Part shown: positions 1-38,745 of the stretch, piece after piece | How the letters are laid out: each line of letters opens with the position of its first letter | How positions within the stretch are numbered: the stretch's first letter is position 1 | DNA from: an uncultured beta proteobacterium | Lineage (GTDB): Bacteria; Pseudomonadota; Gammaproteobacteria; Burkholderiales; Burkholderiaceae_B | Reading direction: 5' to 3' | DNA: 38,745 nucleotides | Assembly (NCBI GenBank): GCA_903894155.1 | Contig: CAITPF010000217.1 | Span: forward strand, 1-38,745 | The notes under the pieces: model-generated | Database searches by the model: none | The model's input: the letters and a program-made list of their open reading frames with translations, nothing else | Told to the model about the DNA's origin: nothing | Position numbers and translations under genes: made by a program

Positions 1-1
1 C

Positions 2-565
2 GCGGTGCTGTGCCAGATCTTCTTGCTGCTCGCAGCGTTTTTCTCGATCCAGAGGATCCGCGAGTTCGCAGCCCGGGACCAGTTCCGTTTTGCCGCGCTC
101 GCCACGCTCGTGCTGCTGGTGCTCACGGAAGGCCTGGACCAGTTGTGGACGCCACGTTTCGAAACGGATCGCATCCTCTACCACGGAGTGACTCTGGTTT
201 TCCTGGGCATGAGCACCGCGCTGGCAAGAACGATCCGGCAAAAGCTGCTGGTCGCGGCCATGACCATTGCCGTGTCCTTCACTGCGGAAACTGGCATCTA
301 CCCTGTTGTGGCGATTCTCTTTGTCCTGACCTTTGATCGCGTGCGCCTGCCCACACTGCTGGTGAAAGCGATCAATCTCGTCGCAGCCGCATCACTGTTC
401 ATTTACCTGACGCATCACGGCTTCAAATCGATGGTCATCAGCAAGACCCCGCTGGCTGGCAATGTCGTAGCCAGCAGCATTGCCGCCATCGTCGGTGGCG
501 TGGTCATTTGGAAGCTGTGGAATCTGGTGTGGCCGCGAGTTTCCGCGCGACTGTTTGGTCGCTGA
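2..565 (+). CDS. Membrane protein, C-terminal part, acyltransferase-3-like (partial)
   Basis: The reading frame is open from the window edge, so this is the 3' end of a longer gene; a GTG at position 5 is in frame but need not be the start. The visible ~187 residues are mostly hydrophobic and form about five or six membrane segments. Near the C-terminus a stretch reading SLFIYLTHHGF resembles the last helices of acyltransferase-3 (OafA/NodX-type) membrane proteins, which transfer acyl groups to cell-surface molecules. That assignment rests on one motif and the hydrophobic pattern, so it is tentative. The gene ends 3 bp before the end of the convergent livF gene, leaving no room for a separate terminator. 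Confidence 0.5.
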   Translation, partial: AVLCQIFLLLAAFFSIQRIREFAARDQFRFAALATLVLLVLTEGLDQLWTPRFETDRILYHGVTLVFLGMSTALARTIRQKLLVAAMTIAVSFTAETGIYPVVAILFVLTFDRVRLPTLLVKAINLVAAASLFIYLTHHGFKSMVISKTPLAGNVVASSIAAIVGGVVIWKLWNLVWPRVSARLFGR

Positions 566-568
566 CGA

Positions 569-1285
569 TCAGAGATAAAACTCGCGCGCGAGATCTTCCT
601 GGTTCTTTTCGAGATCCGTCGCGGTGCCTTGTGCCACGATGACGCCATCGCGCAGGATATAGAACCGGTCAATGATGCGCGCGGCAAGGCGCATGTTCTG
701 CTCGACCAGCAGGATCGACAACTGGTGCGACTTGCGCAACGCACTCAGGATCGATCCGATTTCGTCGACGAAAAATGGCGCGAGGCCCGCAGACGGCTCA
801 TCGAGCAGCAGCACGCGCGGCTCGGCCATGAGGGCGCGGCCGATCGCCAGCATCTGCTGCTCTCCGCCAGACATCGTGTTGGCGCGTTGCTGCGCGCGCT
901 CGCGCAGGCGGGGGAAAAAGTCGAACACGCGCTCGACGTTCTCGTCGCAGCGTTCAGCGCCGCGCGCGAGCGCGCCGAGTTGCAGGTTATCGAGCACCGT
1001 CAGCTCGCCGAAGAGGTCGCGCTCCTGCGATACGTGCAGTAGCCCCTCGCGCACGACCCGATGCGGCTCCAGGCGCACGGCCGGCTTTCCGAAAAGCTCG
1101 ATCGTGCCGGCGCTGGGTGCCAGGAACCCTGAAAGCGTGTTGAGCAGTGTCGTCTTGCCGGCGCCGTTGGCGCCCAGCAGCCCGACGGCCTCGCCGGATC
1201 GCAATTCAAGGTCAATGCCCCGAATGGCTTTCAGGCGACCGTAGCGGACCTCGACGTCCTTTACGCGGATGTCATGATCAGGCAT
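569..1285 (-). CDS. livF: Branched-chain amino acid-type ABC transporter ATPase LivF
   Basis: This is the second ATP-binding subunit of a Liv-type (HAAT) importer and hydrolyses ATP at the inner face of the membrane. In the 238-residue product the Walker A motif GANGAGKTT is at about 38-46, the ABC signature SGGEQQ at 139-144 and Walker B LLLDEP at 159-164. The length is normal for LivF. The frame is open further upstream to 1348, but ATG 1285 is preferred because it gives the usual LivF N-terminus and overlaps the livG stop by 8 bp, as the other junctions of this operon do. It is the last gene of the livKHMGF-like operon. The Liv label describes the transporter family; many betaproteobacterial members carry aromatic or aliphatic acids or amides instead. 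Confidence 0.93.
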   Translation of the reverse strand: MPDHDIRVKDVEVRYGRLKAIRGIDLELRSGEAVGLLGANGAGKTTLLNTLSGFLAPSAGTIELFGKPAVRLEPHRVVREGLLHVSQERDLFGELTVLDNLQLGALARGAERCDENVERVFDFFPRLRERAQQRANTMSGGEQQMLAIGRALMAEPRVLLLDEPSAGLAPFFVDEIGSILSALRKSHQLSILLVEQNMRLAARIIDRFYILRDGVIVAQGTATDLEKNQEDLAREFYL

Positions 1286-2030
1286 AACCGAGATAGGCCT
1301 CCAGGACTTCCTTGTTCTGGCGCACCTCTTGCGGTGTGCTCTGGGCAATCTTCTTTCCGTAGTTCATCACCAGGACCTGGTCGGACACGGCCATCACCAG
1401 ATCCTGCACGTGATCGACGAGGAGTACGGCAATGCCCTGGGCGGCGAGTTTCTTGAGTTCATCACCGAGGTGGCCCCGCTCGCTGGGCGAAAGCCCCACC
1501 GCCGGCTCGTCGAGCATGATCAGGCTCGCACCGGCGGCGATCGCGCGGGCGATTTCGACCATCCGCTGCTGGCCGAACGAGAGATCCCCTGCCATGCGAT
1601 CCGCGAGATCCGTAATTCCCATTTCACCCAATGTCTGACGCGCCCTGGCCGTTGCTTCGCGCTCGGCCCGCGCCGAGCCTGGCATTCCGGTAATGACGCC
1701 TAGCAACGTGCTGTGCGTGTCGAGTTCAAGCCCGGTCAATACGTTTTCGAGCACGGTCATTTCGCGCAGGATGCCGTTGGACTGGAACGTCCGGCGAATC
1801 CCAAGCCCGGCGATTTTTTCTGGCGGCAATCCGGTCAGGGTGTGGCCATTGAATGTCACCGAGCCCGTCTTGGGGCGGGTAAAGCCGCCGATCGCATTGA
1901 AAGCGGTCGTTTTCCCCGCACCATTGGGCCCCATGATCGTGAAGATTTCACCGGGCTTAACCGAAAACGACAAATCGCTGACCGCAGTGAGCCCGGCAAA
2001 CTGGACCGTGAGGTTGCGTACGTCAAGCAT
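1278..2030 (-). CDS. livG: Branched-chain amino acid-type ABC transporter ATPase LivG
   Basis: This is the first ATP-binding subunit of the Liv-type importer and should pair with LivF under the LivH/LivM permeases. The 250-residue product has Walker A GPNGAGKTT at 34-42, the signature LSFGQQ at 150-155 and Walker B LIMLDEP at 170-176. The signature carries F where most ABC proteins have G (LSGGQ), which is common in LivG. The start MLDVRNL overlaps the livM stop by 8 bp, so translational coupling is likely. Length and gene order match the family. The substrate cannot be told from the ATPase. Confidence 0.94.
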   Translation of the reverse strand: MLDVRNLTVQFAGLTAVSDLSFSVKPGEIFTIMGPNGAGKTTAFNAIGGFTRPKTGSVTFNGHTLTGLPPEKIAGLGIRRTFQSNGILREMTVLENVLTGLELDTHSTLLGVITGMPGSARAEREATARARQTLGEMGITDLADRMAGDLSFGQQRMVEIARAIAAGASLIMLDEPAVGLSPSERGHLGDELKKLAAQGIAVLLVDHVQDLVMAVSDQVLVMNYGKKIAQSTPQEVRQNKEVLEAYLGYA

Positions 2031-2991
2031 GCGGCTTTTTCTCCCGATACAGACGTTCGCGCAGGCTGGGAAAATGGTCGCAAACCAGCCCGCCTAATCC
2101 CTTGGGGATGAAAAACAGCACGAGGATGAGCATGAGGCTGAAAACGATTTCCTCCAGCCCGGGGAAATTGCGCAAGAGTTCGGGCGCTGCCGTGAGCAGG
2201 AGCGCGCCGATGATCGAGCCCATCAGATTTCCCAGGCCGCCGATCACCACGATGGCAAAGTGCATCAGCATCTGGGATAAGCCGAAGGTATCGGGCGAAA
2301 CGCGGCCGTTCAGGGCAGCGTACATCGCACCCGCCAGGCCGACGATCAAGCCACTGGTGATGAAGGCGACGACCTTGCTTCGATTGACGGCAATGCCCAG
2401 CGACGCCGCGGCGACCTCGTTGTTGCGAATGGCAACAAAGGCTCGCCCGAAACGGGATCGCAACAGAAGCGACGTCGAGGCCGTGGCAAGGATCACGAGC
2501 ACCAGGAACAGGTAATACTTTTCGCGATCCGCCAGGGTATGGCCCCAGAACACGATGTCAGGCACCTTGAAGCCGCCGGGGCCGAACGTCAAGAAATCCG
2601 CGTGGACATACACCCAGCGCATGAGTTCGCCCAGGGCAAGGGTAATGATCGCCAGGTAATACCCTTTGACACGCAGCGCGGGCAATCCGACGACGGCGCC
2701 CGCCAATCCGCCGGCCAGCGTACCCACGAGCGCCGCGGGAAGGTATGGCAGGCCGAGATGCACCATGGACAGTCCGGTAGCGTAGGCGCCGATCCCGAAA
2801 AACGCCGCGTTGGCGAAGGCAAGCTGCCCAAGGTACCCGATCACGATATTGAACCCGATGGCGATCAGGCAATACACCAGCATCGTGTTGACCACGAACT
2901 GGTGGTAATTGTTGAGAACCAGCGGCAGCAGAAGCAGTACAACCAGCAACAGGACGGCCAGCGAACGCCTGACCGTGGAATGATCAGCCAC
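2023..2991 (-). CDS. livM: Branched-chain amino acid-type ABC transporter permease LivM
   Basis: This inner-membrane permease subunit has 322 residues and is strongly hydrophobic, with eight to ten predicted membrane segments. Family features include the stretch GYLGQLAFANAAFFGIGAYA at about 53-72, typical of LivM, and the later segment GRAFVAIRNNEVAAASLGI, which matches the EAA-like cytoplasmic loop contacting the ATPases. The product ends in a charged tail (EKKPHA). It overlaps livH and livG by 8 bp each, giving a compact coupled operon. It should form the translocation pore with LivH. Confidence 0.94.
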   Translation of the reverse strand: MADHSTVRRSLAVLLLVVLLLLPLVLNNYHQFVVNTMLVYCLIAIGFNIVIGYLGQLAFANAAFFGIGAYATGLSMVHLGLPYLPAALVGTLAGGLAGAVVGLPALRVKGYYLAIITLALGELMRWVYVHADFLTFGPGGFKVPDIVFWGHTLADREKYYLFLVLVILATASTSLLLRSRFGRAFVAIRNNEVAAASLGIAVNRSKVVAFITSGLIVGLAGAMYAALNGRVSPDTFGLSQMLMHFAIVVIGGLGNLMGSIIGALLLTAAPELLRNFPGLEEIVFSLMLILVLFFIPKGLGGLVCDHFPSLRERLYREKKPHA

Positions 2992-3853
2992 GTCCCTGCC
3001 TCCATTCGCCCATGATGCCCTGCGGACGCACGATCAGGACCGCGATGATCACCAGATACGCGGCAATCTCGACCAGCGCACTGGAAACGTAGCCGCCCAG
3101 AAGATTCTCGATCACGCCCAGGCTCATGGATCCGATGACCGCACCGGGCAACGAACCGAAGCCGCCCAGCGTCATCGCCGCGAACGCGCGGATGAGCACG
3201 TGCCCGCCCATATCCGGATAGACGAGCGTGGTCGGCGCAATCAGGATGCCCGCCATCGCGCCGAGCATCGCGCCCACGCCCCACATGATGTTGCGCAGTC
3301 GGGGCACGTTGATGCCGACCAGCGCCGCGCCACGCGGAGTCTGGGAGGCGGCCTGGATGACCTTGCCCGAGCGGGTGTAGTTGAAGAACCAATAGGCGAC
3401 CAGCACGACGAAGAGCGAGAACAGCACAATCAGAATATCCTGGGGAGCGAGAACAATGTCGAAGAACTCGATCGGATCGCCGGCAAGTATCGGCGGCAAC
3501 GGGATCACTTCGCGACCATAGAAAAAGCGCGAAAGCCCCTTGAGCAGGTAAGACAGCGCGACCGTCATCATGGTCAGGCTGATATGCGGCGCATTCTGCA
3601 AGGGGCGAAGCAAGCCGCGCTCGATGAGGGCGCCGATCGCATACATCAGCACCAGCGAGAACACGATCGAGGCGCCCATCAGCCATCCCAGCTTGGACTG
3701 GGTCAGGAGCACCGCGAACGCGCCCACCATGAAGAACTCGCCGTGGCAGAAGTTCACTACGGTCGTCGATCGGAACAGCACCGTCATGCCCAGCGCCATC
3801 AGGGTGTAGATGCCCCCGACGACGATGCCGCTCGCAATCAGTTGACCCAGCAT
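2984..3853 (-). CDS. livH: Branched-chain amino acid-type ABC transporter permease LivH
   Basis: This is the second inner-membrane permease subunit, 289 residues, within the usual LivH range. The N-terminal segment GIVVGGIYTLMALGMTVLF followed by NFCHGEFFMVGAF is characteristic of LivH, as is GGFGSLPGAVIGSMSLGVIE near the C-terminus. The gene begins 16 bp after the stop of the binding-protein gene and overlaps livM by 8 bp. No strong Shine-Dalgarno is visible upstream of ATG 3853, so it may rely on coupling to the preceding gene. It should form the channel with LivM. Confidence 0.94.
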   Translation of the reverse strand: MLGQLIASGIVVGGIYTLMALGMTVLFRSTTVVNFCHGEFFMVGAFAVLLTQSKLGWLMGASIVFSLVLMYAIGALIERGLLRPLQNAPHISLTMMTVALSYLLKGLSRFFYGREVIPLPPILAGDPIEFFDIVLAPQDILIVLFSLFVVLVAYWFFNYTRSGKVIQAASQTPRGAALVGINVPRLRNIMWGVGAMLGAMAGILIAPTTLVYPDMGGHVLIRAFAAMTLGGFGSLPGAVIGSMSLGVIENLLGGYVSSALVEIAAYLVIIAVLIVRPQGIMGEWRQGRG

Positions 3854-3869
3854 TGTGGTCCCGGCCCGA

Positions 3870-5066
3870 TCAGGGTTTGGCCGGGTACTTGTCTACGATG
3901 ACAGGCTTTTCGCCAGTCGGCATATAGACCATCTTGCCGGTGCTGATGCCAGCGTGGATTTCAGGCGTAAAGGTCAGCGAGCCCGACGAGATGCCCGGAT
4001 TGAAGTTGGTGATCTTGTTGAGTTCAGCGATCACTTTGGCGCGCGTGAGGTCAGGGCCTGCCTTCTTCAGGGCTTCGACGACGGCCAGCGTTCCAGTTGA
4101 ACCAAGGAAGCTCAGCGTCTCGACGGGCGCGCCCGGGTGGTACTTCTTGAACATGTCGATCCACTTCTGCATTCCCGGCGCTTCAAGCGTGGAATTCAGC
4201 GGATAGAACACGAACATTTCGCTCGTGGCGGCCGCGTTGCCGACCCGCTTGACCATGTCTTCAGCGGATACGCCCTGGGTCGTGACGACCGGCACCTTCA
4301 GGTTGTACTTGAAGGCATCGCGCACGTAGAGGGTGAGCTCGGGGGCGTACAGGACAGCAAGCACGAAATCGGGTTTGGCGTTGCGGATTCGCAGGATCTG
4401 CGACGTCGCGTCGGCGCTGCCGCGCTCAAGATAGGCCGTTTCCACGGGCTCCACGCCGGCCTTCTTCAGGTTAGCCAGGATGGGTTCAAGGTGGGATTTG
4501 CCCCACTCATCGGAGTGGCTGATGATTGCAATGCGCTTGGTGTCGGCCTTGGACAACGCAAAATCGACCATGGCCCTGGCAACGGTGTCGGTCGTCGCAA
4601 TCGGCTGGAATACATTGGGCAGCGTAGGCTTGGTGATTGCGGCACTTGCCGCGCCGAGTAGCATCCACGGAAATCCGGGGGCACGCTCGAACTCAGGCTT
4701 GGCAGCAAGCGCCGTTCCGCTGCACCATCCACCGTGGATCATGAAGACATTGTCCTGGGACATCAGCTTCTTGACGGCAGAGATCGTCTTGTTGGGATCA
4801 CAACCGTCGTCCTCGACCACGAGCTCAATCTTGCGCCCGTTGATCCCGCCTTCATCGTTGATGCTCTTGTAGATCGCCGTAGCCCCCAGCAAGGTCAGGG
4901 ATCCGACGGCCATGGAGCCCGTCATGGGCGCAAACATGCCGAGTTTGATGGTGTCGGCCGTGATGCCAGGATCGGCAGCGGTTGCGGACGAGCCTGCCAG
5001 TAGGGCCGCAGCGGCAATGGCTGCGACAGCCGTGTGACGAAATGCCTTGAGGGCGGGTGCGCTCAT
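3870..5066 (-). CDS. ABC transporter periplasmic binding protein, LivK/Peripla_BP_6 type
   Basis: This is the solute receptor of the Liv-type importer, 398 residues. A Sec signal peptide covers about residues 1-30 (hydrophobic AAIAAAALLAGSSATA, then AD). The mature part has the two-lobed leucine-binding-protein fold, with IKLGMFAPMTG at its start and SINDEGGINGRKIELVVEDD just after. Two cysteines (about 89 and 115) could form the disulfide often seen in this family. It is the first gene of the operon, followed by livH after 16 bp. The family binds branched-chain amino acids, but many betaproteobacterial relatives bind aromatic or aliphatic carboxylates or amides, so no ligand is named and no symbol is given. 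Confidence 0.92.
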   Translation of the reverse strand: MSAPALKAFRHTAVAAIAAAALLAGSSATAADPGITADTIKLGMFAPMTGSMAVGSLTLLGATAIYKSINDEGGINGRKIELVVEDDGCDPNKTISAVKKLMSQDNVFMIHGGWCSGTALAAKPEFERAPGFPWMLLGAASAAITKPTLPNVFQPIATTDTVARAMVDFALSKADTKRIAIISHSDEWGKSHLEPILANLKKAGVEPVETAYLERGSADATSQILRIRNAKPDFVLAVLYAPELTLYVRDAFKYNLKVPVVTTQGVSAEDMVKRVGNAAATSEMFVFYPLNSTLEAPGMQKWIDMFKKYHPGAPVETLSFLGSTGTLAVVEALKKAGPDLTRAKVIAELNKITNFNPGISSGSLTFTPEIHAGISTGKMVYMPTGEKPVIVDKYPAKP

Positions 5067-5301
5067 GTCGATGTCTCCGTATTCTGGTTGAGCAGGTCAG
5101 GGATAGGCGGCGCCTGGACGCAACCCGTATCGCTGAAAAATATCGCCATGTGCCTGAGCACGACTGATCCCTGCTGCGAATCGGACCGAAGAATGGCCCG
5201 AACGTCGTCTCGGCTCTGGTTGTATTTATGCCAGTAAAGGTAGCATAGAGACGCACCACCGTCCAGCAATCGCGCAGGGGCGACCGGCGCAGGGAATCCT
5301 C

Positions 5302-5907
5302 ATGGAAATCGAAGTCAAGCCCCACAATCTGTTTGAAGACACGCAAGGCCTTCTCACCGGAAGCCTGTTCGTGGCGCTGGCGGTGCTGATCCTGCGTCAA
5401 GCGGGACTTGTCACCGGCGGGACGACCGGCATCGCCTTTTTGGTTTTCTACGGGACAGACTGGCCGCTCGCCTGGATTCTGTTCGCGATCAACCTGCCGT
5501 TTTATGCATTTGGCTGGGGCGTGCTGGGACGCACCTTTACCATTAAGACTTTTTTCGCCGTCGGTGCACTATCCCTCTACATCGAGTGGCTGCCGGCGTT
5601 GATACACATCGACCAACTCAATCCCGTGTTTGCCGCCATCATCGGCGGATTGCTGGCGGGCACTGGCATCCTGATGATCATCCGGCACGGAGGCAGCCTG
5701 GGCGGCGTAACGATCATCGCAGTCTACGCGCAGAAGCGCCTGGGCCTTCGCGCGGGCGCCGTCCAGATGGCGATCGACGGCGCCATCCTGGTGGTCGCCT
5801 TCGGCATGCTGGATCCCCTGCGGATAGCGCTTTCGCTGCTCGGTGCCGTCGCGCTGAATTTCGTGATTGGAATCAATCACCGGGCGGGACGCTACTTTGG
5901 TGCCTGA
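5302..5907 (+). CDS. YitT family membrane protein (DUF161)
   Basis: This 201-residue membrane protein has five or six hydrophobic segments. The region GLVTGGTTGIAFLVFY at about 35-50 and the later repeat-like GGLLAGTGILMIIRHGGSLGGVTIIA are typical of the YitT/DUF161 family, whose function is unsettled. It is shorter than Bacillus YitT (about 280 residues) because it lacks the C-terminal DUF2179 domain, as many proteobacterial members do. It is transcribed away from the Liv operon, with 235 bp between the start codons, and meets the TctC gene at 5938 head-on after 30 bp. It appears to be a single-gene unit. Confidence 0.82.
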   Translation: MEIEVKPHNLFEDTQGLLTGSLFVALAVLILRQAGLVTGGTTGIAFLVFYGTDWPLAWILFAINLPFYAFGWGVLGRTFTIKTFFAVGALSLYIEWLPALIHIDQLNPVFAAIIGGLLAGTGILMIIRHGGSLGGVTIIAVYAQKRLGLRAGAVQMAIDGAILVVAFGMLDPLRIALSLLGAVALNFVIGINHRAGRYFGA

Positions 5908-5937
5908 TGAACTGATCGCCGGCCGCGCGACGCAGAC

Positions 5938-6927
5938 CTAGTCGCCCTTGATATTGGACGCGGCGATCGTCTTGCCCCACAGTTCGAGATCCTTGCGGAT
6001 CAAATCGGCAAAATCGCTCGCGCTGCCGCCGACGGGCTCAATGCCGACCGAAGCGAATTTCTCGCGTACTTCTGGCAACGCCAGCATCTTGTTGACATTG
6101 CTGTTCAGGATCTCGATCACGTCGTCCGGCGTGCCCGCGGGCGCGAGCAGGCCGATCCAGTAATTGACCTCGAACTGCGGCAGCCCGGACTCACGCGCCG
6201 TCGGCACATCGGGCAGCGCTGGCGAACGCTCGGCGCTGCTGACCGAAATCGGTCGCAACCGCCCGCTCTTGATATGGCCAATCGATGACGCGATCCCGGT
6301 GAACATCATTGATGTCTCGCCGCTCACCGTCGCCACGACCGCAGGCGTACTGCCCTTGTACGGCACGCCCATCAGGCGCGTCTGGGTGACCTGCTGAAAC
6401 AGCTCCGCCGTGAGGTGAGGCGATGTGCCATTGCCGGCCGACGCATACTTGATCTCGCCAGGATGGGCGCGTGCCAGCGCGACCAGTTCCTCAAGTGTCT
6501 TGACCGGCACTGCGGGATTGACGACCAGCACATCGGTCGAGTAGGCGATCAGGGCGACCGGCTTGAAACTGCGCACGGGATCGTACGAAATATTCTTGTA
6601 GAGAAAGGGATTGATCGCCACGATGCCCGTGCCGGCCACCAGCAGCGTGTAGCCGTTGGGCTGCGCCTTGGCGACAAGGTCGGCGCCGATGATGCCGCCC
6701 GCACCCGGCCGGTTTTCCACCACCACTTGCTGCCCCAGCGCCAGACCGAGCCGCTGCGCGGTGAGGCGCGCCACCGTATCGGTCGACCCGGCGGCCGCCT
6801 GCGGCACGATGAAGGTCACTGCCCGCGTCGGGTATGTGCCCTGCGCGCTCGCCGTGCGCGTGCCCATCGCCATGACTGCGGGCGTTGCGAATAACGCGGA
6901 GACTGTCTTTCTGCGCAATCTGTCCAC
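5938..6927 (-). CDS. Tripartite tricarboxylate transporter binding protein (Bug/TctC family)
   Basis: This is a periplasmic solute receptor of 329 residues. The signal peptide covers about residues 1-28, ending TASAQ. The family hallmark is the N-terminal YPTRAVTFIVPQAAAGSTD, followed by VVVENRPGAGGIIGADLVAK and GYTLL, which shape the carboxylate-binding pocket; LLAPAGTPDDV lies near the C-terminus. It follows the aconitase gene on the same strand after 97 bp, so it may be co-transcribed. There is no TctA or TctB next to it, so it either uses the TctBA pair encoded at 17082-19127 or acts as an orphan receptor. A carboxylate that the neighbouring enzymes use is the likely ligand (inference). 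Confidence 0.93.
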   Translation of the reverse strand: MDRLRRKTVSALFATPAVMAMGTRTASAQGTYPTRAVTFIVPQAAAGSTDTVARLTAQRLGLALGQQVVVENRPGAGGIIGADLVAKAQPNGYTLLVAGTGIVAINPFLYKNISYDPVRSFKPVALIAYSTDVLVVNPAVPVKTLEELVALARAHPGEIKYASAGNGTSPHLTAELFQQVTQTRLMGVPYKGSTPAVVATVSGETSMMFTGIASSIGHIKSGRLRPISVSSAERSPALPDVPTARESGLPQFEVNYWIGLLAPAGTPDDVIEILNSNVNKMLALPEVREKFASVGIEPVGGSASDFADLIRKDLELWGKTIAASNIKGD

Positions 6928-7024
6928 TTGATGCCTCCTCAGTGTTTCGGTGCTTCACCGTGCATGGCGCGAGGCCGACATCGCGCGCCGGGCCGCGCTT
7001 GCGCGACGGCCAACGGCGCGTTCC

Positions 7025-9685
7025 TCAGAGCCTGCTCCGCAGTACGTACTTCAGGATACCGCCGTGCCGGAAATATTCAATTTCGGCCATGCTGTCGATC
7101 CGCGCAAGCAGCGTCACAGTCAGACGCTCGCCAGTGGCGCGCGTGATGACACATTGAATTTCCTGGCGCGGCGTTGCGATCTCGTTAAGACCCACGATAT
7201 CGAACGTTTCGCTGCCGTCCAGTGCAAGCCGCTGTCGACTATCGCCGCCGGTGAATTGCAGCGGCAGCACGCCCATGCTGACCAGGTTCGCACGATGAAT
7301 CCGCTCGAGCGACTCGGCGATCACGGCACGCACGCCCAGCAGGCCCGTACCCTTGGCCGCCCAATCGCGCGACGAGCCGGCGCCGTATTCCTTGCCTGCG
7401 ACGACCACGAGCGGCACACCCTCGGCGCGGTAGAGTTCAGCGGCCTCGAAGATATTCATTTGCGCACCGCCGGGCAGATGGCGGGTCGCGCTGCCCTCGA
7501 CGCCCGGCGTCATTTCATTATGCAATCGCACGTTGGCAAAGGTGCCACGCATCATGACGTGATGGTTCAGACGTCGCGCGGCATAGTTGACGAAATCGCG
7601 CTGCGCGACCCCAAGCGACTCCAGATAGGCGCCAGCCGGGGTGCGGGACGAAAATTTCCCGATCGGCGAAATGTGATCCGTCGTGAGCATGTCGCCAAAC
7701 ATCCCGAGCACGCGCGCGGACCGAATGTCGTCGACTGGCTGCGCATTGCGCGACATCCCCTCGAAATAGGGAGGACGCTGGATGAAGAGGCTGGCCGGGT
7801 TCCAGTCGTACAACTTGCCGGTGCCCCCCTTCAGGGCCCTCCACTGCGGCGATCCTTGCAGGATCGTCGAATAGCGATCCGTAAACATTTTCGGGACGAT
7901 GCAACGCTCGATCGTCTCGCGGACTTCCTCTTGCGAAGGCCATATGTCGCGCAGGAAGACGGGAATACCCTGCGGGTCGAACCCCAGCGGCTCTGCGATC
8001 AGGTCATGGTGGATTGATCCTGCCAGCGCGTAGGCGACCACGAGCGGCGGTGAGGCGAGAAAATTCAGCTGCACGCTGTTGTGGACACGGGCATCAAAGT
8101 TGCGATTGCCTGAAAGCACGGCCACCGTGGCAAGGTCGTTTCCTTCGATCGCTTGCAGGATGGGATCCGACAGCGGCCCGGAATTCCCCATGCAGCTCAT
8201 GCAACCAAAACCGACGACGTTAAAGCCCAGCGTATCGAGATGTTCCTGCAAACCGGAGGCAACGAAATAGTCGGCGACGACACGCGATCCCGGTGAAAGC
8301 GAAGTCTTGACCCATGGCTTGGGTCGCAGGCCCCGGCGTACGGCATTGCGCGCCAGCAGGCCCGCCGCCATCATGACCGTCGGGTTGGACGTATTGGTGC
8401 AACTGGTGATCGCGGCAATGACGATCGAACCGTTTCCGATCGAAAAATCCGAACCTTCGACCTGGACGGTCTGCGGCGGCTTGGCCACCGCGCGCGCAAA
8501 GGCCGCGGGTGCCTCGCCGAGCGCCACGCGCGCATCCGGGCGACTGGGGCCCGCGACACTGGGGACGACTGCGCCAAGATCGATTTCCACCACGCGCGCG
8601 TAGCGAGGCTCGGCGCTGTCAGCGTCGCGCCATAGGCCCTGGGCCTGGCAATAGGCCTTCACGAGGGCAAGATGGCTCGCATCGCGACCCGTGAGTTCGA
8701 GAAAGCGCAACGTCTGCGCGTCGACCGGGAAGAACGCCATGGTCGCGCCATATTCCGGCGTCATATTGGAGACGGTCGCACGCTCGGTCAGGGAAAGCGA
8801 ATCGACGCCTGGCCCGAAATACTCGACGAAGCGCCCGATCACTTGCTCGCGCCTTAACCGCTGCGTGATCGTGAGCACCAGGTCGGTCGAGGTCGTACCG
8901 GCAGGCAGCTTGCCGACAAGGCGTACCCCGACGACCTCCGGGATGGAAACAATCACCGGCTCGCCAAGCGCCGCATTGCCCCCTTCGAAACCGCCCACCC
9001 CCCAGGCCACGACGCCCAGCGAATTGACCATTGCCGTATGGCTGTCCATGCCGATCAGCGAATCCGGGCACGCCACGCTACGACCGCCCTGTTGCTCCAC
9101 GCTGACCACGCGCGCGAGGAACTCCAGGTTGATCTGGTGACAAATGCCCGACCCGGGCGGAAAGACGCGCAAACCGTCGAACGCCTGGCCGCACCACCGC
9201 AGGAACTCGTAACGCTCCAGATTCTGCGCGAACTCCGAATCCATGTTGAACTGCAGCGAGGTCGGCTTGCCGGAATCCTCCACCATGACCGAGTGATCGA
9301 CGATGAAGTCCACCGGTACCGTTGGATTGATGCGCGCCGGGTCTCCGCCAAGCGCGACCATCGCATCGCGCATCGCGGCCATGTCGCCCATCAGGGTAAT
9401 GCCGGAAGACTCGGGCATCATCACCCGCACCGGATGGAACTCGAGCTCGACGTCGACTTCACCGCCCAGGAGCCTTGCGACGATTGCGCGCGCGTCCAGG
9501 TCAGACGCGCGGCCTGCGGCCTGGTTTCTGATCAGGTTTTCAAGCAGGACTCGAACCGTGTACGGTAGCGACTGCACTGCGCCGAAGCCCTGCCTCTGGG
9601 CGGCTTCAAGGCTGTAGTAATCAAATTGGCGATCGCCGACTTTCAGCGTGCGGACCAGGCCTTCGGCGTCAGACTGAGCTGTCAT
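7025..9685 (-). CDS. acnA: Aconitase family hydratase, AcnA type, divergent
   Basis: This 886-residue 4Fe-4S hydro-lyase has the full AcnA length and domain order. Visible motifs are DSHT at 214-217, TSCTNTSNP at 427-435 (cluster ligand C429), GFGCMSCMGNSG at 492-503 (ligands C495 and C498), NRNFDAR at 527-533 (substrate-binding arginines) and the swivelling domain 4 with YGAGSSRDWAAKG at 767-779. Several usually invariant stretches differ: GCMSCMGNSG in place of the common GCTTCIGNSG, and VQLNFLASPP where VKANYLASPP is usual. It stands beside carboxylate transport and PrpD/PrpB-like genes, not TCA-cycle genes, so it may hydrate a citrate analogue such as methylaconitate (inference). An upstream AAGGGA serves as ribosome-binding site for ATG 9685. 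Confidence 0.93.
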   Translation of the reverse strand: MTAQSDAEGLVRTLKVGDRQFDYYSLEAAQRQGFGAVQSLPYTVRVLLENLIRNQAAGRASDLDARAIVARLLGGEVDVELEFHPVRVMMPESSGITLMGDMAAMRDAMVALGGDPARINPTVPVDFIVDHSVMVEDSGKPTSLQFNMDSEFAQNLERYEFLRWCGQAFDGLRVFPPGSGICHQINLEFLARVVSVEQQGGRSVACPDSLIGMDSHTAMVNSLGVVAWGVGGFEGGNAALGEPVIVSIPEVVGVRLVGKLPAGTTSTDLVLTITQRLRREQVIGRFVEYFGPGVDSLSLTERATVSNMTPEYGATMAFFPVDAQTLRFLELTGRDASHLALVKAYCQAQGLWRDADSAEPRYARVVEIDLGAVVPSVAGPSRPDARVALGEAPAAFARAVAKPPQTVQVEGSDFSIGNGSIVIAAITSCTNTSNPTVMMAAGLLARNAVRRGLRPKPWVKTSLSPGSRVVADYFVASGLQEHLDTLGFNVVGFGCMSCMGNSGPLSDPILQAIEGNDLATVAVLSGNRNFDARVHNSVQLNFLASPPLVVAYALAGSIHHDLIAEPLGFDPQGIPVFLRDIWPSQEEVRETIERCIVPKMFTDRYSTILQGSPQWRALKGGTGKLYDWNPASLFIQRPPYFEGMSRNAQPVDDIRSARVLGMFGDMLTTDHISPIGKFSSRTPAGAYLESLGVAQRDFVNYAARRLNHHVMMRGTFANVRLHNEMTPGVEGSATRHLPGGAQMNIFEAAELYRAEGVPLVVVAGKEYGAGSSRDWAAKGTGLLGVRAVIAESLERIHRANLVSMGVLPLQFTGGDSRQRLALDGSETFDIVGLNEIATPRQEIQCVITRATGERLTVTLLARIDSMAEIEYFRHGGILKYVLRSRL

Positions 9686-9746
9686 GTTTGTCCCTTATTG
9701 TTATGCATCACGGCGCCGTGCGAAATGCCGCATGCGAGCGCGCACC

Positions 9747-9776
9747 ATCCTACACCGGGGAACGAACCGGCGACAA
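9747..9776 (-). promoter_or_regulatory. Candidate sigma-70 promoter of the aconitase gene
   Basis: Reading the minus strand, TTGTCG (9776-9771) and TAGGAT (9752-9747) are separated by 18 bp. The boxes match the -35 and -10 consensus at 4 of 6 positions each. A start site near 9740 would give a leader of about 55 nt before ATG 9685. This was picked by eye; no transcription data support it. Confidence 0.4.
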
Positions 9777-9794
9777 CAGGTTGAAGATCTGTTG
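9774..9794. promoter_or_regulatory. Candidate operator: inverted repeat between divergent promoters
   Basis: CAACAG (9774-9779) and its exact inverse CTGTTG (9789-9794) are 9 bp apart. The repeat overlaps the -35 boxes of both the minus-strand aconitase promoter and the plus-strand hyu promoter, so one regulator bound here could control both transcription units. No regulator gene is adjacent. The arms are only 6 bp, so chance remains possible. Confidence 0.35.
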
Positions 9795-9820
9795 ACAAAC
9801 CTCCCGATCATGGCTGCAAT
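9792..9820 (+). promoter_or_regulatory. Candidate sigma-70 promoter of the hyu-tct operon
   Basis: A perfect -35 box TTGACA (9792-9797) is followed after 17 bp by TGCAAT (9815-9820), which matches the -10 consensus at 4 of 6 positions. The start site would fall near 9827, about 60 nt before ATG 9887. GAGGA at about 9871-9875 is the best ribosome-binding site and lies rather far (about 11 nt) from the start codon. Confidence 0.5.
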
Positions 9821-9886
9821 CGCTCTGTTCGTATCGCAGCCTGCATCCCAGGAAATCAACACACGCTAAAGAGGACTTGCCCGGGC

Positions 9887-11638
9887 ATGAGCATTGACGC
9901 CGTTCGACTTGAGTTGGTCAAGAACGCCATCGGTTCAGTCGTGGACGAGATGGTCCTGACCGTCGTGCGAATCGCGTACTCGTCCATCATGAAAGACACG
10001 ATGGACATGTCCAGCGCGTTTTGCGATGGGCGTGGCCGCCTGATCGCACAGGGGCTGAGCCTGCCGTTGCACCTGGGTTCGATCCCGGACGCCATGGACG
10101 CCGTGATTGAACGCTACGGCGACGACTTCGCACCCGGCGACGTGGTGATCTTCAACGACCCGTACCAGGGCGGCATGCACTTGCCCGATATCTTCATGTT
10201 CCGCCCCGTCTTCGTGGGCGAGCACCTGCTTGGCTTCGGAATACTGGTGGCGCACCACAACGATATGGGCGGCCGCGTACCGGGCTCAAGCGCCGCGGAC
10301 TCGACTGAAGTCTTCCAGGAGGGTTTGCAGATCCCGATCCTCAAGCTGTACGACCGGGGTGTGCTGAACCAGACGCTGCTCGACATCCTCGCGCGCAACG
10401 TCCGGGTACCCGACACCGTGCTTGGGGATCTGCGCGCGCAGGAGGCTGCCTGCCGCATTGCGGATCGCGGGATGCGCGAACTTGCTGACCGGTACGGCGT
10501 GGCAGAGCTCGAGGCCTGCTTCGACGCGCTGCTCGACTACTCCGAGCGCGAAGCGCGCCGAACGATCGCTGCGATCCCGGATGGTGTCTACTCCTTTACA
10601 GATTACCTGGACGATGACGGGATCCATCCGAATCAGCCCGTCAAGGTCATGGTCACGCTGACCATTGCCGGCGAGGAGTTGAGTGCGGATCTTACGGGCA
10701 GTTCACCGCAGGTGAGCGGTGCCATCAACTCGACGCTCTCCTTTGCCAAGTCGGCGATTTATTTCGCGGTGCGCGCCATCATGGATTCCGATGCGCCAAA
10801 CAATGCCGGCTTCATCCGACCGATTCGCGTGGTGGCCCCTGAGGGGTGCCTGTTCAACCCGCGGCGCCCGGGCGCGGTGGCAGCGCGCGGCGTGAGCGGT
10901 TTTCGCCTGATCGATGCAACTTTCGGCGCACTGGCCAAGGCGGTGCCGAGGTACCCTCGGGCAGCGGGCGAAGGGGGGACGACCAGCTACAGCATCGGCG
11001 GGTATGACGCCGAGGGGCGCTACGTGCTGTTTCGCGAGGCGCTGATGGGGGCGTGGGGCGCGGGCTTTGAGCGCGAAGGGGTTGACGGCGTGGCTAACCC
11101 GGCTGCGAACATCAGTAACGCACCGATCGAGATGATCGAAAACACCGCGCCGATCCGCATCGAGCGTTACGCGCTGGTCGCCGACAGCGGCGGCATCGGC
11201 GCGTGGCGCGGCGGGCTGGCCATTGAACGGCAGTTGCGCTTTCTGGGTGAACGCGCCGTTTTCCAGCTTCGCTCAGACCGAAGACAGCATCCTCCATTCG
11301 GGATTTTTTCAGGCGGTCCCGGCGGCGCGTCCAATAATTTGCTTGAGCGCGACGGCGTCTGGGAGCAAATGCCCACCAAATTCACCCGATCACTGCAGAA
11401 AGACCAGGCATTCCGGCACACCACGGCAGGCGGAGGCGGCTACGGCGACCCGGTCACACGCCACCCGGGTGCGGTGCTCGACGATGTGCGCAACGGCAAG
11501 GTGTCGACAGAGTCCGCGTACGAAGACTATCGCGTCGTCATCCTGCGCGACCCCTGGCGCATTGACGACGCTGCCACGGCGGCGCTTCGGGGCAACCCTC
11601 CAGCGCGTGAGCAGGAATCAGCGAGGGGCACACCATGA
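9887..11638 (+). CDS. Hydantoinase B/oxoprolinase family protein
   Basis: This 583-residue protein belongs to the HyuB family, the metal-binding partner subunit in ATP-dependent hydantoinases, 5-oxoprolinases and acetone carboxylases. Family motifs are FNDPYQGGMHLPD at about 89-101 and AHHNDMGGRVPG near 122, both metal-site regions, and the C-terminal TTAGGGGYGDP typical of the family. It overlaps the HyuA-like gene by 4 bp (ATGA), so the two should form one complex. Because ring-opening amidases and carboxylases share these subunits, the substrate is open. The neighbouring lyase, dehydratase and carboxylate transporter suggest a cyclic or keto precursor of an organic acid (inference). Confidence 0.92.
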   Translation: MSIDAVRLELVKNAIGSVVDEMVLTVVRIAYSSIMKDTMDMSSAFCDGRGRLIAQGLSLPLHLGSIPDAMDAVIERYGDDFAPGDVVIFNDPYQGGMHLPDIFMFRPVFVGEHLLGFGILVAHHNDMGGRVPGSSAADSTEVFQEGLQIPILKLYDRGVLNQTLLDILARNVRVPDTVLGDLRAQEAACRIADRGMRELADRYGVAELEACFDALLDYSEREARRTIAAIPDGVYSFTDYLDDDGIHPNQPVKVMVTLTIAGEELSADLTGSSPQVSGAINSTLSFAKSAIYFAVRAIMDSDAPNNAGFIRPIRVVAPEGCLFNPRRPGAVAARGVSGFRLIDATFGALAKAVPRYPRAAGEGGTTSYSIGGYDAEGRYVLFREALMGAWGAGFEREGVDGVANPAANISNAPIEMIENTAPIRIERYALVADSGGIGAWRGGLAIERQLRFLGERAVFQLRSDRRQHPPFGIFSGGPGGASNNLLERDGVWEQMPTKFTRSLQKDQAFRHTTAGGGGYGDPVTRHPGAVLDDVRNGKVSTESAYEDYRVVILRDPWRIDDAATAALRGNPPAREQESARGTP

Positions 11639-13752
11639 GCGCGTCTGCCGACATGCGGATTGGCGTGGACATTGGCGGCACCTTCACGGACCTCGTATTC
11701 CTCAACCCGGATGGCACGCTGCACAAGCGCAAGGTGCCCTCGACGCCGTCGGACTATTCGCGGGCGATTGTCGACGGGGTTCAAGCCTACTGCCGAGAGG
11801 CCGGACTGCGGCCAGAGGCGATCGGCGAAGTCGTCCATGCCACCACAGTGGCGACCAATGCAATTCTGGAGCGCAAAGGGGCCCGCACGGCCCTGATCAC
11901 CACGGCCGGGTTTCGCGACGTGCTTGAGCTGCGGCGCATCCGGATTCCGATGTCCTATGACCTCGGATGGCAAAAGCCCGTGCCGCTGGTCGAACGGGCA
12001 TGGCGCCTGGAGATCCCGGAGCGAATGGACGCGCGCGGCAACGTGTTGGTGGCGCTCGACCATCAGGCGCTTGACCAGGCGATCGACGCGCTCCTCAAAG
12101 AAGGCGTCGAGGCCGTTGCCGTGTGCTTTCTCCACGCCTACCGCAATCCGGATCATGAACGCGCGGTCGGCGCGGCGTTTCGGGCCCGTATGCCGCAGGC
12201 CTACGTTTCGCTGTCGCATGAAGTGCTGCCCGAGATGCTCGAATTCGAGCGCACCAGCACGACCGTGGTCAACGCCTACGTCGCGCCGCTCATCGCGCGC
12301 TACCTGGGGACGCTGCGCGAACGGCTTGACGGGCTGGGCACGACGGCGCCGCTGTTGGTCATGCAGTCCAACGGCGGTCTGATCAGCGCCGGCGCGGCTG
12401 CAGGCCGCCCTGTCACGATCATCGAATCGGGCCCGGCTGCGGGTGTCGTCGCGGCCGCGCGCCTTGCGCAAGACTGTGGGTATCGCGATGTGCTGACGCT
12501 CGACATGGGCGGCACCACGACCAAAGCATCGATCATCGAACACAATGCGATCCTGCGCGCCACAGAATATGAAGTGGGATCGGCGGTCTCGGCCAGCAGC
12601 CGCCTCATGCGCGGCAACGGTTATGCGCTTCGGATTCCGGTTATCGATATTTCCGAAGTTGGCGCCGGGGGCGGCAGCATCGCGCAGGTGGATCCGGGCG
12701 GCTCGTTGCGTGTCGGCCCGCGCAGCGCGGGGGCCACACCCGGGCCAGCCTGCTACGGCAACGGCAACCTGCACCCCACCGTGACGGACGCAAACCTCGT
12801 GCTGGGTTATCTGAATTCGGATTCGCTGGCGGGCGGTTCGCTGACGATCCGCCGCGATCTCGCCCTGACGGCCATTCACGAGCATGTCGCTCTGCGCACC
12901 GGCCTGTCGGACCTGGACGCAGCCCATGGCGTGCACCAGATCGCAAACTCCAACATGGTGCGCGCCATCAAGTCCGTGTCCGTCGAACGCGGCCGCGACC
13001 CGGCCGATTTCGTCCTGATGGTATTTGGAGGCGCCGGTCCAATCCACGCGGCCGGGGTCGCCCGTGAGCTTGGCATTGGGCGCGTCATCGTGCCGCCTGC
13101 CCCCGGCGTTTTCAGCGCCTTCGGTCTGCTGCGCGCGGACGTCGAGCAACACTCGGCCCGCACCGTGCTGACGCGCACGGCAGGCGCGGATCTTGACTCG
13201 GTGAACGCCGCGATCGACACGATGCGCGCCGAGTTGACGGCGGCGCTCGCAGGCGAAGGCTATGCCGAACCGTTGATCTCCATCCGTGCGCACGCCGACT
13301 TGCGCTACCGCGGGCAATCCTCAGAGATCACCGTGCCCATGAGCGGCATGACGCTCACCCGGGAAGCGGTGACTGAGCTGGAGGTTCGTTTCGAAACGGA
13401 ATTCGAGCGCACATACGGACACGTGGGCCAGTCCCGCGAATTCGAGCTCGTGACCGTTCGGCTCGTGGCGTCGGTATCACGACCGGCAGAGCGGCCTATG
13501 CACTGGGGCGAGGAAATCGGCGAGGCCCCTTCTGGCGAACGCCGGATGGTCTATTTTGGCGACGGTGGATCTCCCCGCGAGGTCGACGTGATTCGCCGTG
13601 CCGACCTTGCGTCGGGCCGCCGTCCGGGACCACTGGTGATCCAGGAGTACGACACCAGCGTCGTGGTACCGCCCGGCGATACCGCCTGGCTCGACGGCTT
13701 CGGCAATATCGTGATCGGAGTCAGGGAGGAACATGACACGGGAAGCCGCTGA
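11635..13752 (+). CDS. Hydantoinase A/oxoprolinase family ATP-dependent protein
   Basis: This 705-residue protein is the ATP-binding HyuA-type subunit. The phosphate-binding motif of the actin-like ATPase fold is at about 9-20 (IGVDIGGTFTDL), followed by HATTVATNAILERKG at 68-82, LDMGGTTTKA near 288-297, and GGGSIAQVD and GATPGPACYG at about 344-380. The family activates a carbonyl oxygen by phosphorylation before ring opening or carboxylation. The start overlaps the hyuB stop by 4 bp and has a GAGGGG ribosome-binding site. Its 3' end overlaps the MmgE/PrpD gene by 20 bp. The substrate is unknown. Confidence 0.92.
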   Translation: MSASADMRIGVDIGGTFTDLVFLNPDGTLHKRKVPSTPSDYSRAIVDGVQAYCREAGLRPEAIGEVVHATTVATNAILERKGARTALITTAGFRDVLELRRIRIPMSYDLGWQKPVPLVERAWRLEIPERMDARGNVLVALDHQALDQAIDALLKEGVEAVAVCFLHAYRNPDHERAVGAAFRARMPQAYVSLSHEVLPEMLEFERTSTTVVNAYVAPLIARYLGTLRERLDGLGTTAPLLVMQSNGGLISAGAAAGRPVTIIESGPAAGVVAAARLAQDCGYRDVLTLDMGGTTTKASIIEHNAILRATEYEVGSAVSASSRLMRGNGYALRIPVIDISEVGAGGGSIAQVDPGGSLRVGPRSAGATPGPACYGNGNLHPTVTDANLVLGYLNSDSLAGGSLTIRRDLALTAIHEHVALRTGLSDLDAAHGVHQIANSNMVRAIKSVSVERGRDPADFVLMVFGGAGPIHAAGVARELGIGRVIVPPAPGVFSAFGLLRADVEQHSARTVLTRTAGADLDSVNAAIDTMRAELTAALAGEGYAEPLISIRAHADLRYRGQSSEITVPMSGMTLTREAVTELEVRFETEFERTYGHVGQSREFELVTVRLVASVSRPAERPMHWGEEIGEAPSGERRMVYFGDGGSPREVDVIRRADLASGRRPGPLVIQEYDTSVVVPPGDTAWLDGFGNIVIGVREEHDTGSR

Positions 13753-15106
13753 ATCAGCGTCCGCGCTCGCCGCCTTCGCGGCACAGTCGGACATCACGCG
13801 CATGCCGGCGCACGTCGTGCGCACCGCTAAGGCTTGCCTGCTGTATGCCGTCGCCGTGGGTATCGCCTCGCGCGCCGCGCCAATGGCCACGATGATCGCC
13901 CGGGCGCTCGATCTTGAGTACGGCGAGGCGGGCGGACCGGTCACGCGGATGCTGGACGGGCGCGCGGTCGCCACGGGAGCCGGCGCCTACGCCAATGCCG
14001 TGCTGTTGCACGGCAGGGTCCAGGAGGACGCGCATCCGGCCGGTCACGTCGGGGTCGTGGTGGTGCCGGCGGCGATCGCGATGGCGCAGGCACAGCGGGC
14101 CAGCGGGCCGGCCCTGCTGGCGGCCCTTGTCGTCGGCTACGAGGTCGCGCTGCGCATCGGGCGCGATCACGTCTCGGATTCGAGCGCACGGGGATTTCGA
14201 TCGACGCCGCTGTATGGCGTGTTTGGCGCAGCGGCCGCCGCAGGGCGACTTGCCGGCCTGGACGACGACCGGATGGCGGACGCGATCTGCCTTGCGGCAA
14301 ATTTCGCCGGCGGGCTGCGCGAATTCGTCACGGCCGGCACAGACGAGTTTCCGTTGCACGCCGGGATGGCGGCACGCAACGGCATCCACGCGGTGCAATG
14401 TGCACTGACGGGCGTGCACGCCGCGCGCAGCACGATCGGGGGCGACGCAGGCTTTATGCGCGCGTTCGGGGAGCCCGGCAAGGCCTACAGTTCGCGCCTC
14501 GCCGATGCGCTCGGCGAGCAATACGAACTGGTACGCACCACCTACAAGCCCTATCCAGCCTGCCAGTTCAACCGAAGCGTCATCCGCGGCATGCTCGCCC
14601 TGCGCGCATCGCATGCCGCGCCGTTGAGGGGCATCACCATTGGCCTGCACCCCTTCGAGGCGGATTTCGTCGGCATGCGACACACCGGGCCGTTCGTCAG
14701 CTTTCCGCAGACATTCATGAGCGCCCCGTTCTGCGCCGCGCTCGCATGGGTTGACGGTGCCGTTACCTACCGCGCAATGCACGATTTCGATCGCGAACCT
14801 GTGGTGCGCCTGGCCGCACGCGTACGCGTCGTGGCCGATGCCTCCATCCCGCGCTACCGTCCACGGCTGACAATCGAGACCGAGGACGGGCGCACTCTGG
14901 AATGGGCAGAAGATCAGGGCGAAGAACGATACGCGATGACCTGGGACGCTGCGGTCGACATGACGCGGATCTTCTGCAGTGAGGCCGGAGTCGTGCCGCA
15001 AGACACCGACGCACTCATCGAGGCGACACTGCGGCTGGATCAGAACACGGACTGCAACGATTTCCTCTCGGCATTGCATCGGGCACATGCGCGCGCATGT
15101 GCCTGA
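13733..15106 (+). CDS. MmgE/PrpD family protein
   Basis: This 457-residue protein matches the length and layout of the MmgE/PrpD family, which includes 2-methylcitrate dehydratase PrpD, cis-aconitate decarboxylase and iminodisuccinate epimerase. The N-terminal helical domain contains MTREAAESASALAAFAAQSD and later DAHPAGHVGVVVVPAAIA, a segment placed like the PrpD active-site loop. KPYPACQFNRSVIRGML at about 277-293 is the usual family hinge. The start lies within the end of the HyuA gene (20 bp overlap) with GGGAGGA just before it. Sitting directly upstream of a PrpB-like lyase, it probably dehydrates or isomerises a tricarboxylate-like intermediate (inference). Confidence 0.9.
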   Translation: MTREAAESASALAAFAAQSDITRMPAHVVRTAKACLLYAVAVGIASRAAPMATMIARALDLEYGEAGGPVTRMLDGRAVATGAGAYANAVLLHGRVQEDAHPAGHVGVVVVPAAIAMAQAQRASGPALLAALVVGYEVALRIGRDHVSDSSARGFRSTPLYGVFGAAAAAGRLAGLDDDRMADAICLAANFAGGLREFVTAGTDEFPLHAGMAARNGIHAVQCALTGVHAARSTIGGDAGFMRAFGEPGKAYSSRLADALGEQYELVRTTYKPYPACQFNRSVIRGMLALRASHAAPLRGITIGLHPFEADFVGMRHTGPFVSFPQTFMSAPFCAALAWVDGAVTYRAMHDFDREPVVRLAARVRVVADASIPRYRPRLTIETEDGRTLEWAEDQGEERYAMTWDAAVDMTRIFCSEAGVVPQDTDALIEATLRLDQNTDCNDFLSALHRAHARACA

Positions 15107-15140
15107 CCGTGCCCTGACAACGACAAAAATGGAGAAGGAC

Positions 15141-16064
15141 ATGAACAATCCCGGAAAGCGCCTGCGCGAGCTGATCGATGCGCCTGAAATCCTCGTGATG
15201 CCAGGCATCTACGACGGCTACAGCGCAAGAATGGTCAAGAAATACGGATTCCCGGCAGGATTTCTGACGGGCGGTGGCATCAGCGAAGCGCGCCTTGGCC
15301 AGCCGGATATCGGATTGATGGGCATGGAGGAAAACCTCGCCACTTGCCGGGCGATGGTGGCCTGTTGCGACCTGCCGATGATCGCCGACGGCGACACCGG
15401 CTATGGCAACGCGGTCAACGTGCATCACATGGTGCGCGCCTTCGAGCAGGCGGGCGTGGGCGGCGTCATGATCGAGGACCAGGTCTGGCCCAAGCGATGC
15501 GGCCATATGAAGGGCAAGGAAGTGATCTCCGCAGAGGAGATGGTGCAAAAAATACGCGCCGGCGCTCAGGCGCGTCGCAACCCGGACTTCATCATCAAAT
15601 CGCGCACCGACTCGTACGGCACCCATGGCCTTGCCGAAGCGATCCGCAGGTTGAACCTATACGCGCAAGCGGGCGCCGACCTGCTGTTTGCCGATGCCGT
15701 GCTGCGGGAGGAAGATATCGCCACGCTGGTGCGCGAGGTCACAAAGCCCGTGTCCGTCAACATGGGATTCGGCATTCGCCAGCGATCGACGACGCCGCTG
15801 ATCTCGGCGCGCCGTCTGCAGGACCTGGGGGTCGCGGCAGTTATTTACCCTCGGTTACTGACATCGGCGGCGATTCAGGGGATGATTAACGGGATGAACG
15901 CACTGTGCGCGTCGCTTGGCCGTGATGAAATCGTCGAGCGACCGGATCTGGCCGTCTCGTTCGAAGATCTGAACGCGCTGGTCGGGTTTGACGAAGCCCA
16001 GTCGCTCGAGCAGCAATTCCTGACCGAAGAGACGCTCAACCGAAAATACGGCCCTGCGCGCTAG
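15141..16064 (+). CDS. Isocitrate lyase/PEP mutase family lyase (PrpB-like)
   Basis: This is a 307-residue TIM-barrel lyase. Catalytic motifs are DGDTGYGN at 83-90 (Mg2+ and substrate site), IEDQVWPKRCGH at 111-122 with the active-site Cys at 120, and a loop with KSRTDSYGTHG at about 155-165. KRCGH is the form seen in 2-methylisocitrate and 2,3-dimethylmalate lyases; isocitrate lyase usually has KKCGH. The frame is open from 14979 inside the previous gene, but ATG 15141 has the strong GGAGAAGG site 5-8 nt upstream and gives the usual N-terminus. It likely cleaves a C-C bond of a branched hydroxy acid, releasing pyruvate or succinate-type products (family knowledge). Confidence 0.92.
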   Translation: MNNPGKRLRELIDAPEILVMPGIYDGYSARMVKKYGFPAGFLTGGGISEARLGQPDIGLMGMEENLATCRAMVACCDLPMIADGDTGYGNAVNVHHMVRAFEQAGVGGVMIEDQVWPKRCGHMKGKEVISAEEMVQKIRAGAQARRNPDFIIKSRTDSYGTHGLAEAIRRLNLYAQAGADLLFADAVLREEDIATLVREVTKPVSVNMGFGIRQRSTTPLISARRLQDLGVAAVIYPRLLTSAAIQGMINGMNALCASLGRDEIVERPDLAVSFEDLNALVGFDEAQSLEQQFLTEETLNRKYGPAR

Positions 16065-16092
16065 CCGCGACCCGGCCTCAAGGAGACACAAG

Positions 16093-17085
16093 ATGACAGA
16101 CATGCAATCGAACGACCGCCACTGGGGGGCGTTGCGCACTGCCCTGCTCTGCGCTGGCATCGCGCTTGCCGGATCGGTGATGGCGCAGGATAAGTACCCC
16201 TCGCGCCCCATCGAGATGATCGTTCCGACGCCGCCCGGAGGCGGCACCGACCTCGTCATCCGTCAGCTTGCCGAGTTGGTCGAACCCATCCTTGGGCAAA
16301 AGGTCGTGGTGGTCAACCGGCCCGGTGGTGGCGGAATGCTCGGTACTGCGGCGGTGACCAAAGCCCGCCCCGACGGTTATACGCTCGGCGGCCTCTGGAA
16401 CGCCCCGCTGACGATGACGCCACACATGCAACAGGCGCCCTATACCCCGAACGATTACATCACCATCAGTATGTCGGATGTCGCCCCGACCGTCATCTGC
16501 GTCAAAAAGGACTTCCCTGCCAACAATGCGACCGAATTCTTTGAACTCCTGAAAAAGACGCCCGGCCAGTACACCTACGGCACCGACGGCGTGGGCGGCA
16601 CCATCCAGCTGGCAGCAGAGCGCATCTTCATCCGCAAGGGGGTCAAGGTGCGGGCGGTTCCGTTCGGCGGCGCAGGCGAGACCGTCAAGAACTACCTGGG
16701 CGGTCATGTCGACTTTTTTGGCGGCTCGATCAGCACGATCCTTCCCTACGTGAAGGAGGGTTCGACCAAGTGCATGTTCACCACCGGCCCCGATCCGATC
16801 GCCGCGCTACCCGGCGTGGCGACCCTGACAGACCTCGGCATGCCTGAGGCGTCGACGCAGTTGTGGCACGGCGTTCTCGCGCCAAAAGGCCTGTCGGCGG
16901 ACAAGGTGGCGATCCTCGAGAAAGCGTTCAGGCAAGCCGCGCAGTCGGACAAATTCCGTGACTTCGCCGAACCCAAGGGCATGATCGTCAAGGGCACATC
17001 GCCTGCGGAATTCCGCGAACTGCTCGACAGCGAATACAAGGCGATGGGCGAAGTCATGGCGGCGATCGGGCTCAACAAGAAATGA
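16093..17085 (+). CDS. tctC: Tripartite tricarboxylate transporter binding protein TctC
   Basis: This 330-residue periplasmic receptor is of the Bug family. The signal peptide runs to about residue 34 (LLCAGIALAGSVMAQ) after an unusually long hydrophilic start, so ATG 16093 might be one codon block too early, but AAGGAGA just upstream favours it. The mature part begins YPSRPIEMIVPTPPGGGTD, followed by VVVNRPGGGGMLG and PDGYTL, all family hallmarks. It is the only TctC in the window with its own TctB and TctA (4 bp overlap with tctB), so it belongs to a complete secondary uptake system for a di- or tricarboxylate. Confidence 0.94.
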   Translation: MTDMQSNDRHWGALRTALLCAGIALAGSVMAQDKYPSRPIEMIVPTPPGGGTDLVIRQLAELVEPILGQKVVVVNRPGGGGMLGTAAVTKARPDGYTLGGLWNAPLTMTPHMQQAPYTPNDYITISMSDVAPTVICVKKDFPANNATEFFELLKKTPGQYTYGTDGVGGTIQLAAERIFIRKGVKVRAVPFGGAGETVKNYLGGHVDFFGGSISTILPYVKEGSTKCMFTTGPDPIAALPGVATLTDLGMPEASTQLWHGVLAPKGLSADKVAILEKAFRQAAQSDKFRDFAEPKGMIVKGTSPAEFRELLDSEYKAMGEVMAAIGLNKK

Positions 17086-17606
17086 AGCCGCCGGGAGCCA
17101 TCATCGTCTCGATGCGGCGGGGTGAGCTGGGGGTGGCGCTGGTATTGCTCGCGGTTTCGGCGGGCGCGCTGGCGGTTGCAACCGGAATGCCCACTGGCAC
17201 CGTCGCCGAGCCGGGCCCGGGCGTGTTCCCGTTAGGAATCAGCGCCTGTCTGCTCGCGGTCAGCCTCGGGCTGGTGGTACGCGCACTGCTCATTGCGCCG
17301 CCCGTGGACCTCTCTGCTGCGGCCAGCCCAGCCACAGACTCCGGGGGAGACGAATCCGAGGTCCAGATCGGGCACCGACTGATCTGGATTTCGCTCGCGT
17401 CGCTGGCGCTTTTCGGCTTGTTGCTCGACACACTCGGATTCCCGGTCTGCGCGGCGCTGTTCATGGCGACCCTTCTGCGCAGCTTCTCGACGCTGGGCTC
17501 GCTGCGCTCGCTTCTCGGAGCGATCGCTGCTGCGGCGATTTCCTGGTTCTTCTTTGTCCAGTTGCTCGGCGTGAACCTGCCGCTGGGCATCCTGCAAATG
17601 AACTGA
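17082..17606 (+). CDS. tctB: Tripartite tricarboxylate transporter small membrane subunit TctB
   Basis: This 174-residue inner-membrane protein has four hydrophobic segments (about residues 11-28, 45-65, 97-125 and 135-165), with a polar loop near 70-90, the standard TctB layout. The sequence TGTVAEPGPGVFPLGISACL at about 30-49 is typical of the family. ATG 17082 overlaps the tctC stop by 4 bp. It lies between tctC and tctA, as in most TTT operons. It is thought to assist TctA in moving the carboxylate, using an ion gradient. Confidence 0.92.
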   Translation: MKPPGAIIVSMRRGELGVALVLLAVSAGALAVATGMPTGTVAEPGPGVFPLGISACLLAVSLGLVVRALLIAPPVDLSAAASPATDSGGDESEVQIGHRLIWISLASLALFGLLLDTLGFPVCAALFMATLLRSFSTLGSLRSLLGAIAAAAISWFFFVQLLGVNLPLGILQMN

Positions 17607-17627
17607 CCGTCACGCACACGATTGAAC

Positions 17628-19127
17628 ATGACCGAATACCTGCTTGCCGGATTTTCGCTGGCGTTACGCCCCGACAATCTCTTCTATTGTTTTATCGGAT
17701 GCGTCTGGGGCACCGTCGTCGGAATGCTTCCGGGGCTCGGGCCGCTCGCCGGACTGACGCTCTTGCTGCCGCTGACCTTCAACCTCGAGCCGGCCTCGGC
17801 CGTCATCATGCTGGCGGGCATCTTCTACGGCGCCATGTACGGCGGGTCCACCACCTCGATCCTGCTGCGTATTCCGGGTGAGGCCGCCTCGGTGATCACC
17901 TGCATCGACGGCTACGAAATGGCGCGCCAGGGCAGAGCGGGCCCCGCCCTCGTGGTGGCTGGCGTCGGCAGCTTCATCGGGGGCACGTTCAGTGTCATCG
18001 GCCTGATGCTTTTCGCACCCGCGCTGGCTGGCGTCATGCTGCAGGTCGGGCCGGCGGCCGAGTGCGTTCTGATGATTTTTGCCCTTCTTGTGATGAGCCT
18101 GATCAGCAGCGGGCCATGGCTCAAGACGATAGCGATGATTCTTCTTGGCTTGCTGATCGGCACCATGGGCCTGGACCCGATCACGGCCTATCCGCGATTC
18201 ACGTTTGGCCAGATCGAGCTGTCGGATGGCATCAACTTCATCAGCATGGCACTGGGGCTTTTCGGTCTAAGCGAGCTGCTACTCAACCTGGAGAACATCG
18301 CCGACGTCAAGCCGATCAGCCCGACGTTTCGCAGCCTCATCCCACGTTGGGCCGATATCCGCGCCGCCGCGCCTGCCGTGGGACGCGGCAGCATCGTGGG
18401 CTTTCTCTTTGGTTTCGTGCCCGGCATCTCGCATGTGATCTCCACCTTTGTGTCCTATGCGCTCGAAAAGCGCATTTCCGCCCATCCGGAGCAATTCGGC
18501 AAGGGCGCCATTGCCGGCGTCGCCGGCCCTGAAACCGCCAACAACGCAACGACCGGAAGCGCGCTGATCCCGCTGCTCGTGCTGGGCATACCCGCGATCC
18601 CCGCCACTGCAATCCTGCTCTCCGCGCTCATGATTCACGGCGTGCAGCCGGGCCCTGAACTGATCAGCAAGAATCCGGAAATCTTCTGGGGGCTTATCGC
18701 AAGCATGTACATCGGCAATCTTGTGCTGCTGGTGCTCAACATCCCCATGGTCGGGCTGTTCGTCAACCTGCTGCGCACACCCTATGCGTACCTCGCGCCA
18801 TCGGTGATGCTGATCTGCGTGATCGGCGTCTATAGCGTCGGGGCAAATTCGAGTGAGGTGCTCGTGATGGTCGTCTTCGGCTTGATCGGCTACCTCCTGC
18901 GCAAATTCCGCTTTGACGCCGCACCCTTGTTGCTGGCGGTCGTGCTTGGCGACCGGATGGAGGTGTCCTTCCGGCGGGCGCTGATCATCAGCGACGGCGA
19001 CTACTGGGGCCTGCTGCGGGGCGGCGCAAGCAAAGTCTTCCTGATCGCGCTGGCATTCCTGCTTGCCCTCCAGGGGATTGCCTGGATGATGGGCTATCGC
19101 AAACGCATGGCAGACGAGGCGTCCTGA
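17628..19127 (+). CDS. tctA: Tripartite tricarboxylate transporter large permease TctA
   Basis: This ~499-residue inner-membrane permease has about 12 predicted segments. Family signatures are [20 protein letters not shown] near residues 30-49, [19 protein letters not shown] near 65-83, and [18 protein letters not shown] with [20 protein letters not shown] in the middle. ATG 17628 is chosen; a TTG two codons upstream is also in frame. The gene follows tctB by 21 bp and abuts the amidohydrolase (1 bp overlap), so the last gene is likely made with the transporter. It moves carboxylates delivered by TctC by a proton- or sodium-coupled route. Confidence 0.94.
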
Positions 19128-19963
19128 TGAACGTTGCATCCGGCACGCCCCACTGGCACGCCCCCGCAGGCGCGATCGATACGCATGCCCACGTGGTGAG
19201 CAAAGATCTCCCGATCCAGTCCACGCGCCACAAGCAGCCTGACCATGATGTGCGGGCGGAGGATTTCATCGCGCTTCTTGACGCGAATGGAATGGCGGGC
19301 GGGGTGCTGACCGCCCCGAGCTTTTATGGCACGGACAACAGCCTGTTGCTTGCCGCACTGGACGCGTATCCGGATCGGTTGCGCGGCACGGTAATCGTCG
19401 ACCCCGATGTCGATCGTGGAGCCCTGGAGGCTATGTCTTCGCGAGGCGCGACCGGCATCCGGCTGAACTGGATCCGGCGCCCGACGCTGCCGGATTTCAC
19501 GACGCCAGCCTACGCGCGATTGTTCGCAACCGTCCGCGCCCTCGACTGGCACGTGGAAGTCTTCCTGGAAGGCGAGCGCCTGCCCCCGTTGCTTGCGATC
19601 TTGCAGAAGGCCGGGGTCAAAGTGTGCCTTGATCATTTCGCGTGCCCGGATCCTTCGCGTCAACTCGCCTGCGAGGGTTTCAGGATGGCGCTGGACGCCG
19701 TGCGAGCCGGCAATTGCTGGATCAAGCTGTCGGCGCCCTATCGCCTTTCGGGCGTTGATCCGCGCACCTATGTCGACGCGATCCTCGCCGCAGGAGGCGA
19801 AGACCGCCTGGTGTGGGCAAGCGACTGGCCCTGGGTCAGCTACGAGGACCAGTTCAACTACCAGGACTGCCTGGACTGGGCAGCCGACTGGATTTCGGAT
19901 CAGGCTCTGCGGGAGAAAATCCTGGTGACCACCCCCCGCGCCCTGTTCCGCTTCGGCGACTGA
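19127..19963 (+). CDS. Amidohydrolase family 2 protein (2-pyrone-4,6-dicarboxylate lactonase-like)
   Basis: This 278-residue TIM-barrel hydrolase is of the COG3618/amidohydrolase-2 group. The metal-site motif DTHAHV lies at about 18-23, LDHFACPDPS near 170-179 and ASDWPWV near 226-232, matching the HxH, His and Asp ligands of the superfamily. Relatives include the PDC lactonase LigI and various lactonases. It is the last gene of the hyu-tct operon and starts on the final base of tctA. It may open a lactone or hydrolyse an ester that yields the transported carboxylate (inference). The substrate is not determined. Confidence 0.88.
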   Translation: MNVASGTPHWHAPAGAIDTHAHVVSKDLPIQSTRHKQPDHDVRAEDFIALLDANGMAGGVLTAPSFYGTDNSLLLAALDAYPDRLRGTVIVDPDVDRGALEAMSSRGATGIRLNWIRRPTLPDFTTPAYARLFATVRALDWHVEVFLEGERLPPLLAILQKAGVKVCLDHFACPDPSRQLACEGFRMALDAVRAGNCWIKLSAPYRLSGVDPRTYVDAILAAGGEDRLVWASDWPWVSYEDQFNYQDCLDWAADWISDQALREKILVTTPRALFRFGD

Positions 19964-19969
19964 CCGGAT

Positions 19970-19985
19970 GCGCGGCAAGCCGCGC
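19970..19985. terminator. GC-rich hairpin between convergent genes
   Basis: GCGCGG and CCGCGC form a 6-bp stem with a CAAG loop, just 6 bp after the amidohydrolase stop and 32 bp from the end of the convergent lyase gene. It lacks a T-run on either side, so it is not a canonical intrinsic terminator. It could stall polymerase or protect mRNA ends. Confidence 0.25.
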
Positions 19986-20017
19986 CGTTCAGGGCTGGGG
20001 GATTGCCGACACTCAGC

Positions 20018-20914
20018 TCACTTCTTCGGGTGCTTCGCGTCGACACGGGCGATCAGGTCGCGCTCGGCCGCATCGAACTTGTCGAGCCCAACCAGTTTCT
20101 GGCGCTCCTGGAAGGACGTCATGCGATCGATGATGCTCTCGGTCGTACCCTCGCGCCTCAGGACGTCAAGGCCCTGGCGGATCGCGTGCGATCCAAGATA
20201 CAACGCGGCGTTCGCATACCAGATTAGGTTAAAGCCCATCGACAGCAGCTGTTTTTCGGGAACCAGCGGGGTACGGCTGCGCTCGATCATGTTGGCCACG
20301 AGCGGGACGCCCTTGAACTCCCGGCTGACTCGCTCGAGTTCCTCCATACTGCTTGGTGCTTCGACAAAAATGGCATCTGCGCCAATTTCGCGGTAGGCGT
20401 GCGCCCTTTCAATGGCGGCCTCAAGGCCTTCGGGTGCGCGAGCATCCGTGCGCGCGATAATCAGAAAGTCGGGATCGGTGCGGGCATCAAGCGCGGCCTG
20501 CAGGCGATATAACATTTCCTGGGTGGAGGCAATCGACTTTGCCTCGAAATGGCCGCAGCGCTTGGGGAAGACCTGGTCTTCGATATGCAAACCCGCGGCG
20601 CCCGCGCGTTCATAATTCTTGACGGTGCGCTTGACGTTCGCGACACCCCCGAAGCCTGTGTCGCAATCGGCGATCACGGGCACTGAAACGGAATCGCAAA
20701 TGCGCTCGACCTGGCTGGTGAGTTCGTTGAGCGTAATGAGGCCGATATCTGGCGTACCCAGATAGGTGTTGGCCATGCCGCCACCCGTGATGTAGACCGC
20801 CGGGAAACCCGCCGCCTCGATCAGTTTTGCGACGAAACAGTCTGTCGCGCCGGGGACGATACCGGGCCCGCCGGCCTTGATCAAATTGCGAAGGGCTGTT
20901 GTGCTCTTAATCAT
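20018..20914 (-). CDS. Isocitrate lyase/PEP mutase family lyase (second copy)
   Basis: This 298-residue lyase is a paralogue of the one at 15141-16064. DCDTGFGG is at 83-90 and IEDQVFPKRCGH at 111-122 with the active-site Cys at 120, the same residue numbers as in the other copy. ARTDARAPEG follows near 155-164. The sequence elsewhere differs enough that this is not a recent duplication. The start is supported by AGGAGA 5 nt upstream. It is a single-gene unit that converges on the hyu-tct operon. KRCGH again points to a 2-methylisocitrate or dimethylmalate-type lyase (family knowledge); oxaloacetate hydrolase-like members also exist. Confidence 0.9.
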   Translation of the reverse strand: MIKSTTALRNLIKAGGPGIVPGATDCFVAKLIEAAGFPAVYITGGGMANTYLGTPDIGLITLNELTSQVERICDSVSVPVIADCDTGFGGVANVKRTVKNYERAGAAGLHIEDQVFPKRCGHFEAKSIASTQEMLYRLQAALDARTDPDFLIIARTDARAPEGLEAAIERAHAYREIGADAIFVEAPSSMEELERVSREFKGVPLVANMIERSRTPLVPEKQLLSMGFNLIWYANAALYLGSHAIRQGLDVLRREGTTESIIDRMTSFQERQKLVGLDKFDAAERDLIARVDAKHPKK

Positions 20915-21038
20915 TCAGGTCTCCTGGAGTGTGGTTCTGCGGCGATGATAATCACAAATTCGCACCGTCCGATAGGTCGCCGAACTATTCTGTGACAATT
21001 CGCCTTAGATTTTTGTTACCCTTTTCCGGAGTTCACGA

Positions 21039-21839
21039 ATGACCCAAGGACACCCCATGACAGACTGGCTTTATCAATTTTCAGACCTCACAATCATATT
21101 GTTCAGCATCGTGGGGGCCATTGTCGCAATGTTCATCATCCACGCCATTTGCCACCGAATCATCGGCGACCGGGTGCCAAAGGAAGGTTTCAAATTTGCG
21201 GAAACCATCCATAACTCAATGATTTCGCTCTTCACGCTGGTGCTGGCCTTTTCGCTGGTGCAAGCCATCGGGAATTACCGCCAGACCAACACGCAAGTCG
21301 CGACGGAAGCCGCGCAAATCAACAACCTGGATCGCCTGCTGACGCGATTCAACAGCGACAAGGCTGCCGACGTGCGTCAGCACCTGATGGCCTACACGAA
21401 ATCCATCGTCGAGGACGACTGGCCAGCGCTCGTCAACGGCGGCGCAAGCCAGAAGACCACGGACCTCTTCAAGCCGGTCTCGCAGGGCATCATTGCGATC
21501 CATCCCGAGAACGACCGCCAGGTATCGCTTTACGCCTCCGCCGTGAACCTGGCGCATGACCTGGAGCGGATGCGTGAGGTGCGCCTCGAAAGCGGCACGC
21601 TGCAAATCCCCACGAACTACTGGATGGTGATCCTGTTTGCGATGCTGGCCAAAATCCTGTTGTCAGCCCTGCTGGACCGCAGCGGCATGGGCAATTATGT
21701 CCTGGGCGTTCAGATGGCAGTGCTCGGTGCATTGCTGGGCCTGGTGTTGATCTTCGATGAACCTTACAAGGGGCAGACCTCCGTGCAACCGGACAACTTT
21801 GTCAGCGTCCTGGAAAAAATGCGGACTCGTTCCGACTGA
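21039..21839 (+). CDS. DUF4239-type membrane protein
   Basis: This 266-residue protein has an N-terminal membrane segment (about 18-38), a second one with ISLFTLVLAFSLVQAIGNYR (about 65-84), a polar central region (90-190) and two C-terminal segments (about 192-210 and 220-242). The pattern and the LVLAFSL helix match the DUF4239 (bestrophin-like) family; its function is unknown. Two starts compete: ATG 21039 (GGAG 7 nt upstream) and ATG 21057 (AAGGA 6 nt upstream). It ends 3 bp before the porin gene, so the two may be co-transcribed. Confidence 0.75.
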   Translation: MTQGHPMTDWLYQFSDLTIILFSIVGAIVAMFIIHAICHRIIGDRVPKEGFKFAETIHNSMISLFTLVLAFSLVQAIGNYRQTNTQVATEAAQINNLDRLLTRFNSDKAADVRQHLMAYTKSIVEDDWPALVNGGASQKTTDLFKPVSQGIIAIHPENDRQVSLYASAVNLAHDLERMREVRLESGTLQIPTNYWMVILFAMLAKILLSALLDRSGMGNYVLGVQMAVLGALLGLVLIFDEPYKGQTSVQPDNFVSVLEKMRTRSD

Positions 21840-21842
21840 CCA

Positions 21843-23060
21843 ATGAATCGCGCGCGCCGCTACGCTACCGGAATCGCGCTGCTGGCCCCAATGGTTGCGC
21901 TGGCCGCGCCAGGGGTCGAGATCTATGGAACGATCGACACCGGGCTGGCATACGTCATGAATTCGGCCAACGACAGCCGCAGTTATAGCGGCGGTACCAA
22001 GTTCGGGCTGGGGTACGGCATGGAATCCGGCAACCGGTTCGGTTTGCGCGGACGCGAAGATCTTGGCGGCGGATACGAAGCCCATTTCGTACTTGAGAAC
22101 GGATTCGATCCCGGCAACGGGAGCATGGGCCAGAGCGGCCGACTGTTCGGACGCCAGGCGTGGCTTGGCGTCCAGAATTCGTCGCTCGGATACCTTCGCG
22201 TTGGGCGCCAGTACAACTTCGGCTATGACTACATTTCCAAGCTCACACCGTTTGGCCCTGGCGACTTCACCCGCGCGGGGCTGGGCGCCGCCATTGGCAA
22301 CGCCAAGCCTGAACGACTGAGCAATACGATCAAGATCGAAACGGCTGAAATCGACGGCTTCAAGCTCGGCGTGGGCTATTCGTTTGCGACCGAACTTGCC
22401 GCCTATTATGCGTCTGGCGTCGAGGTTCTGGTCGACCAGAGCGGCAAAGCGGCGACCGGCTACAACTTCCCGACGGTCGACAACTTGCGCAGCTTTACGT
22501 CGGGCGTCGCGTACCGCGGCGGCCCGCTCTACCTCACCGCGACGCTGGATGTCTACATGCCAAACGTCAGCGTGGCCAATGGCGAGTATTCGAACATTAC
22601 CGCCTGGGTCGTCGGCGGATCCTACCAGTTCCCGGGTGTGCGGACATCGGTGGCGTACAGCCAGACCCGCAATGGATGGATGAACGCGCTGCAAACGCAA
22701 TCCGTATCGTCGAGCGGCGATTATCCGTTACTTTACAGCCCCACCTCGTTCAACAAACTTTCCGGCGTCATGGTGTTTGACGACAGCATTGCCGTGAACG
22801 CGATCATGCTGGGCGTTTTCGTGGATATCGGCAAGACCGATATCCTGTTTGGCTCGTTCCAGGCAACCTCGCCGACCGCCAGCATGAACAATGCACTCGG
22901 ATCCTATGTGTCGCCGCAGCAGTCCTACAGCATCGGCTACACGCACGAGCTGACCAAACGCACGGGCCTTTACGCGTTCGCTTCCTATGCCACGAATTAC
23001 TCCATGGTGCCGGGCCTGAACACGACGATGGTGGGCGCGGGCGTGCGCCACCGGTTCTAG
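21843..23060 (+). CDS. Gram-negative porin (trimeric, Burkholderiales type)
   Basis: This is a 405-residue outer-membrane beta-barrel. A signal peptide covers about residues 1-22 (ALLAPMVALAAPG). The mature N-terminus VEIYGTIDTGLAYV, then NRFGLRGREDLGGGYEAHFVLENGFDP near 60-87 and RLFGRQAWLGVQNSSLG near 100-116, are classic for general porins of Burkholderia and Bordetella. The C-terminus ends in Phe (HRF), the signal for outer-membrane insertion. No convincing Shine-Dalgarno precedes ATG 21843, which is unusual for an abundant protein; translation may be coupled to the preceding gene, 3 bp away. It would let organic acids enter the periplasm for the many binding proteins. Confidence 0.93.
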   Translation: MNRARRYATGIALLAPMVALAAPGVEIYGTIDTGLAYVMNSANDSRSYSGGTKFGLGYGMESGNRFGLRGREDLGGGYEAHFVLENGFDPGNGSMGQSGRLFGRQAWLGVQNSSLGYLRVGRQYNFGYDYISKLTPFGPGDFTRAGLGAAIGNAKPERLSNTIKIETAEIDGFKLGVGYSFATELAAYYASGVEVLVDQSGKAATGYNFPTVDNLRSFTSGVAYRGGPLYLTATLDVYMPNVSVANGEYSNITAWVVGGSYQFPGVRTSVAYSQTRNGWMNALQTQSVSSSGDYPLLYSPTSFNKLSGVMVFDDSIAVNAIMLGVFVDIGKTDILFGSFQATSPTASMNNALGSYVSPQQSYSIGYTHELTKRTGLYAFASYATNYSMVPGLNTTMVGAGVRHRF

Positions 23061-23101
23061 GTTCCAGCCGACAGGCAATCCGTGACCGCCAGCCCTGGCG
23101 A

Positions 23102-23899
23102 CTAGCGGCCCTCGAATTTTGGCTTGCGCTTCTCGTTAAATGCCAGCACCGCTTCCTTGTGATCGTAGGTGCTCTGCGCGAGCGCCTGCGACGACGCCGC
23201 CATGTCAAGTGCGGTCGGCAGGTTGGTGTGCTCGGAATCGCGGATCAGTTTCTTGGAAAGACGCAGCGCATGGATGGGTTGCCCGGCGATTTTGCGCGCC
23301 AGCGCCCTCGCCTCGTCCATCAACGCAGCATCGTCGACGACGCGCGACACGAGCCCGATGCGCTCGGCCTCGGCGGCATCGACGAAATCCCCCGTAAAAG
23401 TCATCTCGTAGGCCTTTGACAGGCCAACGGCACGCGGCAGGAACCAGGCGCCGCCATCGCCCGACACCAGGCCCACACGCAGGAAGCTTTCGCCGAATTT
23501 GGCGCTGCGCGCCGCGATGCGAATATCGCACATCGTCGCAAGGTCGCAGCCGGCGCCAACGGCCGCGCCATTGACGGCAGCGATCGACGGCGCCTCAAGC
23601 CCGTACATGGCCAGCGGAATGCGCTGGATCCCTTCTGTGTAGTAGCGCCGGATCTCGGGCGGCGTGCGCTCGGTTTCGGTGTTGCGCTCCTTCATCCGCT
23701 TGACGTTGCCGCCCGACGAAAATCCCTCGCCGGCGCCTGTCACGATCACGCATCCCACGGTCAGGTCGGCGTTGATGCGCGCGATGTAACCCAGCAACGA
23801 CTCGATGATCGCCGGCGAAATCGCGTTGCGCGTTTCCGGTTCGTTCAGGGTCAGCGTCACCACGCCCCCGTCCTGCTCGTACTTCACTGGCTCTGTCAT
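23102..23899 (-). CDS. Enoyl-CoA hydratase/isomerase family protein
   Basis: This 265-residue crotonase-fold protein should act on CoA thioesters in the cytoplasm. The oxyanion-hole segments are FSSGGNVKRM at about 60-69 and GAAVGAGCDLA at 111-121. At the two catalytic glutamate positions of mammalian hydratase it seems to have Asp119 and a non-acidic residue, with GDGG at 147-150 close by, a pattern shared by PaaG-like isomerases. It may therefore be an isomerase or a variant hydratase (hand alignment). It is the last gene of the minus-strand unit that begins with the acyl-CoA dehydrogenase, 93 bp after TctC. Confidence 0.9.
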   Translation of the reverse strand: MTEPVKYEQDGGVVTLTLNEPETRNAISPAIIESLLGYIARINADLTVGCVIVTGAGEGFSSGGNVKRMKERNTETERTPPEIRRYYTEGIQRIPLAMYGLEAPSIAAVNGAAVGAGCDLATMCDIRIAARSAKFGESFLRVGLVSGDGGAWFLPRAVGLSKAYEMTFTGDFVDAAEAERIGLVSRVVDDAALMDEARALARKIAGQPIHALRLSKKLIRDSEHTNLPTALDMAASSQALAQSTYDHKEAVLAFNEKRKPKFEGR

Positions 23900-23992
23900 G
23901 ATGTTGTCTGACGCAGCACAAGCGCCGCGCCTGTTGTCCCGTAAGTTAAGAAGTTGATCGAAACGGCCTTGCTGCGCGCACGGCCTGCACCG

Positions 23993-24955
23993 TTACCTGG
24001 CGGCATCGCTCCCGAGAATCTTTCCCCATTTTGCCAGTTCCCCGGCGACGTGGGCCTTCACTTCCTGGCTGGAGCCGATCTTGACGGCAAGCGCCTGCGT
24101 CGAGAGGCGATCCTGAAGATCCTTGCTTTCGAGCGCCTGCGCAAAGGCACGATTGAGCTTTTGCACGATGTCGGGCGGGGTGCCGGCCGGTGCCAGAAAA
24201 AAGAAGGTGACATCCATGTGCATGGCTGGAACCCCAGCCTCACGCACCGTCGGAACGTCGGGCAGTTTGGCCATGCGCTCATCCGACGTCACGGCCAGGG
24301 CCCGGATCTTGCCAGACTGCGCAAGCGGCAGCGCCGATGTCGCGGTCGTGAACCACACCTGGATGCGGCCGCTGAGCAAATCGACCTGGGCATCCGAGGT
24401 GGTCTTGTAGGGGATCATCACCATCTCGGCGCCAGCCGCGGACTTCAGGATCGAGCCCAGGTAATCCGACACGCTGCCGACCGGGCCGTTGTAGTTGAGT
24501 TTGCCGGGATTGGCGCGTGCCAGGGCCATGAGCTCTGCCAGCGTTTTGGCTTCGAGCGCTGGTGGTACGGCGACGACATAAGGAAGCGTTGCCGCAAACG
24601 CGACCGCCGCGAAATCCCGACTGAGATCGAAGCGAGTCTTGCTCACGATCTGGTAGATGACGCCGCTGTTGCTTGAGAGCAGCAGGGTGTAGCCGTCGGG
24701 CTTGGCCTGGGCCACGAATTCGGTGCCGATGTTGCCGGTCGCCCCCGCCTTGTTCTCGACCACGACCGGGACACCGACGATGCCCGTGAGCTTCTGGGCG
24801 ATCTCGCGGGCGAGTATATCGACGCCGCTGCCCGGACCATAGGGAACCACCAGCGCGATGGGACGTGTCGGAAAGTCCTGCGCTTGTGCAGGTTGCAACA
24901 CCCCTTGCGCGAGCCCGAACGTCATGGCCACGATTACCAGCATGATCTTGCGCAT
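23993..24955 (-). CDS. Tripartite tricarboxylate transporter binding protein (Bug/TctC family)
   Basis: This 320-residue periplasmic receptor has a signal peptide of about 25 residues (LVIVAMTFGLAQGVLQPAQA). The mature part begins FPTRPIALVVPYGPGSGVD; VVVENKAGATGNIG, KPDGYTLLL and the late FLAPAGTPPDIV complete the family pattern. No membrane subunits are adjacent. It lies between the TctC remnant plus CoA-transferase upstream and the enoyl-CoA hydratase downstream, so it likely delivers a carboxylate that is then CoA-activated and oxidised (inference). Confidence 0.93.
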   Translation of the reverse strand: MRKIMLVIVAMTFGLAQGVLQPAQAQDFPTRPIALVVPYGPGSGVDILAREIAQKLTGIVGVPVVVENKAGATGNIGTEFVAQAKPDGYTLLLSSNSGVIYQIVSKTRFDLSRDFAAVAFAATLPYVVAVPPALEAKTLAELMALARANPGKLNYNGPVGSVSDYLGSILKSAAGAEMVMIPYKTTSDAQVDLLSGRIQVWFTTATSALPLAQSGKIRALAVTSDERMAKLPDVPTVREAGVPAMHMDVTFFFLAPAGTPPDIVQKLNRAFAQALESKDLQDRLSTQALAVKIGSSQEVKAHVAGELAKWGKILGSDAAR

Positions 24956-24999
24956 TTTGGTCGTCTCCTGTTGTGTGCCGAGGGATGCCTCGAACCGAA

Positions 25000-25215
25000 T
25001 TATCGCGGCTTGAGTCCCGCCGCCGCCGCTGCCTGCCCGAATCGGGAAATCTCGTCGCGCTGGAATGCACGCATCGGCTCAGGGCCAAGCGGCATGAGTT
25101 CGACGAGTTCCTTCTTCGCGTAATCACTCGCCGCCCGGGTCGCCAGCACCCTCTGCAAACCGTCCGCCAGGATTTGCACGATGGCGTCAGGCGTATCGGC
25201 CGGAACGAAGCCTCG
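25000..25215 (-). pseudogene. C-terminal remnant of a TctC/Bug gene
   Basis: Directly after the CoA-transferase stop codon, in the same frame, 71 codons encode a clear TctC C-terminus: FVPADTPDAIVQILADGL, then YAKKELVELMPLGPEPMRAF, ending in AAAAGLKPR and a TAA stop (25002-25000). Intact family members have APAGTPDAIV at this place, about 70 residues from their end. The first ~250 codons, including the signal peptide, are missing, and no start codon or ribosome-binding site is seen. It differs from the C-terminus of the adjacent intact TctC, so it is the remains of another paralogue, apparently lost by a deletion that ended at the CoA-transferase stop. Confidence 0.8.
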
Positions 25216-26445
25216 CTAGATAACACCCTCCTGCTTCAGGCCCTCAAGGTCCTTTTCGGAGTACCCGAACCAGTCACCGTAGACCTGCGCGTTATGTTGC
25301 CCGAGCCCCGGGCTCGAGACGGTCTTGGGGCGGGCGGTTCCGTGAATCCAGAGCGCCGACGTCGGCAGCACGACGCGACCAAGCTCGGCATCCTCAAACC
25401 ACTCCAGCGCGCCTCGCGCATGCATGTGCGGGTCATTCATCACTTCAACCAGATCGCGCACTGGCGCAGCCGGGAACCCGTGCTTTTTACTCAGCGCGAA
25501 AAGCTCCTTGCGCGGGAGCGTGCGCGTCCAGGCCTCGATGAACTCGTCGGTTTCCACCAGATTCTGTACCCGCGCCTTGTTGGTGGAAAACCGAGGGTCA
25601 TCCTTCGCATCCAGCCGGCCCATCGCGGCGAGCAGTGCCTGCCAGTGCGGCTCGGTCACGCAAACGAAGGCGATATGCCCGTCCTTCGCCTCGTAGACGC
25701 TGTATGGAGCCAGCGCAAGGCCGCCATGCCGGTTGCCAACGCGCGGAGGCGGCTTGCCTTCCGACTTGTAGGTAAAGCCCATGTTCGACGCAAGCGTGGG
25801 ATAGGCCGTCTCCAGCATCGAGACTTCGACGAGACGACCAACGCCCGTGCGCGTGCGATCGAACAGCGCGGTGATGATGCCGGCGTACAGGTGCACACCG
25901 CTGAGAAAATCGACGATCGACGCGCCCGCGCGCATCGGAGGCCCGTCGGGCGTGCCGGTCACGCTCATGATGCCGGAGGCTGCCTGGATCGTGACATCCA
26001 TCGCCAGGTTGTCGCGATCCGGGCCGGAGATTCCGTAACCCGTGCCGGTTCCGTAGATAAGACGCGGGTTGATTTCATGTAGGACATCCCACCCCACGCC
26101 AAGACGATCCATGACACCTGGCGCGAAGTTTTCCACCAGGATATCGGCGCGGCGGATCATCTCCTTGAAGAGCTCCTTGCCACGCGGCGATTTCAGGTTG
26201 AGCGTGATCCCGCGCTTGTTGGTGTTGAGCATGGCCATCGGCAGGGAAGCGCCGCCGCTGACTTTCGCGCGAATGCGCGACGGCTCGCCGTCGACCGGCT
26301 CGATCTTGATGACATCAGCGCCCGCCTTGGCCATCAGGAAGGTAGCGTACGGCCCCTGGTAGATCTGGGTGAGGTCAATGACCGTGATGCCCGTCAAAGG
26401 GCCGGCATCGACCGGTGTCGTCGTGGTAGTGGCTGATTGCGCCAT
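25216..26445 (-). CDS. Class III CoA-transferase (CaiB/BaiF family)
   Basis: This 409-residue enzyme moves CoA between carboxylates. The N-terminal Rossmann part has LTGITVIDLTQIYQGPYATF near 17-36 and GADVIKIEPVDGEPSR near 42-57. The probable catalytic Asp that forms the aspartyl-CoA intermediate is about D179 in ASIVDFLSGVHLYAG. The frame is open to 26466, but ATG 26445 has a strong GGGAGGGG site 7 nt upstream. It lies between the acyl-CoA dehydrogenase and TctC genes on the same strand, so it probably activates the imported acid to its CoA thioester for oxidation (inference). The stop codon is shared with the left edge of the TctC remnant. Confidence 0.93.
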   Translation of the reverse strand: MAQSATTTTTPVDAGPLTGITVIDLTQIYQGPYATFLMAKAGADVIKIEPVDGEPSRIRAKVSGGASLPMAMLNTNKRGITLNLKSPRGKELFKEMIRRADILVENFAPGVMDRLGVGWDVLHEINPRLIYGTGTGYGISGPDRDNLAMDVTIQAASGIMSVTGTPDGPPMRAGASIVDFLSGVHLYAGIITALFDRTRTGVGRLVEVSMLETAYPTLASNMGFTYKSEGKPPPRVGNRHGGLALAPYSVYEAKDGHIAFVCVTEPHWQALLAAMGRLDAKDDPRFSTNKARVQNLVETDEFIEAWTRTLPRKELFALSKKHGFPAAPVRDLVEVMNDPHMHARGALEWFEDAELGRVVLPTSALWIHGTARPKTVSSPGLGQHNAQVYGDWFGYSEKDLEGLKQEGVI

Positions 26446-26498
26446 GTGGGTTCCCCTCCCGTTCAATGGTGGTCATCGCACACGGCGCGCCGGACCGC

Positions 26499-26517
26499 GC
26501 GGGGCAACCTGCCCCGC
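26499..26517. other. GC-rich hairpin between acyl-CoA dehydrogenase and CoA-transferase genes
   Basis: GCGGGGCA and TGCCCCGC form a perfect 8-bp stem with a 3-nt loop, in the 108-bp gap between two co-directional minus-strand genes. No T-run follows. It may partly separate their expression or protect the mRNA of the upstream gene. Confidence 0.35.
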
Positions 26518-26553
26518 CCTGCCCGCACACGTGCGACCCACCTGACTTTTCTG

Positions 26554-27732
26554 TTACTTGGCGTCCTTCAGGACTTTGCGGGCAATTGCCATCATGTGCA
26601 CTTCTGTCGGGCCTTCGTACACCCGCATGACGCGAACACGCTGCGCCATCAGATGCAGGGGCAACTCTTTGGTCACTCCCATCGCACCGAAGGTCTGCAT
26701 GGCGTGGTCAATGATTTCCGAGGCCATTTCGGTGGCGTAAACCTTGATCATCGAGGCTTCGTTGCGCACATCCTTGCCCTCGTCCTGCTTGCGGGCGGCG
26801 TCCATCACCATCAGCCGGCACGCATGCATCTTCATGGCGGCATCAGCAATCCACCACTGGATCGCCTGGCGGTCGGCAAGCTTCTGGCCGAACGTCACGC
26901 GCTGCTTGGCGTGCTCCACCATCATTTGCAGGGCCCGGCGGCACATGCCAAGGCACCAGGCGCCGATCTGCAGGCGTCGCACGATCAGCCGAAGCTGCAT
27001 CGGGGCAAAGCCGCCACCGATCTCGCCAAGCAGCTGCTTGCCGGGAATGCGGCAATCCTCAAGCACGAGTTCGTAAGTGCGATGTCCTGCCATCATGGGG
27101 ATCTCGCGCAGGATTTCGAGCCCTTTGGTTCCCTTGTCGATGATGAATGCCGTGACGCCCTCGTGGCGCTTTCCATCGCCGGTGCGCGCCATGACGATGA
27201 TGAAATCGGCCGCCGGCACGCGGCTCGCCCAGATCTTGCGGCCATTGATCACCCAGTCGTCACCGTCGCGTTCGGCGCGCGTGATCATGGCGGACGGATC
27301 ACCACCCGCGCCCGGCTCGGAAATCGCGATGGCAGCCTTCATTTCCCCTCGGGCATAGGGCTCCAGGTATTTCTTGCGCTGCTCCTCGGTGGCGACTGCC
27401 AGCAGCATGTGCATGTTGGGCGAATCAGGCGGAAACACGAATGGGACAACGGTGCGGCCGAGCTCTTCGTTGATGGCCATCCAGGTTTCGGCATTGAGGT
27501 TTGCGCCGCCGAGCTCTTCGGGCGCATCCAGGGCCCAGAGGCCGAGCTCTCTGCACTTTTCCAGCAGCGGTGCTTCTTCCTCAGGGGAGAGCTTGAGGGC
27601 CTCGCCCTTGGCCTCGCGCGCAAGGATCGCAGGTTCCAGAGGCATGAGTTCCTGGTCGACGAATTTCGCGACTAGATCCGTGATCATCCGGGCTTCATCC
27701 ATGGCGTCGTTCGCCTGGTCTTGTGCTGCCAT
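26554..27732 (-). CDS. Acyl-CoA dehydrogenase
   Basis: This 392-residue FAD flavoenzyme introduces a 2,3-double bond into an acyl-CoA. Motifs in order are AIAISEPGAGGDPSAMITRA near 134-153 (FAD and substrate loop), GRKIWASRVPAADF near 165-178, QRVTFGQKLADRQAIQW near 270-286 and VYEGPTEVHMMAIARKVL at the C-terminus, whose Glu373 is the probable catalytic base. The YEGPTEVH form resembles the ACAD10/11 and FadE-like groups. The frame is open to 27873, but ATG 27732 has GGAG 7 nt upstream and fits the family length. It heads the minus-strand unit and is divergent from the UGSC fusion gene. Confidence 0.94.
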   Translation of the reverse strand: MAAQDQANDAMDEARMITDLVAKFVDQELMPLEPAILAREAKGEALKLSPEEEAPLLEKCRELGLWALDAPEELGGANLNAETWMAINEELGRTVVPFVFPPDSPNMHMLLAVATEEQRKKYLEPYARGEMKAAIAISEPGAGGDPSAMITRAERDGDDWVINGRKIWASRVPAADFIIVMARTGDGKRHEGVTAFIIDKGTKGLEILREIPMMAGHRTYELVLEDCRIPGKQLLGEIGGGFAPMQLRLIVRRLQIGAWCLGMCRRALQMMVEHAKQRVTFGQKLADRQAIQWWIADAAMKMHACRLMVMDAARKQDEGKDVRNEASMIKVYATEMASEIIDHAMQTFGAMGVTKELPLHLMAQRVRVMRVYEGPTEVHMMAIARKVLKDAK

Positions 27733-27852
27733 ACCGTTCTCCATAGTGGTCGTGCCGTATCCGGAACGCTGTTCGTCGTGTTCGCAAACAACAATGATCA
27801 TACCGTGCGGCGGGACTGCGGCGCAGACCTCCGCCCCCGCCTGAGCGAACTC

Positions 27853-27881
27853 TTGTCCTGCCGGTTGCGGCAATCTATGAT
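27853..27881 (+). promoter_or_regulatory. Candidate sigma-70 promoter of the selenoprotein operon
   Basis: TTGTCC (27853-27858) and TATGAT (27876-27881) are separated by exactly 17 bp, matching the consensus at 4 of 6 and 5 of 6 positions. The start site near 27888 would give a leader of about 77 nt before ATG 27965, which has GGGAG 8 nt upstream. Confidence 0.55.
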
Positions 27882-27964
27882 GGGCGCCAAATAGAACGAC
27901 AATTCAAAAAATCACGGGGCGCACGCCGACCAGGTGCGATGCGCTCCCAACGGGAGAACTCAGC

Positions 27965-29689
27965 ATGACAGCACCGCAGTCCGATGGTCACTTCGACGTG
28001 CTCTGGCCGCGCAGCCCGCTGCAGGTCAAGGGCAAGACCCTGGCCCGCCGGCTCGACAGCCTCGAAGGAAAGACAGTCGCCCAGCTTTGGGATTTCCTGT
28101 TTCGCGGCGACAAAGTATTCGAAGCGCTCGAGGAAGGCCTCAAGGCACGCGTCCCGGGCGTGAAGTTCATCAACTGGAAAGAGTTCGGCAATACCCACGG
28201 CGCCGACGAACGCAAGATCCTCGCAGAGCTGCCGCAACGGCTCAAGTCGCTGGGGGTCGACGCCGTCATCTCAGGGATGGGGTGCTGAGGGAGCTGCACG
28301 CCCGCCGTGTTGCGGGCGAGTGCAGTGTGCGAAGCGGCCGGTATCCCGACGTCTTCGCTGGTGTGTGAGGGGTTCATTCGCCAGGCCGCAGCGACTTCGG
28401 TCGGTCTGGGCTTGCCAAGCATGCCCGTGGCGCTGGTTCCCGGCCACCCGGGGGTGCAGGATGACGCCACGCTGCGTAAGAACATGCTGGAAGTCACGAC
28501 CGGCCGCGTGATCGAGAACCTGACGCGCGGGGGCGGCACGGGCGGCGCACATGCCGAGCCCGGCCCGCGCGAAATCGTCTTTAGCGGAGGCTTTGACGCG
28601 GTCAATCAGTACTTCATCGACAAGGAATGGAGCGATGGATTGCCGATCGTGCCGCCCACGATGGCGAAGATCGAGCAGTTTCTTCGCTATACCGAACGCA
28701 GCCCGGACGAGATACTCGGGGTGGCGCTGCCCGACAATCGCGCGGCCACGGTCTGGAGCGTCGCCGTCAACGGCGTCATGGCCGGATGCCGCCCCGAATA
28801 CATGCCGATCCTCGTCGCACTCGTCGAGGCGATGGTCGATCCGGAGTACGGCGTCGAGCACAGCGGCAACACGCCAGGCGGCGAAACGCTGATCATCCTG
28901 AACGGCCCCATCATCAAGCAACTGGGGTTCAACTACACCGACAGCGTGCTGCGCGACGGCTTTCAGCCCAACACATCGGTCGGCCGCTTCTGGCGCCTGT
29001 ACCTGCGCAACGTGGCCGGGTTCCTGCTGCACAAGACGGACAAAGCGACGTTTGGCAACACGTGGCGGGTGGTGGCTGCCGAGAACGAGGACGTCCTGGC
29101 GGCCATCGGATGGGAACCCACGAGCGCGGAACACGGGTTCACGCGCGGCGAGAACACGGTCACGATCGCGCGATACACCGGCAGCAACCTGATCGCCTCG
29201 GTCTCGGGCAGCACGCCCGAAATGATGATGCCGATCCTCGCCGACGCGATCGTGCGCCAGCATTCCTGGCAGATCACGTTCACCATGGGTGCGGCGTACG
29301 GTGCGCTGCGCCCGCTGGTGCTGCTCAGCCCGATCCTGGCCGAAACGATCGCTCGCGCCGGCTGGAGCAAACAGGACGTCAAGCAGTACCTGTTCGAGCA
29401 TGCGCGCGTGCGTGCGCGGGATTTCGAACACATGCTGCGGGTCTGGGTGGAGAAACCGATCTGGAACCTGGCCGAAGAGGAGCAGGCGGGGCGCATTCCC
29501 CACGTGTTCCATGAATCGGACGATCCGGACCGCATGGTGCCGATTGTCACGACGGCGGATCTCTTCATGATCGGGGTAACAGGCGACCCGGGGCGAACCA
29601 ACGCGCTCGTGTTTGCGCACAACGGGAGGCTAGGATGGCCCACATCGAAGAAGATCAACCTGCCCGCCAACTGGGAGTTCGGCGCTTGA
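27965..29689 (+). CDS. UGSC-family selenoprotein fused to UGSC-L domain (TGA at 28286-28288 = Sec)
   Basis: This is one 574-residue protein read through an in-frame TGA as selenocysteine 108. The frame is open for 107 codons, meets TGA in GMGC-Sec-GSCTPA, and continues for 466 codons. The UGSC domain (1 to about 195) has LDSLEGKTVAQLWDF near 30-44 and AAGIPTSSLVCEGF after the Sec motif. The second domain (about 200-574) begins YFIDKEWSDGLPIVPPT and has VNGVMAGCRPEYMP; it matches the free UGSC-L proteins at 31362 and 34058. A Cys stands next to Sec (CUGSC), and a strong hairpin follows the TGA. The enzyme is probably a cytoplasmic redox or thiol enzyme; its reaction is unknown. A TGA-as-stop reading would wrongly give a 107-residue and a 460-residue gene. 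Confidence 0.93.
28286..28325 (+). promoter_or_regulatory. Sec codon and SECIS-like stem-loop 1
   Basis: After the TGA (28286-28288), CTGCACGCCCGC (28294-28305) pairs with GCGGGC (28312-28317) and GTGCAG (28320-28325), with a GA bulge on the 3' side. This gives two stacked 6-bp helices. The apical loop CGTGTT begins 17 nt after the TGA, inside the range for bacterial SECIS elements that recruit SelB. Confidence 0.8.
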
Positions 29690-30657
29690 AGCGGTTCGTG
29701 ACGATTGCGTGGGCGCTTCTTGCCCTCGCCTCGCTGCTGCCGGCCAGCGCGCAAGCGCAGGCCGGCGACTATCCGAACCGGTTCATCAAGATGGTCGTTC
29801 TGTTTGGCCCGGGCGGCGCGAGCGATGTCGCCGCGCGCTTTTTTGGCACAAAAATCGAACCGGCGCTCGGCCAGCAACTCGTGGTCGAAAACCGCACCGG
29901 GGCCGGAGGCACAGTCGGCGTGATGGCGGTCAAGAACGCCCCGGCGGACGGCTACACCATCCTGGTGGCGACCAACACGCCGATGTCGATCAACCCGATC
30001 ACCGAGAAGGATCTGCCCTACGATCCGACTCGCGATTTCAAACCCATCTCGGGGATGATCAAGGTGCAGAACGTTCTGCTGGTGGCGGCGGACTCGCCAA
30101 TCAAATCACTGTCGGACATGGTGAGCATGGCCAAAACGCGCGCCAAGCCCGTGACAGTCGGCACATTCTCGATCGGGCACCAGATGACGACCGAGTGGCT
30201 TGCCGGCGTTGCCGGATTCAAGTTCACCAATGTCCCGTACAAGAGCGGCGGGGACATCCTCAACAACCTCATCGGCGGCGAAATCGACTTGGGTTCCGTC
30301 GACCTGCCTTCTGCCGCCGCCCTCATCAAGGCAGGCAAGGTTCGTGCACTGGCAACAACGGGCGAGAAGCGTCACCCACTGTACGCCGACGTGCCCACCG
30401 TCAGCGAAACATATCCCGACTACGTGACGTACTCGTGGAGCTCCCTCTACGTGCGTCGCGAAACGCCAGAGGCCGCCACACGCAAGCTCATCGATGCAGT
30501 GAAGGCTGCCTTGAGCACGCCCGAGGCCGCCGAGTTCGCGACGCGCGCGAGCGGCGAGTTGATGCCGCTGGATCCCGCGCAAATGGAAGCGATGCAGATC
30601 GCCGAACTCAAGCGGTTCTCGGCGATTGCGCGCGCCGCTGGCATACAGCCAAAATAG
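29686..30657 (+). CDS. Tripartite tricarboxylate transporter binding protein (Bug/TctC family)
   Basis: This ~323-residue periplasmic receptor is encoded directly after the UGSC fusion. The signal peptide (KRFVTIAWALLALASLLPAS) precedes the mature YPNRFIKMVVLFGPGGASD; VVENRTGAGGTVGVMAVKN and DGYTILVATN follow. Two starts are plausible: TTG 29686, which overlaps the previous stop (TTGA) with GGGAG 8 nt upstream and gives a normal signal peptide, or ATG 29635 with GGGAGG upstream, adding 17 mainly polar residues inside the coding end of the fusion gene. No TctAB is adjacent. The coupling suggests it delivers the substrate of the selenoprotein (inference). Confidence 0.92.
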   Translation: MKRFVTIAWALLALASLLPASAQAQAGDYPNRFIKMVVLFGPGGASDVAARFFGTKIEPALGQQLVVENRTGAGGTVGVMAVKNAPADGYTILVATNTPMSINPITEKDLPYDPTRDFKPISGMIKVQNVLLVAADSPIKSLSDMVSMAKTRAKPVTVGTFSIGHQMTTEWLAGVAGFKFTNVPYKSGGDILNNLIGGEIDLGSVDLPSAAALIKAGKVRALATTGEKRHPLYADVPTVSETYPDYVTYSWSSLYVRRETPEAATRKLIDAVKAALSTPEAAEFATRASGELMPLDPAQMEAMQIAELKRFSAIARAAGIQPK

Positions 30658-30707
30658 GCTAACCCGTTGTCGCAGCGGCCGCGGTGGCGGTCACTTGGAG
30701 GGGCACG

Positions 30708-31310
30708 ATGAACGACCAGAGAGCAATCCCGACAGGCCGACTTGCGGTTCTGCACCCGGGCGTGGAAGCGGCGGACGCTGCCGATATCAGGGCGGCGCGC
30801 TCGGATGGCTCCAACCCGTCACGACGCATCGGGCTGGCGCCCAGGCTCGCGACGCTTGCGGGCAAGCGCCTTGCGCTGCTCGACAATAACAAAGTCAATG
30901 CGCGCGAGTTGCTCCATGCGTTCGCCGAGCGCCTGCAGCGGGATTACGGCATCGGCGAAATACGCGCATGGCGCAAGCCAACCTCGGCCGCGCCCGCCCC
31001 CTTCATGGATGAAATCCGGCAATGGATGCCGGACCTGCTGTTCTCCGCCTCTGGCGACTGAGGGTCATGCTCGTCGTGGAGTGTCCACGACTCGCTGACG
31101 ATCGAAGCGCTGGGGATCCCGACCGTGACGTTTGCCACGCATCCGTTCCGGGGGATCGTCACCGCGCGTGCACAGGCGTTCGGGTTGCCCGACTTGCCCG
31201 TGATCTACATTGAACATCCGCTCATGACGCGCAGCGCGGAGGAAATTGCCGCCATCGCCGACGAGCGCGCGGCGCAAGTCGCCGATGCCCTTCTTGGCCG
31301 GGAGCCCTGA
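30708..31310 (+). CDS. UGSC-family selenoprotein, stand-alone (TGA at 31059-31061 = Sec)
   Basis: This is a 200-residue protein read through TGA as Sec118. The upstream half has LATLAGKRLALLDNNKVNAR near 48-67 and ends LLFSASGD; the motif is GD-Sec-GSCSSWSVHD, and the downstream half runs LTIEALGIPTVTFATHPF to a TGA stop at 31308-31310. Both halves are in the same frame and both resemble the other two UGSC proteins. The start has GGAGGGG 4-10 nt upstream. A 7-bp hairpin follows the Sec codon. It lies 50 bp after TctC and 51 bp before its UGSC-L partner. Its reaction is not known; the UxxC motif suggests redox chemistry. Confidence 0.93.
31059..31091 (+). promoter_or_regulatory. Sec codon and SECIS-like stem-loop 2
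   Basis: GTCGTGG (31073-31079) and CCACGAC (31085-31091) form a perfect 7-bp stem with loop AGTGT. The loop begins 18 nt after the TGA at 31059-31061, nearly the same distance as in the other two UGSC genes. Confidence 0.8.
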
Positions 31311-31361
31311 CGCCATGGCCCCTTCAGACGACTGCCGCTTCGCGATCGGGAGAATCCACTC

Positions 31362-32405
31362 ATGACCGAAAAGCGCGCGACCCTGCTGCACGTGAATGAT
31401 GATCCTGCCGCGCTGCAGGATTATTTCGAGCGGGAGGGATGGACCGATGGCCTGCCGATCGTGCCGCCGACGCCCGCGCTCGTGGAGGAGATGGTGCGCG
31501 CAAGCGGGCTGGCTCCGGATGCGCCGGTGGCTCCCGTCGCCCCCTCCTTCGCCTCGGCGAGCGTCGAAAAGGTGGCGATCAACGCCGTCATGGCAGGCTG
31601 CCGGCCCGACTACATGCCTGTCGTACTCGCGGCCGTGCGCGCCATTGCGCAGCCCGAGTTCAATCTTGCGGGCGTTCAGGCGACCACGCACCCTGTGGCG
31701 CCGCTGATCATGGTCAACGGCCCGATTCGCGAGCGGATCGGGCTCAATTGCGCGGGCAACGTGCTCGGGCAGGGATTTCGGGCCAACGCAACCATCGGGC
31801 GCGCCCTGCGCCTGGTGATGATGAACATCGGCCAGGGCATCCCCGGCAAGTCAGACATGGCCACCCACGGGACGCCCTGCAAGTTCACCTACTGCGGGGG
31901 CGAGAACGAGGAGCGCAGCCCGTGGGCCCCGTATCACGTCGAGCACGGGATGCACCCTGACGAGAGCAGCGTGCTGGTGCACGCGGCAGAGGCGCCGCAC
32001 AACGTGAACGATCATGCCAGCCGCAATGCAGACGAGCTGCTGCTGATGATCGCCGAGGTCATGATGTCGGTGGGCGCCAACAATCTCAGTTCGGGCGGCG
32101 AGATGCTGATCGTGATCGGGCCGGAACACGCAGCAATGCTCGCGCGCGACGGCCTGGGCAAGGACGACGTCAAGCGCGAGCTTCACCGGCGAACCCGCAT
32201 CGCGCTCGAGCGCATCAGCGCTGGAAATCGCGAGTGGTACAAGACCAAGCGACCGACGTTCAATGTGGCGCCTGACACGACCCACATTCCCTATCTGGAT
32301 GATCCATCGCAAATCCGGATCATGGTGTCGGGCGGTCAGGGCCTGCATTCACTGGTGATCCCAAGCTTCGGGATCTCTCGGTGCATCCTGCGAAAGATCG
32401 ATTGA
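31362..32405 (+). CDS. UGSC-L partner protein (separate form)
   Basis: This 347-residue protein matches the C-terminal domain of the UGSC fusion and the protein encoded at 34058-35107. Conserved stretches are YFEREGWTDGLPIVPPT near 21-37, VAINAVMAGCRPDYMPVVLA near 70-89, NGPIRERIGLNCAGNVLGQG near 119-138, and GTPCKFTYCGGENEE near 166-180, with cysteines in all but the first. No signal peptide is seen, so it should be cytoplasmic. GGGAG precedes the start by 9 nt. It follows the stand-alone selenoprotein by 51 bp. I recognise the family by its repetition here but know no established function; it probably forms a complex with the selenoprotein (supported by the fusion). Confidence 0.85.
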   Translation: MTEKRATLLHVNDDPAALQDYFEREGWTDGLPIVPPTPALVEEMVRASGLAPDAPVAPVAPSFASASVEKVAINAVMAGCRPDYMPVVLAAVRAIAQPEFNLAGVQATTHPVAPLIMVNGPIRERIGLNCAGNVLGQGFRANATIGRALRLVMMNIGQGIPGKSDMATHGTPCKFTYCGGENEERSPWAPYHVEHGMHPDESSVLVHAAEAPHNVNDHASRNADELLLMIAEVMMSVGANNLSSGGEMLIVIGPEHAAMLARDGLGKDDVKRELHRRTRIALERISAGNREWYKTKRPTFNVAPDTTHIPYLDDPSQIRIMVSGGQGLHSLVIPSFGISRCILRKID

Positions 32406-32458
32406 GCGCCGCGCCACAGAGTTGCCGGACGATGAACATCACAGCGAGGAGACAAACC

Positions 32459-33433
32459 ATGGCAGGTTTCACGATGCGGGCGCTGGTCGCTTTTGGCCTG
32501 GCACTGGGAATTGCGCAGGCTTGGGCGGCTGACGGGAAATATCCCGAACGCCCGGTCAAGATCATCGTGGCCTTCCAGGCCGGGCAGGCAACCGACCAGG
32601 CTGCCAGGATCTTTGCGCAAAAACTGACCGAGATGTACGGGCAAAGCTTCTACGTCGAGAACCGCCCGGGCGCTGCGAGCATTATCGGCACAGAGCTCGC
32701 GGCCAAGGCCGCGCCCGACGGGTACACCCTGTTCATGGGATCGTCGGGCAGCCTCGCGGTCAACCCGGGCCTGTACCGCAAGCTGCCGTACGATCCGATC
32801 AAGGATTTCGTGCCGATCTCGCAGATGCTGATCGTGCCGTTCTTTCTGGTGGTCACGCCCGAGTTCCCGGCCACAAACCTCAAGGAACTCGTCACCTACC
32901 TGAAAGCGCACCCAGGCGAGGTTGATTTCGCCAGTGCCGGCAGCGGAGCCAGCAATCACCTCTCGATGGAGCTGTTCATGAGCTCGACCGGCGTGCAGAT
33001 GGCGCATATCCCCTACAAGAGCTCGCCGGCTGCGGTCACCGACCTGCTCGGAGGACGCATTCCCATCATGTTCGATACTGGCCCGGTGCTGCTGCCCTAC
33101 GTCAAGGCGGGGAAATTGCGCGCCATCGCAGTCGGCAGCGCAAACCGGCAGACTGCGACGCCAGATTTGCCGACGGTTGCGCAATCCGGGTTTCCCGGCT
33201 TCGAAGCGGTTGGCTGGGCCGGGCTTGTCGCGCCGGCGGGCACACCAAAGGCCATCGTCGATCAGCTGAGCGCTGCGGTGCGCAAAATCGCCAGTGAGCC
33301 CGGATTTCGCGACAAGCTGATCGGCGCCGAGCTCGTGGCGACATCGCCCGGGGAATACGCGGACTACATCAAATCCGAAGGCCGCAAGTGGTCACAGGTG
33401 GTGAAACAATCCGGGGCGCAAATGCTGGACTAG
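32459..33433 (+). CDS. Tripartite tricarboxylate transporter binding protein (Bug/TctC family)
   Basis: This 324-residue periplasmic receptor starts at ATG 32459 behind GAGGAGA, although the frame is open into the previous gene. The signal peptide (MRALVAFGLALGIAQAWA) is followed by YPERPVKIIVAFQAGQATD, VENRPGAASIIGTELAAKA and DGYTLFMGSSG, all family hallmarks; VAPAGTPKAIVDQL lies near the C-terminus. It is the last gene of the plus-strand selenoprotein operon and meets the minus-strand UGSC gene head-on after 48 bp. No TctAB is adjacent. Confidence 0.93.
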   Translation: MAGFTMRALVAFGLALGIAQAWAADGKYPERPVKIIVAFQAGQATDQAARIFAQKLTEMYGQSFYVENRPGAASIIGTELAAKAAPDGYTLFMGSSGSLAVNPGLYRKLPYDPIKDFVPISQMLIVPFFLVVTPEFPATNLKELVTYLKAHPGEVDFASAGSGASNHLSMELFMSSTGVQMAHIPYKSSPAAVTDLLGGRIPIMFDTGPVLLPYVKAGKLRAIAVGSANRQTATPDLPTVAQSGFPGFEAVGWAGLVAPAGTPKAIVDQLSAAVRKIASEPGFRDKLIGAELVATSPGEYADYIKSEGRKWSQVVKQSGAQMLD

Positions 33434-33481
33434 CGTCCCGGGAGGGCGGCGCGGGACAAGACCCGCCCCACCCTTCGGGCA

Positions 33482-34012
33482 TCAGCCCTCGCGCCGGGTC
33501 AGCAACTCGACGATGCGGGGCGCAACGTCGGCTGCCTTCTGGCGCAGCATGGCGTCGTCGTTATTGGCAACCGGATGCGGGATCATCACGAAAGGATAGT
33601 CGGGCAAGCCATTGAGGCTTGAGACGATCTTTGCGCTTCTCTCGAACCGGTCGGTCATGATTCCGACGGCGGGAATGCCAAGGCGTTCGGCTGCAACGGC
33701 ATCGTGCAAACTGCACGACGAGCAGCTCCCTCAGTCGCCTATCGCAGAGAGAATGACATCGGCTCCGCTGATCGAAGCAAGCATTTCAGGCGACACCGGA
33801 CGCGTCGCGTCGGCCTTGCGCACGCGCAGGAATTCCCGCACGCCATAGTCCTTCTTGAGGATTTCAGCGAGGAAATCAAACAGGCGCTCGGTGCCGATTT
33901 TGGCGTTGTCGATCATGCCGACCACCGCCCCTTCAAGCGACGACAAGGCAGGCGCCATCCGCAACGCCTCACCGCTTGCGTCCACACGGGGATCGAGAAT
34001 TTTCATTGTCAT
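33482..34012 (-). CDS. UGSC-family selenoprotein, stand-alone (TGA at 33731-33733 = Sec)
   Basis: This is a 176-residue protein read through TGA as Sec94. Upstream are LSSLEGAVVGMIDNAKIGTE and GADVILSAIGD; the motif is GD-Sec-GSCSSCSLHD, giving UxxCxxC, and then AAERLGIPAVGIMTDRFERS and PHPVANNDD follow. ATG 34012 is chosen because AGGAG lies 8 nt upstream; an ATG two codons later and a GTG two codons earlier are in frame. A hairpin follows the TGA. It lies 45 bp after its UGSC-L partner and is the last gene of the minus-strand operon that starts at 38604. Function unknown. Confidence 0.93.
33690..33733 (-). promoter_or_regulatory. Sec codon and SECIS-like stem-loop 3
   Basis: On the minus strand, after TGA (33733-33731), CGTCGTGC (33720-33713) pairs with GCACGATG (33707-33700), 8 bp with one G-U pair, around loop AGTTT, which begins 18 nt after the TGA. 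An outer helix GCTGC/GCAGC (33726-33722 with 33694-33690) can extend it across an internal loop. Confidence 0.8.
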
Positions 34013-34057
34013 TTGCACTTCTCCTGATGAACTGGATTTTTGACGGATCGCTGCTTG

Positions 34058-35107
34058 CTACAGATCAATGGGCATGGTCACGGCGAGCGACTTCTTGCCG
34101 TACCAGGGCGGGATGATGACGCCGAACCCACCCGCAGGGCCGCCGGCGGCGACGACAAGAAGATCGTCGGGCGTGCGCAACGCGCGATAGATTTTGTCTT
34201 CGTCCTTGCGGCCCGCCACGGCGGCCTTGCCGACGTCGCGCCACTCGCGGCGAGCGACCCGCGCCTTCTCGAAGATATATTCGCGGATCATTTTCTTGTC
34301 CCAGCCCGCGGCGATGAAGATCTGGCGATGCTGCTTGGCAACCACCATGGCATAGGGGCCCTCCCAGATCGAATAGGTCAGCATGTTCGAACGCATGGCC
34401 GCCGCGTAGGTGTCGAGTATCTCCTGGGGATTCAGTGTCCACTCGTTCATGATCTGGTGAGGAGACTCGACGGCCATGACCGTCACGGCAGAAGTGCCAG
34501 GGGCAATGCCGCGCTCGACCGACAAGGGCAACCAGGTGTTGTCCTCCTCGTCTTCTGCGACGCAGAACGTGAATTTGCCGGGGTGCCCAAGGGTCGAGCG
34601 ATCGAGTTGCCCCGGGATCCCGCCCAGCACATTCAACAGGAAAAGCCGTACCGTGCGACCGACCGTCGCGTTCGCGCGGCTCGCGTTGGCCAGCGCATTG
34701 TGCGTGCAGTTAAAACCAAGCAGGCCGCGCACCGGGCCATTGATGATGACCAGGGGGGCGCTTCCGCCGGTGCTGGCAGTGCAGCCGTGCATGCCGAACT
34801 CGGGCGCGCACATCGCCTTGATGATTGCGATGACAACGGGCATGTACTCCGGCAAGCATCCCGCCATGACAGCCGCGATCGCGACTTTTTCGGCGCTGAT
34901 GCTTCGGCGACGCACCGGCTCGACGCCGATGAGGTCGTCGGCCTTACACCGACCCGCGCGCAGGAAGGCGCGCACTGCCTCCTCGGTGGGCGGGACGATC
35001 GGCAGCCCGTCTGTCCAGCCGTTGCGCTGGTACAGCTCGTTGGCAGCGACTGCGTCCGCGACTTCATAGGTGGCGCTCGACAAGGCGAGATCGGTATCGG
35101 TCATCAT
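34058..35107 (-). CDS. UGSC-L partner protein (separate form)
   Basis: This 349-residue protein belongs to the same family as the one at 31362 and the C-terminal domain of the UGSC fusion. Conserved stretches are YQRNGWTDGLPIVPPT near 26-41, VAIAAVMAGCLPEYMPVVIA near 74-93, NGPVRGLLGFNCTHNALANA near 123-142, ATVGRTVRLFLLNVLGGIPG near 147-166 and GKFTFCVAEDEEDN near 176-189. No signal peptide is seen. ATG 35107 overlaps the stop of the binding-protein gene (ATGA), implying coupled translation; ATG 35104 is possible too. The selenoprotein gene follows 45 bp later. Function unknown; it likely acts with the adjacent selenoprotein. Confidence 0.85.
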   Translation of the reverse strand: MMTDTDLALSSATYEVADAVAANELYQRNGWTDGLPIVPPTEEAVRAFLRAGRCKADDLIGVEPVRRRSISAEKVAIAAVMAGCLPEYMPVVIAIIKAMCAPEFGMHGCTASTGGSAPLVIINGPVRGLLGFNCTHNALANASRANATVGRTVRLFLLNVLGGIPGQLDRSTLGHPGKFTFCVAEDEEDNTWLPLSVERGIAPGTSAVTVMAVESPHQIMNEWTLNPQEILDTYAAAMRSNMLTYSIWEGPYAMVVAKQHRQIFIAAGWDKKMIREYIFEKARVARREWRDVGKAAVAGRKDEDKIYRALRTPDDLLVVAAGGPAGGFGVIIPPWYGKKSLAVTMPIDL

Positions 35108-36141
35108 GGTTTCTTCACGGTAGCGAGGGCTCGCTCGACGAATCGGTTTGTGTAGGTATCATCGATCCGGATCCTGGCAGCGGCAACTTCAGGGTTGAAG
35201 GTCTGTAACATTTTAAGTGTATTTTCGACGCCATCGCGAGGAAACATTCCATCGGGCGAAATGCCGTCCCGTACTTTCTCGAACGCCGCGAGATAGAGTG
35301 CGCGGTTACGCTCCAGGTAGCGCGGCGGCACGACCCGGGCGACGTCCTCGGGCGTGGCTTTCTGGATCCAGAGCAGCGCGCGGACCATCGCGTCCGTGAG
35401 CGCCTGAATAGTCTTCGGGTTCTTATCGATAAACTCGCGCGTCGAGTACAGGGTTGCAGCCGGCATCGGCGAGCCGAACAGATCCAGCGTGCCCTTGGTC
35501 GTGCGCGTATCGAGAACGATCGTTACGTCGCCGCTCATCTCGAGTTCGGTCATGACGGGATCGATATTGGAAATCGCTTCGATCTGGCCCGTGCGCACGG
35601 CGGTCAACGCGACCGACGAGGCACCCACGCCGATGAAGGAGACATCCGCCTTGCTCATCCCGTTCTTGTCGAGCAGGTACTCGACGAAGTTCTGCGTCCC
35701 TGAGCCGGGTGCGGTCACGCCGATCTTCATGCCCTTGAGATCCTTCGGCGACTTGTAGTTCGCCGCCTTTGATTTCACGATCCCAAAGGCATAGCCGGGA
35801 TAGCGCCCCTGCGCGACGAAAGCGATGATGTCCTGCCCTTTGGGCTGTACGGTGATCGTATGCTCATAGGCGCCCGAAGCCACATCGATGCTGCCACCCA
35901 CCAGCGCCTGCATCGTCTTGGATCCGCCCTGAAAGTCGCTGATCGTAACGTCCAGGCCCGCATCCTTGAAGTAGCCGAGTTGCTCGGTGATTGTCAGGGG
36001 CAGGTAGTAGAGCGCGTCCTTGCCCCCGACACCGATGTGCACCTTCGTCAGCGGGGCCCGTGCCTGCGCGGCGGCAGGCAGCGCAAACGCACAACCCGCA
36101 ACGGCAAGCCATGCTGAAAAAATCCTGGTCAGTATCTTCAT
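35104..36141 (-). CDS. ABC transporter binding protein, SsuA/NMT1-like
   Basis: This 345-residue periplasmic receptor has a signal peptide of about 27 residues (AWLAVAGCAFALPAAAQA). The mature part shows IGVGGKDALYYLPLTITEQLGYFKDAGLDV, split by the usual linker, with QGGSKTMQALVGGSIDVASG near 71-90 and KGMKIGVTAPGSGTQNFVEYLL near 136-157, typical of the NMT1/SsuA group that binds sulfonates, pyrimidine precursors or related anions. No permease or ATPase gene is present, so it is an orphan here. It overlaps the UGSC-L start by 4 bp, which ties ligand capture closely to the selenoprotein pair. Confidence 0.9.
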   Translation of the reverse strand: MKILTRIFSAWLAVAGCAFALPAAAQARAPLTKVHIGVGGKDALYYLPLTITEQLGYFKDAGLDVTISDFQGGSKTMQALVGGSIDVASGAYEHTITVQPKGQDIIAFVAQGRYPGYAFGIVKSKAANYKSPKDLKGMKIGVTAPGSGTQNFVEYLLDKNGMSKADVSFIGVGASSVALTAVRTGQIEAISNIDPVMTELEMSGDVTIVLDTRTTKGTLDLFGSPMPAATLYSTREFIDKNPKTIQALTDAMVRALLWIQKATPEDVARVVPPRYLERNRALYLAAFEKVRDGISPDGMFPRDGVENTLKMLQTFNPEVAAARIRIDDTYTNRFVERALATVKKP

Positions 36142-36223
36142 GCCTGTCTCCGGTGGAGCCGTCTTTGCGCGGCTTGTGACGTCTTGATGTATTCAGAGGG
36201 ACTTGTTCGCTATAAGCCTGGCT

Positions 36224-37381
36224 TCAGATCACCTTCTTTGCCCTCAGCCTGGCAATGGTTTGCGCATCGCGCCCGAGTCGCCCGAGAATTTCATCGGTGT
36301 CGGCGCCCTTCTCGGCCATTCGGCACGAGGGCTGGCCCGGCTCCTCGCGAAAGTGGATGGGCGTGCCGAGATTTTCGACGCCGTCAGCGCCGCGCACGAT
36401 CATGCCGCGCTCGCGCAGCACGGGCAGATCCCAGGCCTCCTTCATGTTCAGCACGGGGGCGTAGCAAATGCCAAGCGTGCCGAGATAGCTGTCCCACTCG
36501 TCGCGGGTGCGGGTCGCGAACGTGGCGGCGAGAAAGTCCTTCGCGGGCTGCTGTGCCGGGCCCCACGGCTGGCGGCAGACTTCAACGAGGTCGGGACGGC
36601 CCAGCGCATTGAGGAGAATTTCAACGAAGTTCATTTCCGCACCCGACAGCACGATGTGCTTGCCGTCCTTCGTGCGGTAGACGTTGTAGAACGCGGCACC
36701 GCCATGCAAGCGCTCGACCGACAGATCCGGGGCCTCGCCCTTGTCGATCACGGTGCTCAGGATATGGGGCGTCCACGAGATGAGCGAATCGGTCATCGCC
36801 ATGTCGACGAAATCACCCTTCCCGGTCTTGTCGCGACGCAAGAGTGCCATCAGGATTCCGATCAGCGCCGCAGAACCGAGCGCGACATCGGCCACCGGGA
36901 GCGACGGAAGGCAGGGCTCGCGCCCATCAACCTGCCCAAGGCTCAGGATGCCGGTGAGCGCCTGCGCGCCGGCGTCGTGGGATGGATTCTGCGCCAGGGG
37001 CCCCTTCTGGCCGAACGCGGACAGCGCACAGTACACAATGCCCGGTGCGCGCTCGCGAATCTGGTCGTAGCCGATACCGATCCGATCTGCAACGCCTGGC
37101 CTGAAGGATTCGATGATGACATCGGCCTGGCTCGCCAGATCGTAAAAAATCTCGAGCCCTTCCGGATCCTTAAGGTTGAGCACAACCGACTTCTTGCCAC
37201 GTTGCGTATTGCGGAAGTAGGCCGGAAATCCCTTGATCGACGGCCCGAGCCGCCGAGTGGGCTCGCCCTCCTGCATTTCGATCTTGATGACTTCGGCGCC
37301 GTGGTCGGCCATCGTCAGGCCGATCCAGGGACCGGGCAGGAAACGGGACAAATCAATAACGCGGATACCTTCGAGCTTCAA
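36224..37381 (-). CDS. Class III CoA-transferase/racemase (CaiB/BaiF family)
   Basis: This 385-residue protein shows LEGIRVIDLSRFLPGPWIG at 3-21 and GAEVIKIEMQEGEPTRRLG at 28-46. His135 (in PSHDAGAQALTG) and Asp165 (in LPVADVALGS) are 30 residues apart, like His126/Asp156 of Mycobacterium alpha-methylacyl-CoA racemase, so it may be a racemase of 2-methylacyl-CoAs and not a transferase. This is a comparison from memory. It lies 17 bp after the first CoA-transferase gene of the same operon and 82 bp before the binding-protein gene. Confidence 0.9.
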   Translation of the reverse strand: MKLEGIRVIDLSRFLPGPWIGLTMADHGAEVIKIEMQEGEPTRRLGPSIKGFPAYFRNTQRGKKSVVLNLKDPEGLEIFYDLASQADVIIESFRPGVADRIGIGYDQIRERAPGIVYCALSAFGQKGPLAQNPSHDAGAQALTGILSLGQVDGREPCLPSLPVADVALGSAALIGILMALLRRDKTGKGDFVDMAMTDSLISWTPHILSTVIDKGEAPDLSVERLHGGAAFYNVYRTKDGKHIVLSGAEMNFVEILLNALGRPDLVEVCRQPWGPAQQPAKDFLAATFATRTRDEWDSYLGTLGICYAPVLNMKEAWDLPVLRERGMIVRGADGVENLGTPIHFREEPGQPSCRMAEKGADTDEILGRLGRDAQTIARLRAKKVI

Positions 37382-37398
37382 GTCGATTCCTTAAAAAA

Positions 37399-38604
37399 TC
37401 AGAGCGCCAACCCGCCGGCTATAAGTTCATCGGCTGCGAAACCGAGCCGCCCAAGCAGAATTTCACGGTTGTCTGCGCCAAGCGCAGGGCCGGGGGCATC
37501 GATGTGGGCGGGAGTGCGCGAGAGCAGTCCTATCGCATTCTGCATATGCAGCTCGCAGCCGAGCTCTTCGTCGTGGACGCCGACGATACTGCCCCGGGCT
37601 CGCAGATGCGGATCGTTGTAAACATCGGCCACGCTGCAGATGGGGCCAGCCGCAGCCTGGTGGACTTCCAGACGCGCGAGGATCTCGGCCTGGTCGAACC
37701 CGAGAAATGCCTGCTGAAGTGTGTCTTCCAGGACATCGATATTTTCGCGGCGCAGCAGATTGCTCGCGAAACGCGGATCGTGTCCGACCACCGGGATGTC
37801 GAGTGCCTCGCACAGACGCTCGAATATCGACTGAGACCCGGCGGAGATCGCCACCCATTTTTCGTCACGCGTGCGAAACGCATTGCGCGGAGAAACGATC
37901 GGCAGGCGGCTTCCGGTGCGCTCCTGCACGAGCCCGAGCTGGTCGTAATCGAGCACGTGCGGTCCCAGCATCGTGAGGAGCGTTTCGTAGATCGCCAGAT
38001 CGACCACCTGGCCGCGGCCGGTGCGATCGCGCTCGCGCAGAGCCGCAAGCGTCAGGAACGCCCCCGAAAGACCTGTTGTCGTGTCAGCCACCGCGAAACT
38101 GGGCAATAACGGCGGCCGGTCGGCGTAGCCGTTCGCATAGGCGAACCCGGTCGAGGCTTCCGCGAGTGTTCCGAAGCCGGGACGACTGCTGTTGGGGCCC
38201 GTCTGGCCGTATCCCGAAATCCGCACCAGCACAATGCCAGGATTGATCGCGGCGAGATCGTCAAATCCAAGGCCCCAGGACTCGAGCGTACCCGGGCGGA
38301 AGCTCTCGATCACGACATCCGCATCCTGCACCAGGCGCCGGACGATCTCGACACCCAGCGGCGTACGCAAATCCGCGGTTACAGAACGTTTGTTGCGATT
38401 GAGCATCTTGTGATACAGGCCCACGCCATTCTTGCGGTTGCCCCAACCGCGCAGCCCGTCGCCTGCGCCCGGCTGCTCGACCTTGACGACCTCGGCGCCG
38501 TGGTCGCCGAGCATCATGCCGATCATGGGGCCGGCGATCAGGCTAGCCAGTTCGACGACCCGGATTCCCGCAAGCGATCGTTCGTAATATGGTACAGTGT
38601 TCAT
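37399..38604 (-). CDS. Class III CoA-transferase (CaiB/BaiF family)
   Basis: This 401-residue protein is the first gene of the minus-strand selenoprotein operon. LAGIRVVELASLIAGPMIGM is at 11-30, GAEVVKVEQPGAGDGLRGWG at 36-55 and the likely catalytic Asp174 in SFAVADTTTGLSGAF. Unlike its neighbour it has no His in the segment 30 residues before that Asp, which favours true CoA transfer. ATG 38604 is used; a GTG two codons upstream is in frame. The start lies only 29 bp from the divergent IclR start and about 8 nt from a -10 box, so the mRNA may be nearly leaderless. Confidence 0.92.
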   Translation of the reverse strand: MNTVPYYERSLAGIRVVELASLIAGPMIGMMLGDHGAEVVKVEQPGAGDGLRGWGNRKNGVGLYHKMLNRNKRSVTADLRTPLGVEIVRRLVQDADVVIESFRPGTLESWGLGFDDLAAINPGIVLVRISGYGQTGPNSSRPGFGTLAEASTGFAYANGYADRPPLLPSFAVADTTTGLSGAFLTLAALRERDRTGRGQVVDLAIYETLLTMLGPHVLDYDQLGLVQERTGSRLPIVSPRNAFRTRDEKWVAISAGSQSIFERLCEALDIPVVGHDPRFASNLLRRENIDVLEDTLQQAFLGFDQAEILARLEVHQAAAGPICSVADVYNDPHLRARGSIVGVHDEELGCELHMQNAIGLLSRTPAHIDAPGPALGADNREILLGRLGFAADELIAGGLAL

Positions 38605-38611
38605 AATCACG

Positions 38612-38625
38612 AATCCTAGAGGAAT
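38612..38625. promoter_or_regulatory. Candidate IclR operator
   Basis: AATCCT-AG-AGGAAT is an imperfect inverted repeat (5 of 6 pairs) in the 29-bp gap between the divergent CoA-transferase and IclR genes. It covers the -10 box of the minus-strand promoter and the ribosome-binding region of the regulator, so a bound repressor could control both. Confidence 0.35.
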
Positions 38626-38641
38626 ATGACTCTATGGTCAA
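38613..38641 (-). promoter_or_regulatory. Candidate sigma-70 promoter of the minus-strand selenoprotein operon
   Basis: On the minus strand TTGACC (38641-38636, 5 of 6) and TAGGAT (38618-38613, 4 of 6) are 17 bp apart. Transcription would begin near 38606, only two or three nt before ATG 38604. The -35 box lies inside the IclR coding sequence. Confidence 0.5.
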
Positions 38642-38745
38642 GGAACTCACGCCAACCTCCGGTGCGCATCGCGCCGCTGGCCGCATCCTCGACGTGCTCG
38701 AACACCTGGCCCAAGGGGGTCAAACGCTGACCCTCGCCGACCTGA
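38634..38745 (+). CDS. IclR family transcriptional regulator, N-terminal part (cut by window end)
   Basis: The 37 visible residues (MVKELTPTSGAHRAAGRILD, then VLEHLAQGGQTLTLADL) match the start of the winged helix-turn-helix of IclR regulators, where a helix of the form RA..ILD.LE is followed by a Gly-rich turn and the LADL helix. The gene runs on beyond the window. It is divergent from the CoA-transferase/UGSC operon with 29 bp between starts, the usual position for a regulator of the adjacent catabolic operon. GAGG lies about 12 nt before ATG 38634, rather far. Confidence 0.8.
   Translation, partial: MVKELTPTSGAHRAAGRILDVLEHLAQGGQTLTLADL

Follow-up and report, generated by a model that had tools for sequence, protein, structure and literature searches.

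The window, that is, the whole stretch of 38,745 nucleotides analysed here, comes from an uncultured beta proteobacterium and carries a gene in which a putative selenocysteine (Sec) protein of the UGSC family is fused to a partner domain. The same window holds two free-standing UGSC genes with partner genes of their own, and several solute-binding proteins. The features are as follows.

25216-26466, minus strand: class III CoA-transferase (PF02515, 2.6e-114)
26554-27873, minus strand: acyl-CoA dehydrogenase, upstream of the fusion (PF00441, 2.7e-40)
27965-29689, plus strand: UGSC-partner fusion gene, predicted 574 aa with Sec108; its own TGA stop at 29687-29689
27995-28495, plus strand: UGSC (Sec) domain, residues 11-177 (PF24696, 3.3e-27); alternating beta-alpha and PurE/Rossmann-like in the model
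28283-28297, plus strand: putative active-site motif Cys107-Sec108-Gly-Ser-Cys111, with the Sec TGA at 28286-28288
28293-28326, plus strand: SECIS-like hairpin, inner stem 28300-28305/28312-28317, loop 28306-28311
28565-29686, plus strand: partner domain ('Unknown_1'-like), with Cys275 (28787-28789), N336, R341, N349, E373 and W383
29635-30657, plus strand: TctC-type solute-binding protein (PF03401, 3e-54); ORF as listed, the true start probably further in
30708-31310, plus strand: free-standing UGSC selenoprotein gene with DUGSC, TGA(Sec) at 31059-31061 (PF24696, 1.8e-41)
31362-32405, plus strand: free-standing partner gene of the 30708-31310 UGSC gene
32381-33433, plus strand: TctC-type solute-binding protein (PF03401, 1.5e-76)
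33482-34012, minus strand: second free-standing UGSC selenoprotein gene with DUGSC, TGA(Sec) at 33731-33733
34058-35107, minus strand: partner gene of the 33482-34012 UGSC gene
35104-36141, minus strand: NMT1/SsuA-like solute-binding protein beside the minus-strand pair (PF09084, 3e-24; TIGR01728, 1.6e-29, under its cut-off)

In addition, two more ORFs on the minus strand at 36224-38610 resemble, by eye, CaiB-type CoA-transferases. The frame 27965-29689 starts at an ATG with a good ribosome site (GGGAGAACTCAGC-ATG), and its sole interruption is the TGA at 28286-28288, which gives CUGSC at residues 107-111 when read as Sec. The original prediction of a single 574-residue UGSC selenoprotein fused to its partner is borne out by this otherwise open frame, by Cys homologues and by the presence of selA, selB, selC and selD. 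Both halves were also said to match the two other UGSC genes of the window; both genes are real and have these two parts as separate genes, the free-standing partner genes being 28-32% identical to the fused partner. With 96.1 bits against the Pfam UGSC family PF24696 (gathering cut-off 25), the fusion is a member of that family, while against the NCBIfam equivalog NF041046 it reaches 46.1 bits, under the required 125, and is therefore a divergent member. It has the domain and the Sec-Gly-X-Cys site of the UGSC family (PF24696, NF041046), but differs by the joined partner, by Cys instead of Asp before Sec and by its NF041046 score below the cut-off. The full-length AlphaFold2 model has a pLDDT of 93.1 and a pTM of 0.92. 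On the whole, the sequence supports the view that the UGSC-partner fusion is one Sec-containing chain.

Reading of the in-frame TGA

The original prediction called for selA, selB, selC and selD in the genome and for homologues with Cys at the TGA position, and both are found. In the own genome, selA, selB and the tRNA-Sec gene (anticodon UCA) stand side by side on contig C141 and selD is on contig C125, with selA being found once only. Cys homologues occur in Curtobacterium and Nocardioides (L059, L082), and in 8 of the 10 plasmid loci opened (10 of 24 matching records; the other 2 have TGA); the natural Cys versions include a fused annotated protein of 545 aa in Variovorax boronicumulans. The Curtobacterium and Nocardioides genes are the only two with Cys among 108 distinct sequences (own six included), of which 105 have TGA, one of these being a spurious weak match of 6.6 bits, and 1 has Gly. 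With TGA at this place in so many sequences, among them all six UGSC matches of the own genome with one in-frame TGA each, the pattern can hardly be put down to chance. We also looked for SelA in 25 genomes: it does not reach the cut-off in either of the two Cys genomes and is present in 17 of the other 23. The remaining 6 of the 25 are MAGs with TGA-type UGSC but no SelA over the cut-off, which counts against the explanation favoured below, as does the contamination of the own MAG (5.57%). A genome-wide reassignment of TGA is ruled out, as the fusion itself stops at TGA; in the Chloroflexi loci, too, TGA is the terminator of 14 of the 47 long ORFs that have a full stop codon, which counts against reassignment.

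Just behind the TGA lies the SECIS-like hairpin. Among the 62 distinct sequences of the fusion class, the inner 5 bp of the stem are intact in 61, and the outer pair is G-C in 49, A-T in 5 and G-T in 2, the remaining 6 being unpaired there. Arg in the stem is CGG in 62 of 62 (background elsewhere in the same genes 0.27), Leu is TTG in 41 of 45 (background 0.13) and Pro is CCC or CCT in 62 of 62 (background 0.40), all of these being counts over related sequences and hence over trials that are not independent. A second class of 12 sequences, with a different peptide, has another stem at the same place in 12 of 12, and here Ser is AGT in 12 of 12 (background 0.12). The locked Arg and Leu codons are missing from the two Cys relatives of the fusion class, which have CGC for Arg, and CTG or no residue for Leu. 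Shuffling of synonymous codons gives a modest excess (mean z -0.56 versus -0.17 in control windows; p 1.6e-5 over sequences that are not independent). The folding energy of the hairpin in the single sequence is not unusual (z -0.5), pooled covariation over all hairpin classes is uninformative, the hairpins differing in register among classes, and an Rfam scan of the window at gathering scores gives no match. The locked codons and intact stems indicate that the hairpin right behind the UGA is under selection.

If the TGA were a true stop, it would end a 107-residue protein, and a second gene would run from the downstream GTG at 28307, where an ORF of 460 aa does exist mechanically. Such a start would, however, cut the conserved domain; moreover, the Cys versions read straight through, the codons behind the TGA are locked and the genome has the full Sec machinery. 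On the last three points we reject the true-stop reading, to which we give hardly any probability. It is near certain, judging from the sequence, that the UGA at 28286 is read as Sec, aided by the hairpin just behind it.

Several further loci are described here for the record. A second selB in the own genome (contig C388, L101:1486-4359) has a TrxB-like gene next to it, and a further UGSC fusion lies 5-7 kb away. The Neorhizobium plasmid Cys case reads Cys-Ser-Thr-Cys, not Cys-Gly-X-Cys, and has a broken reading frame. The conjugative IncP plasmid p2-T1 of Acidovorax sp. T1 bears a TGA-type UGSC with partner (L138:7401-8942) and transposase genes nearby; the CDS given there stops right at the Sec TGA, and the PLSDB gene table, which is incomplete, has no entry for the partner. 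In a Lachnospiraceae MAG, a fused paralogue (L057:2761-4425) has neither Sec nor the following Cys (GGASG), with a TGA-type copy and a TrxB-like gene alongside, and SelA was not found in that MAG.

The two domains of the fusion

The Cys-Sec pair had been thought distinctive, the two short UGSC relatives in the window having Asp before Sec. The latter is confirmed (DUGSC in both), but the former does not hold. In the alignment of 74 fused rows (73 of 87 fused candidates and the window protein, with 4 own-genome rows, incomplete or odd ones, L028 and L032 left out), the residue before Sec is Cys in only 34, Ala in 22, and Gly, Asp, Phe, Ser or Met in the rest. On the tree the Cys-Sec form needs at least 6 changes, and near relatives of the window protein that retain Sec also have another residue before it. 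The count and the repeated changes rule out Cys-Sec as a signature of the family. The near-invariant pair is Sec-Gly-X-Cys rather than Cys-Sec: 73 of the 74 fused rows have Sec or Cys at 108 together with Cys111.

In the model of the Sec domain, strands and helices alternate, and VIA aligns 123-126 residues with PurE and other Rossmann-like chains at Z 9.9 and rmsd 2.9-3.2; many generic Rossmann-like chains are tied with PurE, which counts against the favoured explanation. A thioredoxin-like fold is guessed for UGSC in the passages of PMC2398784 available. As the models have it, the domain looks PurE/Rossmann-like rather than thioredoxin-like, with the proviso that a family absent from the VIA listing is not thereby excluded.

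The Sec domain also shows a likeness to selenoprotein B of the glycine/sarcosine/betaine/proline reductases (GrdB/PrdB; PF07355, TIGR04483, TIGR01917). At E 0.01 or better, 17 of 74 members match PrdB and 6 of 74 match GrdB in NCBIfam, the best at 3.3e-5 and all far under the curated cut-offs. Profile comparison by hhalign of the Sec domain with the GrdB/PrdB Sec region gives 96.4% over 101 columns, with Sec on Sec, and 93.9% with the full fusion instead. The fusion thus shares the Sec-bearing UGxC region with GrdB/PrdB, but lacks their N-terminal GRDB part; PF07355 does not match the fusion at E 1 or better, and the full-length GRDB architecture is absent. That the kinship is confined to a Sec region of about 100 residues counts against the favoured explanation. 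No GrdB/PrdB chain is among the PDB matches listed, which excludes nothing. From these comparisons we infer that the UGSC Sec domain is distantly related to the Sec-bearing C-terminal region of GrdB/PrdB. As far as the passages of PMC13188914 go, those Sec-domain relatives whose chemistry is known act as reductases.

The GrdB side of the profile comparison is based on eight GRDB-family genes (L105-L109, L118-L120). In 8 of 8, a TGA stands directly behind the last PF07355 position, so the Sec codon seems to mark the end of the PF07355 model. Short PF07355 matches (L110-L117, L121-L124) also occur in several of these genomes and are PrdB-like, with the in-frame TGA in UPxC (12 of 12 read) as against UGxC in the fusion. 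They are ruled out as UGSC genes and lend no support to the GrdB/PrdB kinship; by their sequence, these UPxC frames are a further widespread group of predicted selenoproteins beside UGSC.

As for the partner domain, the AlphaFold2 model has a pLDDT of 94.6, and the alignment contains 97 rows (94 of 98 partner domains and three window proteins; the corresponding UGSC-domain alignment holds 51 of 94 domains and three window proteins). All 97 rows have N336, R341, N349, E373, W383 and G540, and Cys275 is present in 96 of them and in 9 of 10 plasmid partners. Ala stands in place of Cys275 in Curtobacterium pusillum (L059:7383-9098) and Neorhizobium galegae (L143), in each case in a copy with Cys for Sec; the 8 remaining Cys-type partners retain Cys275. 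This gives a hint that residue 275 and Sec may work together. No family in Pfam or NCBIfam matches the partner, and profile comparison shows no relation to GrdB or to the pyruvoyl-subunit family PF09338, which itself has 0 matches in the own genome (G000) and in the Chloroflexi MAG G003, both assemblies being MAGs. The top Foldseek matches are class I fumarases and are weak (E 6.6e-4, TM about 0.2). VIA gives Z 4.6 or less for fumarase/Toblerone-fold candidates (fumarase 4.5) and no confident fold match, and a profile search of solved structures gives three weak Hsp104/ClpB matches (best E 0.0055), all within residues 413-542, which we regard as fortuitous. The UGSC/Unknown_1 fusion described from Global Ocean Sampling in 2008 likewise consists of UGSC and a conserved function-less domain with a conserved Cys, according to the passages of PMC2398784 available; Unknown_1 is presumably the same domain as the partner here.

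Neighbourhoods and copy number

A partner-domain scan of the GTDB genome collection gave 535 relatives, and the best 79 loci were kept; fused forms are over-represented among these, because the partner query was itself led by the fused type. UGSC is found in 78 of the 79 partner loci, the exception being L093, where the partner starts 25 bases from the contig end, and it lies beside the partner in every one of the 10 plasmid loci opened, so that the two halves may be regarded as one unit. There are 35 separate partner matches (own loci included). For 17 of them a separate UGSC gene lies no more than 400 bases away, for 3 the distance to such a gene is 0.7-1 kb, and 11 stand behind a fusion; of the remaining four, 2 are own-gene tails seen twice, 1 precedes a fusion at the edge of its locus and 1 is at the end of a contig. 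In L040, L044, L047, L048 and L081, a second separate partner gene comes directly after the fusion and is followed by a TrxB-like gene.

We then compared near with far ORFs, with 123 near ORFs scanned (129 of 163 neighbours were listed, and 6 were removed manually, of which four were partner or locus-edge ORFs and two were dropped on no good ground). TctC proteins make up 26 of 123 near and 9 of 110 far ORFs (p 0.004), and family-5 solute-binding proteins (SBP_bac_5) 18 of 123 and 2 of 110 (p 0.0003). SelA shows no enrichment near UGSC (3 of 123 near, 2 of 110 far). TrxB-like flavoproteins occur at 14 of the 79 loci and, within the stretches fetched from plasmids, at 6 of 10. Their enrichment, with 8 of 123 near and at most 1 of 110 far ORFs (p 0.03), is modest and counts against the favoured explanation; so does the lack of a TrxB-like gene in the window, the own genome having one on another contig (C388). 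Thioredoxin reductase TIGR01292 is the best NCBIfam match for the three neighbouring flavoproteins scanned, with 216-320 bits, under its cut-off of 343 bits, which makes them a divergent TrxB-like branch. A trxB gene is annotated near natural Cys versions of UGSC in Variovorax sp. SRS16 and in Roseovarius sp. THAF8, the order in Roseovarius being partner-UGSC-trxB.

The most notable genome in copy number is the Chloroflexi MAG G003 (JACPQD01, 5 Mb; loci L061, L062, L065, L072, L085, L090, L091, L096 and L147-L206), with at least 150 UGSC genes, 146 of them with in-frame TGA among the matches listed (150 of 208 candidates scored). Of the 60 genes fetched, including the four without TGA, 55 read UGxC, and no pair is more than 80% identical. 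The largest predicted bacterial selenoproteome has 63 genes and MAGs can mix strains, according to the part of a 2026 review available (PMC13188914). If the MAG represents one genome, G003 would exceed this published record more than twofold. A literature search found no paper joining UGSC, selenoprotein and Chloroflexi.

Proposed function

The original prediction took UGSC to be catalogued without a settled function, and this agrees with the 2026 review, which, in the part seen, lists it among largely uncharacterised selenoproteins (PMC13188914). The family is also among the commonest selenoprotein families in Global Ocean Sampling, above all in non-marine samples, in the passages of PMC2398784 available. 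Sequence data support the Sec reading, the two-domain unit, the conserved residues and the neighbours. Considering the Sec evidence, the kinship with reductase selenoprotein B, the two-half unit, and the TrxB-like and solute-binding neighbours, we think it rather probable that the fusion is a Sec-dependent reductase which is supplied with electrons by TrxB and acts on organic substrates taken up by the cell. The N-terminal UGSC domain would bear the Sec-Gly-Ser-Cys site, and the C-terminal partner, with Cys275, N336, R341, N349, E373 and W383, would bind and activate the substrate. The selenolate may attack the small imported organic substrate and cleave or reduce a bond, a step suggested by the kinship between the Sec domain and that of glycine/proline reductase selenoprotein B. 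Cys111 would then resolve the selenenyl intermediate by forming a Se-S bond, and the TrxB-like flavoprotein would restore the enzyme with NADPH. Each copy in a genome might serve a different substrate, brought by its own solute-binding protein. The type of reaction is a guess guided by the glycine and proline reductases.

The same Sec-X-X-Cys site and TrxB-like neighbours would also suit an enzyme of thiol/selenol redox maintenance or detoxification (a peroxidase, or a disulfide or metalloid reductase) without a catabolic substrate, and the literature, in the passages available, groups UGSC with thioredoxin-fold redox proteins (PMC2398784, PMC13188914). We consider such a role unlikely, since the model alternates beta and alpha like PurE/Rossmann-like folds, the kinship is to substrate-specific reductases, the partner has an invariant polar cluster, copies stand beside solute-binding proteins, and the at least 150 divergent copies in one MAG are not needed for housekeeping. 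Less probable still, in our opinion, is a net non-redox reaction (lyase, isomerase or transferase), with Sec as the nucleophile and TrxB merely keeping it reduced. Some neighbourhoods do contain annotated members of the adenylosuccinate lyase family, of the isocitrate lyase/PEP mutase family, or HMG-CoA lyase, and the weak top matches of the partner are fumarases (E 6.6e-4, TM 0.2); the fumarase match, however, is not confirmed by VIA (Z 4.5), and the Sec-domain relatives of known chemistry are reductases (PMC13188914, as far as available).

To extend the reading as a substrate reductase, the UGSC-partner enzymes might form a large unrecognised superfamily of substrate-specific, NADPH/TrxB-driven relatives of glycine and proline reductases in bacteria and haloarchaea. 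They would be Cys enzymes where Sec is lacking, with a new catalytic domain in place of the pyruvoyl subunit, and with about 150 copies in some Chloroflexi feeding on dissolved organic matter. We put this wider view forward tentatively, as a possibility somewhat short of even. Its expansion in Chloroflexi may be likened to that of the reductive dehalogenases, which form multiplied paralogue families.

Already in print are the UGSC family and, since 2008, the UGSC/Unknown_1 fusion (PMC2398784, PMC13188914). The UGSC passages of PMC2398784, PMC13188914, PMC9312934 and PMC7539508 contain no link of UGSC to GrdB/PrdB or TrxB. UGSC is, however, named together with PrdB and glycine reductase in at least 3 papers, and with thioredoxin reductase and selenocysteine in 6. 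Set against the passages available, what appears to be new is the kinship with GrdB/PrdB, the fold, the conservation of the partner, the TrxB-like and uptake neighbours and the number of copies. Tying UGSC to a partner, to selenoprotein B, to TrxB-like reductases and to uptake proteins would turn an orphan into an assayable enzyme, and with Cys versions in cultured bacteria and haloarchaea it could be studied without first making a selenoprotein. Provided that the number of copies mirrors the range of substrates, at least 146 such genes in one genome would alter the view of how much selenium a bacterium can invest in catabolism. In the own order of the window genome, the spread is patchy, with 14 of 120 genomes matching and 13 of them over the cut-off, and the copy numbers (G025, G030, G080, G125 and others) reach in some cases at least 17 to 26, with 25 for G025 among the matches listed.
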